Of a stretch of DNA of 64,000 nucleotides, positions 1-64,000 are shown one piece after another (the first letter of the stretch is position 1; every line of letters starts with the position of its first letter). A model generated the notes under the pieces. It was given only the letters and a program-made list of their open reading frames with translations, did not search any database and had not been told where the DNA came from. This DNA is from Slackia heliotrinireducens DSM 20476 (GTDB taxonomy: Bacteria; Actinomycetota; Coriobacteriia; Coriobacteriales; Eggerthellaceae). Location of the stretch: NCBI RefSeq assembly GCF_000023885.1, contig NC_013165.1:992001-1056000 (forward strand), in the 5' to 3' direction. Position numbers and translations under genes: made by a program.

Positions 1-1
1 C

Positions 2-2887
2 GACGCACTGCCGGCCGTGGTTGAGGATTACATGCACCAGGTCAACGCCAAGCTGGGCACCAACTACGAGCTGTTCAACTATTACGGCGCCGAAGACGCC
101 GACCGCGTGATCGTGGCCATGGGCAGCTTCTGCGACGTTGCCGAAGAGGTCATCGACTACCTGAACGCCCACGGCGAGAAGGTGGGTTTGATCAAGGTTC
201 GCCTGTACCGTCCGTTCGTGTCTGCGAAGTTCGCGGCGGCGCTGCCGAAGACCTGCACCAAGCTGGCTGTTCTGGACCGCACCAAGGAGCCGGGTTCGCT
301 GGGCGAACCTCTGTACCTGGATGTCGTCAGCGCTCTGGCTCATGAGGGCATCACCGGAATCACGGTGTGCGGCGGCCGTTACGGCTTGGGTTCGAAGGAC
401 ACCCCGCCCGCATCCGTGTTCGCCATCTTCAAGGAGCTCGAGAAGGACGACCCGAAGCGCGAGTTCACCATCGGCATCGTCGACGACGTGACGAACCTGT
501 CCCTCGAAGAGGATCCGAACTGCCCGAACACCGCTTCCGAAGGCACCATCGAGTGCAAGTTCTGGGGTCTGGGCGGCGACGGCACCGTCGGCGCGAACAA
601 GAACTCGATCAAGATCATCGGCGACCATACCGACAAGTACGTGCAGGCTTACTTCCAGTACGACTCCAAGAAGACCGGCGGCATCACCGTCAGCCACCTG
701 CGTTTCGGCGACACGTTCATCCGCAGCCCGTACTATGTGAACAAGGCCGACTTCGTTGCGTGCCACATGCCTGCATACATCACCAAGGGCTTCCCGATCG
801 TCCGCGACGTCAAGCCGGGCGGCACGCTGCTCATCAACTGCCAGTGGGATCTGGAAGAGCTCGAGCATCATTTGTCCGCCGAAGCCAAGCGTTACATCGC
901 GGCAAATGATATCAACCTGTACACCATCAACGCCATCGACCTGGCCATCGAAATCGGCATGGGCAAGCGTACCAACACCATCCTTCAGTCCGCATTCTTC
1001 GCGCTGGCCAATGTTTTGCCTGCCGAAGAGGCCATCCAGTACATGAAGGATGCCGCCACGAAGAGCTACATGAAGAAGGGCCAGGACGTGGTGGACAAGA
1101 ACCATCGCGCCATCGAGGTGGGCGCAACCGCCTTCGTCAAGGTCGACGTGCCCGCATCCTGGGCCGACGCCGTTGACGAGACCGTGGTTGAAGAGCTTGA
1201 GGGACGCCCCGAGCTGGTCAAACAGGTCCAGGGCATCATGCGGCCGATCGGTCTGATGAACGGCGACAGCCTGCCTGTTTCCGCCTTCATGGATCACGTG
1301 GACGGCCAGTTCGAATTGGGCGCCGCCGCATACGAGAAGCGCGGCGTTGCCGTGAGCGTCCCTGCTTGGAACGCCGAGAAGTGCATCCAGTGCAACCAGT
1401 GCTCTTTCGCCTGCCCCCATGCCACCATCCGTCCGTTCGCTCTGGACGCCGACGAAGCCGCCGCTGCGCCTGAGAACACCGTGCTGCTGCCGATGAAGGG
1501 CAAGGCCAAGGACCTGTATCAGTACACGCTGGCCGTCTCGCCGATGGACTGCATGGGCTGCGGCGTTTGCGTTGACGTGTGCGCGGGCAACCAGTCAATC
1601 CTGAGGAAGAACCCTGAAGCCAAGCCCGAAGAGCTGGTGCTGCACATGGTTCCGTTGGAGAACCGACTGGACGACCAGAAGGTGTTCGACTACTGCGTGG
1701 CCAACGTGGCCGAAAAACCCGAAATCCAGGGCAATACCGTGAAGGACAGCCAGTTCAAGCAGCCGATGCTCGAGTTCTCCGGCGCCTGCGCAGGCTGCGC
1801 CGAGACCAGCTACGCACGCCTGGTGACCCAGCTGTTCGGCGAGCGCATGTACGTGGCCAACGCCACGGGCTGCAGCTCCATTTGGGGCAACCCGGCTGCG
1901 ACCAGCCCTTACACCACCAACAAGCAGGGCTTCGGTCCCGCATGGAACAACTCCCTGTTCGAGGACAACGCCGAACACGGCCTGGGCATGCTGCTCGGCT
2001 ACGAAGCGGTGCGCGACAAGGTCATGGGCGAGACCATGGAACTGGTTGCCCAGGATTGCGGCGACGAGCTTACCGATGCAGCGCTGGCCTGGATCAATGC
2101 GCGCAACGACTCCGCTGAATCCAAGGTTGCGGCAGCTGCCTTCATCAAGCAGCTGGAAGCTGCGGCGCAGGGCGAAGGCGAAGCTGCCGAATTGGCGCAG
2201 GGTATCCTTGAGAACCGCGAGTTCCTGACCAAGAAGAGCTTCTGGATCTTCGGCGGCGACGGCTGGGCATACGACATCGGTTACGGCGGCTTGGACCACG
2301 TCATGGCAAGCGGCAAGGATGTCAACATCTTCGTCTTCGACACCGAGGTGTACTCCAACACCGGCGGTCAGGCCTCCAAGGCGTCCAACATCGGCCAGGT
2401 GGCGCAGTTCGCCGCGGCCGGCAAGGAAATCAAGAAGAAGAGCCTGGCCGAACTGGCCATCTCCTACGGCTACGTGTACGTTGCCCAGGTGGCCATGGGT
2501 GCCAACCCGAACCAGACCATCAAGGCCATCGCCGAGGCCGAGGCGTATCCCGGACCGTCCATCATCATCGGCTACAGCCCCTGCGAGATGCACTCCATCA
2601 AGGGCGGCATGAAGAACAGCCAGGCCGAGATGAAGCGTGCGGTGGAATGCGGATACTGGAACCTGTACCGCTACAACCCGGCTGCCGAGCCTGGCCAGAG
2701 GTTCACGCTGGACAGCAAGGAGCCCGCAGGCGGTTACCGCGAGTTCCTGATGAACGAGGCACGCTACAGCCGTCTGACCCGCGAGTTCCCGGAGCGCGCT
2801 GAGGAACTGTTCGTGCGCAACGAGGCTGCGGCCATGGAACGCTACAACCATCTGGTGAAGCTGAAGGAGATGTTCTCCGAGGCATAA
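2..2887 (+). CDS. nifJ: Pyruvate:ferredoxin (flavodoxin) oxidoreductase, 5' end cut by window
   Basis: This enzyme oxidises pyruvate with CoA to acetyl-CoA and CO2 and passes electrons to ferredoxin or flavodoxin, the central pyruvate step of many anaerobes. The open frame runs to the window edge, so the N-terminal part is missing: about 960 residues are visible against roughly 1170-1190 in the family. Two 4Fe-4S cluster motifs (CIQCNQC near 1382 and CMGCGVC near 1550) mark the ferredoxin-like domain. A CAGCAETSYARL segment near 1785 and a thiamine-diphosphate motif (GDGW through YSNTGG, about 2257-2370) mark the C-terminal domain. The internal GTG at 17 is not the true start. A strong hairpin follows the stop. 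Confidence 0.95.
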   Translation, partial: DALPAVVEDYMHQVNAKLGTNYELFNYYGAEDADRVIVAMGSFCDVAEEVIDYLNAHGEKVGLIKVRLYRPFVSAKFAAALPKTCTKLAVLDRTKEPGSLGEPLYLDVVSALAHEGITGITVCGGRYGLGSKDTPPASVFAIFKELEKDDPKREFTIGIVDDVTNLSLEEDPNCPNTASEGTIECKFWGLGGDGTVGANKNSIKIIGDHTDKYVQAYFQYDSKKTGGITVSHLRFGDTFIRSPYYVNKADFVACHMPAYITKGFPIVRDVKPGGTLLINCQWDLEELEHHLSAEAKRYIAANDINLYTINAIDLAIEIGMGKRTNTILQSAFFALANVLPAEEAIQYMKDAATKSYMKKGQDVVDKNHRAIEVGATAFVKVDVPASWADAVDETVVEELEGRPELVKQVQGIMRPIGLMNGDSLPVSAFMDHVDGQFELGAAAYEKRGVAVSVPAWNAEKCIQCNQCSFACPHATIRPFALDADEAAAAPENTVLLPMKGKAKDLYQYTLAVSPMDCMGCGVCVDVCAGNQSILRKNPEAKPEELVLHMVPLENRLDDQKVFDYCVANVAEKPEIQGNTVKDSQFKQPMLEFSGACAGCAETSYARLVTQLFGERMYVANATGCSSIWGNPAATSPYTTNKQGFGPAWNNSLFEDNAEHGLGMLLGYEAVRDKVMGETMELVAQDCGDELTDAALAWINARNDSAESKVAAAAFIKQLEAAAQGEGEAAELAQGILENREFLTKKSFWIFGGDGWAYDIGYGGLDHVMASGKDVNIFVFDTEVYSNTGGQASKASNIGQVAQFAAAGKEIKKKSLAELAISYGYVYVAQVAMGANPNQTIKAIAEAEAYPGPSIIIGYSPCEMHSIKGGMKNSQAEMKRAVECGYWNLYRYNPAAEPGQRFTLDSKEPAGGYREFLMNEARYSRLTREFPERAEELFVRNEAAAMERYNHLVKLKEMFSEA

Positions 2888-2912
2888 GGCCTGAAGGTCC
2901 ATATGGAAACGA

Positions 2913-2943
2913 AAAGGGAGGGGCTTCGGCTCCTCCCTTTCTT
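2913..2943 (+). terminator. Rho-independent terminator after nifJ
   Basis: AAAGGGAGG pairs with CCTCCCTTT, extended by three more pairs and closed by a TTCG tetraloop, followed by a T-rich stretch. It lies 26 bases after the nifJ stop and isolates nifJ from the convergent minus-strand RyR gene. Confidence 0.85.
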
Positions 2944-2992
2944 GTTCGCCCCGCTGTTCAGGGGCGGGGTGCACGATTCGTATCGCTTCGGG

Positions 2993-4522
2993 TTATCGGG
3001 TGATGCACAGGCCTCGGGAGGCGAGCAGGGTGGGAAGGTTGCGAAGCTGACGTCGGTTGCAGTCTCGGGCCCGCTCGGGCAGCGCCTCCCAGGGAACCAG
3101 GTAGGGCGACTGCTTGGCGGCTGTGTCCTTTGTCGGAGACAGTGTCCAGCCGGCGGCAATTCGCTCTGCAAGCCAGCGTCGGTGCTCCAGAACCGCCAGA
3201 CATTCCACCTCGCTGGGGGAGAGCCTGTCCACACGCTGGTCTGGGTAGCAGGTGCCGATGGGAGAGATTCGGTATCCCAGGATCTTCAACATGTCGGGAA
3301 TGCTCTGGATACGCTGGATGCCCGACATGCGCAGGTCGACGGGTTGGTCGTCGTAGGTTTTGAATTCGGGGGAGCCGCCCAGCTCCGTCTGGCCGGAAAG
3401 ATACACGTCGTAGGAGGACCGGGCCAAGTCTGTGATGATGTCCTCGTGGACGGTTCCGCCGTCCATCGTTAACAGGTCCACGGATTCGACGGCCAGGGGG
3501 CGGGCGACGTGCGGACCGTAGACGGCGCAGACCAGCGTGTTCCAGACGAGCTGCTCTTTGTAGATCAGCCACGGGGGCAGAACGGTTCCGTAGCCGTCGG
3601 CTTCATAATCGGGATTCATGGCGCGTTGGGCGCGAATGATTTGGAGCAGGTCGCCTACCGGCATGTCCTGCCAGCGGGATTCCATGTCGTCAGCCGAGAT
3701 TTCCCGCTCGTATCCGTCCAGGGCCTCGCGGAACGAGTCTACGAAATAGCCTCGGGCGGATTCTGCATACCCCACGCGTTTGAAGCAGGCGTCCAGCTCG
3801 GACACGACGAGCAGCATGATGTCGGCATTGTCGTACCAGCCGCCGGCTACCATGGGGATGCGGTCCTGCAGACACCACGCCGGCAGGATGTCGAAAAGGG
3901 CGTCCAGCGGATTTCCGCCTTCGAGGGTCTGGTAGATTCGGGCCTCGGCCTCCACGTCGGCAACCAATCGCACGATGTCCGCCGCCTGTTCGGCGGGCTT
4001 GTATCCGGCAATCTCCAATGCGCAGGTCCGAAACTCTGGAACGGGACCTTTCCCGCCGTTCTTCCCATCGGCGCCGCGGCGGTTGTTGACCGCGAAGGGT
4101 GGGCAGAAGCGTCCGAAAGTGGCAGTGACGTCCTCGGGGTCGAGGGTGTTCAGGCGCAGGGTGTGGCTGTTCCACACGGCGATGCTCTTCAGACAGGCAC
4201 GGGCGTCGCAGGCGTCGGGAAACGTCGAGACGATGCGATCCTCATAGGCCGCCAGCCAGTAATTCGCGTTGAACAGCATGCGGTCCACGGCGCTTTGGGT
4301 GCCCCTTGCAAGGCCTTGCCTGTCGTCGGATGCGACGGCTCCGTTGTCGGCGGAGGCGCCTTCGGTGGCGAAGACGTAGGCCTGATAGGCGGCGATGATG
4401 GTTTTCAGGACCTCGATGGGTTTAAGCGGGTTGCCGGCGGATGCACGTTTGCGCTCCTCGGCGCGAAGGGCCTCGCGGGCGGCGTCTGCAGCGGTTGGCG
4501 GCAGAGGCTTTCGTTTCGTCAT
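2993..4522 (-). CDS. RyR-domain protein, partner of upstream TIR gene
   Basis: A 509-residue soluble protein with no signal peptide or membrane segment. The C-terminal part, about residues 437-505, matches the ryanodine-receptor (RyR) repeat: an LAVLEHRRWLAERIAAGW core, then LVPWEALPERARDCNRRQLRNLP. The first 430 residues are not recognised. Bacterial RyR domains are, from memory, predicted ligand-sensing modules found in conflict systems and near NAD/nucleotide-processing proteins. A Shine-Dalgarno AAAGGAG sits 6 bases before the ATG. The gene lies 94 bases downstream of the TIR gene on the same strand, so co-transcription is likely, but the gap has its own promoter-like sequence and a copy of a shared 12-bp motif. 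The domain call is by eye; the function is unknown. Confidence 0.75.
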   Translation of the reverse strand: MTKRKPLPPTAADAAREALRAEERKRASAGNPLKPIEVLKTIIAAYQAYVFATEGASADNGAVASDDRQGLARGTQSAVDRMLFNANYWLAAYEDRIVSTFPDACDARACLKSIAVWNSHTLRLNTLDPEDVTATFGRFCPPFAVNNRRGADGKNGGKGPVPEFRTCALEIAGYKPAEQAADIVRLVADVEAEARIYQTLEGGNPLDALFDILPAWCLQDRIPMVAGGWYDNADIMLLVVSELDACFKRVGYAESARGYFVDSFREALDGYEREISADDMESRWQDMPVGDLLQIIRAQRAMNPDYEADGYGTVLPPWLIYKEQLVWNTLVCAVYGPHVARPLAVESVDLLTMDGGTVHEDIITDLARSSYDVYLSGQTELGGSPEFKTYDDQPVDLRMSGIQRIQSIPDMLKILGYRISPIGTCYPDQRVDRLSPSEVECLAVLEHRRWLAERIAAGWTLSPTKDTAAKQSPYLVPWEALPERARDCNRRQLRNLPTLLASRGLCITR

Positions 4523-4582
4523 CGTCGGCTCCTTTGGTCGGCTTGGTCTGCTTGCCTATGATACGCCTGTGCCAGGCCTTGC

Positions 4583-4594
4583 CATTGGGCAATG
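4583..4594. promoter_or_regulatory. Putative operator, copy 1 of CATTGGGCAATG
   Basis: A 12-bp interrupted palindrome with arms CATTG and CAATG and a 2-base centre, 61-72 bases upstream of the RyR start. On the minus strand it is followed 19 bases later by a -10-like TATCAT. The same 12 bases occur at 7331-7342 and, inverted, at 10830-10841. An operator role is inferred. Confidence 0.5.
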
Positions 4595-4616
4595 CGCGGG
4601 CCGTGGCGCGGACGCG

Positions 4617-7244
4617 TCATTTCGTCTGGGCCAGGATGCTGCAGGCCAACTCCACGAGCTGGTTGCGGCTGTAGTAGGGCATGGTGAAAACCCCGAGGGC
4701 GTCTTCGGCATATATTTCGGTTTCGTCGGCGGATACCGCTATGCCGCAGTAGATTTCGCTTTCGACGGTGAGCCGGCCGTCTTCGATGCGGAGGACATAG
4801 AGCGTGGGGAAGTCGTCTGACGCGTCGGCATCGGGGTTGTATGTGGAGGCGAACACGCGGGTTGCATCGCTTGAGAACCTTGCCGTATGCAGGGCCGGCA
4901 AAGTCTCTTCGCAGGTTGCCACGGCATTGCCTTGCGGGTCGAGCAGCATGCAGCACCCTGATTCGTCCTGCGCGAATACGCCTATGCCATCAGGGGATTC
5001 GACGGCGATCCGAGCTCTGTCGGGCATGGTGTCCAGAGCTGCATCTTGCGTAAGCTGCAGGGCTTCGGCGGCTACGGTCTGTGCGTCGTCTGCGCAGGGC
5101 GTTCTTTCGAGCACGTTCCATTGCAAGTCGGTGCGCCATACGGAGATGAGCGACGGGTTGTCAGCGGAACGGCCTATGTGCAGGAACGGCGTGCGGGTGC
5201 CGCCGACATAGCTCAGGCCGTTGCCCGCGCTGTCCAGACGAAGGCCTGAATCAAGGTCCATGATAGAGTCGAACCCTTCGGGGGCAAGAGGCTGGCGGAT
5301 GAGGGTTTTTCCGTCTGCCAACGTGATAAGCAACGCTCCGACAATCGGTTCCTGGTCGCTCCAGATGAAATCGACCTGCACTATGGGCGCTTCAAAGTCG
5401 GTTGTGTAAAGGACGGAGCCGTCGGTGCGATCGATGGCGACAAGCGAGGTGCCTGCTCCTGCAATCAGGGCACCCTCGCCTAGATTGGCGATGCCGTAAA
5501 CGCGAGGTATGCCGTAGTCGAGTGCCGTATCTCCCGACGTGCCGACGGTGCGCCCCGACGATTCGCCGTCGAACTGCCAGATCAGATTCATGTCGGCGTC
5601 GAAGGCCTGGATCGCGTAGGGCGTGGCAAGCGATCTGGCAAGCGCGTCTGCATCGTAGGAGGTCACAAAGCAGATGTCATCTGCAACAACAAGGGATGAC
5701 GCATTCGGATGGGCGAGGGCTGCGGCATGCATGCAGGTGTCGTCGGCGGCCGCCATGTCGATGTAAGCGACGGTATCGCCGGCTGCGACGAAAACGTCGG
5801 AGGCTAAGGTGCCGAAACCCATGAGCACAGGTTCGGTTCCGGAGGCGTGGTTCGCGCTGATGGTTGCAGAGGGGTCGTCAAGTCCCGGATTGGGAAGGGT
5901 TTTGGTCCCGATGCCGTGCGAAGAGGCCGTGTCTACGACGCCGACGTTCAGGTCCTCGCCGTCCAGCCCGACAAAGCCCAAGCTCTTTCCGTCCGCTGAG
6001 ACGGTCTGGCCGAAGGTTGCGACGTTCTCGACGTTCCACACGAGGTGCCCGGATGTCGTGTCAAAGCAGGCGAACACGCCGGGGTGCCCGGTGCCCATGC
6101 AATAGAGCACATCGCCCCAAGCGGCAAGGCGCAGCAGTTCGGGGGTCTGCTCGAAGGGCGTATCGCCGGGTAAGTCGCAGGTGGCGCGCAATGCACCGGT
6201 TGCTGCATCGTAGATGTTGATCTCGGCCCGGTCGTCGATGGTTGCAAACCAGGTGTATTCGGGATTGACGGTCCAGGACACAATAGGACGTTTATGCTCG
6301 AGCGTGTAGCAGGGCGACCACCACATGTCGGATTGAGGGTAGGCGCCGACAGCCTGCTCCAAGGCGCGTTGCGCTTCGGGGGTGAGGGCATCCGGGTCGT
6401 CGGAAACTGTGGCCAGGATGGCGTCGAGCGCCCCGTATCGGTCGCCGGAGGCGAGCAACACGTCGGCGTCTGCTGCCGCATGGCGCGACTGTTCAAGCCG
6501 GGTTTCGACCTGACTGGCTTCGATCTGGGCGTTCTTGGCGTGGGTGTAGAATCCGGTCGCCGTTGCGGCTATGGCGAAGGCGGCGACGATGCCTGCGACT
6601 CTGCGGATCTTTCGGACTCGTTCGCGCTGGCGCAGGTCGTCGAAGCCGCAGCCCACGATGCCTGCGATAAGTCGGAGGGCTTCCTGCCTGAAGGGCAGGT
6701 TCGTTGCGGGGCGGAAGTCGGCGGCCACATGGCTTGTTGCCCGAAGCCCGAACGACCCGTCGGCGTCTTTCGCCAGGATGTGGGACAGCGCCGGCGGAAT
6801 TCCTTCTTTGGAGGCACCGTCTGCCAACGCGAGGAATATGCGCTCGCGGCCGTGGTAGGTCGCGAATTCGACGACCTCGCGGTTCACCCATGCGCTTTCC
6901 GGAGTCTTAGGCGAACAGACGACGATGAGCGTCCGGGAGCGCCGCAGGGCGTTGGAAATGCGCGTCGGCAGCTCGCCTGAGGCGGGCAGTTCGTCCTGGT
7001 CGCGGAAGACGCGTCCGAGTTTGCGGCTGGCGGCGGGGGAGTTCACGCCGCGGGGCAACCGATAGGCCTCGATGGCGGATTGGATGCGTTTTGCCAGGTC
7101 GGTGTCGCGATCAACATGGCGGTAGCTGATGAACGCCACGTATTCGTACTCGTCGTAGGAAGGTGCGAAGGGCTGCTGAGCTCCGCAGTGCGGGCAGAAT
7201 GCGGCGTAATCCGCAATCTCGCTGCCGCAGGCGACGCATCCCAT
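4617..7244 (-). CDS. Zinc-ribbon/TIR/membrane/beta-propeller protein
   Basis: An 875-residue multidomain protein. Residues 1-20 form a zinc ribbon (C3, C6, C17, C20). About 34-190 is a TIR domain starting FISYRHVDRD, with FRDQDELPASGEL and a SAWVNRE segment whose Glu fits the catalytic Glu of NAD-cleaving TIR domains. A single hydrophobic helix lies near residues 213-235 behind a basic RVRKIRR stretch. The remaining ~600 residues look like repeated beta-propeller blades (WD40/PQQ-like). The TIR domain should be cytoplasmic; the propeller would then lie outside the membrane. The gene sits between an XRE regulator gene and the RyR gene on the same strand. Domains are clear; NADase activity and a role in defence or signalling are inferred. 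Confidence 0.85.
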   Translation of the reverse strand: MGCVACGSEIADYAAFCPHCGAQQPFAPSYDEYEYVAFISYRHVDRDTDLAKRIQSAIEAYRLPRGVNSPAASRKLGRVFRDQDELPASGELPTRISNALRRSRTLIVVCSPKTPESAWVNREVVEFATYHGRERIFLALADGASKEGIPPALSHILAKDADGSFGLRATSHVAADFRPATNLPFRQEALRLIAGIVGCGFDDLRQRERVRKIRRVAGIVAAFAIAATATGFYTHAKNAQIEASQVETRLEQSRHAAADADVLLASGDRYGALDAILATVSDDPDALTPEAQRALEQAVGAYPQSDMWWSPCYTLEHKRPIVSWTVNPEYTWFATIDDRAEINIYDAATGALRATCDLPGDTPFEQTPELLRLAAWGDVLYCMGTGHPGVFACFDTTSGHLVWNVENVATFGQTVSADGKSLGFVGLDGEDLNVGVVDTASSHGIGTKTLPNPGLDDPSATISANHASGTEPVLMGFGTLASDVFVAAGDTVAYIDMAAADDTCMHAAALAHPNASSLVVADDICFVTSYDADALARSLATPYAIQAFDADMNLIWQFDGESSGRTVGTSGDTALDYGIPRVYGIANLGEGALIAGAGTSLVAIDRTDGSVLYTTDFEAPIVQVDFIWSDQEPIVGALLITLADGKTLIRQPLAPEGFDSIMDLDSGLRLDSAGNGLSYVGGTRTPFLHIGRSADNPSLISVWRTDLQWNVLERTPCADDAQTVAAEALQLTQDAALDTMPDRARIAVESPDGIGVFAQDESGCCMLLDPQGNAVATCEETLPALHTARFSSDATRVFASTYNPDADASDDFPTLYVLRIEDGRLTVESEIYCGIAVSADETEIYAEDALGVFTMPYYSRNQLVELACSILAQTK

Positions 7245-7314
7245 GACCGTTTCCTTTCACTATTCGAACGAACTCATACTACCATGGGTGGCAAAACAGG
7301 TGGTGGCGAGCGAA

Positions 7315-7326
7315 GGGCGCGCGCCC
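7315..7326. repeat. GC palindrome in the TIR gene leader
   Basis: GGGCGCGCGCCC is a perfect 12-bp palindrome, 71-82 bases upstream of the TIR start and just downstream of the shared operator-like motif in the direction of transcription. It could form a short hairpin in the leader RNA or be a protein site. No function can be assigned. Confidence 0.35.
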
Positions 7327-7330
7327 CTCG

Positions 7331-7342
7331 CATTGGGCAATG
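7331..7342. promoter_or_regulatory. Putative operator, copy 2 of CATTGGGCAATG
   Basis: Identical to the motif at 4583-4594 and placed 87-98 bases upstream of the TIR start codon. The nearest -10-like sequence on the minus strand (TAGTAT, near 7280) is about 50 bases downstream, so the geometry differs from the other two copies. Confidence 0.5.
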
Positions 7343-7398
7343 GTACGGAATCGCAGGAGTTATAGTTCAAACAGAAGGATTGATTGCCGAATAAGAGG

Positions 7399-7629
7399 CT
7401 AGTAGTGGAACAGCTCTTCGAAGGCGACGTCCAATCCATCAGCGATGCGCATGAGCGTGCTTATGGTTGGATTTGCCGTGCCGGATTCGATTCGGTTAAG
7501 GGTGACTCGGTCGAGTTCGAGCACTAATGCCAGGCGGCGTTGGGACATGCCCTTTTCCTCACGGAGCTTGGCTATGCGCACTCCGAGCTTTCGTTTGGAT
7601 TCGATATGTTCGACAAATTTTTCGGTCAT
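7399..7629 (-). CDS. XRE-family helix-turn-helix regulator
   Basis: A 76-residue single-domain DNA-binding protein. A Cro/C1-type HTH covers about residues 17-71: LGVRIAKLREEKGMSQRRLA, then a recognition helix ending NRIESG and the typical ISTLMRIADGLDV. It lies 154 bases upstream of the TIR gene on the same strand and is the likely local regulator. Its promoter (-35 TTGATA at 7691-7696, -10 TATATC at 7667-7672, minus strand, 18-base spacer) overlaps an 18-bp dyad that recurs in front of the ankyrin cassette, which suggests autorepression. The target genes are inferred. Confidence 0.9.
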   Translation of the reverse strand: MTEKFVEHIESKRKLGVRIAKLREEKGMSQRRLALVLELDRVTLNRIESGTANPTISTLMRIADGLDVAFEELFHY

Positions 7630-7661
7630 ATGACAAGCCTACGCGCCGTGTTTGGTTTGAC

Positions 7662-7679
7662 GGTAGGATATAACCAACC
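7662..7679. promoter_or_regulatory. Dyad operator over the XRE promoter
   Basis: GGTAGG-N6-CCAACC overlaps the -10 of the XRE promoter. It matches the dyad at 7883-7900 in 15 of 18 positions. Binding here by the XRE protein would block its own promoter. The protein-site pairing is inferred. Confidence 0.55.
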
Positions 7680-7696
7680 GTTTCCACCAATATCAA
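7667..7696 (-). promoter_or_regulatory. Promoter of the XRE gene
   Basis: Minus-strand -35 TTGATA (7691-7696) and -10 TATATC (7667-7672) with an 18-base spacer, about 38 bases upstream of the XRE start codon. The rest of the roughly 300-base gap 7630-7931 holds a TTTGGC-N5-GCCAAA inverted repeat (7823-7839) and the second dyad; I see no gene in it. Confidence 0.55.
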
Positions 7697-7882
7697 AGAC
7701 CTCTCTGTAGGCGGAGCCGTGAAGGGCAAATGCGAATCACTGTGCCATGCTGAATCTAATCGTATTGTCTTGCCCCAATAGCAATCGATTTGATTCGGCA
7801 GAAACTAGCGACCTTTAATCAATTTGGCTTAATGCCAAAGGGGATGTCGCCTCCTTCGCGGTCTGCCTGATGTATCATGCAT

Positions 7883-7900
7883 GGTAGGATAAACCCTACC
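7883..7900. promoter_or_regulatory. Dyad operator before the ankyrin cassette
   Basis: GGTAGG-N6-CCTACC is a perfect 6-bp inverted repeat with a 6-base spacer, 32 bases upstream of the first ankyrin start codon. It is close in sequence to the dyad on the XRE promoter, so both may be bound by the same regulator. Confidence 0.6.
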
Positions 7901-7931
7901 AAACGGAGGAGAATGTAGGGAAGGTAGTTCG

Positions 7932-8678
7932 ATGTATTTCATCTATGGAGAGAAGGATTCAGCGACGGCCGATCTTTGTAGCAGGCTGTTTGCAGGGAGG
8001 TGTGATCGGTTTCAAATAGACGCATTTCTGCGTAGTGGGGCAGATCCAAATGGGCATGTGATGTATTCGCAAAGTGAAATGCCTGCATACTCGAAACAGA
8101 TAATCTCCCCTTTGGGTATCGCTTGTCTGATGGGGGATTATGAATGTGCTGCCGCTTTGATAGAACGAGGGGCTCGGTGCTGGGACTTCCAAGTGGGGTT
8201 GGTGGGCGAGGCGGCGAGAGGAGGAAACGCGCGTATTGTTGACCTGCTCGTGCGAAACGGCGCCAGCGTCGACGGAGAGAACGGCTCTTACCAGAACCCT
8301 CCTTTGGTCAGGCTGAGCTGCACGCCGCTTGATGATTGGAGGATGGCGGAATGTCTGCTAAAGCATGGTGCCTACCCTGACATTATGGCTCAAAACGGAG
8401 TATTCCCTTTGTATTGTGCCGCCCAGATAGGCAACGTTCAGATGATGAAGTCTCTACTGGAGTACGGTGCGCGAATCAACATGACCACGCCAAGGGGCAA
8501 TACTGCATTGATGAATGCATGCGATGAAGGAGAGACTCAGGCTGTGAAGCTTCTGTTGGACGAAGGCGCTGATGCCAGCCTGAGAAATGCCATGGGTAAG
8601 ACATGCATGGATTTTGCTCGTCAGAACGGTTATGGCTGGATTGTACAACTTCTAAATGATTACGGAGTGCGATGGTAG
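7932..8678 (+). CDS. Ankyrin-repeat protein 1
   Basis: 248 residues, no signal peptide or membrane segment. About five or six ankyrin repeats are visible, for example SPLGIACLMGDYECAAALIE, FPLYCAAQIGNVQMMKSLLE and NTALMNACDEGETQAVKLLL. Ankyrin repeats bind proteins and give no catalytic hint. It is the first gene of a four-gene plus-strand cassette; the gap to the next gene is 22 bases. Base composition looks less GC-rich than the housekeeping genes around the island, which fits acquisition by transfer. Cellular role unknown. Confidence 0.85.
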   Translation: MYFIYGEKDSATADLCSRLFAGRCDRFQIDAFLRSGADPNGHVMYSQSEMPAYSKQIISPLGIACLMGDYECAAALIERGARCWDFQVGLVGEAARGGNARIVDLLVRNGASVDGENGSYQNPPLVRLSCTPLDDWRMAECLLKHGAYPDIMAQNGVFPLYCAAQIGNVQMMKSLLEYGARINMTTPRGNTALMNACDEGETQAVKLLLDEGADASLRNAMGKTCMDFARQNGYGWIVQLLNDYGVRW

Positions 8679-8700
8679 TGTTACTGGAAAGGGGTTCTTC

Positions 8701-9489
8701 ATGGGAAGCGTAACGGGTGTTTATCCAAAAAGCCGGATGGATGATTACTCATGGGATGAACTGGCGCGAATCGCTAGGGTGATGTCTGCCGCTGGTGGCA
8801 AGTGGCGGGGAATCGAGGTTGCGAAAGAGTACAACTTGTGTACACCGAGCGGCTCGCTTAATGGTGCTCAGAAAAAGACCTTGAGGTTAAAAAACGGCCT
8901 GTGTACGGATGCCGTGATTATCGGTCTTATGCACGATAAACGTGCGTATTCTGACGACCTTGCAGGCATCTCCTTCCAGACCGTTAATTGCGTAACGTTT
9001 GTTCCCATGAACAGTTATGGAGGCAATAGGTACGGTTGGCAAGGGTCTGATTTGAGGCATTGGCTCAACTCTGAATTTCTACGTTTCCTGCCCGACGACT
9101 TATCAAGAAGTATCATCCCTGTCGAAAAACGGACCAACAACAAAGGGAAGACGAATGGTTCAAGTGATGTAACGGAAACGAATGATCAGATCTGGGTTCC
9201 GTCTCTTGTGGAGCTTGTAGGGCTGCTGGATAGGGACAGCTTTCTTGACCATGCCCGTTTTACTGCAGACATCTACAACGCAGAAGGAAAGCAATATGAG
9301 CTATACAAATACTACGATGTTGTCTTCGGGGGAGGCTGTAGCGAGATAAGCAAAGAATGGTGTTGGTGGGAACGGAGTTGCTTGCCGACGTACGACGATC
9401 TGTGGTGGGTTGTGAACAAGATGGGATTCGTCGACCGGTCGAGGGACCCTGCGTCAAATGGCGGCGTTGCTCCGTGTTTTTGTTTGTGA
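8701..9489 (+). CDS. DUF6273-type protein
   Basis: 262 residues. The ATG at 8701 is preferred over an in-frame ATG at 8656, which overlaps the previous gene, because GGAAAGGGG lies 6 bases before it. The core WQGSDLRHWLNSEFLRFLP, then DQIWVPSLVELVGL and a C-terminal CWWERSCLPTYDDLWWVV with a final GGVAPCFCL follow the pattern I know from DUF6273 proteins. These end like formylglycine-enzyme/C-type-lectin folds (WW-R-S...G-V-P). The domain has no known reaction. Its place between ankyrin genes suggests the four products act together. Confidence 0.7.
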   Translation: MGSVTGVYPKSRMDDYSWDELARIARVMSAAGGKWRGIEVAKEYNLCTPSGSLNGAQKKTLRLKNGLCTDAVIIGLMHDKRAYSDDLAGISFQTVNCVTFVPMNSYGGNRYGWQGSDLRHWLNSEFLRFLPDDLSRSIIPVEKRTNNKGKTNGSSDVTETNDQIWVPSLVELVGLLDRDSFLDHARFTADIYNAEGKQYELYKYYDVVFGGGCSEISKEWCWWERSCLPTYDDLWWVVNKMGFVDRSRDPASNGGVAPCFCL

Positions 9490-9511
9490 TGCAGATAGGA
9501 GGACAGTGGAG

Positions 9512-9937
9512 ATGAGACCCGAGCATCGATTCGAATTCGACACGATCATGTGTCTGCAGCATGGTCTGTACGATGAATTTGAGAGCCGTCTTCAATATTG
9601 CAAGCAAGGGGTGTTCTGCAATTTCGACCAGACATTCGAAAACGACCTTGATGGTTTGAACTTCATTACATGTGCGGCCGAGATTAACAGCTGTGAAGGC
9701 ATTCTCCGCTTGGTTAAATATGGGGTGGATGTGGATATGCCTAACATCTATGGGCAGACCCCGTTGTTTGTGGCTTTGGAATGCGGGCATATTGAGGCGG
9801 CCGAACTGCTTATATCGTTGGGAGCCGACCTTCGCCATAAAGATGTTGATGGATACGGTGTTGGAGAGCATTTGGTGATGGGGTTCAAACGAAATCCCAG
9901 CATGCGCCAATGGATCGATGACCTGATGGCGAATTGA
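9512..9937 (+). CDS. Ankyrin-repeat protein 2 (small)
   Basis: 141 residues with two to three ankyrin repeats (LNFITCAAEINSCEGILRLV and QTPLFVALECGHIEAAELLI). The start at 9512 is chosen because AGGAGG lies 9 bases upstream; the in-frame ATG at 9458 would overlap the DUF6273 gene and has no ribosome site. The gap to the preceding stop is 22 bases, so it belongs to the same operon. Function unknown. Confidence 0.8.
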   Translation: MRPEHRFEFDTIMCLQHGLYDEFESRLQYCKQGVFCNFDQTFENDLDGLNFITCAAEINSCEGILRLVKYGVDVDMPNIYGQTPLFVALECGHIEAAELLISLGADLRHKDVDGYGVGEHLVMGFKRNPSMRQWIDDLMAN

Positions 9938-10003
9938 TTATTAATAATTCGGCAGTGACAAATCGAGCATGGTGCCGAATGCATTCAACCGTTTGGAGGG
10001 ACG

Positions 10004-10780
10004 ATGATTGTCAACAGCGATATTGTGAGGCTTGGGTTTGCCGATTTCGATCGGCGGCAATTCATTATTGATGACATAAATAGAACCAGCGAAGATCTGA
10101 AAGCTTCAGCATACATGAAAGGAGAGCTCGACTATGATGAGTGGAATCCTTTTATGGCGGAAGACCCGTCTTACCGATATGCGCCGATAACGGAGTTCGA
10201 CAGACGGGTCATCAAGAACTACTACCTGCTCTTCAGTGCGCTGAACTTTGATTCCCTGCATGCTGAGAAGGCGTTGAGCTTAGGGGCCGACCCCAATGTG
10301 CAGTGCCTTGTTGGAGGAAGGCGCTACTATCCACTCATAGCAGCTGCCACTTCCGGCGATTCTGAAACGGTCAAGGTTCTTGTGGAGAACGGTGCCGACG
10401 TGAATATCCAACAGTTAAACGGCGAATGCGCTGTGGCCTTGGCATCTTCGTTCGATCATTACGACATGGCGAGGTACCTTCTGGAGCATGGCGCTAACCC
10501 CAATTTGGAAGCTCGAGGAGGAATAACCGCTCTTGCGGTTGCCGAAAACTCCAACATGGTAAAGCTGCTTTTGGCTTATGGCGCCGACCCCAACATTCCT
10601 GATTCGGATGGCGATTTGCCCATAGTCGCAAGAATCGACAATGACGATTTCTTATCGGCGGGTGTTCTGGTGCAAGCAGGAACAGATTTAGATTGGAAAA
10701 ACCACATGGGAGAGAGCGCTCGTGAGCGAGCCATCCGCGTTGGTAGTGATCTCATGCGTCGTGTAATGGGTTGTGATTAG
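10004..10780 (+). CDS. Ankyrin-repeat protein 3
   Basis: 258 residues. The first ~85 residues are not repeat-like; about four or five ankyrin repeats follow (YPLIAAATSGDSETVKVLVE, CAVALASSFDHYDMARYLLE, TALAVAENSNMVKLLLAYG). GGAGGG lies just before the ATG. It is the last gene of the ankyrin cassette, 66 bases after the previous stop. No clear terminator is visible after it. Function unknown. Confidence 0.85.
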   Translation: MIVNSDIVRLGFADFDRRQFIIDDINRTSEDLKASAYMKGELDYDEWNPFMAEDPSYRYAPITEFDRRVIKNYYLLFSALNFDSLHAEKALSLGADPNVQCLVGGRRYYPLIAAATSGDSETVKVLVENGADVNIQQLNGECAVALASSFDHYDMARYLLEHGANPNLEARGGITALAVAENSNMVKLLLAYGADPNIPDSDGDLPIVARIDNDDFLSAGVLVQAGTDLDWKNHMGESARERAIRVGSDLMRRVMGCD

Positions 10781-10829
10781 GCATAAAACTGTCCTGCTGG
10801 CTTAGGAGGGGGCGAAAGGCTACCCCGGT

Positions 10830-10841
10830 CATTGCCCAATG
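10830..10841. promoter_or_regulatory. Putative operator, copy 3 (inverted)
   Basis: CATTGCCCAATG is the exact reverse complement of the motif at 4583 and 7331, so relative to its downstream gene it has the same orientation as the other two. It lies 66-77 bases before the small Gly/Ser gene and 18 bases before a -10-like TATATT. Confidence 0.5.
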
Positions 10842-10906
10842 GGTCGGCAGCATTGGCCGTATATTCTAATCGTCCCAGATGAGACCACAACCGAGGGGAG
10901 GACACG

Positions 10907-11104
10907 ATGGCAAGGCGAGGTTATTCCGGCGGAAGCGGACGCAGCGGCTACAGCGGAGGCGGCTTCACGAACTCCCGCACGGGTTCGTATGTGTCGTCGG
11001 CCCGGGCGCACCAGCACGTCGGCCAGAGCTTCGGCGGATACACGAAAGCAAAAAGCTCGTCGACAGGCAACTACTATATGGCGCCGAGCAAAGGCAAAAA
11101 GTAG
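10907..11104 (+). CDS. Small basic Gly/Ser/Tyr-rich protein
   Basis: A 65-residue protein dominated by Gly, Ser, Arg, Lys and Tyr (MARRGYSGGSGRSGYSGG start, PSKGKK end). It has no hydrophobic segment or recognisable domain and is probably disordered. Translation is well supported: GAGGGGAGGA precedes the ATG by a few bases, a -10-like TATATT and the shared 12-bp motif lie upstream, and a hairpin follows the stop. Regulation in common with the TIR and RyR genes is inferred from the motif. It could bind nucleic acid, but nothing shows this directly. Confidence 0.6.
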   Translation: MARRGYSGGSGRSGYSGGGFTNSRTGSYVSSARAHQHVGQSFGGYTKAKSSSTGNYYMAPSKGKK

Positions 11105-11122
11105 CGAATTCGAACGACGCGG

Positions 11123-11152
11123 GCCCCGTTTGCGCAAGCAGGCGGGGCTTCG
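11123..11152 (+). terminator. Hairpin after small Gly/Ser gene
   Basis: GCCCCG pairs with CGGGGC across a 14-base loop, followed by TTCGTC. The T-tract is weak, so this is a possible rather than certain terminator. Confidence 0.45.
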
Positions 11153-11349
11153 TCATCTAGAGTTCGCATAGGCCCAGGGCTCAGGGGGACAAACGGAGGC
11201 TAGCATCGGGCTTTGCCGCCGTTCGTTTCCGAGCAGTCCAAATCGGGTGCCTGCGCCTGGGCTGGGCGGTGGGACAGCAGGCGCGTGAGCAGATGCCGAG
11301 TTTTTACTGGTGGGTCATATGTGGCGCAGAAAGCAATGCGGTCGGCTGG

Positions 11350-11355
11350 TATGAT
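11350..11355 (+). promoter_or_regulatory. Extended -10 promoter of the BspA-like gene
   Basis: TGG followed by TATGAT fits an extended -10 element. Transcription would start near 11362, which favours translation from the ATG at 11407 rather than the GTG at 11269. The rest of the 11105-11406 gap shows only the hairpin at 11123. Confidence 0.5.
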
Positions 11356-11406
11356 CGGGCGCCGTCTTTCGGGGGCGGTACGGCGAAAGCAGTTTGGGAG
11401 GTGGAT

Positions 11407-12651
11407 ATGGAACGTGCGCATGAGGCATCTTCGACGGTCTGGGCATTCGATATGAACGGAGAAGGTGCCGAAGAGGAGATTCATTATAGGATAGACGGCG
11501 GGATTCTCTATATTGGCGGGCAGGATATGGCAGGATCCCAAGTTGCGACGGCCAAAGAGCTGGGCGGGCGGCCTGTCGGTATGCCGTGGTGCTATAACAA
11601 ACGTATTGTCGAGGCGTGCATCGTCCAGCCAATTTCTCCCGTCGGGCGTTTCGATTTCGCAGGCATGTCCAAGCTTCGGGCCATCCATGGTTTGGAGCTG
11701 CTGGACACGTCCCGCATTACCGATATGGCCGGCATGTTCTCGGACTGCGAATCGCTCGCCGCCTTGGATCTGACGCGCTTCGATACATACAATGTTACAA
11801 ACATGATGCATATGTTCAGCGGTTGCGAATCCCTCGAATCACTGGATTTGACGTCGTTCAACACTGCCCGCGTCACGAATATGCAGTCCATGTTCGAAAA
11901 CTGCGTCTCGCTCAGGTCCGTCGACCTCTCGACTTTCGATACCTTTGCCGTAACAACCATGGAAAGCATGTTCGCAGGGTGCGAATCAGTCGGGGCATTG
12001 GACCTTTCATCCTTCGACACCACCCGCGTTTCCACTATGAAATACATGTTCAGCCGTTGTTCGCGGTTGGCTTCCGTCGATCTGGCGTCATTCGACACGT
12101 CCGTCGTGACGGATATGCAAGGCATGTTCGAGGAGTGCTCGTCGCTTACATCCCTCGACCTCTCGTCTTTCGACGTCTCCCGGGTGAAGGATCTGTCTTA
12201 CATGTTCGGCCTGTGTACGTCGCTCGAATCCGTCGACCTGCGCGCCTTTGTCACATCGGCGGCCGAAAGCATGCTGGGAATGTTCCTCGGCTGCTATTCC
12301 CTTACATCCCTCGACCTGTCCTCTTTCGACACGTCTCGAGTCACATCCATGTGGTGCATGTTCCTTGGCTGCTTGTCCCTCCGGTCCGTGGACGTGTCGT
12401 CGTTCGACACGGCTTGTGTGAGCGACATGGCGATGATGTTCCAAAACTGCCTGGAGCTTGAGTCTTTGGACCTCTCGTCGTTCGACACAACCCAGGTCAC
12501 CAGGATGGTCGGCATGTTTATGGTGTGCAGGTCGCTTGCGTCTTTGGATGTGTCGTCCTTCGACGTTTCCAACGTTGCCGATATGTCCTACATGTTCTCC
12601 CATTGCGACTCTCTCGATTTCGAGCAGCTGCCGCAATGGGCGCGCCCGTAG
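11407..12651 (+). CDS. BspA-like leucine-rich-repeat protein without signal peptide
   Basis: 414 residues from the ATG at 11407, which has GGGAGG 5 bases upstream; an in-frame GTG at 11269 has no ribosome site. Twelve tandem 26-residue repeats of the type MFxxCxSLxxLDLSSFDTxxVTxM (DUF285/BspA class) fill residues ~110-400; at DNA level the period is 78 bases. BspA-type proteins are usually surface adhesins or lipoproteins, but no signal peptide, lipobox or sorting signal is visible, so this copy may stay inside the cell. The short N-terminal domain is not recognised. Confidence 0.8.
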   Translation: MERAHEASSTVWAFDMNGEGAEEEIHYRIDGGILYIGGQDMAGSQVATAKELGGRPVGMPWCYNKRIVEACIVQPISPVGRFDFAGMSKLRAIHGLELLDTSRITDMAGMFSDCESLAALDLTRFDTYNVTNMMHMFSGCESLESLDLTSFNTARVTNMQSMFENCVSLRSVDLSTFDTFAVTTMESMFAGCESVGALDLSSFDTTRVSTMKYMFSRCSRLASVDLASFDTSVVTDMQGMFEECSSLTSLDLSSFDVSRVKDLSYMFGLCTSLESVDLRAFVTSAAESMLGMFLGCYSLTSLDLSSFDTSRVTSMWCMFLGCLSLRSVDVSSFDTACVSDMAMMFQNCLELESLDLSSFDTTQVTRMVGMFMVCRSLASLDVSSFDVSNVADMSYMFSHCDSLDFEQLPQWARP

Positions 12652-12687
12652 GCCTCGGGACGGTAGACGTTTTGCGTGCAGAAAGAA

Positions 12688-12714
12688 AGCGCCACCGGCG
12701 GATCCGATGGCGCT
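12688..12714. terminator. Bidirectional terminator between convergent genes
   Basis: AGCGCCA pairs with TGGCGCT, flanked by A-rich sequence on the left and TTCTC on the right. It can serve both the BspA-like gene and the convergent aminotransferase gene. Confidence 0.6.
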
Positions 12715-12739
12715 TCTCATTCGTGTGGTGCGGCGGTGC

Positions 12740-14017
12740 CTATGCCAGCAGCGACTCCACGGTTGCAAGCTTCGCGCTGCAGCAGAAGACCTCGAGGGCC
12801 TGTTCCAGCTCCTCCAGCGGAGGCAGGGTGGGGGCGATGCGGATGTTGCGGTCCAGCGGATCCTTGCCGTAAGGCCAGGTTGCGCCTGCGCCGGTCATCA
12901 CGACGCCGGCCTCCTTGGCCAGCTGCACCGTGCGCTGGGCAGTGTTGGGCGCGCCGTCGAAGCTGATGAAGTACCCGCCGTTGGGCGTGCTCCAGGTGGC
13001 GCCGGTTTCGCCGAGCTCCGCTGCCAGCGTGTTCACGACCAGCTCGAACTTCGGGCGGATGATTGCGGCATGCTTCTTCATGTGCTCGTCCAGCCCTGCG
13101 CGGTCTTTCAAGAACTTCACATGGCGAAGCTGGTTCAGCTTGTCGTAGCCCACGGTTTCGGTGCCGATGCGCTTGCGGATCACGGCGATGTTGTCTGCGC
13201 TGGCGGCGACGGCTGCGATGCCGGCTCCGGGCAAAGTCACCTTCGACGTGCTGGCGAACTTGAAGTAGCGGTCCGGATTGCCGGCGGCGACGCAGGTGCG
13301 GGCGATGTCCAGCACGCGTTCGCGGCGTTCGGTCTCGTCGTACAGGTCATGCACGCAGTAGGCGTTGTCCCAGAAGATGCGGAAATCCTTGGCGGCAACG
13401 GGCATGCTCGCCAGGCGCTTCACGACCTCATCGGAATACGTCGTGCCCGTGGGGTTGGAGTACTGGGGGACGCACCAGATGCCCTTGACTGCCGGGTCGG
13501 CCACCAGCTCTTCGACCTTGTCCATGTCGGGGCCGTCGGCTCTCAGCTCGATGGGAATTAGCTCCATGCCAAGCGTTTCGCAAATGCGGAAGTGGCGGTC
13601 GTAGCCAGGGGAGGGGCACAGCCATTTGATGGTGCCCTGGTCCTTCCAGGCGGGCTCGCCGGAATAACCGTACAGGACTCCGCCTGCAACCAAGTCGTAC
13701 ATGATGTTCAGGCTGGAGTTTCCGAAGACGCAGACGTTGGCGGGGTCGTGGTCCATCATCTCGGCCATAAAGGTTTTTGCTTCTGGAATGCCGTCCAAGA
13801 CGCCGTAGTTGCAGCAGTCGGTGCCGTCGGAGGCGATCAGGTCCCCGTCGGATGTAACGCAGTCCAGCATGGGCAGGCTCAGCTTCAGCTGCTCGCCGCC
13901 AGGCTTGCCGCGGGCCATGTTCAACTTCAGATTGCGGGCCTTCAGCTCGCCGTACGCCTCTTCCAGCTCCGCCTTAAGCGCCAAGAGCTCTTCGTGTGCC
14001 AAGTCTGCGTATGCCAT
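12740..14017 (-). CDS. PLP-dependent aminotransferase, aspartate aminotransferase type (MocR-like subclass)
   Basis: 425 residues with a class I/II fold. Visible features are KLNMARGKPGGEQLKLS near the N-terminus, a GNSSLNIMYD cofactor loop, PQYSNPTGTTYS, FWDNAY, and the PLP lysine in FASTSKVTLPGAG. This pattern fits the separate aspartate/alanine-glyoxylate subclass known from Corynebacterium AspT. It would transfer amino groups between aspartate or a similar amino acid and 2-oxoglutarate. The start has AAAGGAGAG directly upstream. It is transcribed alone. Substrate is inferred. Confidence 0.85.
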   Translation of the reverse strand: MAYADLAHEELLALKAELEEAYGELKARNLKLNMARGKPGGEQLKLSLPMLDCVTSDGDLIASDGTDCCNYGVLDGIPEAKTFMAEMMDHDPANVCVFGNSSLNIMYDLVAGGVLYGYSGEPAWKDQGTIKWLCPSPGYDRHFRICETLGMELIPIELRADGPDMDKVEELVADPAVKGIWCVPQYSNPTGTTYSDEVVKRLASMPVAAKDFRIFWDNAYCVHDLYDETERRERVLDIARTCVAAGNPDRYFKFASTSKVTLPGAGIAAVAASADNIAVIRKRIGTETVGYDKLNQLRHVKFLKDRAGLDEHMKKHAAIIRPKFELVVNTLAAELGETGATWSTPNGGYFISFDGAPNTAQRTVQLAKEAGVVMTGAGATWPYGKDPLDRNIRIAPTLPPLEELEQALEVFCCSAKLATVESLLA

Positions 14018-14335
14018 CTTCTCTCCTTTATATAGTTAAGCAAGGCAAATCGAAGCCTTCTATCAACCAGATAACTTTACCGCAATGCAGCGAGCTTGTG
14101 CGCGGCGTTCGCCAGGTGGATGCAATTCTCATCCATGCAAGCGGAAGCGCAGCACGGACCATCTGTCCCGATTCAGCAGTAAACGGTTGTGAAAAACGAA
14201 AAATAGGATGTGGGGAATTTATCGACGAAATTGTGGCATAATGCCCGAAAGTAGCATTGGAGAAAGCGATAAGGCCAGCTCAACCGCAGAAATGTGGAGA
14301 TGTGAAGATGGATACGCCCGAGGGCGTGTCGGCTG

Positions 14336-14364
14336 TTGACAGGGTGGGGTGGCTAGCGTATTAT
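14336..14364 (+). promoter_or_regulatory. Promoter of the tRNA-tuf operon
   Basis: TTGACA (14336-14341) and TATTAT (14359-14364) with an optimal 17-base spacer, about 80 bases before tRNA-Tyr. It explains most of the 428-base gap 14018-14445; no gene is seen there. A second TTGACA at 14408 lacks a matching -10. Confidence 0.75.
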
Positions 14365-14445
14365 TCATTCGCTCGCTGTTCGAGTCGTCGAAATGCGAGC
14401 AGGCAGCTTGACAAGTACACATAGTATCGAGCACTTTTCAAAACT

Positions 14446-14529
14446 GGGCGTGTGCCCGAGTGGTTAAAGGGGACGGGCTGTAAACCCGTTGCTTCGGCTA
14501 CCTAGGTTCGAATCCTAGCGCGCCCACCA
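14446..14529 (+). tRNA. tRNA-Tyr (GTA)
   Basis: Seven-base-pair acceptor stem (GGGCGTG with CGCGCCC), long variable arm typical of class II tRNAs, anticodon GTA at 14480-14482, T-loop GGTTCGAATCC, and an encoded CCA end. First gene of the Tyr-Thr-Met-tuf unit. Confidence 0.97.
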
Positions 14530-14534
14530 GTTTT

Positions 14535-14610
14535 GCCCGTGTAGCTCAGTCGGTAGAGCACATCGTTGGTAACGATGAGGTCACCGGTTCAAGTCCGGTC
14601 GCGGGCTCCA
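14535..14610 (+). tRNA. tRNA-Thr (GGT)
   Basis: Acceptor GCCCGTG with CGCGGGC, anticodon stem CATCG/CGATG, anticodon GGT at 14568-14570, encoded CCA. It lies 5 bases after tRNA-Tyr, so the two are processed from one transcript. Confidence 0.97.
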
Positions 14611-14660
14611 GTTGTTTTTTTGCTGGCAGCCTCCAATCGGGGGGTGCTTGCGATACATAT

Positions 14661-14737
14661 GGCGGTGTAGCTCAGTTGGTTAGAGCGCACGGTTCATACC
14701 CGTGTTGCCACTGGTTCGAGTCCAGTCACCGCTACCA
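14661..14737 (+). tRNA. tRNA-Met (CAT), elongator type
   Basis: Acceptor stem GGCGGTG with CACCGCT, anticodon stem CACGG/CCGTG with CAT in the loop, encoded CCA. It lacks the GGG/CCC anticodon-stem pairs of initiator tRNA, so it is elongator Met. A CAT-reading Ile tRNA (lysidine-modified) cannot be fully excluded from sequence. Confidence 0.93.
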
Positions 14738-14823
14738 TTTAGATAGAACATGCGCCTCGAAAGAGGCGCATGTGCGATATCAAGACCTTTGGTCTTCCGA
14801 CCCAACCTTTTAGAGGAGGAACA

Positions 14824-16026
14824 ATGGCAAAAGAGAAGTTTGAGCGTTCTAAGCCGCATGTTAACATCGGCACCATCGGTCACGTTGACCATGGCAAAAC
14901 GACGCTGACTGCCGCCATTTCCAAGACCCTGTCCATGAACGACGGATCTCATGGTACTGCTCATGCAGACTTCACTGCCTTCGAAGACATCGACAAGGCT
15001 CCTGAAGAGCGCGAGCGCGGCATCACCATCTCCATTGCTCACATCGAGTACGAAACCGACAAGCGTCACTACGCTCACGTTGACTGCCCCGGCCATGCTG
15101 ACTACGTCAAGAACATGATCACCGGTGCTGCTCAGATGGACGGCGCTATCCTGGTTATCGCCGCAACCGACGGCCCCATGGCCCAGACCCGCGAGCACAT
15201 CCTGCTCGCCCGTCAGGTCGGCGTTCCCTACATCATCGTCTTCCTGAACAAGTGCGACATGGTTGACGACGACGAGCTCATCGAGCTCGTCGAGATGGAA
15301 ACTCGTGAGCTCCTCACCGAGTACGAGTTCCCCGGAGACGACCTGCCCATCATCAAGGGCTCCGCTCTGAAGGCTCTCGAAGAGGATCCCGAGTGGGTTG
15401 CCCCCATCTGGGAGCTCATGGACGCCGTTGACGAGTACATCCCCACTCCCGAGCGCGACGTCGACAAGCCGTTCCTGATGGCTGTCGAGGACACCATGAC
15501 CATCACCGGCCGTGGTACCGTTGCAACCGGCCGTGTCGAGCGTGGTGTTCTGCACCTCAACGACCCGCTGGAGATCGTCGGCATCAAGGAAACTCAGACC
15601 ACCGTCTGCACCGGCATCGAGATGTTCCGCAAGCTGCTTGACGAAGCTCAGGCTGGCGACAACATCGGCTGCCTGCTCCGTGGCATCAAGCGCGAGAACA
15701 TCGAGCGCGGCCAGGTTCTGTGCAAGCCCGGTACCGTGACCCCGCACACCGAGTTCGAAGGCCAGGTCTACATCCTGACCAAGGAAGAAGGCGGCCGTCA
15801 CACCCCGTTCTTCAACAACTATCGTCCGCAGTTCTACTTCCGCACCACGGACATCACCGGCTCCGTCAAGCTGCCCGATGGCGTCGAGATGGTTATGCCT
15901 GGCGACAATGTCACCATCGTTGGCGAGCTGATTCACCCCATCGCTATGGAAGAGGGCCTGAAGTTCGCTATCCGCGAGGGTGGCCGCACGGTCGGTTCCG
16001 GCCGCGTCACCAAGATCATCAAGTAA
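14824..16026 (+). CDS. tuf: Elongation factor Tu
   Basis: 400 residues, full length. EF-Tu carries aminoacyl-tRNA to the ribosome as a GTPase. The G1 motif GHVDHGKT (residues ~19-26), DCPGHADY and NKCDMVDD are all present, followed by the two beta-barrel domains. The ATG at 14824 has AGAGGAGGA a few bases upstream. It follows three tRNA genes under one strong promoter, a common arrangement that couples tRNA and EF-Tu supply. A long perfect hairpin follows the stop. Confidence 0.99.
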
Positions 16027-16050
16027 CTTTGCTGATCTGACTTCGATTTG

Positions 16051-16080
16051 AAGCTGGGCCCGATTCGTCGGGCCCAGCTT
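16051..16080 (+). terminator. Long hairpin after tuf
   Basis: Thirteen-base-pair perfect stem (AAGCTGGGCCCGA with its complement) closed by TTCG, 24 bases after the tuf stop. There is no T-tract, so it may be a terminator or an mRNA-stabilising hairpin. Confidence 0.65.
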
Positions 16081-16143
16081 ATGAAGTGCTTAGAAATGTG
16101 TGTGCTGTCATGAGGCTATACGCTATTAACTAAAGGAGATTTC

Positions 16144-16293
16144 ATGCGCACGTTGGTCACCCTGGCATGCACTGAGTGCAAGCGCCGCAATTACACGACC
16201 AAAAAGAACAAGCAGAACAATCCCGAGCGCATCGAGATGAAGAAATACTGCAAATGGTGCAAGACGCACACGTTGCACAAGGAAACTCGATAG
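16144..16293 (+). CDS. rpmG: 50S ribosomal protein L33
   Basis: A 49-residue protein of the large ribosomal subunit. It starts [19 protein letters not shown] and carries two CxxC pairs (C9/C12 and C37/C40), so it is the zinc-binding form of L33. AAAGGAG precedes the ATG. Its place before tRNA-Trp and secE-nusG is the classic bacterial arrangement. Confidence 0.95.
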
Positions 16294-16305
16294 ACTAAGG
16301 AAAAC

Positions 16306-16381
16306 ACGCCAGTAGCTCCAATGGTAGAGCGGCGGTCTCCAAAACCGCATGTTGTGGGTTCGAGTCCTACCTGGCGTGCCA
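16306..16381 (+). tRNA. tRNA-Trp (CCA)
   Basis: Acceptor ACGCCAG with CTGGCGT, anticodon stem GCGGT/ACCGC, anticodon CCA at 16339-16341, encoded CCA end. It lies between rpmG and secE. Confidence 0.97.
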
Positions 16382-16389
16382 GCTTGTTC

Positions 16390-16418
16390 AAGCAGCTTGC
16401 GTGTAAGCTGCTTGTTTT
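16390..16418 (+). terminator. Hairpin after tRNA-Trp
   Basis: AAGCAGCTT pairs with AAGCTGCTT around a 6-base loop and is followed by GTTTT. A second short hairpin with a TTCG loop and TTTT follows at 16443-16463. Either can end or attenuate transcription before secE. Confidence 0.6.
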
Positions 16419-16481
16419 GGGTTTAAGGATATACGCTTTTTGGAGGCGCTTCGGCGCTTTTCCAACGCTTAAGGATAGGGT

Positions 16482-16862
16482 ATGGCGAAGAAGTCTAAAA
16501 CACAGAGGGCCAAGCATTCCGCTGCACGTCAGGCTCGCAAGGCAGAAGCCGCCTTGCAGGTAACTGACGAGGGCGCTGCTTCCGAGGATTCTGCGAAGGC
16601 CAAGGCTGCGATCGAAAAGAAGTCGGATAAGAAGGCCGAAGCCAAGAAGGCAGAAACCAAGAAGCCGAAGAAGGAACGCTTCAAGTTCCTCAAGGACGTG
16701 AGTGCTGAAATGAAGCGCGTCACGTGGCCGAGCCGTCCCGAGGTCATTCGTTGGAGTGGCGTCGTGGTCGGTGCTTTGCTGTTCTTCGGCGTCTTTGTTG
16801 CCGTTCTCGACAACCTGATCGTCACGCCCTTGATCGTCGCTCTTTCGAATCTGGGGGCGTAA
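16482..16862 (+). CDS. secE: Preprotein translocase subunit SecE
   Basis: 126 residues. SecE clamps the SecY channel. The C-terminal third has the family core FLKDVSAEMKRVTWPSRPEV followed by a single membrane helix (VVVGALLFFGVFVAVLDNLI). The first ~65 residues are a charged Lys/Ala/Glu-rich extension, as in many actinobacteria. It lies 3 bases from nusG. Confidence 0.95.
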   Translation: MAKKSKTQRAKHSAARQARKAEAALQVTDEGAASEDSAKAKAAIEKKSDKKAEAKKAETKKPKKERFKFLKDVSAEMKRVTWPSRPEVIRWSGVVVGALLFFGVFVAVLDNLIVTPLIVALSNLGA

Positions 16863-16865
16863 ATT

Positions 16866-17402
16866 ATGGCTAAGAAGTGGTACGTCCTGCATACCTATTC
16901 CGGGTACGAAAACAAGGTGAAGCAGACCCTCGAAAGCCGTGTCGAGATGATGGGCCTCGAGGATAGCATCGTCGATATACAGATCCCGACCGAGATGGTT
17001 ACCGAAATCAAAGAAGGCGGCCGTCGCGTCGAGAGCGAAAAGAAGGTATTCCCGGGCTACGTGCTGGTCCGCATGGAGATGAACAACCAGAACTGGTCGG
17101 TCGTTCGCAACACTCCCGGCGTCACCGGTTTCGTTGGCGGACAAGGCGAACCTGAACCGCTGACCCGCGAGGAATACAACAAGATCATGAAGCGCACCTC
17201 CGTTAAGGCGGGCGCTCCGAAGAAGACCTCCACTTCGCTTGAAGTGGGGCAGTCCGTGAAGGTCACCAGCGGCCCCTTGGCCGATTTCGACGGCACCGTT
17301 TCCGAAGTGTCGCCCGAAGCCGGCAAGGTGAAGGTCCTGGTTTCGATCTTCGGCCGCGAGACCCCCGTCGAGCTTTCGTTCGACCAGGTAGCTCGCATTT
17401 AA
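16866..17402 (+). CDS. nusG: Transcription termination/antitermination factor NusG
   Basis: 178 residues. The NusG N-terminal domain starts [20 protein letters not shown], with [11 protein letters not shown] and [10 protein letters not shown], and a C-terminal KOW domain contains [18 protein letters not shown]. It binds RNA polymerase and couples it to Rho or the ribosome. It is the typical partner of secE. Confidence 0.97.
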
Positions 17403-17408
17403 CTGGTA

Positions 17409-17458
17409 ATCAGTCCTATGTGCCTCAGTGGACAGGGCTTCTCGCATAGGTAACTGAT
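17409..17458 (+). promoter_or_regulatory. Structured leader of rplK-rplA
   Basis: In the nusG-rplK gap, ATCAGT+CCTATG pairs with CATAGG+ACTGAT, leaving a 24-base apical part containing CAGTGGACAGGG. A conserved-looking hairpin in this place fits the leader through which ribosomal protein L1 represses its own operon. The L1 role is inferred. Confidence 0.5.
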
Positions 17459-17494
17459 CATAACTGGAACCTACAAGGTAAGGAACACGTAACA

Positions 17495-17983
17495 ATGGCT
17501 GAGAAGAAAGTAACTGGCTTCATTAAGTTGCAGATTCCTGGCGGCAACGCAACCCCGGCTCCTCCGGTTGGTCCCGCGTTGGGCGCTCAGGGCGTCAACA
17601 TCATGCAGTTCGTTCAGGCTTTCAATGCCGAGACTGCAGACAAGAAGGGCACCATCATCCCCGTCGAGATTACCGTCTACGAGGACAAGTCCTTCACCTT
17701 CATTTGCAAGACCCCTCCTGCAGCTGTGCTGATCAAGCAGGCTCTGGGTATCGAGCATGCCAGCGGCATCCCGCAGCTCAAGTTCGTCGGCACCCTGTCC
17801 GAGGATCAGCTGCGTCAGATCGCCGAGACCAAGATGCCCGACCTGAACGCGAACGACATCGATGCCGCCATGAACATCATCGCTGGCACCGCTCGTTCCA
17901 TGGGCGTCCGTGTTGAAGGCCGCGAGATGAAGAAGACCTACGTCCCGTCTCGTAAGGTCGCCGAAATGCTGAAGAACTCGTAA
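17495..17983 (+). CDS. rplK: 50S ribosomal protein L11
   Basis: 162 residues, about 20 longer than the usual ~141. The body is canonical: [31 protein letters not shown], and the C-terminal rRNA-binding part ending MGVRVEG. The extra tail ([19 protein letters not shown]) lies after the normal end. L11 forms the GTPase-associated centre and is needed for stringent-response activation. Confidence 0.97.
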
Positions 17984-18046
17984 GAGTCGCTTTAACGTAG
18001 TGGAAGGGCGAGAAGCGCCCGCCAACACCACGAAAGGAATTCATTC

Positions 18047-18757
18047 ATGAAGAAGACCAAGAATCAGAAGGCAGCTGCCGAGAAGATCGAAGCCGGCAAG
18101 CTGTATGCACCCATCGAGGCTGCAACCCTCCTGAAGGAAGTTTCCTCCGCGAAGTTCGATGAGACGGTTGAAGTCCACTTCCGCCTCGGTATCGACACTC
18201 GTAAAGCCGACCAGCAGCTCCGTGGCATGGTTGCCCTGCCCAACGGCTCTGGCAAGCAGGTCCGCGTCGCCGTCTTCGCCGAAGGCGCCGCTGCTGAAGC
18301 CGCAGAGGCTGCCGGTGCAGACATCGTCGGTTCTGACGATCTCGTTGCCGACATCCAGGCCGGCAAGATCGACTTCGACGCTGCTGTAGCAACGCCGAAC
18401 ATGATGTCCAAGGTTGGCCGTCTCGGTAAGATCCTCGGCCCCCGCGGCCTGATGCCGAACCCCAAGCTCGGCACCGTGACCCCGGACGTCGCCAAGGCGA
18501 TCGCCGACCTCAAGGGCGGCAAAGTCGAGTACCGTGCCGACCGTTACGGCATCGCCCATGTCATCCTCGGCAAGGTGAGCTTCACCCCTGAGATGATCGC
18601 TCAGAACTACGGCGCTGTGTATGATGAGATCGCTCGCATGAAGCCGGCCTCTGCTAAGGGCCGCTACATGAAGTCCATCACGCTCAGCTCCACGATGGGC
18701 CCTGGCATCCCCGTTGATCCTGCTGTCAACCGCATGTTCGACAAGGCTGCTGAATAA
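18047..18757 (+). CDS. rplA: 50S ribosomal protein L1
   Basis: 236 residues. The signature [18 protein letters not shown] is intact. L1 forms the mobile stalk at the E site and usually represses its own mRNA. GAAAGGAA lies upstream of the ATG. A strong terminator follows, so rplJ-rplL, often next, are not in this operon. Confidence 0.98.
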
Positions 18758-18779
18758 CACCTTACCTCTTAGCATAACG

Positions 18780-18810
18780 GAGACCCGCCTCGGCGGGTCT
18801 CTTTTGTTTT
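18780..18810 (+). terminator. Rho-independent terminator after rplA
   Basis: GAGACCCGCC pairs with GGCGGGTCTC around a 2-base link, followed by TTTTGTTTT. A strong terminator. Confidence 0.9.
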
Positions 18811-18859
18811 ACCCGGGCTGTGCTAGAATGGCCGCGTTCGTACCTAAGGAAGTGAATCT

Positions 18860-19639
18860 ATGGCTGTTATATTGAAAAGCCTTGCTGAGATCGAGGCCAT
18901 GAAAGAAGCAGGCAGGCTGTCCGCAAAGGTGCTGCGCATAGTAGGCGCGGCCGCAAAGCCCGGCGTATCCACTTTGGAGCTTGACCGGCTCGCCGAAGAA
19001 GTCATCAGGGCGGAAGGCGGCATTCCCGCCTTCAAGGGGTACGGAGGTTTCCCCGGAAGCATCTGCGCCTCTGTCAACGATACCATCGTCCATGGCATCC
19101 CCAGTGCGAAGACCATCCTTCGCGACGGCGACATCATCTCAATCGATACAGGAGCAACCGTAGACGGTTGGGTGGGGGACAACGCCTGGACCTATCCCGT
19201 GGGCCGCATCTCCGAGGAGAAGAAGAAGCTGCTGCAGGTGACCGAGCAATGCATGTGGGAGGGCATAGCCGCGGCACGCCCTGGCAACCGCCTCGGCGAC
19301 ATCGGGCATGCGGTCCAGTCCCTTGCGGAATCGCATATGTACGGCGTAGTCCGCGAATACGTCGGCCACGGCATCGGGCGCGTCATGCATGAAGACCCGA
19401 ACGTTCCCAACTATGGTCGCCGCCATTGGGGAATCACGTTGGAGCCTGGTCTGGTCATCGCCATCGAGCCCATGATCAACATGGGCACCCGCAAAACGAA
19501 ACCCATGAACGACGGGTGGACGGTGAAGACCCGCGACGGAAAGCCCAGCGCCCATTTCGAGAAGACCATTGCCGTAACGCAGGACGGTCCCATCTTGATA
19601 ACGGTGGAGGAGGACCACCGCCGCCCTGTAGACGACTAG
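18860..19639 (+). CDS. map: Methionine aminopeptidase, type I
   Basis: 259 residues. It removes the N-terminal methionine from nascent proteins. The dinuclear metal site is visible: DTGATVDGWVGDNAW, the GHGIGRVMHEDPNVPN histidine region, IEPMINMG, and the final Glu in ITVEED. It stands alone between two terminators, next to ribosomal genes. Confidence 0.97.
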   Translation: MAVILKSLAEIEAMKEAGRLSAKVLRIVGAAAKPGVSTLELDRLAEEVIRAEGGIPAFKGYGGFPGSICASVNDTIVHGIPSAKTILRDGDIISIDTGATVDGWVGDNAWTYPVGRISEEKKKLLQVTEQCMWEGIAAARPGNRLGDIGHAVQSLAESHMYGVVREYVGHGIGRVMHEDPNVPNYGRRHWGITLEPGLVIAIEPMINMGTRKTKPMNDGWTVKTRDGKPSAHFEKTIAVTQDGPILITVEEDHRRPVDD

Positions 19640-19648
19640 ACGCCTATG

Positions 19649-19684
19649 AAAAACGGCCGCTGCGAGCGGCCGTTTTCTTTTTGA
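19649..19684 (+). terminator. Terminator between map and murJ
   Basis: AAAACGGCCGCT pairs with AGCGGCCGTTTT around a 3-base loop and is followed by CTTTTT. The A/T flanks make it usable on both strands for the convergent map and murJ. Confidence 0.9.
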
Positions 19685-19701
19685 TTCTATTCGCCCTGAA
19701 T

Positions 19702-21456
19702 CTAGCGGCGGAAAAGCCTTCCGGTGATTCTTCCGGTAAGCCGGCTTATCATGGCGGATTCGGGCATCTTCAACTTGATGGCCAGGCCGTAGGTTGTAAA
19801 CAGCGCTACCAGTCCGCCGACGACGATCATGATGAACGCGTGCGCAATCGAGCCGTCCAGCATGATTTCCGCATTCGGAGCACCGGATCCTCCGATGTCC
19901 GCAGGCGCAGGCGCACCGCCACCGAACAGGTAATGCAGCGCCACCAGAACGACGGCGCCTGCCGCTGCGCCGGCAAGACCGATGGCCAGCGATTTGACGC
20001 CTGTGCTGATGACGTTGCGGTAGCCGATGGCGCCGAAATGCCTGCGCAGCTGCACGAAGCACAGCACGTCGACGATGGCGAAATACACGGTCTCACTCAA
20101 CGCTATGCCCGCCATGCCCATAGCGCCGCCCTTGAATACGAGGTGCGTGCCGAAAACGAGCGTGAAGGCGATTTGAGCTACGGCCGCAATGACGATGACG
20201 GCAACGTATTCCCTCATGCGACGCAGCGCCGAAAATACGCGCTGCATGTAGGACTGCACGCCGTAAAGTGGAAGCGATATAGAGAACACCGCCAAGTACA
20301 GCGCGATGGACAGGATGTTGTCGGTGGTGAAGGCGCCGATGTGGTAAAGCGTCACCAGCGGGATGGAGAAGACGATCAGGTACAGCGCGAAGGGAACCAT
20401 GAAGAACAGGATTTGCGACGTGCCTGAAACAATGCTACGTTTGAAGCCCTCCATGTTGTCCTTCGCGAACATCTCGGAGATCTCCGTGAACAGCGCCGTG
20501 GTGATGGGGACGGTCAAAAAGGCGTAGGGCAGGTTGTACCACAGGCGCGCGTACGTGATGATGGACGGACCGTTTCCGACCACGTCGTAGGCGGCCGCGT
20601 TCTTGATGGACACGATGAGGAAGCCGATGGCCGTGGCGATGATGGTGGGCACGCCGATGGACAGCGTCTCCATAAGGGCCGGGTCTTTCAAGTCGATGCG
20701 GAACCTGAGCTTGATGCCGTTCTTTTTCAGGGCCGGGATCTGAATGGCCATCTGCACGAAGATGCCAAGGGGGTTGCCGATGCCCAGGATGACGTTCGCC
20801 AGATGGGGGTCATGGGGCGCCACCATGGCATACAACACGAACGTAGCGGTGACCACCACGTTGTTCAGGATGGGAGCGGCGCTGTACCAGATATAGTCGC
20901 GGGATGCGTTGAGCAGGCCGCTGACGATGGCCGATACGCCGTAGAACAGGATTTGTATGGAGAAGAACCTGAAGAAGAATACTGCGTCGTGCATGTTCTT
21001 CTGGTCGCTCAAGAAGCTCTGCGTGAAAATGAGCTGCGGAGCGAAAAGCACGCACAGAAGCGCGATGATTCCTAAGAATATGCAGGTCAGGCTTAGGATG
21101 TTGCTGGCGTACTCGTTACCTCGTTCGGCTCCGAGCTTCTGCTTGACGGACATGTAGACCGGCAGGAACGCCGTGGTCAAGATGCCGGCCAAAACCATCT
21201 CGTACAGCATCTCCGGCAGGTTGTTGGCCACCTGGTAAGAGCTGGCCAGGACGGTTGCGCCCAAGGCATACGCCATGGCCCAGGTGCGGACGAATCCAGT
21301 GATGCGCGACACGATGATGAAGAAGCTCATCATCGCCGCGGATTTTCCTACCTGCTCGCCGACGCCCGTTTCCTGCTCGGGCTCGGCGGACAAAGGTGCA
21401 TCGGCATCGTCTGCGTTTCTATCCTGTAAGGATTTCTCCCGTGGGTTCATCATCAT
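19702..21456 (-). CDS. murJ: Lipid II flippase MurJ (MviN family)
   Basis: About 584 residues with 14 expected membrane helices after a charged N-terminus. The family core SAAMMSFFIIVSRITGFVRTWAMAYALGA, in short segments, and NLPEMLYEMV are present. It moves lipid II across the membrane for peptidoglycan synthesis. Three consecutive ATG codons start at 21456; an in-frame ATG at 21492 is less likely because a -10-like TATACC lies between. It is divergent from nadK. Confidence 0.9.
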   Translation of the reverse strand: MMMNPREKSLQDRNADDADAPLSAEPEQETGVGEQVGKSAAMMSFFIIVSRITGFVRTWAMAYALGATVLASSYQVANNLPEMLYEMVLAGILTTAFLPVYMSVKQKLGAERGNEYASNILSLTCIFLGIIALLCVLFAPQLIFTQSFLSDQKNMHDAVFFFRFFSIQILFYGVSAIVSGLLNASRDYIWYSAAPILNNVVVTATFVLYAMVAPHDPHLANVILGIGNPLGIFVQMAIQIPALKKNGIKLRFRIDLKDPALMETLSIGVPTIIATAIGFLIVSIKNAAAYDVVGNGPSIITYARLWYNLPYAFLTVPITTALFTEISEMFAKDNMEGFKRSIVSGTSQILFFMVPFALYLIVFSIPLVTLYHIGAFTTDNILSIALYLAVFSISLPLYGVQSYMQRVFSALRRMREYVAVIVIAAVAQIAFTLVFGTHLVFKGGAMGMAGIALSETVYFAIVDVLCFVQLRRHFGAIGYRNVISTGVKSLAIGLAGAAAGAVVLVALHYLFGGGAPAPADIGGSGAPNAEIMLDGSIAHAFIMIVVGGLVALFTTYGLAIKLKMPESAMISRLTGRITGRLFRR

Positions 21457-21528
21457 CTTTCGGTTTGGGTATAATGCATTAATTATGTGCATGATAGCGC
21501 GTGCATGAGTGGAATGAAACGAGGCTCT

Positions 21529-22389
21529 ATGAACATCCTGATTATCCGCAACAGCGCAAATCCGGCGGCATTCGACGCATCGATGCTGCTGTGCGCCTAT
21601 CTCGACTCTCAGGGCATTTCACACCGGGAAACGGAAACCATGCCGCTTTCTATGGAGTCGGTGCAGGACGTCACCACCGAATTGGACATCCCGTCTTTCG
21701 ACATGGTCGTGTCCTTGGGCGGCGATGGCACCATGCTGCATTCGGCTCGCCTGGTGGGCAAGCATCGCGTGCCCATCCTGGGCATCAACTTCGGCCATCT
21801 GGGATTCTTGGTCAACTCTTCCGAGGACGGCGTCGTTCCTATCGTGGCGGCGGCTCTGGCGGGGGACGTCGTTCGTGAAGAGCGCGCCAACCTGCATATC
21901 GACCTGATTAACTACGACGACGAGGTCATCGCAAGCCGGTTCGCCCTCAACGAGCTGGCCGTCACCCGCGGGGAGCTGGGCCGGGTTATCGATTTCGACA
22001 TCCGCATCTCCGGCGATTACGTCATGGCCATGCGCGGTGACGGCCTGGTGGTGTCTACCGCCACGGGTTCCACCGGCTATGCCCTTTCCGCCGGCGGGCC
22101 TTTGGTGTCGCCTCTCTTCAAGGGGCTGATCGTGGTTCCGCTGGCACCGCATACGCTTCTGTCCCGCACCATCCTGACGGATTCCAGCGACATCGTCGAA
22201 ATCGATCTGGAGCGCAATTCCGAAACCCGCGAGGCAAGCCTCTTCGTGGACGGCGAGCTCATCGTTCCCGACGAGCGCATCAAGCGCGTCCTGGTGCGCA
22301 AATCGAACAATCCCACCGTCGTCCTTCGCTACAAGAGCAAGGGCTTCTACAGCGCCATCTCCAATACGTTCTTCAAGGTTGGGTATTAA
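21529..22389 (+). CDS. nadK: NAD kinase
   Basis: 286 residues. It phosphorylates NAD to NADP. The catalytic GGDGTML motif, GINFGHLGFL, the NE of LNELAVTRG and TATGSTGYALSAGGP are all present. The ATG at 21529 (MNILIIRNSANP) is chosen over upstream in-frame codons because the family starts here and CGAGG lies just before. pyrG follows 19 bases later. Confidence 0.95.
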   Translation: MNILIIRNSANPAAFDASMLLCAYLDSQGISHRETETMPLSMESVQDVTTELDIPSFDMVVSLGGDGTMLHSARLVGKHRVPILGINFGHLGFLVNSSEDGVVPIVAAALAGDVVREERANLHIDLINYDDEVIASRFALNELAVTRGELGRVIDFDIRISGDYVMAMRGDGLVVSTATGSTGYALSAGGPLVSPLFKGLIVVPLAPHTLLSRTILTDSSDIVEIDLERNSETREASLFVDGELIVPDERIKRVLVRKSNNPTVVLRYKSKGFYSAISNTFFKVGY

Positions 22390-22396
22390 CACGTAG

Positions 22397-24016
<1,620 letters not shown>

Positions 24017-24030
24017 GGCCTAAGACCTAT

Positions 24031-24987
24031 ATGGCTCGGGCATCTAAAAAGAGGACATTGGACGAAGGGAGCGCTGCAGTCGCTCCCTTTCTTCCCGACC
24101 GCAACGATTATCTGGCCTATTTGTCCGTCGAGCGCGGTTCCTCGTCGTTGACGGTGGGTTCCTACGCGACCGACCTGAACGACTACATCTCCTTTTTGGG
24201 GGAGCGGGGCGTGCCCGACAGCGCCGCCATCACCCGCGACGATGTGGTGGCCTACGAATACGACCTGCGCCGCCGCGGCTATGCTGACTCCAGCATCGAA
24301 CGGCATCTGTCGGCGCTCAAGGGCTTCCATCGGTTTTTGGTGGGAGAGGGTGTGACGAAGGGCAACCCCGCAGACCTGGTGTCGCTTCCCAAAGTCCCCG
24401 ACCGCCTTCCGGACGTGCTGTCCGTATCCGAAGTGAACGAGCTGTTGGACCAGCCGTTCAAGGATGGTCCTTTGGGTCTGCGCGACCAGGCCGCATTGGA
24501 GCTGCTGTACGGATGCGGCCTGAGGGCGAGCGAGCTCATATCCCTCGACCTGGGAGATGTGTTCTTCGCCGAAGGCATCCTTCGGGTCATGGGCAAGGGG
24601 TCCCGCGAGCGCATCGTGCCCATTGGCGGCAGCGCGCAGCGGGTTCTTCTGGATTATCTGGAAAACGGCCGTCCCAAGCTGGCCAAACCCTCGAAAACCG
24701 ACGGCGCCGTCATACTGAACGCCCGAGGTGGAAGGCTTTCCCGCCAGGCATTGCACACGATCGTGCGTACGGCCGGCGCGACCATCGGGCGACCCGACCT
24801 GCATCCCCATACGCTGCGGCATTCGTTCGCCACCCACATGCTGGAGGGCGGGGCGGACCTGCGAACCATCCAAGAGATTCTGGGGCATTCCGACATCTCC
24901 ACCACGCAGATTTACGTGCATGTGGACCGTTCCCACATCCGCGAAGAGTATCTGGCGGCCCATCCTCGCGCCCATCTGAAGGCTTAG
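24031..24987 (+). CDS. xerD: Tyrosine recombinase XerD-type
   Basis: 318 residues. The catalytic set is complete: Arg in GLRASELISL, Lys in GKGSRERIVPIGG, HPHTLRHSFATH, and LGHSDISTTQIYVHV with the Tyr nucleophile. The N-terminal core-binding SAM-like domain spans residues ~20-110. It resolves chromosome dimers at dif. The chromosomal setting behind pyrG and the absence of mobile genes argue for XerC/D rather than a phage integrase; XerC versus XerD cannot be fixed here. Confidence 0.88.
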   Translation: MARASKKRTLDEGSAAVAPFLPDRNDYLAYLSVERGSSSLTVGSYATDLNDYISFLGERGVPDSAAITRDDVVAYEYDLRRRGYADSSIERHLSALKGFHRFLVGEGVTKGNPADLVSLPKVPDRLPDVLSVSEVNELLDQPFKDGPLGLRDQAALELLYGCGLRASELISLDLGDVFFAEGILRVMGKGSRERIVPIGGSAQRVLLDYLENGRPKLAKPSKTDGAVILNARGGRLSRQALHTIVRTAGATIGRPDLHPHTLRHSFATHMLEGGADLRTIQEILGHSDISTTQIYVHVDRSHIREEYLAAHPRAHLKA

Positions 24988-25108
24988 CCCGCCTACGTAG
25001 GAGCCTCCTTCGGTGTGTTGCGCGTTGTTTCGGGGGCCATTCATGGGATGGTCTCCCACCACGGCCGCATTGCGAATATTTCTGTCACATTTTCTCCCAT
25101 TTTCTTTG

Positions 25109-25135
25109 GCCCACCATTCACGGTGGGTCTTTTTC
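25109..25135 (+). terminator. Rho-independent terminator before the dcw cluster
   Basis: CCCACC pairs with GGTGGG around ATTCAC, followed by TCTTTTT. It ends the nadK-pyrG-xerD unit. Confidence 0.85.
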
Positions 25136-25238
25136 TGTCTGGCACAACATCTAGTGCGGACCATGGATAAAACCGGACTTCCAATCCATATGAGGTGTGC
25201 CGGTGGGGGACGATACAGAGGCGATTTGTCTCAAAATG

Positions 25239-25267
25239 TTGCGAAATGTCATGAAGTGGGATAGAAT
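25239..25267 (+). promoter_or_regulatory. Promoter of the dcw cluster
   Basis: TTGCGA (25239-25244) and TAGAAT (25262-25267) with a 17-base spacer, 50 bases before mraZ. GTGGGA touches the -10, resembling one unit of the TGGG repeats that MraZ binds in E. coli; a clear tandem array is not seen. Confidence 0.65.
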
Positions 25268-25316
25268 GTTCGCCATCGGAACGGGAGTACTGTCTGCGAA
25301 GGAAGGGGGAAGCCCA

Positions 25317-25751
25317 ATGGCCGCCTTGTTCGGCGAGTATCGCCACAAGATCGATGCCAAAGGCCGCATTTCTCTTCCCGCTGCATTCCGTAAGGCCCTG
25401 ACCGAGGACACCCAGTTGGTCACCGTCCCCGACAAGACGCAGGGTTCCCTGTCGATCTACACCGTCGAGACCTACGAGGCATGGGTTGCCATGCTGTTCG
25501 AGAAGCGCGGCGGGTACGATCCCAGCAACCGCGACCACGTGCTTCTGAGGAAGAAGCTGAACTCGATCGCCACGCCCGGTTATCTGGACAGCGCGTATCG
25601 AATCAGCGTCTCTCCGAAGAACCGTGAGCTCGCCGGCTTGGACAAGGACGTCGTCCTCATCGGCGACACCGACCATTTTGAAATCTGGGATGCAAAGCGT
25701 TGGGATGACTTCTCTGAAGACATCGACCTCGATTCGTTGATGTTCTCGTAA
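25317..25751 (+). CDS. mraZ: Transcriptional regulator MraZ
   Basis: 144 residues with two AbrB-like MraZ repeats: GEYRHKIDAKGRISLPAAFR and SVSPKNRELAGLDKDVVLIG. MraZ represses the division/cell-wall cluster it heads. AAGGGGGA lies before the ATG at 25317; upstream in-frame starts would run through the promoter. Its stop overlaps the rsmH start by one base. Confidence 0.95.
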   Translation: MAALFGEYRHKIDAKGRISLPAAFRKALTEDTQLVTVPDKTQGSLSIYTVETYEAWVAMLFEKRGGYDPSNRDHVLLRKKLNSIATPGYLDSAYRISVSPKNRELAGLDKDVVLIGDTDHFEIWDAKRWDDFSEDIDLDSLMFS

Positions 25752-26734
25752 TGAACGAATCCCGAGACGTGAGCACGATGACAAACGAATATCGGCATAC
25801 ACCGGTCCTGCTCGCCGAGTGCCTCGAACACTTACACCTTCAAACACAGCACACGTTCGTGGATTCCACGCTCGGCGGTGCAGGACACTCTTATGAAGCG
25901 GCAAAGCTTCTTGGACCCGACTCCCTTCTCATCGGCATCGACCAGGACCAGATGGCTCTGGATGCGGCGCGCAAGCGCCTCGAGACCCTGGGGGAGGATG
26001 CGGCTCCGAAGCTGAAGCTCCTTCGCGGCAATTTCGGAAACCTTGACGATTTGCTGGTTGAGGCGTGTGTCCCGGGAATCGATGCGATTCTGTTCGACCT
26101 GGGAGTTTCGTCGCCTCAGATTGATTTTGTGTCAAGGGGGTTTTCCTTCAAGGAGGATGCTCCTCTCGATATGCGGATGGATCCGGGGAACCAAACCATA
26201 AACGCAGCAGAGCTCATCAACACCTTAAACGAACAAGAGCTCACCCGGATCATCTACGAAAACTCCGATGAGCGGTGGGCCAGCCGGATCGCGAGCTTTA
26301 TCGTGGCAGCTCGCGAGACGGCTCCCATCGAGACGTCGGGCCAGCTTGTCGACATCATCAAGGCGGCCATCCCGGCGTCGGCCCGACGCGCGGGCGGGCA
26401 TCCCGCGAAGCGCACGTTCCAAGCGTTGCGCATCGAGGTGAACTCCGAGCTGACGGTGCTCAAGAGTGGTTTGGAGGCGGCCATCCGTTGGTTGAATCCA
26501 GGCGGCAGGGTGGCGGTCATCAGCTACCACTCCCTTGAGGACCGAATCGTCAAGAACATGTTCGCGGAGCATTCGAGGACGTGCACATGCCCGCCGGAAC
26601 TTCCGGTGTGCGTATGCGGTGCAAAGCCGGTACTCAAAGTCATCACACGCAAGCCCATCCTCCCGACGGAGGAGGAGATTGCGAACAATCCGCGCGCACG
26701 CAGTGCGAAGCTGCGCGTGGCTGAGAAGTTGTAA
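25751..26734 (+). CDS. rsmH: 16S rRNA (cytosine-1402 N4) methyltransferase
   Basis: 327 residues. The S-adenosylmethionine motif DSTLGGAGHSYEAAK, GIDQDQMALDAA, and the family DLGVSSPQIDFVSRGFSF are present. It methylates C1402 of 16S rRNA. The ATG overlaps the mraZ stop (TAATG); an alternative in-frame ATG is at 25778. Confidence 0.97.
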   Translation: MNESRDVSTMTNEYRHTPVLLAECLEHLHLQTQHTFVDSTLGGAGHSYEAAKLLGPDSLLIGIDQDQMALDAARKRLETLGEDAAPKLKLLRGNFGNLDDLLVEACVPGIDAILFDLGVSSPQIDFVSRGFSFKEDAPLDMRMDPGNQTINAAELINTLNEQELTRIIYENSDERWASRIASFIVAARETAPIETSGQLVDIIKAAIPASARRAGGHPAKRTFQALRIEVNSELTVLKSGLEAAIRWLNPGGRVAVISYHSLEDRIVKNMFAEHSRTCTCPPELPVCVCGAKPVLKVITRKPILPTEEEIANNPRARSAKLRVAEKL

Positions 26735-26767
26735 TTCTGCGGCGCCGAGTTTAGGAAGGAGACGCCC

Positions 26768-27283
26768 ATGGGTCGTTATGACGACATGTATGCCTATCGT
26801 GGAACATCTCGCGTGTATCGCGGCGACTACCTGTATGGTGCGGCCGCTCCCTCCCGTAACTCCGGGGCTCCCGCAACCGATCCCGAGATCGGTTATATTC
26901 CTGGTACGCGGTCCAATCCCGACGTAAGCGTTCTGCCCAGCAGCATCATCGGCATGATGCGCCTTATCGCCATCGTGGCGGTGGCCCTTGCCATCATCTG
27001 CTGCGCGCGTGTGGCGCTGACCGCCGGCAGCATCAACGTTGCCATCGAGACCAGTGCCACCAATGCGCAGATTGAAGAGGCCCGTTCGGTTGGGGACGAC
27101 CTCGAGGTTCAGCAGAGCCGTCTGGCCAATGCGACCATCATCCGTTCCCAGGCTTCGCGCCTCGGAATGGCGGCCCCCGAATCCACCATGGTCATCAACC
27201 TGAGTGACGACGTGGTCGTCACCGACGCACAAGGCAACCTCTCGCTTTCTGGCAGCCTGACGGCCATCGCGGCCGAAGGCTAG
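26768..27283 (+). CDS. ftsL: Cell division protein FtsL-like
   Basis: 171 residues: a ~58-residue polar N-terminus rich in Tyr and Arg, a single membrane helix (LIAIVAVALAIICCARVAL), then a short extracytoplasmic coiled region. Size, topology and position between rsmH and the division PBP identify it; FtsL sequences are poorly conserved. It should bridge FtsQ and FtsW-FtsI in the divisome. Confidence 0.75.
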   Translation: MGRYDDMYAYRGTSRVYRGDYLYGAAAPSRNSGAPATDPEIGYIPGTRSNPDVSVLPSSIIGMMRLIAIVAVALAIICCARVALTAGSINVAIETSATNAQIEEARSVGDDLEVQQSRLANATIIRSQASRLGMAAPESTMVINLSDDVVVTDAQGNLSLSGSLTAIAAEG

Positions 27284-27303
27284 CAGCGCGGGGCGGTTGT
27301 ACG

Positions 27304-28977
27304 ATGCCGACCATTCCTGGTTCCCGCACGCTATCGGGCAGAGTCCTCATCATATTCGTCGCTTTCCTTATCGCCGCGCTTGCGCTCGTCGGTAGGTTGG
27401 CGTATCTGCAGCTCATCAAAGCACCCGAATACGCTTCGATGGCCGAATCCAGCCGAACCGTCAACGTGACCATACCTGCGAAGCGCGGCACAATCTACGA
27501 CCGCAACGGCAACGTGCTGGCCACCAGCGTCGATGCGACGACCATCTACTGCGATCCCACCATGGTGGACGATCCGCGCGAGATGGCCGACGCCCTGGCC
27601 GAATGCCTGGGCGGCAAATCCGACGACTACCTGGCCCTCATCACGCAGGACACCACGTTCGTGTACGTGAAGCGCAAGGCCGACGTGAACAAGGCCGAGA
27701 GTCTTAAGGAAAAGGGCCTTTCCGGCCTGTATTTCCTGCCGGATTCCCGTCGCGTGTACCCGTACGGCAGTTCCGCCGGCCAAATCGTCGGCGCGTCGAA
27801 CATCGACGACGTGGGCATCACGGGACTCGAGCTGTACTACGACGACATCCTGTCGGGCGTGCCGGGCAAGATGGTGTATGAGCAGTCGGCCACGGGCATT
27901 CCCATTCCCAATGCGACCGTCGTGGAGCGCGACGCCGCCGACGGCCAGGACATCATCATCTCCATCGATATCGACATGCAGATCTATATGGAGGAGCGCC
28001 TGTCCCAGGGCGTCGCCGACATGGGCGGCTCTGACGGCACGGCTGTGCTGATGGATGCTGCAACCGGCGAAATCTACGCCATCGCCTCCACTCCGTACTT
28101 CAATCCGGGAGACCTGAGCGAAGTGGAGGACGGCGCCACGTCCATCAAAGCCATCACGTCCGGTTTGGAACCCGGCTCCATTTTCAAGACCGTGTCGGCA
28201 ACGGCCATTCTCGAGAACGGGAAGATGACTCCCGACACCGAGGTGTTCTGCCCGGCGTATCTGGCCGTCGATGAGTATTACATCGAGGACATGCACGAAC
28301 GCGGCGACATGACCATGACGTTCCGCGATATCATCCGCGATTCGTCCAACGTCGGCATTTCGCTGTCCGTCGACGAGTATCTGGGTTACGACAAGCTGTA
28401 TGACAAGATTCTGGAGTATGGCTTGCATAGCGCGACGGGCGTCGATTACCCCGGCGAGGAAGTCGGCTTCCTGAGCGATTATTCGGAATGGTCCATGACC
28501 CAGGCGTACAACATCTCCTTCGGTCAGGGCATCACCTGCACGCCGCTGCAGATGACGCGGTTCTACGGCGCCTTGCGTAACGACGGCGTGGCTGTGACGC
28601 CGCACTTCCTGGTGTCCCTGCCTCAGTCGGGCGAAACGCCGGAATACGAGACCGAACAGATCATTCAGAACACCGAGGCCGTGCCGACCATGGTCGACAT
28701 GCTTCAGACGGTCGTTGAGGAAGGCACGGGCGTGGACGCCCAGATGGAAGGCTTTACGGTTGTTGGCAAGACGGGTACGGCCGAATTCGCTCTCGAGACC
28801 GGCGGGTATTCCACCACCATGTCGAACCGCGACTTCGTCGGGTTCCTTCCGAACTCGACCTCCTCGTTGGTTTGTTATGTGGGCGTCGACCATGTGCCTG
28901 TGACGGGCGCGGTCACGCCGATCTTTAGGGATATAATGACGTTCGCCGTTGACCAATACCGAATAGCAGAACAGTAA
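27304..28977 (+). CDS. ftsI: Division penicillin-binding protein (FtsI/PBP2 type)
   Basis: 557 residues. An N-terminal membrane helix (residues ~15-35), a dimerisation domain opening with PAKRGTIYDRNGNVLA, and a transpeptidase domain with S292-I-F-K295, S347-S-N349 and K489-T-G. It cross-links septal peptidoglycan in the periplasm-facing space. murF follows directly; the usual murE between them is absent. Confidence 0.95.
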   Translation: MPTIPGSRTLSGRVLIIFVAFLIAALALVGRLAYLQLIKAPEYASMAESSRTVNVTIPAKRGTIYDRNGNVLATSVDATTIYCDPTMVDDPREMADALAECLGGKSDDYLALITQDTTFVYVKRKADVNKAESLKEKGLSGLYFLPDSRRVYPYGSSAGQIVGASNIDDVGITGLELYYDDILSGVPGKMVYEQSATGIPIPNATVVERDAADGQDIIISIDIDMQIYMEERLSQGVADMGGSDGTAVLMDAATGEIYAIASTPYFNPGDLSEVEDGATSIKAITSGLEPGSIFKTVSATAILENGKMTPDTEVFCPAYLAVDEYYIEDMHERGDMTMTFRDIIRDSSNVGISLSVDEYLGYDKLYDKILEYGLHSATGVDYPGEEVGFLSDYSEWSMTQAYNISFGQGITCTPLQMTRFYGALRNDGVAVTPHFLVSLPQSGETPEYETEQIIQNTEAVPTMVDMLQTVVEEGTGVDAQMEGFTVVGKTGTAEFALETGGYSTTMSNRDFVGFLPNSTSSLVCYVGVDHVPVTGAVTPIFRDIMTFAVDQYRIAEQ

Positions 28978-29023
28978 TTTCCGACCGCCTGCGGGCGGTC
29001 GTGCTGACGTAGTGAGGACTCGC

Positions 29024-30445
29024 ATGAGATTTAACGCTGAACAGATATGCCGTGCCACGGGCGGGGCGATGCTGGTGGAACAGACCGGCGAAGTGTGCGA
29101 TCTTACGGGACTGAGCTGGGATTCTCGCACCGTTCAACCCGGGTATGTCTACGCCGCCCTGCCTGGGCAGCGCGTGGACGGCCACGACTTCCTTCCTCAG
29201 GCGTTTTCTGCGGGCGCAGCATTGGCATTGGTCAGCCGCGATCTGACGGAATCAGAGTCGGAGGCGGCCCGTGCGGCGCATGCCGCCGTCGTCAAGGTTG
29301 ACGATGTGGCCCGGGCGATTTCCGATTTGGCTGCGGCCTGGCGCGATGTGCTGAAGGCCGAGATCGTAGGCGTGACCGGATCGGTGGGCAAGACCACCAC
29401 CCGCAGCCTCATCTACGGGGTGCTGGCGTCGGCCTTCGAAGCCGACTGCACGAAAGGCAACTTCAACAACGAGCTGGGCATGCCCTACACGCTGCTGCAG
29501 ACGGAGCCGTCCTGCGAGGTGCTGGTGCTGGAAATGGGTATGGACGGCCTGGGGCAGATCGCCGATCTGGCCCGCATCGCCCGTCCGAAGTACGGCGTCA
29601 TCACCAACGTGGGCGTGTCCCACTTGGAGCGCCTGGGCACCCGCGACAACATCGCCCGCGCTAAGGCGGAAATGGTGGAGGGTCTGCCCGATGGGGAAGG
29701 CGTGGCCTTCCTGCAGGCCGACGGCGAATATACGGATTTCATCATCGAGCATGCCCGCGCCGTCGAGCGCGGCATCCGCATCGTTCGCTTCGACGGAACC
29801 GCCGAGAACTCCGATGTATACGCCACGGACATCGCCGTGGACGACCAGGGCCGTCCGTCTTTCACGCTCAACGCCCGGGGCGAATCCGCGTCCTGCACGC
29901 TTTCCGTCCGCGGCGTCCACAATGTGACCAACGCCTGCGCCGCAGCTGCGGTGGGGCTTGAGTTTGGCATCGCGCTTGACCAGGTGGCTGCTGCGCTTTC
30001 CGGCGTAGAGCCCGAATCGGGGCGCCAGGCCCTCAAGCGTTCGAGCCGCGGCTTCCTCGTATTCGACGACGCCTACAACGCCAGCCCCGAAAGCATGGCC
30101 GCCGCGTTGAATGTGCTCGCGTCGTTTTCTGCTTCAGGCAGGCGCATCGCCGTGCTTGGGGACATGGGCGAGCTGGGATCGGCCGAGGTCGAAGGGCATA
30201 TCAATACCGGAAAGGCTGCCGCGCAGGCTGGCATCGACATGCTGGTGTGTGTGGGGGCTATGTCGCGATACATCGCTGACGCTGCCCGCAAGGGCGGTAT
30301 GGCGGTAAAATCGGTTATCGAAGTTGCCGATGCCGATGCCGCAGCGACCACGGTGCTCGACATTGCGCAGCCCGGGGATGTGGTGCTGGTCAAAGCGTCG
30401 CATTTCATGGGGCTCGATCGTGTTGTTGAAAGGGTTGTTTCCTGA
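29024..30445 (+). CDS. murF: UDP-MurNAc-tripeptide--D-Ala-D-Ala ligase
   Basis: 473 residues. The Mur ligase ATP loop GVTGSVGKTTTRSL, FNNELGMPYTLL, and EMGMDGLGQIADLARIA (typical of MurF) are visible. It adds D-Ala-D-Ala to the precursor. The ATG at 29024 has GTGAGGA upstream and is preferred over the GTG at 29012. Its stop overlaps the mraY start (TGATG). Confidence 0.96.
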   Translation: MRFNAEQICRATGGAMLVEQTGEVCDLTGLSWDSRTVQPGYVYAALPGQRVDGHDFLPQAFSAGAALALVSRDLTESESEAARAAHAAVVKVDDVARAISDLAAAWRDVLKAEIVGVTGSVGKTTTRSLIYGVLASAFEADCTKGNFNNELGMPYTLLQTEPSCEVLVLEMGMDGLGQIADLARIARPKYGVITNVGVSHLERLGTRDNIARAKAEMVEGLPDGEGVAFLQADGEYTDFIIEHARAVERGIRIVRFDGTAENSDVYATDIAVDDQGRPSFTLNARGESASCTLSVRGVHNVTNACAAAAVGLEFGIALDQVAAALSGVEPESGRQALKRSSRGFLVFDDAYNASPESMAAALNVLASFSASGRRIAVLGDMGELGSAEVEGHINTGKAAAQAGIDMLVCVGAMSRYIADAARKGGMAVKSVIEVADADAAATTVLDIAQPGDVVLVKASHFMGLDRVVERVVS

Positions 30446-31470
30446 TGTTCATGACAGCGTATCCGACATTCCAGGTTTTCCTGGGATTCATAATCGCGGC
30501 AGGCTTGACCATGCTTTTCATGCATCCGTGGATCAAACTGCTGAAAAGCACCCATATCGGGCAGCAGGTCCGCGCCGACGGTCCCCAGAGCCATCTGGTG
30601 AAGCAGGGCACCCCCACCATGGGCGGCGTGGTCATGCTCATCGCGGTCGTCATCGCCATCGTGCTGGTGGCGCCGCTTAAGTTCGGCACCATCGTCACGC
30701 TGCTGGCAACGGTTCTCACCGGCGCCTTGGGCCTGTTCGACGATGCGTCCAAGGTCATCCACGAGCGCTCGCTGGGCCTGACGCCCAAGGGAAAGCTTCT
30801 GGGCCAGTTCGCCATTGCCACGGCATTCACGCTGATCGTGGTCAACTACTGCGACATCGACCCCCACATCGCCATACCGTTTCTGCCCGCCATCGACCTG
30901 GGGGTGCTGACCACCACCATCGGCGGGTTCCAGATTCCGTGGCTGTACGTCATCTTCTGCAACGTGCTGCTGGCTGGCCTGAGCAACGCCGTCAACCTGA
31001 CCGACGGCCTTGACGGCCTTGCTGCGGGCACGGTCATGGTCACCATGCTGGTCATGGCCGCCATCGCCTACCATGAGGACATCCTTGCGCTGTCCGTGTT
31101 CGGCGCCACCATCGCCGGCGCATGCATCGGCTTCCTTTGGTTCAACTCCTACCCGGCGGACATCTTCATGGGCGACACGGGCTCGCTGGCTTTGGGAACC
31201 GCCCTGGGCTGCATCGCCATCATGACGAAGACCGAAGTGTACTCGCTGGTCATCGGCGGTCTTTTTGTGGCTGAGGCCCTGTCGGTCATGCTGCAGGTGG
31301 TCCACTACAAACGCACGAAGAAACGCCTGTTCCTAATGGCGCCGCTCCACCATCACTTCGAGAAGAAGGGCTGGAGCGAAACCAAGGTGGTCATCCGTTT
31401 CTGGATCGTTTCCGGCGTGCTGGCGGGCATCGGCTTCGTGCTGTACTTCGCGCAGACGCTGGTAGGGTAG
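30445..31470 (+). CDS. mraY: Phospho-MurNAc-pentapeptide transferase MraY
   Basis: 341 residues and about ten membrane helices. Catalytic Asp motifs appear in FDDASKVIHERSLGLTPKGK and NLTDGLDGLAAG, and HHHFEKKGW is present near the C-terminus. It makes lipid I on the inner membrane face. Confidence 0.97.
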   Translation: MFMTAYPTFQVFLGFIIAAGLTMLFMHPWIKLLKSTHIGQQVRADGPQSHLVKQGTPTMGGVVMLIAVVIAIVLVAPLKFGTIVTLLATVLTGALGLFDDASKVIHERSLGLTPKGKLLGQFAIATAFTLIVVNYCDIDPHIAIPFLPAIDLGVLTTTIGGFQIPWLYVIFCNVLLAGLSNAVNLTDGLDGLAAGTVMVTMLVMAAIAYHEDILALSVFGATIAGACIGFLWFNSYPADIFMGDTGSLALGTALGCIAIMTKTEVYSLVIGGLFVAEALSVMLQVVHYKRTKKRLFLMAPLHHHFEKKGWSETKVVIRFWIVSGVLAGIGFVLYFAQTLVG

Positions 31471-31510
31471 GGCCGGGCTTTCGCCTGAGGCCCTTCGGTA
31501 AAGGAATCGA

Positions 31511-31546
31511 CGGAGCGCCGCCCGCAAGGCGCGGGGCTCCGTTTTC
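31511..31546 (+). terminator. GC hairpin between mraY and murD
   Basis: CGGAGC pairs with GCTCCG, with further GC pairing inside, followed by TTTT. It sits in an otherwise unusual 137-base gap in the cluster and may partly terminate or process the transcript. Confidence 0.55.
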
Positions 31547-31607
31547 GAGTCGTGTTCATGTTTCGGGCATGTGCACGACTGTCGGTTGTTAAGGAAAGAG
31601 GTTCGCC

Positions 31608-33077
31608 ATGGACGCTGGATACATCGACGGCTGCAAGGCTGCACCTGTACACATCGGCAACGTGCTGGTGCTCGGCCTGGGCAAGAGCGGACGTGCTGTA
31701 AGCGAATACTGCTTGGGACTTATCGGCACGCGAATCGACAACCTGGTCATCGCGGCGGGCGAGCAAAACGAATCCGCCGCTACGTTCGCCCGCGAGTGCG
31801 AACGTCGTGGCGCCACGGTCGTGTTCGACACCTACGTGTTCGAGGGATCCTACGACCTGTGCATCGCGAGCCCCGGCATCTCCCAGTTCTCCCGTTTCTA
31901 CGAGAACGCTGCGGCATGCTCCGCCGAGGTCATCAGCGAGGTTGAGTTCGCATGGCGCGAAAGTCGCTCCGAATCCGTATGGATCGCCATCACCGGAACC
32001 AACGGCAAGACCACCACGACCACGTTGACCTATGAGATTCTGAAGGCCGCAGGGCTGCCCGTGGCGGCCGTAGGCAACATCGGCAACACCTGCATCGAGG
32101 CCGTGGCGGAAGACCAGGCGACGTATTACGTGGCCGAGGTGAGCTCCTTCCAGCTGGCGTCCATGAGCAAATTCGCTCCCGACGTGGCGGTTCTGCTCAA
32201 CATCACGCCTGATCACCTGTACTGGCACATGACTTTCGAAGCTTACGTGGACGCGAAGAAGAGCGTCTATTCCCGTATGAAGCAGGGCGTCGTGGTGATC
32301 GACGCAGTCAACGACATCGCCCGCAGCTGCGTCAAAGAGTTCAAGAACGACCCCGACCGCGGCTTCTCCTACATCCCCATCGGCTGTGCGGCCGGCCTCG
32401 ACCACAGCATGGCCGAGGCGTGCGGATCCGAGAACGCGGCGTACATGCGCGGCGACGACCTGCTCATTAAGCGCGGCGACGAGGTCATAGACCTGCTGAA
32501 CTTCAAAGAGCTGAACATCAAGGGCGGACACAACGCATCCAACGCGCTGGCCGCCGCATGCGCGGCCCTGTCCGTGGGCGTCTCGGTTCCCGATGTGCGC
32601 CGTGCGCTGCGCGCGTTCAAGCCGCTGGAGCATCGCATGGAACCCTGCGGATCCATCGACGGCGTGAATTTCATCAACGACTCCAAAGCGACCAACGTCG
32701 ACGCGACCTTGAAGGCCCTGGACTCCTTCGAGTCGGGCAAGGCCGTGTTCCTGCTGGGCGGCCACGACAAGGGAACCGACCTGGCGGAACTGGCCGCGAA
32801 GGCGGCTGCGAACTGCAAGGCGGTCGTCTGCTTCGGCGCCGCCGGCAAGCGCTTCTACAACGCGTTCGATGACATGAAGGATGCGAAGGTCAAGCGCCTG
32901 CTTACCGATCATATGGAAGACGCCTTGGACGCCGCCATCTCCATCTGCGAGCCCGGCGATTCCGTGGTCCTTTCTCCCGCTTGCGCGTCGTTCGACGAGT
33001 TCGACTCGTTCGAACACCGCGGCAGGGTGTTCAAGCACCTGGTCGCCTTCCGCGCCTACTCCAAGAAAGGCGAGTAG
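31608..33077 (+). CDS. murD: UDP-MurNAc-L-alanine--D-glutamate ligase
   Basis: 489 residues. A Rossmann N-terminal domain (VLVLGLGKSGRAVSEY), the ATP loop ITGTNGKTTTTTLTYEIL, and a C-terminal domain with NFINDSKATNVDATLKAL and LLGGHDKGTDL, all diagnostic of MurD. It adds D-Glu to UDP-MurNAc-L-Ala. AAAGAGG lies before the ATG. Confidence 0.97.
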   Translation: MDAGYIDGCKAAPVHIGNVLVLGLGKSGRAVSEYCLGLIGTRIDNLVIAAGEQNESAATFARECERRGATVVFDTYVFEGSYDLCIASPGISQFSRFYENAAACSAEVISEVEFAWRESRSESVWIAITGTNGKTTTTTLTYEILKAAGLPVAAVGNIGNTCIEAVAEDQATYYVAEVSSFQLASMSKFAPDVAVLLNITPDHLYWHMTFEAYVDAKKSVYSRMKQGVVVIDAVNDIARSCVKEFKNDPDRGFSYIPIGCAAGLDHSMAEACGSENAAYMRGDDLLIKRGDEVIDLLNFKELNIKGGHNASNALAAACAALSVGVSVPDVRRALRAFKPLEHRMEPCGSIDGVNFINDSKATNVDATLKALDSFESGKAVFLLGGHDKGTDLAELAAKAAANCKAVVCFGAAGKRFYNAFDDMKDAKVKRLLTDHMEDALDAAISICEPGDSVVLSPACASFDEFDSFEHRGRVFKHLVAFRAYSKKGE

Positions 33078-33083
33078 GCGCCC

Positions 33084-34523
33084 ATGGCCATGAGCTCTGA
33101 AACAACCGGTACCGCCTCCAGGGTGAGCGAGGCCCGCGATGTCCGCATGCAGGCGGACGCGCGTGGCGTGCCCGCCAGCATCATGATGCCCAGGCTCATG
33201 CTCATCGTAACCACCTTGTGTTTGGTGCTGTTCGGTCTGGTCATGGTGTTTTCCGCCTCAACGGTCCAGCAGATCGCCAGCGGCTCGAGCATCCTGTCCT
33301 CCGTGGGCAAGCAGGCCGTCTGGGTTTTGGCCGGTGCCCTCGGGGCCTATGGTCTGGCACGCTTCGTCCCGTACCAGGTGTGGGAAGGGCGGTGGTCCAA
33401 CGTCGTCTGGGTGGGCGCCTGCCTGCTGCTGCTGGCGGTGGCGGCCTTCGGCACCGAAATCTACGGCGCGAAACGCTGGCTCTATATCGGCGGCATGAGC
33501 ATGCAGCCGTCCGAGTTCGCCAAGATCGCCTTCGTGCTTATGGCGGCCAAGATGATGCAGAAGCTGGACGAGGGAACCCTTCGCGGCGGACATCTTGTGG
33601 CATTCATCATCATTGTGTTCATGATTCCTATTGCCGTTCTGCTGAAGACCCAATCCGACCTGGGAACGACCCTCATCATCCTGCTGGGCGTCATCGCGGT
33701 GCTTTGGCTGGCGGAGATTCCGCTTGCGTTGATCGTAGGCGGTGTTGCGCTCGTCGGGGTCCTCGGCGTCCTGGCTATTGCCTTGGGCGGATTCCGATCG
33801 GCCCGTATCCAGGTGTGGCTCAACCCTTGGAACGACGGCAGCGACGGATTCGGCACAGGATTCCAAATCATCCGATCCATGTACGCGTTCGCGTCCGGCG
33901 GATTGACCGGCGTGGGCTTGGGCTACTCCCACGAGAAGTACCTATATCTTCCCATGGCCGATTCCGACTTCATCTTCTCGGTGGTGGGTGAGGAGCTTGG
34001 TCTGCTCGGCTGCGTCGCACTGATAGTGTTGTTCCTGCTGTTCCTGTTTGCAGGTCTGGCCATCGCTCACAAGGCCCCCGACATGTTCGGGCGCACGTTG
34101 GCGGGAGGCATGACCGTCATGCTGGTTGGCCAGGCGTTTTTGAACATGTCCTGCGCCTGCGGCCTGCTGCCCACCACGGGCAAGCCGCTGCCGTTCGTTT
34201 CGTCGGGCGGTTCGTCCATGCTCGCATCCATGATCATGGTCGGCTACATCCTGTCGGTTTCGTTCGGCTCCAATACGCTGACCACATATGAGAAACGTCG
34301 AAACGACCTGCGCGTGGTGTCTGCCAAGCCGGCGCGCGAATCGCAGCCGACCCGCCGCAGGGTGCAGAAGGACCCGGCAGACATCGGTGGTGTGAGCTGG
34401 GACAGCTTCAGCCGCCGACGGACGAATGCAGGTTCCGACCTGCCGCTGGCATCGGGGCGTTCAACCAATGGCAGATCTTCTGAATCATCAACATCAAGCG
34501 GCTCACGAAGGAGGCGCTCATGA
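33084..34523 (+). CDS. ftsW: Septal peptidoglycan polymerase FtsW
   Basis: 479 residues. A SEDS-family protein with about ten membrane helices after a ~35-residue cytoplasmic N-terminus; GGMSMQPSEFAKIAFVLMAA, KTQSDLGTTLIILLG and PLPFVSSGGSSMLA are diagnostic. It polymerises lipid II with its partner FtsI. The C-terminal ~85 residues are polar and low in complexity. The end overlaps murG by 4 bases. Confidence 0.95.
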   Translation: MAMSSETTGTASRVSEARDVRMQADARGVPASIMMPRLMLIVTTLCLVLFGLVMVFSASTVQQIASGSSILSSVGKQAVWVLAGALGAYGLARFVPYQVWEGRWSNVVWVGACLLLLAVAAFGTEIYGAKRWLYIGGMSMQPSEFAKIAFVLMAAKMMQKLDEGTLRGGHLVAFIIIVFMIPIAVLLKTQSDLGTTLIILLGVIAVLWLAEIPLALIVGGVALVGVLGVLAIALGGFRSARIQVWLNPWNDGSDGFGTGFQIIRSMYAFASGGLTGVGLGYSHEKYLYLPMADSDFIFSVVGEELGLLGCVALIVLFLLFLFAGLAIAHKAPDMFGRTLAGGMTVMLVGQAFLNMSCACGLLPTTGKPLPFVSSGGSSMLASMIMVGYILSVSFGSNTLTTYEKRRNDLRVVSAKPARESQPTRRRVQKDPADIGGVSWDSFSRRRTNAGSDLPLASGRSTNGRSSESSTSSGSRRRRS

Positions 34524-35620
34524 AAATAATCCTTTCAGGTGGCGGCACCGCCGGTCACATCAATCCGGCACTGGCGTTGGCCGAGGTCTTGAAGTCCCAA
34601 GGTCACGAGGTGTTCTTCGCCGGCACGCCCAACGGTGTGGAGGCTCGGCTCGTGGGCAAGACGGACATTCCGTTCACGCCCTTCGAGGCAGCCGGCTTCG
34701 ACCGCGAGAAGCCGTGGACCCTCGTCACGTCCTCGCTCAAGATCCTGGGCTCGATTGGCAAGGCCAAAAAATGGATGCGCTCCATCCGCCCCGATGCCGT
34801 TGTGGGTTTCGGCGGATACGTTTCCATCCCCGTCGGCACGGCAGCATCTCAACTGGGCATTCCGCTTGTGGTGCACGAGCAGAACTCCGTCATGGGTATG
34901 GCCAACAAGTTCCTGGGCAAGCGCGCCAAGGCGGTCGCGCTCACCTACGATGTTGCCGCCAAGGATGTGGAAGACAGGTCCAAGGTGGTCGTGACGGGCA
35001 ACCCCGTGCGTTCGTCCATGCTTTCGGCCACCCGCGAAGAGGGGCGCGCAATGCTGAACGTGCCCGAGGACGCCTTGATGCTGCTGGTTTTCGGCGGCAG
35101 CCTGGGTGCGAAGCACATCAACGAGCGCATCTGCTCTCTTAAGGACGACCTGCTGGGCCGTGACAACCTGTATGTGGTGCACATCGCGGGTCCGAAGCAG
35201 TACGACGCTTGCCGCGAGCTGCTGAACCTGACCGACGAAGAGGCCAAGCGCTGGATCCTCATCCCGTATCAGGACCGCATGGCGGAAACGCTTGCTGCAA
35301 CCGACTGCATCGTGTCCCGTGCAGGCGCAACCTCGCTGGCCGAGATTTCGGCGCTGCGCATCCCGTCGCTTCTGGTCCCGTTCCCGTTCGCGGCCGAAGA
35401 CCACCAAACCACCAACGCCAAGTCCTACGTGGAATGCGGTGCTGCGTACATGATCGCCGACGCCGACCTGGATTCCCAGGACTTCGTCGACAAGCTGCAT
35501 TCGCTTATAGACGACCCGGCCGTCCGCGCATCCATGGCGCAGGCAGCCGCTGAACTGAAAACCGAAGACGCCTCTGCCAATTTGGCGGAGGTTGTCATAC
35601 GTGCTGCTCAGGCCCGATAG
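34520..35620 (+). CDS. murG: MurG N-acetylglucosaminyltransferase
   Basis: 366 residues, GT-B fold. The N-terminal GGGTAGHINPALALAE and the C-terminal RAGATSLAEISALRIPSLLV are the family signatures. It converts lipid I to lipid II at the membrane. It overlaps the ftsW stop (ATGA) and has AAGGAGG upstream inside ftsW. Confidence 0.97.
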   Translation: MKIILSGGGTAGHINPALALAEVLKSQGHEVFFAGTPNGVEARLVGKTDIPFTPFEAAGFDREKPWTLVTSSLKILGSIGKAKKWMRSIRPDAVVGFGGYVSIPVGTAASQLGIPLVVHEQNSVMGMANKFLGKRAKAVALTYDVAAKDVEDRSKVVVTGNPVRSSMLSATREEGRAMLNVPEDALMLLVFGGSLGAKHINERICSLKDDLLGRDNLYVVHIAGPKQYDACRELLNLTDEEAKRWILIPYQDRMAETLAATDCIVSRAGATSLAEISALRIPSLLVPFPFAAEDHQTTNAKSYVECGAAYMIADADLDSQDFVDKLHSLIDDPAVRASMAQAAAELKTEDASANLAEVVIRAAQAR

Positions 35621-35670
35621 ACGCACGTACAATACCCGACGGTCACTATCCAGCAAGGGGGAATGACTTC

Positions 35671-37065
35671 ATGGCCGAACATACTAAAACCATCCATTTC
35701 GTCGGTGTCGGCGGAGTGGGGATGAGCGGTATCGCCCGCATCGCTGCCGACTTCGGCATGAAGGTCAGCGGCTCCGATATGGCTTCTTCCGCATACACGA
35801 AGCAGCTCGAGGACATGGGCATCAAGGTGTTCGTCGGGCACGACGCCGCCAACGTGCCTGAAAACTGCGATGTGGTTGTGGCGTCGACCGCAATTCCGGA
35901 CACCAATCCCGAAATCGTGGCGGCCCGCGAACGCGGCATCGAGGTGTGGCAGCGCGCCCATATGCTGGCCGAATTGGGACGCGGCCTGAAAACCCTGGCC
36001 GCTGCAGGCACCCACGGCAAGACCACCACGTCGTCCATGCTGGCGACCGCCATCGATGCGCTGGGGCTCGACCCTACCTTCGTCGTCGGCGGCATGGTGG
36101 ATGCGTACAAGACCAACGCTAAATCCGGTACGGGCGAATACTACGTGGTCGAAGCCGACGAATCCGACGGGTCGTTCCTGAACCTGTCGCCGTACGTGGC
36201 GCTGGTCACCAATGTGGAGCCCGACCACCTCGACCATTACACCGGCGGCATCGACGAGATCCGCGACACGTTCGCGAAGTTCATGTCCTCGGTGCCTGAC
36301 GAAGGCGCCTGCGTGGTGTTCGGCGACGACCCCGAGCTGGTTCGCATTGCCCGGGCAAGTGCCAAGCGCGTGTACACCTACGGCCTTGGCGAGGGCAACG
36401 ACATCGTCGTGTCCGGATATTCCACCAAGGGCATTTCCAGCACTTTCGACCTGAGCATGCCCGACGGCTCCAACGTCACGTGCACGTTGAAGAAGAACCC
36501 TGGCCTGCACAACGCGCTCAACGCCGCAGGCATCCTGGGCGTGGTGTTCGCGCTGGGCCTCGATGTGGCCGCCGCCGCAGAGGGCATCGCCGATTACACG
36601 GGCGTCCGTCGCAGGTTCGACCTGGTGGGTGAGGCAGCAGGCGTGACCGTTGTCGATGACTACGCCCATCACCCCACCGAGATCAAGGCGACGTTGTCCG
36701 CGGCTGCGGGCTTGGATTTCAAGCGGGTGTTCGCGCTGTTCCAGCCCCATCGCTACAGCCGTACGGCTTCTTTGACCGATGAGTTCGGCAAGGCCTTCGC
36801 AGATGCCGACGTGCTGCGCATCATGGACGTCTATCCGGCAGGGGAGGCTCCCATCGAAGGCGTGTCCGGCAAGCTGATCGCCGACGCGGTCGAGGCCTTC
36901 GGCGCTCCGACCGATGTGGCATACCTGCCAGACAAGGACGAGGCTGCGGCGCGCGTGCTTGAGGAGCTTCAGCCGGGCGACATCCTGTTTACCATGGGTG
37001 CAGGTGACGTGACCAAGCTGGGTCCCGCCATCGTCGAAGAGCTCAAGCGCCGCGAAGAGGCTTAG
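35671..37065 (+). CDS. murC: UDP-MurNAc--L-alanine ligase
   Basis: 464 residues. FVGVGGVGMSGIARIA at the N-terminus, the ATP loop GTHGKTTTSSMLA, EADESDGSFL, and DDYAHHPTEIKATL in the C-terminal domain identify MurC. It adds the first amino acid of the stem peptide. murB follows after 5 bases. Confidence 0.97.
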   Translation: MAEHTKTIHFVGVGGVGMSGIARIAADFGMKVSGSDMASSAYTKQLEDMGIKVFVGHDAANVPENCDVVVASTAIPDTNPEIVAARERGIEVWQRAHMLAELGRGLKTLAAAGTHGKTTTSSMLATAIDALGLDPTFVVGGMVDAYKTNAKSGTGEYYVVEADESDGSFLNLSPYVALVTNVEPDHLDHYTGGIDEIRDTFAKFMSSVPDEGACVVFGDDPELVRIARASAKRVYTYGLGEGNDIVVSGYSTKGISSTFDLSMPDGSNVTCTLKKNPGLHNALNAAGILGVVFALGLDVAAAAEGIADYTGVRRRFDLVGEAAGVTVVDDYAHHPTEIKATLSAAAGLDFKRVFALFQPHRYSRTASLTDEFGKAFADADVLRIMDVYPAGEAPIEGVSGKLIADAVEAFGAPTDVAYLPDKDEAAARVLEELQPGDILFTMGAGDVTKLGPAIVEELKRREEA

Positions 37066-37070
37066 GGCCT

Positions 37071-37982
37071 GTGACGCGCAACGCAATCCGGCTGATGGGC
37101 GAGGATTTCGAGGGCGAGGTCCTCGAGAACGAGCCTCTCAGCCGCCACACCACATATCGGATCGGCGGCCCCGCGCGCCTGTATGCGCGGGTCGAGTCGC
37201 TGCATGCCCTCATAGCGTTTTCCGAATACTGTGTCGAGCAGGGGATTCCCTGGTTCGTGCTGGGCCGTGGGAGCAACCTGCTGGTCAGCGACGCGGGGTT
37301 TCCGGGTGCCGTCATAGTGCTCGGCCAGGGCTTTTCCTCCTGTTCCTACGACGATGCGGCCCACGTCTTCACAGCGGGTGCGTCGTGCCCGCTGTCGCGG
37401 GTGGTCCACATGGCCTACGAGCGCGGGCGTGCCGGTATGGAATTCGCGGTGGGTACCCCAGGGAGCGTGGGCGGAGCGCTGCGCATGAACGCTGGAAGCC
37501 GGCACGAATACATCGGAAGCCGGGTCCTTTCAGTCACCTCCTACCGCCCTGGCGAAGGCCTTGTGCGGCATCGGGCTGCGGATATCGAATGGGGATACCG
37601 TGAAAGCACGTTGCCGAATGACGAAATCATGCTTGAATGTGAGCTGTCTTCTTTCGACGGCGATCCAGAGATGATCCGTGCGAGAATGGACAATGCGATG
37701 TCGCTTCGCCGCAAGACCCAGCCGCTCGCCGCACCATCCTGCGGCAGCGTGTTCAAGAATCCGAAGGGTGATTCGGTGGGGCGCCTGATCGAGAACGTCG
37801 GATTGAAGGGTGCGCGCTGTGGTGGAGCCCAGATATCCGACCTGCATGCGAATTTTATCGTGAACTGCGGCGATGCTCGGGCGGATGATGTGCTGACGCT
37901 CATGCATCGCGTACAGGACGCCGTGGCCGAAGCTTACGGCATAGAGCTTGAACCGGAGGTCCGCTTCCTTGGTTTCGCGTAG
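37071..37982 (+). CDS. murB: UDP-N-acetylenolpyruvoylglucosamine reductase
   Basis: 303 residues. FAD-binding motifs TTYRIGGPARLYARV, LGRGSNLLVSDAGF and AVGTPGSVGGALRMNAGS, and the C-terminal SCGSVFKNPKGDSVGRLIE with the active-site Ser region, fit MurB type I. It reduces enolpyruvyl-UDP-GlcNAc to UDP-MurNAc. The GTG start at 37071 has only a weak ribosome site. Confidence 0.95.
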   Translation: MTRNAIRLMGEDFEGEVLENEPLSRHTTYRIGGPARLYARVESLHALIAFSEYCVEQGIPWFVLGRGSNLLVSDAGFPGAVIVLGQGFSSCSYDDAAHVFTAGASCPLSRVVHMAYERGRAGMEFAVGTPGSVGGALRMNAGSRHEYIGSRVLSVTSYRPGEGLVRHRAADIEWGYRESTLPNDEIMLECELSSFDGDPEMIRARMDNAMSLRRKTQPLAAPSCGSVFKNPKGDSVGRLIENVGLKGARCGGAQISDLHANFIVNCGDARADDVLTLMHRVQDAVAEAYGIELEPEVRFLGFA

Positions 37983-38994
37983 GAACTCGACATACGGCCA
38001 GCGCGGCTCGTCCACGTCCACCCGGTCTTCCAGGTCGGGTGCGTCGCGCACGTCCTCGAACCGTCCGGTACGGTCGAGCGCGTCGCGCACCGGCAGCGTC
38101 GGTTCCACCCGCAGGTCTGGGTCTGCCCGGACGCCCCAGCGCACGGGTTCCACCCCTCGGGTGACCTCGGTCCGCGTCGGAGATGTGGCGCGCGAGAACC
38201 GTTCGGTCCGCGCCCAGCGTGCCTACAGGTCCTATCTGTCCCGCGTGATTGCCGTGCTTGCGGTGCTCTTCGCGCTGGCGATCGCCGGGGTGGCGGTGTA
38301 TTCTTCGAACCTCTTCGCTATCGAGGAGGTTACCGTCGAAGGCGTGCAGCACCTCACAGGCGAAGAAATGGCCCAGCTGGCCGCCGTTCCTTCAGGCACC
38401 ACGCTGCTGCGTGTCGACGCGCAGGCCATTGAGGAGAACCTTCTTCGCGACGCATGGATCGAAAGCGTCACGGTCGACCGCGACTTCCCCCATACGTTGA
38501 ACCTGGTTGTTACGGAGCGGCAGGTGGGAGCCACCGTGGTCATCAGCACCGAAGAGGGCGCCTCGTCTGAGCTTTGGGCCATCTCCCAGGACGGCATCTG
38601 GCTGTGCCCCATTCCCGATCCGGATTCCGAGGCGGCCCAGACCATCAGCCCGCAGATCTACAAGGATGCCGAACAGGCGCTCAGAGTGTCCGGCGTCGCA
38701 TACGGCGTGACGCCCGAGGTGGGCACCGTCTGCTCCGACGAGAGCATCAACAATGCCCTCAATATTGTCACCAACATGACCACCGAGCTGAAAGACCAGG
38801 TGAAAGAGGTATCGGCGGAGGCCCCCGAAAGCGCCACGCTCATGCTGGACTCCAATGTCGAAATCGCCTTCGGGGCTGCCGAGGACATCCGCGACAAAGA
38901 GCGCATCTGCCTTCAGATACTCGAGGAGAACCCGGGCAAGGTGGCCTACATCAACGTCCGTGTGGTCTCAAGCCCTACGTGGCGCGCCGCATAG
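37969..38994 (+). CDS. ftsQ: Cell division protein FtsQ/DivIB
   Basis: About 341 residues. A ~90-residue Arg/Ser/Thr-rich cytoplasmic tail, one membrane helix (VIAVLAVLFALAIAGVAVY), then a POTRA domain (LFAIEEVTVEGVQHLTGEE) and an FtsQ domain. A TTG at 37969 is preferred because GGAGG lies 9 bases upstream inside murB; the gene then overlaps murB by 14 bases. It links FtsL/FtsB and the septal synthases. Confidence 0.88.
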   Translation: MVSRRNSTYGQRGSSTSTRSSRSGASRTSSNRPVRSSASRTGSVGSTRRSGSARTPQRTGSTPRVTSVRVGDVARENRSVRAQRAYRSYLSRVIAVLAVLFALAIAGVAVYSSNLFAIEEVTVEGVQHLTGEEMAQLAAVPSGTTLLRVDAQAIEENLLRDAWIESVTVDRDFPHTLNLVVTERQVGATVVISTEEGASSELWAISQDGIWLCPIPDPDSEAAQTISPQIYKDAEQALRVSGVAYGVTPEVGTVCSDESINNALNIVTNMTTELKDQVKEVSAEAPESATLMLDSNVEIAFGAAEDIRDKERICLQILEENPGKVAYINVRVVSSPTWRAA

Positions 38995-39071
38995 CCCTGC
39001 CGATGGGGCAGGTACCTGCAGGTATATATGAATCTTTGGAGCTTAACTGGGACACTTTGCCCTGCTCTCGC

Positions 39072-39099
39072 TTGCATTGTCGTTATCTTCGTGTAAAGT
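39072..39099 (+). promoter_or_regulatory. Promoter of ftsZ
   Basis: TTGCAT (39072-39077) and TAAAGT (39094-39099) with a 16-base spacer, in the 200-base ftsQ-ftsZ gap. A 12-bp palindrome TACCTGCAGGTA lies further upstream. An extra ftsZ promoter is usual. Confidence 0.5.
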
Positions 39100-39194
39100 G
39101 GTTCTGTCACGCATGTTCTTTTGAACGGCATGTCAAAATGCAGTTGAAACAGAGAGAACGCAGCCGAAAAACATAGCACTTCTGGAGGAAGACA

Positions 39195-40334
39195 ATGTCT
39201 AACAATATTGGTTCGGATCGTTTGGCAGTCATCAAGGTCGTCGGTGTCGGCGGCGGCGGCACCAACGCCGTCAACCGCATGGTCGAAGCCGGCATCAAGG
39301 GTGTCGAATTCATCGCCATCAATACCGACCGTCAGGCCCTCAGGCTCTCCAACGCCGACAAGACCATCCACATCGGCGAAGAGCTGACCCGTGGTCTGGG
39401 CGCTGGCGCCAATCCTGAAATCGGCGCACAGGCCGCCGAAGAGTCCCGCGCCGAAATCATCGACGCGCTGGCCGAAGCGGACATGGTCTTCGTCACCGCC
39501 GGTGAAGGCGGCGGCACCGGTACCGGCGCTGCCCCCGTGGTCGCCGAGATCGCCCATGAGGAAATCGGCGCTCTGACCGTCGGCATCGTCACCAAGCCCT
39601 TCGGCTTCGAAGGCCGTCTGCGCCGCAACCAGGCTGAGCAGGGCTGCGATCTGCTTTCCCAGAAGGTCGATACCCTCATCGTCATCCCCAACGACCGCCT
39701 GCTGGAGGTCGTTGACAAGAAGACGTCCATGATCGACGCCTTCCGTCTGGCTGACGACACCCTGCGCCAGGGCATCCAGGGCGTCACCGACCTGATCACC
39801 ATCCCCGGCCTGATCAACCTCGACTTCGCGGACATCCGCACTGTCATGAAGGATGCCGGCACCGCCATGATGGGCATCGGCTTCGGCGTGGGCGAGAATC
39901 GCGCAATCGACGCCGCCACCCAGGCCATCAACTCCAACCTGCTGGAAACCTCCATCCAGGGTGCCAGCCGCGTCCTGTTCTCCATCGCCGGCGGCCCCGA
40001 CCTCACTCTTGCCGAGATCGACGCTGCAGCCCGCGCGCTGGAGTCCGTGGTCTCCGAGGATGCCAACATCATCTACGGCCAGATCGTCGACGAGTCCCTG
40101 GGCGACCAGATCCGCATCACCATCATCGCGACGGGCTTTGCCCGCGGCACTCAGTCCGCTATGGACTTCGACGCTGCTCGCAACGACCTGTTCGCTTCCA
40201 CGGCACCTGCCGCACCGAAGCGCGAGACCTTTACGGCCAACGCAAGCCACCCCACCTCTCCGGTGGCCGCGGCTTCCGCATCGTCCCGCGTGACCGATGA
40301 GGAGTACATTCCCGACTTCCTGCGTCGCCGCTAG
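39195..40334 (+). CDS. ftsZ: Cell division GTPase FtsZ
   Basis: 379 residues. Tubulin-like: [18 protein letters not shown], the GTP-binding [16 protein letters not shown], and the T7-loop region. The short C-terminal linker ends in the conserved tail [11 protein letters not shown], the docking peptide for SepF and other partners. No ftsA is present, so SepF should be its membrane tether. AGGAGGAAG-like sequence precedes the ATG. Confidence 0.99.
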
Positions 40335-40351
40335 GACACTTCCTTACCGGC

Positions 40352-41194
40352 ATGCGCATGCCTGATCGCATACCGCCGTCGACCCTCGAACTGCCCTATC
40401 CGAGCATGTCCGAGGGTCGACGTGTGTCTATTTCCTTTTATACCGACGAGGCCCTGTTCGAAGCCTGTGGCGTTCGCATGGCGTTCACCGAGCGTTTCGG
40501 GGGTGTAAGCGAAGGGCCTTATGAATCGCTTGACCTGGGCACGGCCGCCGCGGGGCTCTGCGATGCGCCTGAGCGAACGGCCGAGAACCGCTCCGTTGCC
40601 GCGCGTGCGTTGGGTGCCCAGGGCATGCCCCTCATCGTGCCGAACCAAGTCCATAAAGACACGGTTGTCGTCTGCGGCGATATCAGCGAGGTGTCGGACG
40701 TGCAGAAGGCGGCAGACGGTGGCGCCGATGCCGTCGTCGTGACGTGTTCCGGTGTGGCGGCAATGCTTCGCTTCGCGGATTGCGTCCCGGTCGTCGTGGT
40801 CTCTCCAACAGGGGCGTTCGCCGTCGTGCACGCAGGTTGGCGAGGCGTCGTGGCCCGCATCGTCGAAAAGGCAATCTGTTCCCTTGCCGAAAAGGATGGA
40901 GCGTCCGTTTTCTCGTACAATGCATATATCGGACCGCATATACGCCCTTGCTGCTTCCAGGTGGGGGAGGATGTAGCCCTTACGTTCTCCCGCGAATTCG
41001 GTGCCGAGGTTGTGGGAGACGACCGCCACGTGGATATGGTCGCGGCCCTCACCCAAAGCATGACGCGCGTAGGGATGAACCCCGACCGCATCGCCGATTT
41101 GGGCGTCTGCACGGTTGAGGACGAGAGGTTCTTCTCGTACCGCCGCTCGGGTGGAGATTGCGGCCGCCACGGAGCCATGGCGTTCCGGATTTAG
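40352..41194 (+). CDS. pgeF: Peptidoglycan editing factor (YfiH/laccase-domain)
   Basis: 280 residues. The metal-binding histidine/cysteine motifs of the family are present: VPNQVHKDTVVV, FADCVPVVVV, and AVVHAGWRGVVARI. Relatives act on UDP-MurNAc intermediates carrying L-Ser in place of L-Ala, or as purine phosphorylases. It lies between ftsZ and yggS as in many Gram-positives. Confidence 0.88.
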   Translation: MRMPDRIPPSTLELPYPSMSEGRRVSISFYTDEALFEACGVRMAFTERFGGVSEGPYESLDLGTAAAGLCDAPERTAENRSVAARALGAQGMPLIVPNQVHKDTVVVCGDISEVSDVQKAADGGADAVVVTCSGVAAMLRFADCVPVVVVSPTGAFAVVHAGWRGVVARIVEKAICSLAEKDGASVFSYNAYIGPHIRPCCFQVGEDVALTFSREFGAEVVGDDRHVDMVAALTQSMTRVGMNPDRIADLGVCTVEDERFFSYRRSGGDCGRHGAMAFRI

Positions 41195-41233
41195 ACCGGC
41201 AGCCTGATTGATCAAAGGATGTGAACTGAGCAT

Positions 41234-41938
41234 ATGACATTGGAATCTAGGTACGGAACCATCAAGGGGCGGGTAGAGTCCGCCTGCGAACAGGCCGGAC
41301 GCCCCGCCGATGCGGTGCGAATCATCGGCGTGTCCAAGACCGTCGGACTCGATTCGGTCGCCGAAGCCACCAAGGCCGGCATCCACGATTTCGGGGAGAA
41401 CCGCCCCGACGAGCTCGTTCGCAAGCATGATGCGTTTCCTGACGAACGTTGGCATTTCATCGGGAACATCCAATCCCGCCAGCTGTCGAACGTGGTCGGC
41501 CGTGCATACCTGATTCACTCCCTGTATCAGGAGTCCCATGCGGCGAAAATAGACCGTCTGGCTGCCGAAAAGGGCATCGTCCAGGACGTTCTCATCGAGG
41601 TGAACGACGGCGAGACCAACAAGCAGGGCGTCGACCCCGACAAGGTAAAGGAAATGGTCGAGTTCTGCGAAGGTCTCGAGCACGTTCGGGTGAAGGGTCT
41701 CATGATCATGGCGCCCATCGGCTCCGCAGAAGAGGCTTCGAAGACCTTCGCCATGCTTGCCCGCGTGCGCGACGAAGTCGTCGAATCCTTCTCGCAACAG
41801 GGGAAAGACGTGCAATTAGGTGAACTTTCAATGGGGATGAGCGATGATTACCTCGAAGCGATTCCCCTTGGAGCTACCATGGTTCGCATAGGACGTGCTA
41901 TATTCAGCGATGAATATGACGCGATTCTTGACAATTAA
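41234..41938 (+). CDS. PLP homeostasis protein (YggS family)
   Basis: 234 residues. A single-domain alanine-racemase-like TIM barrel with the PLP lysine in RIIGVSKTVG, HFIGNIQSRQL and LSMGMSDDYLEAIPLGATMVRIG. The family has no strong enzymatic activity and buffers cellular pyridoxal phosphate. It precedes sepF in the usual order. Confidence 0.93.
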   Translation: MTLESRYGTIKGRVESACEQAGRPADAVRIIGVSKTVGLDSVAEATKAGIHDFGENRPDELVRKHDAFPDERWHFIGNIQSRQLSNVVGRAYLIHSLYQESHAAKIDRLAAEKGIVQDVLIEVNDGETNKQGVDPDKVKEMVEFCEGLEHVRVKGLMIMAPIGSAEEASKTFAMLARVRDEVVESFSQQGKDVQLGELSMGMSDDYLEAIPLGATMVRIGRAIFSDEYDAILDN

Positions 41939-41958
41939 TCGACGAAAGCAGGTTTGCA

Positions 41959-42636
41959 ATGCCATTCCAACTTCCGAGCTTTGATGGACTCAAGGACCGT
42001 ATCGGCATCGGCGGTCAGCAGGAGTCTTCGTCCCGTCGTTCTCGTCGTGCGTATGATGACGAGCCGGAAGACGATTACGGTTATGAGGATTACGGCGAGT
42101 ACGGCTACGATGACGACGCCGACTACGCCCAGGAAGGCTACGTGGCTCCGTCGGCTACAACCTCGTCCATGCCCCGTTTGGTGACCGCTGGCGACATCCG
42201 CGCGCACCGTGCGACGGCCTCCACGGATTCGGACAGCCGCGTCAGCAGCCGCGAGGCGTACCGTTCCTACGGATCTTCCGATACCAGCGGAACCGACAAT
42301 CGCTCCGCAGGCCTGCAGAGCCTGTTCACTCCCTCCGAAGGGTCCGACACCTATGCGGCCCGTCGCATGTCCCGCGTGCTTACGATCGTCGAGCCGAAGA
42401 CCTACGAAGACGCCGAACGCGTGGCCAACGGCCTGAAATCCGGCGACATGGTCGTCCTGGCCCTTCGCGATACCGATGAAACCCTGTCCAAGCGTATCCT
42501 CGACTTTTCCTTCGGCGCGGCCAGCGTTTTGGGCGCCCAAGTCGACTGCGTTGCCAGCCGCGTGTACACGTTGGCTGCCGGCGAGGGCTTGACGGCAGAT
42601 GAAACCACCAGACTTCGCATGCAAGGTTTGATGTAA
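41959..42636 (+). CDS. sepF: Cell division protein SepF
   Basis: 225 residues. A short N-terminal amphipathic stretch (MPFQLPSFDGLKDRIG), an acidic Asp/Tyr-rich linker of about 100 residues, and a C-terminal SepF domain (VEPKTYEDAERVANGLKSGD ... GAQVDCVASRVYTLAA). It tethers FtsZ to the membrane in bacteria without FtsA. Its stop abuts the yggT start. Confidence 0.93.
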   Translation: MPFQLPSFDGLKDRIGIGGQQESSSRRSRRAYDDEPEDDYGYEDYGEYGYDDDADYAQEGYVAPSATTSSMPRLVTAGDIRAHRATASTDSDSRVSSREAYRSYGSSDTSGTDNRSAGLQSLFTPSEGSDTYAARRMSRVLTIVEPKTYEDAERVANGLKSGDMVVLALRDTDETLSKRILDFSFGAASVLGAQVDCVASRVYTLAAGEGLTADETTRLRMQGLM

Positions 42637-42891
42637 ATGCTGAAATATCTGATTGTCCAGCTAGCGAACATCTACACGACGATCCTGTTCGTGTATGTGC
42701 TCATGTCTTGGATTCCCAACAAGCGCGGAATCATCGCTGACATCGACACGGCTCTCGGAAAGCTATGCGACCCGTTCCTGCGTCCTTTCCAGCGCATCAT
42801 CCCGCCCATCGGCGGCATGGTGGATGTGTCACCGATATTTGCCCTGATTGTATTACAATTCGTGGTGCAACTGATTGTCCGCATACTGTAG
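42637..42891 (+). CDS. yggT: YggT-family membrane protein
   Basis: 84 residues with two membrane helices (residues ~5-25 and ~62-82) and the family loop DPFLRPFQRIIPPIGGMVDVSP. YggT proteins accompany sepF in division clusters; their role is poorly defined. It starts immediately after the sepF stop. Confidence 0.9.
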   Translation: MLKYLIVQLANIYTTILFVYVLMSWIPNKRGIIADIDTALGKLCDPFLRPFQRIIPPIGGMVDVSPIFALIVLQFVVQLIVRIL

Positions 42892-42936
42892 CGCCTAGGC
42901 GTATTGCAGATTAAACGAACCAGAAAAGGAGCTCGT

Positions 42937-43800
42937 ATGGCCATCAATTCAATTGAGATTCAGAACAAGACGTTCACCGTCACCCGCAAGGGTTACGACA
43001 TGGACGAAGTCGATGTGTTCCTGGAGCATGTCGGCAAAGAGATCGACGGCCTGAACGCCGAGATCGAGCGTCTGATCGACCAGGTGCAATCTCTGCGCAC
43101 CCAGCTGAACAACGAAGAGGAAATTGATCTGGATGCCGCTTTCGCCGAGCCGGTCATCGCCGATGAATACGTTGAGGAAGAAGAGCCCGAGGCTCCGGCC
43201 CCCGTGTTGACGGAAGACGAGAAAGATGCCCGCATCGCCGAGCTCGAGGCCCAGGTTGCCGCCGAGAAGGCAGATGCCTCCGTCATCGCCGATGCCCTGC
43301 TTACCGCACAGCGTTCCGCCCAGCAGGTCACCGACCGCGCTAACGCCGACGCCCGCAAGATCAAGGCTGACGCCGAGTCCGATGCTGCTGGCATCATCAA
43401 CCGCGCCAATGTCGAGCGTGAGAAGATCGAAGTCGCCATCGCCGACCTCGAGGACACCCATCAGGCCACCTGCGAAGCCTACGCCGCTTCTCTGCGTGCC
43501 TTCGTCGAGGACGCCACCCAGAAGATCGCCGAGATTGACGAGGAGCTCGCGCGCGCCAAGAACAACACCCATGTGCGCTCCCAGGGCAAGGCTCAGCAGC
43601 CCATGCAGGGTCAGGTTCAGCCTCAGCCGATGTACAACGCGGCTGCCACTGCTTATCAGCAGCCGGTAGGCCAGGCTCCTAACGGTGCCGTGAACGCCGT
43701 TCGCCCGACTCCCTATCCGCAGCAGCCTGCTCCCATGGAGAAGGACCTGAGCGGTTACGGCGACGCTTCCGACGCGTTTGATTTGGGTGACATCGACTAA
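42937..43800 (+). CDS. divIVA: DivIVA-family cell pole/septum protein
   Basis: 287 residues. The N-terminal membrane-curvature domain contains TFTVTRKGYDMDEVDVFLEHVGKEID in family form, followed by coiled-coil segments (residues ~35-60 and ~110-215) and a Pro/Gln-rich tail. It recruits growth and division proteins to curved membrane. The ATG at 42937 is chosen for its AAAAGGAG site; an upstream in-frame ATG has none. Confidence 0.92.
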   Translation: MAINSIEIQNKTFTVTRKGYDMDEVDVFLEHVGKEIDGLNAEIERLIDQVQSLRTQLNNEEEIDLDAAFAEPVIADEYVEEEEPEAPAPVLTEDEKDARIAELEAQVAAEKADASVIADALLTAQRSAQQVTDRANADARKIKADAESDAAGIINRANVEREKIEVAIADLEDTHQATCEAYAASLRAFVEDATQKIAEIDEELARAKNNTHVRSQGKAQQPMQGQVQPQPMYNAAATAYQQPVGQAPNGAVNAVRPTPYPQQPAPMEKDLSGYGDASDAFDLGDID

Positions 43801-43819
43801 ACATCCCGATTGCCGCTGT

Positions 43820-43922
43820 GAGGCGCTCTGACGTGCGGACTTGCCCCCTTATTCGATTCTCTGCGCGGCCGTAAGGCCGCTCGGTCGCGAAGCGGGGCAA
43901 TCCGCCTCCGTCAGAGCGCCTC
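43820..43922. repeat. Structured inverted repeat, possible ncRNA or terminator
   Basis: Outer arms GAGGCGCTCTGACG and CGTCAGAGCGCCTC (14 bp, perfect). Inner arms pair GCGGA-TTGCCCC with GGGGCAATCCGC, with one bulged C. Inside is a GCGGCC-GTAA-GGCCGC hairpin (43865-43880) with a GNRA loop on the plus strand. It begins 19 bases after divIVA. It could be a terminator, a small RNA or a repeat element; the rest of gap 43801-44117 holds the rnpB terminator only. Confidence 0.6.
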
Positions 43923-44078
43923 TTGCTGTCTTTGCCTGATCCTTATCCAACTCTTATTGAAACGGCGGGGCACTTTGTCCCGAGGAAGGCCGTCACGCCG
44001 GAGCGCTGTTCCTTTCGGCAAAGCGCGCCTCTTCGCTGGCATGGTCGGGCTCGGGTTCGGTGCTCTTCGTTTTGATTC

Positions 44079-44111
44079 AGAAAAGACGAATGCCACCCTG
44101 ATGGGTGGCAT
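44079..44111 (-). terminator. Terminator of rnpB
   Basis: On the minus strand ATGCCACCC pairs with GGGTGGCAT around a 4-base loop, followed by TCGTCTTTTCT. It lies just downstream of the RNase P RNA. Confidence 0.85.
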
Positions 44112-44117
44112 CATGCC

Positions 44118-44472
44118 TTAGCGGGCCTGTAAGCCGGGTTCTGTCTTTGAAGACGGCCATTTATCTTGAGTACATGTCACCATGCACCTCTAGCAGGCTA
44201 CCCGCACGCACGGAGAGGCTGAACCGTATCGCGTGCCTATTTGCCCTTGCTTCGGATGGGGTTTACCAAGCCATGCCGTTGCCGGCATGCTGGTGCGCTC
44301 TTACCGCACCTTCTCAGCTTTTCTCTTAACCGCTTGCGCGGCCAGTGGGAGTTTCCTTTTCTTCAGCACTTTCCGTCGGGTTTCCCCGCCCGGCCGTTAG
44401 CCGGCATCCCGCCTCTGGAAGCCCGGACTTTCCTCATGGGGGCAAGCCCCACGCGACCGTCCGGCCCGCATA
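44118..44472 (-). ncRNA. rnpB: RNase P RNA, bacterial class A
   Basis: The minus strand shows the conserved GAGGAAAGTCCGGGCTTC near the 5' end and the 3' segment AGAACCCGGCTTACAGGCCC. GCGGGCC (44463-44469) pairs with GGCCCGC (44121-44127) to form P1. A -10 TACAAT lies at 44481-44486. This ribozyme matures tRNA 5' ends. The exact ends are estimated to a few bases. Confidence 0.95.
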
Positions 44473-44557
44473 GCCCGCACATTGTAGCACTAGGGAGGGG
44501 AAGTGGTGTACCATGCAGACGCTGCCGGCGGACCGAAACCACAAGGAGGCTACGAAT

Positions 44558-45199
44558 ATGGACATCGCGAAGACCTGCGCCATCGTGGGTGCCTCGGATT
44601 TCAACGCGGAGCACTTCTTGGCGCACCCGTTCGGTTTCGTCATTGCAGCCGACGGCGGATTGGCCCATTTGGAAGCATGCGGCGCGCATCCCGATATGGC
44701 ATTGGGCGATTTCGATTCGTTGGGCTATGTGCCCGAGCGTCCGGTCGTCGAGCGTCATCCCGTCATGAAGGACGAATCGGACCTGGAGCTTGCCATCGAC
44801 AGGGCGCTTGAGTTCGGATGCGCGGACATCGTGCTGTATGGGGCTCTGGGCGGCCGTGCAGATCACACCTATGCTACGCAGCAGACGATGGTGCACGCCG
44901 TCCGCCATGGGGCAAGGGTTTATGCCGTCGGTGCCGACCATATGGAAACCGTGCTGCATGGCCCCGCAGCTTTGGATTTGCCGGCATGTTCTGCGGAAAC
45001 GTTTTCCGTGTTCGCCGTAAGCGACAGGGTGGAGGGACTTTGCGAGTCGGGCTCGCTGTACGAAACGGACGGCCTCGTTTTGACGAACGACCTGTCGAGG
45101 GGGCTGTCGAACGAGTTCACCGGTTCCCCTGTACGCATAACCCTTGAGTCGGGCGACCTGATCGTATTTCTGCCAGTTCTTCCGTTGGTCGATCTGTAG
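44558..45199 (+). CDS. thiN: Thiamine pyrophosphokinase
   Basis: 213 residues. FVIAADGGLAHLEACGAHPDMALGDFDSLG is the TPK nucleotide/thiamine motif (in parts), with DLELAIDRALEFG and GALGGRADHTYA. It makes thiamine diphosphate, the cofactor of the NifJ and transketolase enzymes also in this window. The ATG at 44558 has AAGGAGG 8 bases upstream; an in-frame ATG at 44513 has none. Confidence 0.9.
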   Translation: MDIAKTCAIVGASDFNAEHFLAHPFGFVIAADGGLAHLEACGAHPDMALGDFDSLGYVPERPVVERHPVMKDESDLELAIDRALEFGCADIVLYGALGGRADHTYATQQTMVHAVRHGARVYAVGADHMETVLHGPAALDLPACSAETFSVFAVSDRVEGLCESGSLYETDGLVLTNDLSRGLSNEFTGSPVRITLESGDLIVFLPVLPLVDL

Positions 45200-45223
45200 G
45201 GATTCACCACCTTCTGGAGCTCA

Positions 45224-45289
45224 GATAGAAATCAGGTTCAGTTCAGGTTCGGTTCAGGAAGAAATCAGGAAGAAATAAGGCTCAGTTCA
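45224..45289 (+). repeat. Six 11-bp tandem repeats
   Basis: Six imperfect units of exactly 11 bases: GATAGAAATCA, GGTTCAGTTCA, GGTTCGGTTCA, GGAAGAAATCA, GGAAGAAATAA, GGCTCAGTTCA. They lie between thiN and the tRNA-Gln promoter, on one helical face. An 11-bp period is known for binding sites of SARP/BTAD regulators; a BTAD gene lies 2 kb downstream. Confidence 0.6.
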
Positions 45290-45296
45290 GACTCGT

Positions 45297-45305
45297 TGTG
45301 GATAA
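45297..45305 (-). promoter_or_regulatory. DnaA box
   Basis: TGTGGATAA is the exact complement of the consensus TTATCCACA. It stands 8 bases after the 11-bp repeats. A single box cannot be an origin; a DnaA regulatory or titration site is possible. Confidence 0.5.
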
Positions 45306-45370
45306 CTTCGGGAGGGGGGAACCTCGATTGTGCCGAAGAGTGGCCGAATTATGAACGATTTGTAGAGCGG

Positions 45371-45399
45371 TTGACAGATGGACATGATGTCGGTAATAT
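45371..45399 (+). promoter_or_regulatory. Promoter of tRNA-Gln/tRNA-Glu
   Basis: TTGACA (45371-45376) and TAATAT (45394-45399) with a 17-base spacer, 36 bases before tRNA-Gln. Confidence 0.75.
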
Positions 45400-45435
45400 T
45401 CTCACTCGCGCTTGACATGCGACTCGCAAACAAAT

Positions 45436-45509
45436 TGGGGTGTCGTCTAATGGCAGGACAGCGGTTTCTGGTGCCGTATGTGAGGGTTCGACTCCTTCCA
45501 CCCCAGCCA
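45436..45509 (+). tRNA. tRNA-Gln (CTG)
   Basis: Acceptor TGGGGTG with CACCCCA, anticodon CTG at 45468-45470, encoded CCA. The weak U1-A72 pair is typical of tRNA-Gln. Confidence 0.96.
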
Positions 45510-45533
45510 TTACCTTAAGCGCGATTGACATAT

Positions 45534-45610
45534 GGCCCGGTCGTCTAGCGGTTTAGGACGCCGCCCTCTCAAGGCGGAGATCGGGGGTTCGAATCCCCTC
45601 CGGGCTACCA
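45534..45610 (+). tRNA. tRNA-Glu (CTC)
   Basis: Acceptor GGCCCGG with CCGGGCT, anticodon stem CCGCC/GGCGG, anticodon CTC at 45568-45570, encoded CCA. Cotranscribed with tRNA-Gln. Confidence 0.96.
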
Positions 45611-45618
45611 CGACTTCC

Positions 45619-45658
45619 GAGGTCGCGAGCTTATTTCGCTCGCGGCTTTTTTATTTTT
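45619..45658 (+). terminator. Terminator after tRNA-Glu
   Basis: CGCGAGC pairs with GCTCGCG around TTATTTC, followed by GCTTTTTTATTTTT. Confidence 0.9.
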
Positions 45659-45703
45659 AGATGGTGTTGCAGGAATCTCCGGGGCGGTGCGGTTCAAGCC
45701 GCA

Positions 45704-47107
45704 TCAATGCGCGATGCGGTCATCCAAAAAGGCCAGAAGGTCGTCGCGCGTGTTGTTGACGAGCTCGTCGATTACGGCGTCAAGAGCAGCCTCCAGCGCA
45801 GCGCCCACGCTCGGGCCCGCAGGAACTCCCCGCGCTATGACGTCCGTACCGTCAATGGCGAGGTCCTTGATGTCGAAGGCGGCTTCTTTTTTCAGAACGT
45901 CGTCGAGAACCAAACCGACTTCCTCTGCGATGGCGGCCCGTTCCTGATGCTCGGGGGCGTGCGCCAAAGCGTCGGCCTTTTTCAGCTCGAGCAGCTCCCT
46001 GAGCATACGCACGTTCCCGCCAAGCCGGCGCAGGGCCTTCCTGACGCTTCGGGGCGTTGGAGATATCCTGTCGTCGTGGGCTCCGACCAGCGTGCAGATC
46101 TCCGCTGCCTCGTCCTCACGCAGCTTCAGCCTGCTGCAAACCTGCTCGGAGATAACGGCTCCGGCGGCGGCGTGGCCGGGGGAGTGCCCCACGCCTTCTT
46201 CGTCAATACGGAACACTTCGGGTTTGCCGATGTCGTGAAGAAATGCGGCGTAGCGCAGCACGCGCTGCTGGGGCGCAAGGCTTACGGTGTAGGCGGTGTG
46301 CTCCAGTACGTCGTAGATGTGGTATTTGGTTCGCTGGTCGAGCCCTTTCATGGGCAGGGCCTCAGGAATGAACACGCCGATGACGTCGATCCAATCCATG
46401 ATGGCTTGGCGTGCGTGGTCTCCTTGGAGCAGGCGTGCGAATTCGGCCTCGATACGTTGCGCCGGTGCGTGTTTGAGCAACGGGGCTGACGCGAGGGCGG
46501 CTTCCTTCGTCCGGCTTTCGACGTCGAATCCCAATTGGGAAGCGAACCGTGCGGCGCGCAGGATGCGAAGCGGGTCCTGCCAGAACCGCTCGGAGGGCTC
46601 GCCGACTGCCCGTATGGTTTCATTCGAAATATCCTTGACGCCGCCGAACGGGTCGAGGATTCCGCAGTTTGGATTGAAAGCGAGCGCATTCATTGTGAAG
46701 TCACGCCGCAAGAGGTCCTTTTCGACGGAATTTGTGAAGCGGAATCGGGAAGAAGGTTCCCAAACTGAAAGTTTCCGATGCTCGGCGTTTTGAAACGCGA
46801 TTCGGGTGCCTTCGATGGGCTCCTCGGTGCGGAATGTGGTGATCTCGACGAGGTGCGCACCAGTGTTCACCGTCACGGTTCCGCGGTCCGTGCCGGTTTC
46901 GTAAACCTTGAATCCCTGGGAGCTGAAAAGGTCGCGAATGGTTTCCCACCGCGCTGACGTGCTGATATCCAGGTCATGGGGAATGCGCCCCATCAGCATG
47001 TCGCGCACGTAGCTCCCCGTGACCCAGGCTTCGTGGCCTGCGGCCTCCAACGCGTCGACGATGCTGGCTGCATCGGGCGGAATCGTTATGTCGTGCAGCT
47101 TTCCCAT
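45704..47107 (-). CDS. cca: CCA-adding tRNA nucleotidyltransferase with HD domain
   Basis: 467 residues. The nucleotidyltransferase head has GSYVRDMLMGRIPHDLDIST with the two catalytic Asp; the usual GG of the motif is GS here. RRDFTMNALAF and LRILRAARFASQLGF follow, then a C-terminal HD domain (AAFLHDIGKPEVF). It repairs tRNA 3' ends; all tRNAs seen here already encode CCA. The minus-strand gene converges on the tRNA-Glu terminator. Confidence 0.93.
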   Translation of the reverse strand: MGKLHDITIPPDAASIVDALEAAGHEAWVTGSYVRDMLMGRIPHDLDISTSARWETIRDLFSSQGFKVYETGTDRGTVTVNTGAHLVEITTFRTEEPIEGTRIAFQNAEHRKLSVWEPSSRFRFTNSVEKDLLRRDFTMNALAFNPNCGILDPFGGVKDISNETIRAVGEPSERFWQDPLRILRAARFASQLGFDVESRTKEAALASAPLLKHAPAQRIEAEFARLLQGDHARQAIMDWIDVIGVFIPEALPMKGLDQRTKYHIYDVLEHTAYTVSLAPQQRVLRYAAFLHDIGKPEVFRIDEEGVGHSPGHAAAGAVISEQVCSRLKLREDEAAEICTLVGAHDDRISPTPRSVRKALRRLGGNVRMLRELLELKKADALAHAPEHQERAAIAEEVGLVLDDVLKKEAAFDIKDLAIDGTDVIARGVPAGPSVGAALEAALDAVIDELVNNTRDDLLAFLDDRIAH

Positions 47108-47131
47108 GTGTTGAAGTTTAGTGCATACCAG

Positions 47132-47140
47132 TGTGGAAAA
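47132..47140 (-). promoter_or_regulatory. DnaA-box-like site
   Basis: TGTGGAAAA, the complement of TTTTCCACA, fits the relaxed DnaA consensus TTWTNCACA. It lies 25 bases upstream of the cca start. Confidence 0.25.
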
Positions 47141-47298
47141 CGTTGGGGATTATCTGTCGATAGATAGTGGGTAACACGATTTTAACCTTTTGTGCCCTAT
47201 GGGTTCCAGGACTAAATACAACCAGACATAGAATCGAACCTCCCTATGACGCACGTAGGGGAAAGATGTTTGGCGTGCGAGTACTGAGGAGTTTGAGC

Positions 47299-49890
47299 AT
47301 GAAAGGATTTTTGCGCAGATGCGCTTGCAACGGGCATAGGCCGCAGGCATTGGGGCTTGAAAGCCGATGCTCCCGAGGGCGGCTCGCCAAAAAGATGCTG
47401 CAGGAGCGCGGTGTCCCCCGCATACTTGTGGCGCCCACGGGGTTCGGGAAGACATCGTTGGTCGCCGAATATGCGCAGGACATCTTCGAATTCAGAAACA
47501 CGTTTTGGATCGATTGCACCGATCCGTGTTTTCTGCGGGAGCTGGATGCCAAGCGGTTGGGGCTTCAGCTCGTGGAGGCCGGCGGCGAAGGCTTTCTCGC
47601 CGTGTTCGACGACGTGCCCTATCTGGACGATGCCCGTGCCGAAGAGTTCTCCGAAACCATCGACAGCCTGGTGGATTCGGGGTGGGAGGTCGTCGTGTCG
47701 ACAACACCCGCGTTCTCTTCCATCCTCGATCACCAGACGGTTTGCGTGCGTGTGACCGCTGAGGACCTGCTCGTCGACGATATGGAATACGAAGGGTCGA
47801 AGGACCTGTCCTTTATGGACAAACGGGTTCCCATGAAGGACGTCCGCCGCCAGTCGCGCGTGCCTGCCTTGGTTTGGGGGATGCGTCCCGACGTGGACCG
47901 GTTCGCCTTGCATTTGGTCGACGACCTTCCGATCGAGCTTCGGCTGTCGCTGTTCATCATGCTGGTGCTACAGCATGGCGTTATGGAGGACGTGACCATC
48001 TTCGGACGCGGCGTGAAGAAGGACACGAGGCGTTTCTTTATGGAGAGCTACCCGTTTCTGGGCGTCAATACGGTTTCGGAGAGTTTCGATGCATGCATCA
48101 TGGACATCGGCCACGTTAGGATGGCTTTCGGCGGCTGCCTGGATGAGATGGTGGCACACTCCTCGAACATGAACGTGGACTCCCTGATTCAGAAAATGGC
48201 GGACTATCTGGTGTCGAAGCGCCGCTACTTGCGCGCATGCGAGGTCATGAGCACGTTCTGCTCGCGGTCGAAGCGGGCGTCCTGGCTTACCCAGAAGCAA
48301 GGCATGCTTCTGCGCGTGGGCCAGCCGCTGCTGGTTCTGGACCTGTACGAAAGCCTGGGCGAGGGCAAGGGGGCCTGTTCGGCCGAGTTGACGCTGGCCG
48401 CCTCCTATGCAGCAGCCCTGCTCGACGACGATGGCCGGTGCGTTCGCTATGCCCTTTCCGTCGGCTCCGACCCCCAGGCCCTGCCTTGGCAGCGGGTGCT
48501 CGGGTGCTGCCTGTGCGTGGCCCGCGGCAAGGCGGAAACCAAACAGGGGGCAATCGATGGACTCGAGAAGATGATCTCCGAGAGCCCGTTTGACGGGTAC
48601 AAGGGGAAAGACGCTCCGCTAGTGAGTGCCCAGGCCATGCAAACCATGCTTCGTGCCATGTGGGATGTGGGGATGGATGACATGCATTACGAAAGCGAAC
48701 TGGAGGAATGCGCGGATGACCTGCCGAAAAGCCGCGTTGGCGTCCTGATTCTCATCCAGGCGCTGCAGGCGTCCGAACGGCGCGGCGCCCAGCAGGTCCC
48801 ACTGGCAGACGGCGACCTCATGTCAAACGCGATGCACCTGTCCGACATCGCGCGCGGCTGTTTGTCGACCCGGCGCAGGAAGCTCATGATCCCCGACATG
48901 CTGGAAGCGCTGCTCTGCGAAGCTATATGCAACCACGCCGACACGTACCGTGTGCCGCGCCCAGAGACCTCCCCGGAGCGCCAGCACTACATCCGCCTGC
49001 TTGTGAACTCCCTCGAAGGGCAGAAGAAAACCGTACGCGCGCGGATGGAGGATGTGGGCGCACCTGCCCAGATCGTTGCGAGCCAGGTGACGCCGGTCCA
49101 GGTCATCGATCAGGTTCCTCCGATGTACCTGCGGCTGTTCGGCGGCTTGCAGATACGCATAGGGGATACGGACCTGGGGCCGGACGACCTGAGGAAGGCG
49201 AAGACCAAGACGCTGCTCGCCGTGCTCGCCCTGGCGCATTGCCGGGAGGTGCCGCGCATGCGAATTCTGGAGGTGATGTGGCCTGGTTCGCCCAAGAAGA
49301 AGGCGCTCAACAACTTCTATTCCCTCTGGTCGTCGCTGCGCCACTCGTTGGAGCTGGAAAGCGGGGAGTGCCCGTATCTGGTCCGGCACCAGCTGAGCTG
49401 TATGCTGGACGGCCGCTACGTCACGAGCGATGTCGACGAGCTGGAGAGGTTGTGCGGCAGGCTCATGTTCGACGACCCTGACCCGGATGCCTGGATGCCG
49501 ATTTACAAGGTGATCCAGAACCAGTTCTCCAACGACCTCATGCCGGCCGAGGAAAACAACGCCTACATCATCTCGATGCGCGAATTCTACCGTTCCCGGA
49601 TCATCGACTCGTTGGTGCACGGCGCGAACCGTCTGTACGACATCCAGGAGTACCAGGCCGCGCTGTGGTTCGCCAGGGCGGGGTTCGAACGCGATTCACG
49701 GAGGGAAGACACGTGTTGCGCGCTGATGAAGGCGCAGATTGCAAACGGTCAGTCGGACGCGGCGGTATCCGTGTACATGCACCTGTGCTCGTACCTGAAC
49801 GAGGAATTGGGCATCGACCCCTCGGCGCAGGCGCGCCGTCTGTACGAGCGGGCGATTCTGTGCTCCGATGATGGTTCTTTCCTTGGGTGA
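47299..49890 (+). CDS. STAND ATPase/BTAD-domain transcriptional regulator
   Basis: About 863 residues. The N-terminal P-loop has Walker A APTGFGKTSLVAEYA and Walker B FLAVFDDVPYLDD. A long alpha-helical middle follows. Near residue ~600 a winged-helix OmpR-like domain begins (LRLFGGLQIRIGDTDLG ... KTLLAVLALAH), then a bacterial transcriptional activation (BTAD) domain with TPR-like helices to the end (LCSYLNEELGIDPSAQARRLYE). This is a SARP-like activator. The ATG at 47299 has GAGGAG 7 bases upstream; one at 47266 is possible. Targets and inducer unknown. Confidence 0.85.
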   Translation: MKGFLRRCACNGHRPQALGLESRCSRGRLAKKMLQERGVPRILVAPTGFGKTSLVAEYAQDIFEFRNTFWIDCTDPCFLRELDAKRLGLQLVEAGGEGFLAVFDDVPYLDDARAEEFSETIDSLVDSGWEVVVSTTPAFSSILDHQTVCVRVTAEDLLVDDMEYEGSKDLSFMDKRVPMKDVRRQSRVPALVWGMRPDVDRFALHLVDDLPIELRLSLFIMLVLQHGVMEDVTIFGRGVKKDTRRFFMESYPFLGVNTVSESFDACIMDIGHVRMAFGGCLDEMVAHSSNMNVDSLIQKMADYLVSKRRYLRACEVMSTFCSRSKRASWLTQKQGMLLRVGQPLLVLDLYESLGEGKGACSAELTLAASYAAALLDDDGRCVRYALSVGSDPQALPWQRVLGCCLCVARGKAETKQGAIDGLEKMISESPFDGYKGKDAPLVSAQAMQTMLRAMWDVGMDDMHYESELEECADDLPKSRVGVLILIQALQASERRGAQQVPLADGDLMSNAMHLSDIARGCLSTRRRKLMIPDMLEALLCEAICNHADTYRVPRPETSPERQHYIRLLVNSLEGQKKTVRARMEDVGAPAQIVASQVTPVQVIDQVPPMYLRLFGGLQIRIGDTDLGPDDLRKAKTKTLLAVLALAHCREVPRMRILEVMWPGSPKKKALNNFYSLWSSLRHSLELESGECPYLVRHQLSCMLDGRYVTSDVDELERLCGRLMFDDPDPDAWMPIYKVIQNQFSNDLMPAEENNAYIISMREFYRSRIIDSLVHGANRLYDIQEYQAALWFARAGFERDSRREDTCCALMKAQIANGQSDAAVSVYMHLCSYLNEELGIDPSAQARRLYERAILCSDDGSFLG

Positions 49891-50006
49891 TGGCAGCAGA
49901 GATGGGTTGTACGGTTCGACTGTGGTAAAGTTCTACCGATTATGGACACATGTGCGCCGCTTTTGCAGAGCGGTGCGTTTCAGAACATAACGACAAAAGA
50001 GGTACT

Positions 50007-52769
50007 ATGGGATTTCTTTCCAAGCTGCTTACGTTTGGCGAAGGCAAGCAGCTCAAAGGCTACCAGGCGAAGGCGGACCGCATCGGAACGCTGGAGCCGT
50101 CCATGCAGGCTCTTTCCGATGACGAGCTGCGTGCGCTGACCGCCGCGTACAAGGAGCGTGTCGCCAACGGCGAATCGTTGGACGACATCCTGCCCGAGGC
50201 TTTCGCAGCTGTGCGCGAAGCCAGCGTTCGCACGCTGGGTCTGCGCCATTTCGACGTGCAGCTCATCGGCGGCATGGCGTTGCATGAAGGCCAGATTGCA
50301 GAAATGAAGACCGGCGAAGGCAAGACCCTCGTGTCCACGCTCGCGGGCTATCTGAACGCCCTGTCCAACGACGGCGTCCACGTCGTCACCGTCAACGACT
50401 ACCTGGCCCGCCGCGACAGCGAGTGGATGGGCCGCGTATACAAGTTCCTGGGCATGGAAGTCGGCCTGATTCAGAACGGCATGCGCCCCAAACAGCGCAT
50501 CCCGTCCTACAAGGCCGATGTCACGTACGGCACCAATGCGGAGTTCGGTTTCGACTACCTGCGTGACAACATGGTGACCCGTGCCGGATCCCGCGTCCAG
50601 CGCGGGCACAACTTCGCCATCGTCGACGAGGTCGACTCCATCCTTATCGACGAAGCCCGCACGCCGCTGATCATTTCCGGTGCCGGCGTGAAGGCTGCCG
50701 ACACGTACAAGAACTTCGCCCGCGCGGTCCGCGGGCTGCAGCGCGACCAGGATTACGTCCTCGACGAGGCCAAACGCACGATTGTCGCCACCGAGATCGG
50801 TCTGGCGAAGATCGAGGCCCGCTTGGGCATCGACGACATCTACGCCGACCCTTCGGCCCAGCTGGCCAACCACCTGCAGCAGGCCCTGAAGGCGGAGTAC
50901 GTCTTCCATCTGGACATCGACTATGTGAAGACCAACGGCGAGATCAAGATCGTCGACGAGTTCACGGGCCGCATCATGGAAGGCCGCCGTTACTCGGAGG
51001 GCCTCCACCAGGCATTGGAGGCCAAAGAAGGCGTCCGCATCCGCGAGGAGAACCAGACGCTTGCCACCATCACGCTGCAGAACTACTTCCGTCTGTACAA
51101 GAAGCTCTCGGGTATGACCGGTACGGCCATGACCGAGGACGCCGAGTTCCGCCAGATTTACAACCTGCCCGTTGTCGCCATTCCGCCCAACAAGCCGGTT
51201 ATCCGCATTGACGAGAACGATCTCATCTACCGAACCCTCAAGGGCAAGTACAACGCCGTTGCCGACGAGGTGGAACAGCGTCACGCCGCCGGCCAGCCGT
51301 GCCTGGTGGGTACGGTCTCCATCGAGAGCTCCGAGCTGCTCTCCCGCATTCTGGATAAGCGCGGCGTTCCACATGAGACCTTGAACGCCAAGAACCATGA
51401 GCGCGAAGCGAACATCGTCGCCCAGGCAGGTCGCGTGGGTGCGGTCACCATCGCCACGAACATGGCAGGCCGCGGTACCGACATCCTGCTCGGCGGCAAC
51501 CCCGAGATTCTGGCCGAAGACATTCTGGCGGAGTCGAACATCGACCCGGCAGAAGCCACCGACGAGCAGCGCGCTTTGGCGCTGCAACAGGCGAAAGCCA
51601 TCACCTCCGCCGAGCATGACCAGGTCATCGCGGCGGGCGGTCTGGCCGTCATCGGCACCGAGCGCCACGAATCCCGCCGTATCGACAACCAGCTCCGCGG
51701 CCGTGCCGGCCGTCAGGGCGACCCGGGCCTGACCCAGTTCTACCTGTCGCTGGAAGACGACCTCATGCGCCGCTTCGGGTCCGATCGCATGGATTCCATC
51801 GGGCGTATGATGGAGAAGACCGACATCCCCGAGGACATGCCCATCCAGCATTCCATGGTGTCCAAGGCCATCGAAAGCGCCCAGCACCAGGTCGAGGCAA
51901 TGCATTTCGCCGCTCGTAAGAGCGTTCTGGAATACGACGACGTCATGAACCTGCAGCGCACCGCCATCTACGACGAGCGCAATGCCATTCTGGACGGCAA
52001 GGACATGTCCGAGCGCATCGAAAGCATCGTTCAGGATGCCGTAGAGGCCGTGGTCCAGGACTGCTGTCCGGCCCGCACCGCCAGCGACGACTGGGACATC
52101 AAGGGTGTGAACTCCTGGGTGGCGGACATGACCGGTTTGGGCGGTTTCGACGCGAGCCAGGTCGACCACGACGACGACCCGGCCACACTGACCGACATCA
52201 TCTGCGACCACCTGCTCGAGGTGTACAAGGGTAAAGAGGAGATCCTCGGACACGAGGTCATGCGCGGTCTGGAATCTCAGGTCATGCTTCGCATCATCGA
52301 CGTTCGCTGGATGAACCATCTTCAGGAGATGGATTATCTGCGCACAGGCATCGGCCTGCGTGCCATCGGCCAGCGCGACCCTCTGGTCGAGTACAAGGGG
52401 GAGGCGCACGCCGCCTTCGCCAACTTGACCTCCGGCATGTACGAGGACTTCCTGCGCACGATGCTGCGTCTGCAGGTGGCAACGCCCGAAGAGGCCGAAG
52501 CCGTCGAATCGCAAGATCACCCTGATGCCTTGGCCGGCAATGTGAACTACTCGTCGCCCGAAGCCGCGTTGGAAGGCGCCGGCACCGCCAACGCCGCCCG
52601 TGCGGCCGCAGCCGCCGCGACTCCGCAGGCTCCCAAGGCCGCGATGCAGAAGGCCAAGACCTACCGCAAGGATGAAGACGACGACCCGTATGCGAATGTG
52701 GGCCGCAACGACCCGTGCCCTTGCGGAAGCGGCAAGAAGTTCAAGAAGTGCCACGGTATGTACCGATAG
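50007..52769 (+). CDS. secA: Preprotein translocase ATPase SecA
   Basis: 920 residues. The Walker A EMKTGEGKTLVSTLAGYL is near residue 100, DEVDSILIDEARTPLIISG near 210, and ATNMAGRGTDILLGGNPE near 490. The C-terminal zinc-binding tail ends CPCGSGKKFKKCHG. It drives protein export through SecYEG. The ATG at 50007 has AAAGAGG upstream. Confidence 0.99.
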   Translation: MGFLSKLLTFGEGKQLKGYQAKADRIGTLEPSMQALSDDELRALTAAYKERVANGESLDDILPEAFAAVREASVRTLGLRHFDVQLIGGMALHEGQIAEMKTGEGKTLVSTLAGYLNALSNDGVHVVTVNDYLARRDSEWMGRVYKFLGMEVGLIQNGMRPKQRIPSYKADVTYGTNAEFGFDYLRDNMVTRAGSRVQRGHNFAIVDEVDSILIDEARTPLIISGAGVKAADTYKNFARAVRGLQRDQDYVLDEAKRTIVATEIGLAKIEARLGIDDIYADPSAQLANHLQQALKAEYVFHLDIDYVKTNGEIKIVDEFTGRIMEGRRYSEGLHQALEAKEGVRIREENQTLATITLQNYFRLYKKLSGMTGTAMTEDAEFRQIYNLPVVAIPPNKPVIRIDENDLIYRTLKGKYNAVADEVEQRHAAGQPCLVGTVSIESSELLSRILDKRGVPHETLNAKNHEREANIVAQAGRVGAVTIATNMAGRGTDILLGGNPEILAEDILAESNIDPAEATDEQRALALQQAKAITSAEHDQVIAAGGLAVIGTERHESRRIDNQLRGRAGRQGDPGLTQFYLSLEDDLMRRFGSDRMDSIGRMMEKTDIPEDMPIQHSMVSKAIESAQHQVEAMHFAARKSVLEYDDVMNLQRTAIYDERNAILDGKDMSERIESIVQDAVEAVVQDCCPARTASDDWDIKGVNSWVADMTGLGGFDASQVDHDDDPATLTDIICDHLLEVYKGKEEILGHEVMRGLESQVMLRIIDVRWMNHLQEMDYLRTGIGLRAIGQRDPLVEYKGEAHAAFANLTSGMYEDFLRTMLRLQVATPEEAEAVESQDHPDALAGNVNYSSPEAALEGAGTANAARAAAAAATPQAPKAAMQKAKTYRKDEDDDPYANVGRNDPCPCGSGKKFKKCHGMYR

Positions 52770-52776
52770 GGCAGTC

Positions 52777-53886
52777 ATGGCTGAAGAACAGATACAACTG
52801 GCGTCCCTCGACGAGCTGGCAGAACGAGTAGCTGCTGCTCGAGAGTACCGGCATATTAACGAGAACGAATCGCTGCTCGAGAAGCTCAACGAAGAGATAG
52901 CTTCGCCAGATTTCTGGAACGATTCCCAGAACGCCTTGCAGGTGTCCAAGCGTGCCAGCGAGGTGCGCTCGATTCTGGATGAGTATGAGCACGTCGCCAG
53001 CTTGCTGGAAGATGCCCGCACAGCCGACGAGCTTTCCGCAGACGACGAGATGTTCGCCGAGGAGCGCGACGAGCTGCGCAGGCAGCTGTCCGACTTGCTG
53101 GACGGGCTGGAGGTGTCTTCCTGGTTCTCGGGCGAAATGGATCCTTGCGACGCCATCGTTTCCATCAATCCCGGGCAGGGCGGCCTGGAGGCGCAGGACT
53201 GGGTCGACATGCTGTACAAGATGTACAGCAAATACGCCGAGAAGAAAGGCTGGAAGGTCAGGCTTCTCGACATCACCCCAGGTGAGGTCATCGGTTTGGA
53301 TCGCGCCGTCATCCAGATCGAGGGCAAGAACGCCTACGGCATGCTTCGCAGCGAGAACGGCGTGCACCGCCTGGTGCGCATCTCGCCGACGGATGACAAG
53401 AAGCGCCGTCAGACCACCTTCGCCGGCGTTGAGGTTCTGCCCGTGGTCGACGACGAGATCGAGGTCGATCTGAACGTGAACGACGTGCGCGTCGACGTGT
53501 ACCGCTCGAGCGGACCCGGCGGCCAGTGCGTCAACACCACCGACTCGGCGGTCCGTCTGACCCACATTCCCACAGGCATCGTGGTGACGTGCCAGAACCA
53601 GAAGAGCCAACTTCAGAACAAAGACGCCGCATTCAAGGTCCTGCGTGCTAAGCTGTACGAGCTTGAACGCCAGAAGCGCGAAGAGGAGATCGACGCGCTG
53701 CGTGGCGAACGTATGGACAACAGCTTCGGCAGCCAGATCAGAAACTATGTCCTTTATCCGTATCAGCTCGTAAAGGACTTGCGGAGCGGGATTGAAACTG
53801 GGAATGTTGACGCCGTCCTCAGCGGGGACATAGAGGAATTCGTTATCGGCTATCATCGCTGGCGTGTCGCACAGCGATTGGCATAA
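52777..53886 (+). CDS. prfB: Peptide chain release factor 2
   Basis: 369 residues in one continuous frame; the programmed +1 frameshift found in many prfB genes is absent. GGQ (residues 248-250, in SGPGGQCVN) triggers peptide release. The stop-codon-reading tripeptide, normally Ser-Pro-Phe, reads Ser203-Pro204-Thr205 (RISPTDDKKRRQTTFAG). It lies 7 bases after secA. Confidence 0.96.
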   Translation: MAEEQIQLASLDELAERVAAAREYRHINENESLLEKLNEEIASPDFWNDSQNALQVSKRASEVRSILDEYEHVASLLEDARTADELSADDEMFAEERDELRRQLSDLLDGLEVSSWFSGEMDPCDAIVSINPGQGGLEAQDWVDMLYKMYSKYAEKKGWKVRLLDITPGEVIGLDRAVIQIEGKNAYGMLRSENGVHRLVRISPTDDKKRRQTTFAGVEVLPVVDDEIEVDLNVNDVRVDVYRSSGPGGQCVNTTDSAVRLTHIPTGIVVTCQNQKSQLQNKDAAFKVLRAKLYELERQKREEEIDALRGERMDNSFGSQIRNYVLYPYQLVKDLRSGIETGNVDAVLSGDIEEFVIGYHRWRVAQRLA

Positions 53887-53911
53887 GTGCGCATCGGGGG
53901 AAAGGACGATA

Positions 53912-54748
53912 GTGGACTTGAGAGAGTTAGAGGCCAAGGCCTTGGACCTGCGGGTGGATATCATCACCATGCTCGAGCAGGCCAAGAGCGGCCATCCGGG
54001 CGGATCGCTGTCCGCGGCCGACATCATGACGGCATTGTATTTCGGCGGCATTATGAACCACGATCCGAACAACCCGACCAAGGAAGACCGTGACAGGTTC
54101 GTGTTGTCCAAAGGCCACGCAGCGCCAGCGCTGTACGCCGCATTGGCCGAGGCGGGGTATTTCCCGAAAGAAGAGCTGGTGACATTGCGCAAGCTTGGCA
54201 GCAAGCTGCAGGGCCATCCCGATTGCAAGAAACTTGCCGGCGTTGAGGTTTCGACCGGTTCTCTGGGCCAGGGCCTGTCCATCGCGGCAGGCATGGCATG
54301 CGGTCTGAAGCTCAAGGGCGCCGAGCAGACCGTGTACACGCTTTTGGGCGACGGCGAATGCCAAGAGGGCCAGGTCTGGGAGGCGGCAATGTTTTCCGCC
54401 CATCGCAACCTGGACAACCTGGTGGCTATCGTCGACCACAACAAGCTGCAAATCGACGGCAACATCGAAGACGTGTGCTCGCCTGAAGATCTGGGCGACA
54501 AGTTCCGTGCTTTCGGCTGGCAGGTGTTCGTCTGCGACGGCAACGACATGGAAGCCGTCATGGACACGCTGACCTCGGCCAGGGGAATCCATTGCGGAAA
54601 GCCCAAGGCGGTCATCGCGGAAACCACGAAGGGCAAGGGCGTTTCGTTCATGGAAGGCCAGGCAGGATGGCACGGCAAGGCTCCCAACGCCGAGCAGTCC
54701 GCCCAAGCCGTTGCAGAGCTTACCGGCAAGGAGGTCGAACATGTCTAA
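53912..54748 (+). CDS. Transketolase, N-terminal subunit
   Basis: 278 residues. The thiamine-diphosphate half of a split transketolase: SGHPGGSLSAADIMTALYF, SKGHAAPALYAALAEAGYF, STGSLGQGLSIAAGMA, and the GDGECQEGQVWEA motif. With the next gene it transfers two-carbon units between sugar phosphates. A GTG at 53912 is the start, with GGAAAGGA upstream. The end overlaps the C-terminal subunit by 8 bases, which supports coupled translation. Confidence 0.94.
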   Translation: MDLRELEAKALDLRVDIITMLEQAKSGHPGGSLSAADIMTALYFGGIMNHDPNNPTKEDRDRFVLSKGHAAPALYAALAEAGYFPKEELVTLRKLGSKLQGHPDCKKLAGVEVSTGSLGQGLSIAAGMACGLKLKGAEQTVYTLLGDGECQEGQVWEAAMFSAHRNLDNLVAIVDHNKLQIDGNIEDVCSPEDLGDKFRAFGWQVFVCDGNDMEAVMDTLTSARGIHCGKPKAVIAETTKGKGVSFMEGQAGWHGKAPNAEQSAQAVAELTGKEVEHV

Positions 54749-55688
54749 CGAGAAGAAGGCCACCCGTGCCGCTTACGGTGCGACCCTTATCGAGCTGGCC
54801 CAGGCGGGGCTGCCTGTCGTTGCCGTGGACGCCGACCTTACCGGCTCCACCACAACCAAGAAATTCGGCGACGTCTATCCCGACCGCCTGTTCAATGTGG
54901 GCATCGCCGAGCAGAACATGATCGACGTGGCCGCCGGCCTGTCCCTCACTGGAAACATCGCCTACACCGGTTCGTTCGCCGTGTTCGGCACGGGCCGCGT
55001 GTACGATCAGATCCGCAATACGGTCTGCTACTCCAACCTCAACGTGAAGATCGCCCCGACCCATGCCGGCGTCTCCGTCGGTCCTGACGGCGGCAGCCAT
55101 CAGATGATCGAGGACATCGCCCTTATGAGGGTCCTGCCCAACATGAAGGTGCTTGTTCCCGCCGACTACGAAGCCGCCCGGGCGGCCCTTAAGGTTGCAG
55201 CCGAAACCCCCGGCCCCGTGTACATCCGCATGGGCCGCGCTTCGGTTCCCTGCGTGTACGAAGAGGGCAAGGAGCTCGAGATGGGCCGCGCCTACGTGCT
55301 GCGCGAAGGCACCGACGTGACCATCGTCGCATGCGGCGTCGAGATCAACGAGGCGCTGATCGCCGCCGACCAGCTTGCCGAAGCGGGCATTTCCGCCGAA
55401 GTCATCGACGCGTTCTGCGTCAAGCCCCTCGACGAGCAGACCATCCTGGCGTCTGTCGCCAAGACCGGATGCGTTGTGACCGCTGAAGAGCACTCCGTCA
55501 TCGGAGGCCTTGGCGGAGCCGTGGCGGAGCTGCTGGCCGAGACGACCCCGGTGCCGATGTACCGCATCGGCATGCGCGACGTGTTCGGCACCTCCGGCGA
55601 GTTCGAAGAGCTTATGGCCGCTTTCAAGCTGGACGCCGCCGCCATCACAGAAGCTGCAAAGAGCGTTATTTCTCGCAAAAACGCCTAG
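54741..55688 (+). CDS. Transketolase, C-terminal subunit
   Basis: 315 residues. Pyrimidine-binding and C-terminal domains: VDADLTGSTTTKKFGDVYPD, FNVGIAEQNMIDVAAGLSL (with the cofactor-activating Glu), THAGVSVGPDGGSHQ. It pairs with the upstream subunit. GGCAAGGAGG lies before the ATG inside that gene. Confidence 0.94.
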   Translation: MSNEKKATRAAYGATLIELAQAGLPVVAVDADLTGSTTTKKFGDVYPDRLFNVGIAEQNMIDVAAGLSLTGNIAYTGSFAVFGTGRVYDQIRNTVCYSNLNVKIAPTHAGVSVGPDGGSHQMIEDIALMRVLPNMKVLVPADYEAARAALKVAAETPGPVYIRMGRASVPCVYEEGKELEMGRAYVLREGTDVTIVACGVEINEALIAADQLAEAGISAEVIDAFCVKPLDEQTILASVAKTGCVVTAEEHSVIGGLGGAVAELLAETTPVPMYRIGMRDVFGTSGEFEELMAAFKLDAAAITEAAKSVISRKNA

Positions 55689-55742
55689 TCGCAGCCTTGT
55701 TTTAACCGAATAGCCGTACCTGCGCGCAAGTGGGTATTCTGT

Positions 55743-55768
55743 GACTGCCGCCTGATAGGGCGGCAGTC
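55743..55768 (+). terminator. Hairpin between transketolase and ftsE
   Basis: GACTGCCGCC pairs with GGCGGCAGTC around TGATAG. No T-tract follows, so termination is uncertain. Confidence 0.4.
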
Positions 55769-55821
55769 GCGGTAAAATGGCCTGGTTGAGTCCAGTAACT
55801 ATTATTTGAACGGAGCATTCT

Positions 55822-56757
55822 GTGACGAACACCAATGACGCGTCCGATCGCGCCGCAAGTCCTACGGGCGAAATGGCTCCCGTAACGACTGTGCGTCATG
55901 CTCAGCCGACTCGCAGGCGTATGTCGGATCAAGCAACCGGGTCTTTCGCACCCATCACGTTTGATCAGCAAACCAATCGTTTCCCCAACAATGCGGACCT
56001 TTCGGAGGCCCTGCCATCCTTCTCCGAGGAGGATTTCGAGCAGCAGCAGTCCATGGGTTCGCCCGTCATCACCTTCGAGCATGTGACCAAGGTGTATCCC
56101 GCACAGCCCAACCGTCCCAGCCTGCATGACATTTCCGTGCAGATCTTCGCTGGCGAATTCGTGTTCCTGGTGGGCCACTCCGGATCGGGCAAATCCACCT
56201 TCATCCGTCTGATCACCCGCGAGATCAAACCGACCGACGGCAAGATCTACATCGCCGATGAGGACCTGACCACCATGCGCAACTGGCGCGTGCCGTACCT
56301 GCGCCGCAACATCGGCTGCGTGTTCCAAGACTTCAAACTGCTCCCGAACAAGACCGTGTTCGAGAATGTGGCCTTCGCCTTGGAGGTAATCGGCAAGAGC
56401 CGTCACGTCATCAAGACCCAGGTCCCCGAGGTTCTGCGCCTCGTCGGCCTTCAGGACAAGCTGAACAAGCGCCCCGACCAGCTTTCCGGCGGCGAACAGC
56501 AGCGCGTGTCCATTGCCCGCGCCATCGTCAACCGTCCTCCGCTGCTGGTGTGCGACGAGCCTACGGGTAACCTCGACCCGCAAACCTCTCGCGGCATCAT
56601 GGATTTGCTGGAGCGCATTAACCGCACGGGCACCACGGTGCTTGTGGCAACCCACGACCGCGAAATGGTCGACAACATGCGCCGTCGCGTCATCGCTTTG
56701 GACAACGGCCAGCTGACCCGCGACCAGAACAAGGGAGTTTACGGTTACGATGTCTAG
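55822..56757 (+). CDS. ftsE: Cell division ATP-binding protein FtsE, N-terminally extended
   Basis: 311 residues. An ABC ATPase with Walker [14 protein letters not shown], signature [15 protein letters not shown] and Walker [13 protein letters not shown]. About 80 extra polar residues precede the ATPase domain, against about 230 residues in the usual FtsE. The GTG start has GGAG 8 bases upstream, so the extension is probably translated. With FtsX it controls septal wall hydrolases. The end overlaps ftsX by 8 bases. Confidence 0.94.
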
Positions 56758-57667
56758 TCTGATTTACTTTTTCAAGGAGTCGTTGACGGGTTTCACCCGC
56801 AACCTGGGTACCACCCTCGGCTCCATCATCACCATTTTCCTGTCGCTGTTCATCATCGGCCTGTTCCTGGTGAGCGGTGCCATTGTGAACAACATCGTCC
56901 TGTCCGTGGAGGACAAAGTCTCCATCACCGCATACATCGGCGACGAAGCCGAGCAGGAAGCCATCGACGCCATGATGGCAACCATCGAAGGTATGGATGG
57001 GGTGGAGTCCGTGAACTTCACCTCCAAGGAGCAGGCCCTCGAGAATTTCCGCAATTCCACGAGCTCCAATCCCGAAATCGTAGATCAGCTGGACGGCATG
57101 AACCCGCTGCCGGCGTCCATCGACATCGAACTTGATGAGGCTCAAGAGGTCGAAGACGTGGTCGCCCAGATTCAGGAGAACCCTGACTTCCAGGCGATCT
57201 GCGACAGCCCCGACAACCCTGCCGACAGCTTGCGCTTCGGCGGCCAAGAGACCGTGGAGCGCCTGTTCAGCGTGACGAACTACATCCGCTATATCGGCAT
57301 CGCCCTGATTGCTCTGCTGGTCTTCATCGCCTTGGTGTTCATCAACAACACCATCCGTCTGGCCATTCTGGCCCGTCGTCGTGAGATCGGCATCATGCGT
57401 CTGGTCGGCGCTTCCAACGGATTCATCCGCGGGCCCTTCCTGATGGAGGCTTCGCTGCATGCGGTCATCGGCGCCGTTCTGGCCATCGGCTGCCTCGAGG
57501 TCATCCGCCGCATCGCTTTGCCGCACGTGTCGGAGGCTCTCATGTGGCTGCCCATCGAGCTGTCCACTCATACGTACCTGCAGATGTATCTGCTGCTCGT
57601 CGTTGCCGGCCTGATCATCGCCGGCATCGGCTGCACGTTCGCCATGGGCCGTTATCTGAAGGTGTAA
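56750..57667 (+). CDS. ftsX: Cell division permease-like protein FtsX
   Basis: 305 residues. One N-terminal membrane helix, a ~120-residue extracytoplasmic domain ([16 protein letters not shown] onward), and three C-terminal helices with [24 protein letters not shown]. It is the membrane partner of FtsE and passes a signal to peptidoglycan hydrolases. Confidence 0.95.
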
Positions 57668-57682
57668 CCCGGATCGACGCTC

Positions 57683-58942
57683 ATGCAGCATAGCGCACCT
57701 ACGAAACATATCGACAAGAGCACGCGCGATAAGAAGATTGTAAAGCTCATGCTGGTCTTCATCTGCGCGTGCGCTTTGTTTGCCGCAGGCTTTACCGTAC
57801 GCGGATACGCTCCGCTCATGGACCGGCTGGGGTTCCAGACCAACGCTGACCCGTCGAAGTCTGCGGAACTGGCACCCGAACAGATTGCGCCCGTCGCCCG
57901 TCGCGTGAACGAGGTCGACGGGGTTCTGTCCAGCGGTGCCCTGCATTCCTACGATGACGACGATGCGACGCGGGCGGCCATCGAGGCGTTTCTGACCTCC
58001 ACTGGCGACCCCTTCGCGCATTATTACGACAGCAACCGGTACACCACGTACGTGACCACATCGAATGCGAACTATCCCGGCGTGGGCGTGTTCTTCGCGG
58101 AGTATAACGGTCAAGCCTACGCGCTGGACGTCTTCGAAGGGTCGTCTGCGGCGGAGGCCGGCGTGCAGTCGGGCGACTTCGTGGTGGCCATCGACGGCGA
58201 CCGCTCCCAAACTTGGACTGCGACCGAAGCCATCAACGCCGTGCGCCGCGAATCCGGCTCCAACGTAGTCATCACGTGGCGTCGCGCTCAGTCGTTGGAT
58301 TCCACGGAGGGTGAAGAATACACCACTACGCTGGTGACGGCTGAATACGATGAGCCGAACGTGCTGACGCAGCTTGTGGGCGATGTGGGCTACATCACGC
58401 TCGAGCAGTTCACTCAGAACGCCGACGCCATGCTGAGCCAGGCCATCGCCGAGCTGACGGACCAGGGAGCCAAGGCGTTCGTGCTCGACCTGCGCGACAA
58501 TCCGGGCGGCTATCTGTCGAAAGCGGTCGACGTGGCATCGCTGTTCATTCCGAGCGGCGTTGTCGTGCAGATCGATACGGCGTCGACGTCATCCACCCGT
58601 TCGGTTTCGGGGGCCGTGGCCACTGATGCGCCGCTGGTCGTGCTGATTAACGGCAACACTTCCGGTTCTGCTGAAGTGCTCGTGGCGGCATTGCGCGACA
58701 CGGGCCGGGCCACGGTGGCAGGTACCACGTCCATGGGCAAGGGGTCCGTGCAGATCATCACGCCTCTGTCGTTCGGTGGCGCCGTGCGTTACACCGTCGC
58801 CCAATACAAGTCGCCAAGCGGCTACGTCATCGACGGTAAGGGCATTTCTCCCGATGTCACTATTGCTCTGGGAGCGAATTCTTCGGAAGACAACCAGAAG
58901 GTCGTCGCCATCGAAACCGCCCAGTCCCTGATCTCCTCGTAG
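57683..58942 (+). CDS. S41-family C-terminal processing protease
   Basis: 419 residues. An N-terminal membrane anchor (LMLVFICACALFAAGFTV), a PDZ domain (GVGVFFAEYNGQAYALDVF ... AGVQSGDFVVAIDG), and the catalytic Ser in NGNTSGSAEVLVAAL (~328) with Lys in SMGKGSVQ (~353). CtpA-type proteases cut extracytoplasmic proteins, sometimes wall hydrolases; the ftsEX neighbour fits that. The substrate is unknown. Confidence 0.9.
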   Translation: MQHSAPTKHIDKSTRDKKIVKLMLVFICACALFAAGFTVRGYAPLMDRLGFQTNADPSKSAELAPEQIAPVARRVNEVDGVLSSGALHSYDDDDATRAAIEAFLTSTGDPFAHYYDSNRYTTYVTTSNANYPGVGVFFAEYNGQAYALDVFEGSSAAEAGVQSGDFVVAIDGDRSQTWTATEAINAVRRESGSNVVITWRRAQSLDSTEGEEYTTTLVTAEYDEPNVLTQLVGDVGYITLEQFTQNADAMLSQAIAELTDQGAKAFVLDLRDNPGGYLSKAVDVASLFIPSGVVVQIDTASTSSTRSVSGAVATDAPLVVLINGNTSGSAEVLVAALRDTGRATVAGTTSMGKGSVQIITPLSFGGAVRYTVAQYKSPSGYVIDGKGISPDVTIALGANSSEDNQKVVAIETAQSLISS

Positions 58943-58960
58943 TTCTGATCGGAGGTCGAT

Positions 58961-61012
58961 ATGGCTAAATCCCGTTCACGCGGGCCGAAGACGCGTCGGG
59001 TGAACCGTGCGCGCCCCCGCGGCGTTCTCAACATGACTTCCGCCGGATACGCCTTCGTGCAGACGGCGGAAGGGGAGTTCTTCATTCCCGCATCCAAAGT
59101 GCACGACGCGTTCGACGGTGACGTGGTCGAGGTGTCGCGCCTGTCTTCCTCTGAACGGGGGAGCTACGCGCAGGCCGGACCCGACAGGCCCGCCGCGCGT
59201 GTGGTGCGAGTCGTGCTGCGGGCTCATGAATCCATCGTCGGTCGCTACGAGGTCGCCGAACCTTTCGGCATCGTGGTGCCCGAAGACCCGCGCATCAAGC
59301 ACGACATCTTCACGCTGAGGGCGGATGCGCCCCATGTGCAGCATGGCGACATCGTTCGCGTGCGGATGACCGTCTACCCGAATCGCCGCGAGCCGGCACA
59401 AGGCGTGGTGGAGGAGGTTCTGGGGCATGTCGGAGATGCCGGCATGGACGTGGAGCTCATAGTGGCCCGTCACAAGTTGGAAACCAAGTTCTCGCCGAAG
59501 GTCCTGGAAGACGTGGCCCATGCTGCGGTGGGCGAAGCCGAGGCGTTGTCGTCCGGCGATTACCGCGACATCCGCAATCGCGTAGTGTTCACCATCGATC
59601 CGGCGGATGCGAAGGACTTCGACGACGCGCTGTCTTTTGACAAGGTGGGCGGCTACTTGCGCCTGGGAGTGCATATCGCCGACGTATCCCATTACGTTCC
59701 CTGGAACTCGCCGACCGACCTGGAGGCCCGTCGCCGGTCGACGAGCGTGTATCTGGTCGACCGCGTGGTTCCCATGCTTCCCGAGGTGCTGTCCAACGAC
59801 GTCTGCTCGCTGCGGCCGCGCGAGCCGCGCCGCGCCATGACGGTGGATCTGTACCTTACCGAAACGTTTTCGGTCCATCACGTGGATGCGTACCCGTCGA
59901 TCATCGAATCCTGCGCCCGGCTTGACTACGACACGGTCCAGGAATGCTTCGACCGCGTTGCTGGAGGCGAACGTCCTGCCGCCGTTTCCATGTTGCAGGA
60001 CGTTTGCAAAGATCCCGAATCGGTGCTGGTCCGCCTGTTGGGGCTCAAACGCGTCTCAGTCGGATTGCACGAACGCCGCCTCAAACGGGGAGGTCTGGAC
60101 TTCGATGGCGTCGAAGCGAAGGTTCGGCTGGATGACGAGGGTCGTCCCGTGGGCGTCGATATCCGAAAGACAACCCAGGCGACGTCCCTGGTCGAAGAGG
60201 CTATGATTGCGGCCAACGAGGCAGTGGCCAGGCTTTTGCGCGACGGCGCCATCCCGTCCATCTACCGTGTGCACGAACCGCCCGCAACCGGGGACCTGTC
60301 GGCGCTGATTCCGATTCTGCAGGAGTTCGGATACGACAGCGACGTCTCCATGTCCCGGTTCGCCGCAGGCGACCCCTTCGCCATTCAGAAGGTGATCGCC
60401 AAGGCGAAGGGCCGGCTGGAGGAGCCGCTCGTGTCCACCCTTGTGGTGCGCGCGATGACGCAGGCCCGCTACGTGGACGCCTGCGAGCCGCACTTCGGGC
60501 TGGGAAGCGAGGCATACACGCATTTCACGAGTCCTATCAGGCGGTATCCCGACCTGGTGGTGCATCGCATGCTCAAGGTGAAGCTGTTCGGGCGCACCGA
60601 GACCACATCCGCCGAAGAGGCCGCGCTGGCGACCATTGCGGCCCATGCGTCCGAAATGGAACGCAAGGCCGAAACCGCCGCCCGCGAATCCCAGGAGCTC
60701 AAGCTGTTCGAGCTTCTGGAGGAACACATCGGCGAAGAGTTCGACGGCCTGGTTTCGGGTGTGACGGCGTCGGGCTTCTTCGTGCGGCTGGACGACACGT
60801 CCGAAGGCTTCGTGTCGCTGCGCCGTGCCCAGGAGTATTTCATCCTCGACCCCGAGCGCTACACGCTGACCGGTTCAGACAGCGGGGTGGTGTACCGGCT
60901 GGGAGCCCGCGTCCGCATCCGCGTGAGGGACGTGTACCCGTTCGAGCGCAAAGCCGACTTCGATCTTGTGGCGCGGCTGAGCAGCGCCACCTTGCCCAAG
61001 TACAAGGGATAA
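58961..61012 (+). CDS. rnr: Ribonuclease R
   Basis: 683 residues. Cold-shock-like OB domains, the RNB catalytic domain (FTIDPADAKDFDDALSFDKVGG with the catalytic Asp set, VHIADVSHYVPWNSP), and a C-terminal S1 domain (FDGLVSGVTASGFFVRLDD). The start has a basic KSRSRGPKTRR stretch. It degrades structured RNA 3'-5' and acts with tmRNA on stalled mRNAs; ssrA lies directly downstream. Confidence 0.95.
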   Translation: MAKSRSRGPKTRRVNRARPRGVLNMTSAGYAFVQTAEGEFFIPASKVHDAFDGDVVEVSRLSSSERGSYAQAGPDRPAARVVRVVLRAHESIVGRYEVAEPFGIVVPEDPRIKHDIFTLRADAPHVQHGDIVRVRMTVYPNRREPAQGVVEEVLGHVGDAGMDVELIVARHKLETKFSPKVLEDVAHAAVGEAEALSSGDYRDIRNRVVFTIDPADAKDFDDALSFDKVGGYLRLGVHIADVSHYVPWNSPTDLEARRRSTSVYLVDRVVPMLPEVLSNDVCSLRPREPRRAMTVDLYLTETFSVHHVDAYPSIIESCARLDYDTVQECFDRVAGGERPAAVSMLQDVCKDPESVLVRLLGLKRVSVGLHERRLKRGGLDFDGVEAKVRLDDEGRPVGVDIRKTTQATSLVEEAMIAANEAVARLLRDGAIPSIYRVHEPPATGDLSALIPILQEFGYDSDVSMSRFAAGDPFAIQKVIAKAKGRLEEPLVSTLVVRAMTQARYVDACEPHFGLGSEAYTHFTSPIRRYPDLVVHRMLKVKLFGRTETTSAEEAALATIAAHASEMERKAETAARESQELKLFELLEEHIGEEFDGLVSGVTASGFFVRLDDTSEGFVSLRRAQEYFILDPERYTLTGSDSGVVYRLGARVRIRVRDVYPFERKADFDLVARLSSATLPKYKG

Positions 61013-61013
61013 A

Positions 61014-61044
61014 GAAAAGGCCGCCCCGAACTGGGACGGCCTTC
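61014..61044 (-). terminator. Terminator of ssrA
   Basis: On the minus strand GGCCGTCCC pairs with GGGGCGGCC around AGTTC, followed by TTTTCTTT. It may also serve the end of rnr. Confidence 0.8.
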
Positions 61045-61052
61045 GACGTTGA

Positions 61053-61418
61053 TGGTGGAGGCGCGGAGAATCGAACTCCGGTCCATACTAGATTCCCGGT
61101 CAGGCTCTACAAGCTTAGTCTGGGATCGGGTTTCGGGGGTGCTCGGCTCTCAGACAAGCGTTGCAACCCCTAGCCGGTTCGGTCTTTATTCGAGCCATAC
61201 CGACTACGTGCTCGAATGCATCTCCCTAAGAATGACGTCGCAGCGGGCTCGGGAGCGTTTCCCGCATTGACGAGCTGCTATTTAATTAAGCAGCAAGGGC
61301 CATACGGCCAGTATTGTAAGATTTGCCAATTAACTTGACGGTACCCCTGTTTAGCGTGGCGAGGAGACCACGGCCTGCTCCTCACTTCAAACCTACCATG
61401 TCGAAACCAGTCGCCCCC
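61053..61418 (-). ncRNA. ssrA: Transfer-messenger RNA (tmRNA)
   Basis: The 5' GGGGGCG pairs with the 3' CGCCTCC of the tRNA-like end, which has GGTTCGATTCTCC-like T-arm sequence and CCA. GACTGGTTTCGAC follows the 5' stem. The tag frame (61286-61327) reads GKSYNTGRMALAA then stop; ALAA is the protease signal. It rescues stalled ribosomes with SmpB, encoded upstream on the same strand. Confidence 0.96.
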
Positions 61419-61545
61419 GTAAGAGCCGCACGTGGCGGTAGATGAAGGATGTGCTCCACCATCTGCGTTTGTCAATGTGCCAGGTGAAAACCTGAGAAAC
61501 GTACCTTAGCACCATCGGGCCAAATGTCAAGCGGTGCGAAAGGGC

Positions 61546-62244
61546 TTACTTGAACCATTCCCTCGGATCGACGACGCTGCGGATATCGTCCATGGCCTCT
61601 TTGAACTCGCGTGCGGTCTGCGCGGTTTCCTTGGCCAGGTTGATTCCGTTCTCGGCGCCCTTCTGCACGTCGCCTTGGGTGATGCCCCACATGATTTCCT
61701 CGTCATCGGGGTCGACTTCCTCCTCGGCGGGGCAGTAGTCGTAGTATTCGCATTCGTCGCAGTTGCCGTCGCATCCCGCTTCGTAGTAGGCGTAAGCCGC
61801 ATCGAACAAGGCCCGTTCCTCATCGGTCAGGGGCTCGTCTTCCTCTTCGGCGGGTTCGTCTTTGGTCTCGTCCTCGGTCTGGGTCATGTCGGCTTCGCCT
61901 TCGACCTCGTCCGCCGTTTCCTCAGCAGGGGCTTCTTCGTCGGAGGCCTGCTCGGTCTTCTCTTCGGGCTCGTCGTCTTCCTCGTCCTCAAAGCCGGCGT
62001 CGCAGTAGTCGTAATACTCGCAGGAATCGCAATCGCCGTCGCATCCGGCCTCGTACATCTCGCGCCATTCGCGGCGCCAGTCCTCCTCGGTCTTGGGCTC
62101 GAATTTCTCCTTCAGACGTTGGAACTCTTCGTATTCGCGCTCTTCGGCCGTCTTGGTGTCGGCGGCCTTGGTGCTCTTCTTGGCTGCGGGTTTAGCGAAG
62201 CCGCGCTTGGCTGCGGCAGGCTTCTTGCGAGAGAACAGTGCCAT
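61546..62244 (-). CDS. Acidic protein with two CxxxCxxCxxxxxC motifs
   Basis: 232 residues, very acidic after a basic Lys/Ala-rich start. Two near-identical blocks, YEAGCDGDCDSCEYYDYC (~residue 65) and YEAGCDGNCDECEYYDYC (~155), lie in a Glu-rich background. Each has four Cys in fixed spacing, suggesting metal binding. The C-terminus is helical (INLAKETAQTAREFKEAM). It lies between smpB and ssrA on the same strand, 10 bases after smpB. I do not recognise the family. Confidence 0.8.
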   Translation of the reverse strand: MALFSRKKPAAAKRGFAKPAAKKSTKAADTKTAEEREYEEFQRLKEKFEPKTEEDWRREWREMYEAGCDGDCDSCEYYDYCDAGFEDEEDDEPEEKTEQASDEEAPAEETADEVEGEADMTQTEDETKDEPAEEEDEPLTDEERALFDAAYAYYEAGCDGNCDECEYYDYCPAEEEVDPDDEEIMWGITQGDVQKGAENGINLAKETAQTAREFKEAMDDIRSVVDPREWFK

Positions 62245-62254
62245 AGATATCCCC

Positions 62255-62722
62255 CTAATAACGGTTGCGTGACTTCAGGGCACGCTCGATTTCCCGTTTT
62301 GTATCGCGTTCTGCCATGCTGGCTCGCTTGTCGTGCAGCTTCTTGCCGCGGGCGACTGCAAGCTCGACCTTGACCAGGCCGTTCGGCGAAAAATAGATGT
62401 TGAGCGGAACCAGTGCGAGGCCTTTCTCTTTGGCCTTGGAGTCCAAATAGCGAATCTGCCTGCGATGAAGCAGCAGTTTGCGCTTGCGGTCGGGATCGAC
62501 GTTGAAGTAGCTGCCGTTGGAATACGGCGCGATGTGCAGACCGTGCAGCCATACTTCGCCATGGCGGACCAACGCGTAGCAGTCCGTGAGCTGGCAGTTG
62601 TTCTCACGCAGCGAACGAACCTCGGTGCCCGTCAGCACGATGCCGGCCTCGAAGGTCTCGACGATCTCGTAATCGTGCAACGCACGGCGGTTTTTGGCGA
62701 TCTGTTTCTTGTCCTGGGCCAC
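62255..62722 (-). CDS. smpB: tmRNA-binding protein SmpB
   Basis: 155 residues. NRRALHDYEIVETFEAGIVL, GTEVRSLRENNCQLTDCYA and LALVPLNIYFSPNGLVKVELAVARGKK (in parts) and the C-terminal DKRASMAERDTKREIERAL are diagnostic. It delivers tmRNA to stalled ribosomes. The GTG at 62722 gives the normal length; the upstream TTG at 62767 sits right beside a -10 TATAAT and cannot be a start. Confidence 0.95.
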   Translation of the reverse strand: MAQDKKQIAKNRRALHDYEIVETFEAGIVLTGTEVRSLRENNCQLTDCYALVRHGEVWLHGLHIAPYSNGSYFNVDPDRKRKLLLHRRQIRYLDSKAKEKGLALVPLNIYFSPNGLVKVELAVARGKKLHDKRASMAERDTKREIERALKSRNRY

Positions 62723-62767
62723 GCGAGTCCAACGCCTTTCCGATTTCCAGAGCGGTTCCAATCTCAA

Positions 62768-62778
62768 ATATTATACAG
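62768..62778 (-). promoter_or_regulatory. -10 element of the smpB operon
   Basis: Minus-strand GTATAATAT, containing a perfect TATAAT, about 45-55 bases upstream of the smpB GTG. The gap to murI (62779-62980) shows nothing else clear. Confidence 0.6.
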
Positions 62779-62980
62779 GTTGCAGTCGCGTGTTCCTACG
62801 GGCTTGCGCTCGGTCACGGAAATGAAACACGCCTAGCCATACGGTCTGCGGCGAACCGCTCGGTGTTATCCCCATTCGCAACGCCTGGGAGCGCGAGGCT
62901 AGGACCAGCCCCTATGGGGAATAGACGCTATCGGGCCGGATTCGCGCGAGTCCAGTCCGAAATGCGCTATGCTGGCATGC

Positions 62981-63892
62981 ATGAACATGACTTCCGCATC
63001 AAACATACGCTATGGTTCGCAGTCGTGGGACAATGCGCCCATCGGCGTGTTCGACTCCGGCTACGGCGGGCTGACCTGCGCCCGCGAGATTGCAGAGCTC
63101 ATGCCCAACGAATCCATCGTCTACTTCGGCGACACGGCGCGCTGCCCCTACGGTCCGCGCGACCAGGCCGAGGTCGACTTGTTCGTCCAGCAGATCGGCG
63201 CCTGGCTTATGGACAAAGGCGTGAAGATGCTGGTCATAGCCTGCAACACGGCCACAGCCGCAGGTCTTGAGCACGCCCAACAGACGTTTTCGGTTCCCAT
63301 CCTGGGAGCCGTGGAACCCGGAGCCCGCGCCGCCGCCCGCACCACGAAGAACCGCAAGGTGGGCGTCATCGGCACGAAGGGCACCATCGAAAGCGGCTGC
63401 TACCCGCGGGCCATCCGCAACATCGATGCCGGCATCACGGTGTTCAGCACCGCCACGCCTCGGTTCGTGGAGATCGTCGAGAACGGCATCCGTCTGGCCA
63501 AAGGCCCCTTCGAGGATTTGACCAGCTCTGTGTCGAAGGTCTATATCCGCCCGGAATTCCGCACCATCGCCATCGAGTACCTGGAGCCTTTGCGCCGTTG
63601 CGAAATCGATACGCTGGTGCTGGCATGCACGCATTACCCCATGCTGAAAGCCCTGATCGGCGGTGTCATCGGCACGAATGTGCGGCTGGTTTCGTCGGCC
63701 GAAGAGCTGGCCAAGGACGTGCACGACGTGCTGTCTATGCGCGGGCAGCTGGCCGATCCCAACCATGTAGGGGAGCACCGCTTCTTCACCACGTCGACCG
63801 ATGTGGACGAGTTCCAGGCCTTCGGGTCCCGCGTGTTCAACCGTCAGATCGAACGGCCTTCCTACGTTTCCCTCTCCGAGCTGGAAGGGTAG
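62981..63892 (+). CDS. murI: Glutamate racemase
   Basis: 303 residues. IGVFDSGYGGLTCAREI, the catalytic Cys in VIACNTATAAG and in LACTHYPML. It makes D-Glu for MurD. No ribosome site precedes the ATG at 62981; a -10-like TATGCT at 62967-62972 would start transcription at or next to it, so the mRNA may be leaderless. Alternative starts are 62969 and 62987. Confidence 0.93.
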   Translation: MNMTSASNIRYGSQSWDNAPIGVFDSGYGGLTCAREIAELMPNESIVYFGDTARCPYGPRDQAEVDLFVQQIGAWLMDKGVKMLVIACNTATAAGLEHAQQTFSVPILGAVEPGARAAARTTKNRKVGVIGTKGTIESGCYPRAIRNIDAGITVFSTATPRFVEIVENGIRLAKGPFEDLTSSVSKVYIRPEFRTIAIEYLEPLRRCEIDTLVLACTHYPMLKALIGGVIGTNVRLVSSAEELAKDVHDVLSMRGQLADPNHVGEHRFFTTSTDVDEFQAFGSRVFNRQIERPSYVSLSELEG

Positions 63893-63931
63893 CGCCGTCG
63901 AATTCCAACAATTTCCAATGGGAAGGAGCCC

Positions 63932-64000
63932 CATGTTTGCAACCCGTGTCGACAACCGTGCCGACCGAGCCATTCGTCCCGTCACCTTGGAACGGGGCGT
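63932..64000 (+). CDS. rph: Ribonuclease PH, 3' end cut by window
   Basis: Only the first 23 codons are present (RVDNRADRAIRPVTLERG), matching the RNase PH N-terminus. GGAAGGAG precedes the ATG. RNase PH trims tRNA 3' ends; the murI-rph order is common. Confidence 0.85.

Follow-up and report, generated by a model that had tools for sequence, protein, structure and literature searches.

A membrane TIR-propeller protein beside a tandem RyR-domain protein in Slackia heliotrinireducens: a candidate TIR-messenger circuit with a new reader domain

Animal Toll-like receptors have a sensor outside the cell, a single membrane helix and a TIR domain in the cytosol, and the sensing of cyclic ADP-ribose by animal ryanodine receptors is a long-open question. 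In bacterial Thoeris, a TIR protein with a catalytic Glu (ThsB) is paired with a ThsA effector of the SIR2-SLOG or Macro-TM type. According to a 2026 preprint, phage RyR proteins bind or cleave 2'/3'cADPR, the TIR-made Thoeris signals (PMC13232231). The phage enzyme RyDEP (PDB 35TM) is described there as a glycosidase whose D117 protonates the leaving group, two tested relatives act as sponges, and 2 of 8 phage homologues showed no binding; studies of cyclic ADP-ribose sensing by RyR domains are called for (PMC13232231). RyR domains were common in phages in our own search, with 139 records matching at E 0.01.

We analyzed a 64,000-nucleotide stretch of the chromosome of Slackia heliotrinireducens DSM 20476, a gut and rumen bacterium (NC_013165.1, positions 992,001 to 1,056,000; hereafter the window, to which all coordinates refer). 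It contains a TIR gene directly beside a RyR gene. We read the two as a Thoeris-like circuit in which two proteins communicate by a nucleotide messenger and RyR serves as a new reader domain, and place the probability of this reading at roughly 0.6, drawing on the observed anatomy, folds, recurrence, motif and island.

The pair resembles Thoeris in that a TIR with a ThsB_TIR Pfam match adjoins a gene for a domain with relatives known to bind ADPR-type signals, and the TIR with a catalytic Glu that characterizes ThsB appears, from its motif, to be present. It differs from Thoeris in that the TIR belongs to a membrane protein with a predicted outside propeller and the predicted reader is RyR instead of SLOG or Macro. 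Pfam gave no match to a ThsA effector, SIR2-SLOG or Macro-TM, in the three genes and five island neighbours (eight island proteins, the short ORF 10839-11171 being outside the scan), and the RyR protein had no PADLOC match. No TIR-RyR system was found among the literature matches listed. By term search, the available text of PMC13232231 held no mention of RyR effectors in host TIR operons, and RyR terms were absent from the available text of PMC9503650, PMC7824862 and PMC7159879. The pair has possibly been described elsewhere already; we class it as a new form of TIR-messenger signalling.

The locus and its accessory island

The three minus-strand genes proposed by the first-pass annotation, a Cro/C1-type regulator, a TIR protein and a RyR protein, were recovered as open reading frames at the same positions (Table 1). 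The gap between the RyR and TIR genes is 94 bp and has a promoter-like site inside. Three such sites were found against a shuffle mean of 1.6, sites of this kind being about equally common in shuffles, and both the promoter and the terminator scans gave results near shuffle expectation.

Table 1. Features of the locus in window coordinates.
Feature	Position	Strand	Description	Basis
N-domain/RyR protein gene	2993..4522	-	509 aa, soluble	ORF, Pfam
Tandem RyR (R12-like) domain	2996..3487	-	aa 346-509	fold superposition
N-domain	3494..4426	-	aa 33-343, all-helical	predicted structure
Zinc ribbon-TIR-TM-propeller protein gene	4617..7244	-	875 aa	ORF, Pfam
Beta-propeller	5124..6335	-	aa 304-707, predicted extracytoplasmic	fold search of model
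Single membrane-spanning segment	6543..6608	-	aa 213-234, after Arg/Lys-rich stretch	hydropathy
TIR domain	6711..7151	-	aa 32-178	profile matches
W119-x-x-x-E123	6876..6890	-	catalytic-Glu motif	alignment of homologues and Roq1
Zinc ribbon	7179..7238	-	aa 3-22; lost in several homologues	Pfam, alignment
XRE/Cro-C1 regulator gene	7399..7629	-	76 aa; optional neighbour	HTH_3 Pfam match
Accessory island	2888..12739		9.85 kb	flank-gene spacing in genus relatives

The genes lie in a 9.85-kb island with TIR, RyR, XRE, ankyrin, DUF6273 and DUF285 genes (Pfam), flanked by two conserved genes that we named by eye as an oxidoreductase and an aminotransferase. The stretch is most likely an accessory insertion, since the flanking genes are separated by 102-707 bp in 6 of 11 genus relatives; in the remaining relatives the flanks lay on separate contigs (three) or the aminotransferase was not found (two). 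Of 12 genomes in the genus, 2 had a RyR match. The longest direct repeat found at the island borders is an 11-base match, which we took as chance.

The same island carries, on the opposite strand, genes for ankyrin-repeat proteins and a DUF6273 protein (window 7932-10780), over which GC content is lower (0.50 at 8001-10000); these are possibly further conflict genes. A DUF285/BspA-type repeat protein lies at the island edge (window 11269-12651).

The first-pass annotation had grouped all three genes as one module. The TIR and RyR members stood, and the XRE member did not. The XRE protein is a clear HTH_3 protein (58.6 bits against a cut-off of 23), but a close homologue, defined by membership of one BLAST cluster, was present in the window and two relatives among the stretches compared, and an XRE-profile match was found in 5 of the 17 named loci of the RyR protein's family. 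The XRE gene is an optional neighbour.

Domain make-up of the two proteins

Zinc ribbon, TIR, membrane segment and propeller, the make-up first proposed for the larger protein, were each borne out by Pfam, hydropathy or fold, the outside position of the propeller being predicted. TIR_2 matched at 35.0 bits (cut-off 28), ThsB_TIR at 30.5 (cut-off 21.2) and Zn_Ribbon_1 at 25.1 (cut-off 25), while PQQ_2, at 27.4 bits, fell just below its cut-off of 27.6. With PADLOC the best match was the SAVED_TIR model (E 1.8e-7), and ThsB matched only at E 0.0015. The TIR call rests on these profiles because the propeller filled the fold-search list: aa ~304-707 of the model gave Z ~26-29 to ODA16, Fbw7, BamB and others. 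The model itself is of moderate confidence (pLDDT 70), and much of it after ~aa 708 is unreliable.

The W-x-x-x-E region singled out in the first reading is strongly conserved. W119 and E123 were invariant in 14 of 14 close homologues, and all 21 TIRs aligned from RyR loci kept the W and E of the motif. The two window residues align with W82 and E86 of plant Roq1, of which E86 is the catalytic residue; E123 is a putative catalytic Glu.

A single hydrophobic segment follows an Arg/Lys-rich stretch in all 14 aligned TIR proteins and is least pronounced in the window protein (Kyte-Doolittle 1.65). By the positive-inside rule the propeller is predicted to lie outside and the TIR domain in the cytosol. 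Hydropathy and the propeller fold together give the plan of a transmembrane TIR receptor (TIR, one membrane segment, outside sensor) with predicted sidedness, and we predict that the protein acts as both transmembrane receptor and signal synthase. Like the Toll-like receptors, it would have an outside sensor, one helix and a cytosolic TIR, but its TIR is N-terminal, its sensor is a propeller and the enzymatic Glu is kept. We found no evidence of a relation by descent between the two.

The RyR protein matched PF02026 at E 3.6e-10 (40.4 bits against a curated cut-off of 27.4), and phmmer against PDB sequences matched it to RyR1 R12 at E 7.4e-14. In an AlphaFold2 model built from 17 sequences (mean pLDDT 84.6), aa 346-509 superposed on human RyR3 R12 with Z 13.7 and rmsd 3.3 over 150 aligned residues at 26% identity. 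All three results agree with the first-pass RyR call, although that call covered only part of the protein; about two thirds of it (aa 1-345) is, in the model, mostly a separate all-helical domain, here termed the N-domain. The superposition takes in the entire tandem domain, yet, unlike the animal ryanodine receptor, the window protein is soluble and has no channel; its maximum KD19 is 1.13, with no membrane segment. Some bacterial RyR relatives have TrkA_N or hydrophobic segments. The RyR profile detected a degenerate first repeat in several relatives but gave no match to that repeat in the window protein.

Four residues of the second repeat, H447, W450, S472 and N489, may bear on ligand handling. 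Across 17 homologues the first three do not vary, and N489 is conserved in at least 90%. Window residues 447-482 matched residues 76-111 of 35TM by phmmer at equal length and at a weak E of 0.22, so that H447, W450 and S472 map to RyDEP H75, W78 and H100 (the construct has one extra residue at its start). N489 falls at the place of D117 by spacing, with which the RyR profile alignment agrees; the mapping as a whole is drawn from matches of equal length and from spacing rather than from a printed 35TM alignment. Gordonia phage DalanDe gp57 matched 35TM at E 1.1e-13 and has H, W, H and D at matching spacings.

The window RyR domain shares with the phage anti-Thoeris RyDEP family the RyR/R12 fold and the ligand-pocket His and Trp (PMC13232231). 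RyDEP is a homodimer that opposes a TIR system, whereas the window RyR is a tandem within one chain, chromosomal and fused to another domain, and it sits with a TIR gene (PMC13232231). Of the glycosidase dyad H75 and D117, only the His appears to be kept, Asn occupying the place of the catalytic Asp. We infer from this substitution that the window domain binds its signal without cleaving it. With Ser at the position of phage H100, its ligand or affinity may differ from that of RyDEP. The first-pass annotation had described RyR domains as predicted sensors of nucleotide-derived ligands, and the phage RyR proteins now offer a biochemical precedent by analogy (PMC13232231).

The N-domain had no match in Pfam, PADLOC or NCBIfam, and its sole PHROGs match (E 0.2) covered the first residues. 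Its profile drew 21 matches from PDB sequences, the best being apolipoprotein E at E 0.12, and no relative was found among them; a fold search with the whole RyR-protein model gave low-Z partial helix matches for this part. The domain occurred at 20 places in 18 of the 396 genomes of the class. It was fused to RyR at 13 of these and shared a locus with a kinase-like RyR gene at 6; the remaining place (G394) had no RyR match. Four more partial matches lay within retrieved loci. In some of the kinase-like loci it forms a separate protein, and of six such proteins scanned FHA scored above the Pfam cut-off in 3, just below it in 1 and not at all in 2. These arrangements suggest that the N-domain is an output, which RyR may switch directly in the window family and perhaps via phosphorylation elsewhere.

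Recurrence and modularity of the pair

PF02026 matched 47 places in 43 of the 396 class genomes and had no match in 14 control genomes. In a direct scan, a TIR gene lay within 10 kb of 26 of the 47 RyR places, namely in the window and in 25 of 40 further regions (41 places), with five of the 47 places outside the scan; one of these five, in genome G082, lies on a 3.1-kb contig with a propeller piece. Among the matches listed, at least 25 RyR places had a TIR gene at this distance. For the other 21 of 47 no TIR was found within 10 kb, a figure that includes the five places not scanned, one of them on the 3.1-kb contig, and some at contig ends. In 14 genomes from outside the class there were 16 RyR places, 8 of which had a TIR gene within 10 kb, and the recurrent neighbourhood that the first reading called for is thus found both inside and outside the class.

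Random placement would put 0.64 RyR places beside a TIR, with a maximum of 6 in 1e6 draws, and a TIR_2 match was present in 34 of 43 RyR genomes versus 53 of 353 others (Fisher p 1.4e-17), statistics that are too generous because genomes are related and islands cluster. Gene order, overlaps and correlated divergence point the same way, and the pairing of TIR with RyR exceeds chance. TIR and RyR distances correlated at r 0.82 (n=19; 0 of 20,000 permutations as high) and, across 11 N-domain loci, at r 0.80 (40 of 20,000 as high). The correlation may in part be shared ancestry, and the co-location may in part be clustering of accessory genes.

The N-domain is fused to RyR in 17 named loci, from relatives of Adlercreutzia, Parvibacter and Enterorhabdus, other Eggerthellaceae, Coriobacteriia MAGs and one uncultured bacterium. 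A TIR gene stands beside it in 13 of them, one interrupted (L105), and gene order is similar in most. In L094, L100 and L103 a propeller piece lies at or near the contig edge; in L097 an XRE gene precedes the one for RyR, and the retrieved stretch has no TIR gene. The interrupted locus, from Adlercreutzia caecimuris B7, has a transposase-like insertion that splits the TIR-propeller gene (L105:6559-9844) and leaves the neighbouring RyR gene open, a natural TIR loss. The 2.2-Mb genome G082 has seven TIR_2 matches, five of which are among the matches listed, each on another contig.

RyR partners vary. Beside the N-domain they include kinase-like, TrkA_N, AAA and RelA_SpoT/LSDAT domains, and in these latter four types RyR is at the C-terminal end; the kinase-like label denotes an HRD-type motif, with Pfam matches below cut-offs in one of two such proteins scanned. 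Outputs that vary beside a kept TIR and RyR are as expected if RyR is a signal-reading module. The RyR proteins from L058 and L059 were labelled HD-like by eye; Pfam matched only RyR in the L059 protein.

Several of these genes are in close contact. Within the class, L056 has a small standalone RyR gene that overlaps the neighbouring gene for a TIR protein. Outside the class, the longest ORFs show overlaps at two loci, in L112 between a TIR gene and one encoding a TrkA_N-RyR protein, and in L116 between a TIR gene and a small standalone RyR gene. In L113 the gene for a TIR-PknH_C protein is abutted by a RyR gene whose product has several hydrophobic segments. Read by eye from its sequence, the L116 RyR protein retains H, W, H and D at the four corresponding positions. 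Its TIR (L116:7209-9452) has no hydrophobic segment adjoining and is fused to a phosphorylase-superfamily match below the Pfam cut-off. The TIR proteins outside the class have PknH_C, or PKD and PD40, as candidate sensors behind a hydrophobic segment, and by these other sensors the sensor-membrane-TIR plan seems general; in L113 the charges around the segment leave its sidedness unsettled.

No relative of the N-domain-RyR family was found in the viral contigs searched, and the plasmid search gave one RyR-domain match. Neighbour genes, scanned with PADLOC and Pfam in 12 loci alone, included AbiE, HipA, RhuM and a methylase here and there among the 25 commonest families (112 of 121 genes, the nine dropped being short ORFs, an XRE gene and interrupted L080 pieces).

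A proposed circuit and its alternatives

In the circuit that we propose, the propeller of the single-pass membrane protein would sense something in or outside the envelope and thereby activate the cytosolic TIR domain. The TIR would then convert NAD+ into a messenger derived from ADP-ribose, with a cADPR isomer as the likeliest candidate, as its W-x-x-x-E motif and its matches to TIR families suggest. The tandem RyR domain of the soluble partner would bind this messenger, as phage RyR proteins are described to bind 2'/3'cADPR (PMC13232231), and binding would switch the helical N-domain, the putative output. With Asn in place of the leaving-group Asp, the window RyR would hold the signal instead of destroying it. 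An anti-phage defence role for the pair is plausible, and the sensor domains fit envelope signalling equally.

Such signalling could also be non-immune, an envelope or environmental relay in which TIR proteins are the counterpart of receptor kinases, with which some of them share sensor domains. We consider this unlikely. PknH_C (named extracellular by Pfam), PKD/PD40 and the BamB-like propeller all occur behind a hydrophobic segment in TIR proteins beside RyR, as a relay would have them, but the patchiness of RyR (43 of 396 class genomes, 2 of 12 in the genus), the accessory island and the transposase-like insertion in the A. caecimuris TIR gene fit conflict genes better, and the signalling mechanism would in any case be unchanged.

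We judge it improbable that the RyR protein is instead an off-switch that degrades or soaks up the TIR signal in the manner of phage RyDEP, the TIR itself being the effector. RyDEP is a glycosidase with sponge relatives (PMC13232231), and the small standalone RyR genes overlapping TIR genes in L116 and L056, together with the H, W, H and D retained in L116, suit that role. In the window family, however, Asn replaces the catalytic Asp and Ser replaces H100, and its RyR is fused to a large conserved domain, as are others, which an off-switch would not need. Standalone RyR genes may still be off-switches where H, W, H and D are kept, as in L116, and both roles could exist. That TIR and RyR are unrelated accessory genes hitch-hiking in shared islands is very improbable, for although both families are patchy and 21 of 47 RyR places had no nearby TIR found, the overlapping and abutting genes, the similar gene order in most N-domain loci, the correlated divergence and the recurrence outside the class speak against it.

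If the messenger circuit is correct, TIR signalling would gain a new class of signal reader, and the RyR domains of phages might be explained as a host reader stolen or mimicked. The circuit would also provide both a bacterial receptor of Toll-like build that retains the enzymatic residue and a simple bacterial system for testing RyR sensing of cyclic ADP-ribose. More tentatively, and with doubt prevailing, the pair may belong to a general second-messenger architecture of Actinomycetota, with transmembrane TIR receptors, exchangeable sensors, cADPR-type signals, RyR readers and kinase-like, TrkA_N/channel-like or helical outputs, which would be a bacterial counterpart, and possibly the ancestor, of the cADPR-ryanodine receptor axis disputed in animals.

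Three further variants were observed among the RyR loci. In L077, L078 and L079 the gene beside the kinase-like RyR gene encodes a member of a single protein cluster, and the TIR gene is 2.7-5.6 kb off; the L077 member, the sole one scanned, is PP2C-like by Pfam, and the arrangement is possibly a phospho-relay variant. In L066 the gene for a 2,286-residue protein with AAA matches (L066:10272-17129) comes after the N-domain/FHA and kinase-like RyR genes. A single protein in L075 (L075:9912-12494) combines RelA_SpoT, LSDAT (SLOG) and RyR, a nucleotide-synthetase-like domain with two candidate nucleotide sensors.
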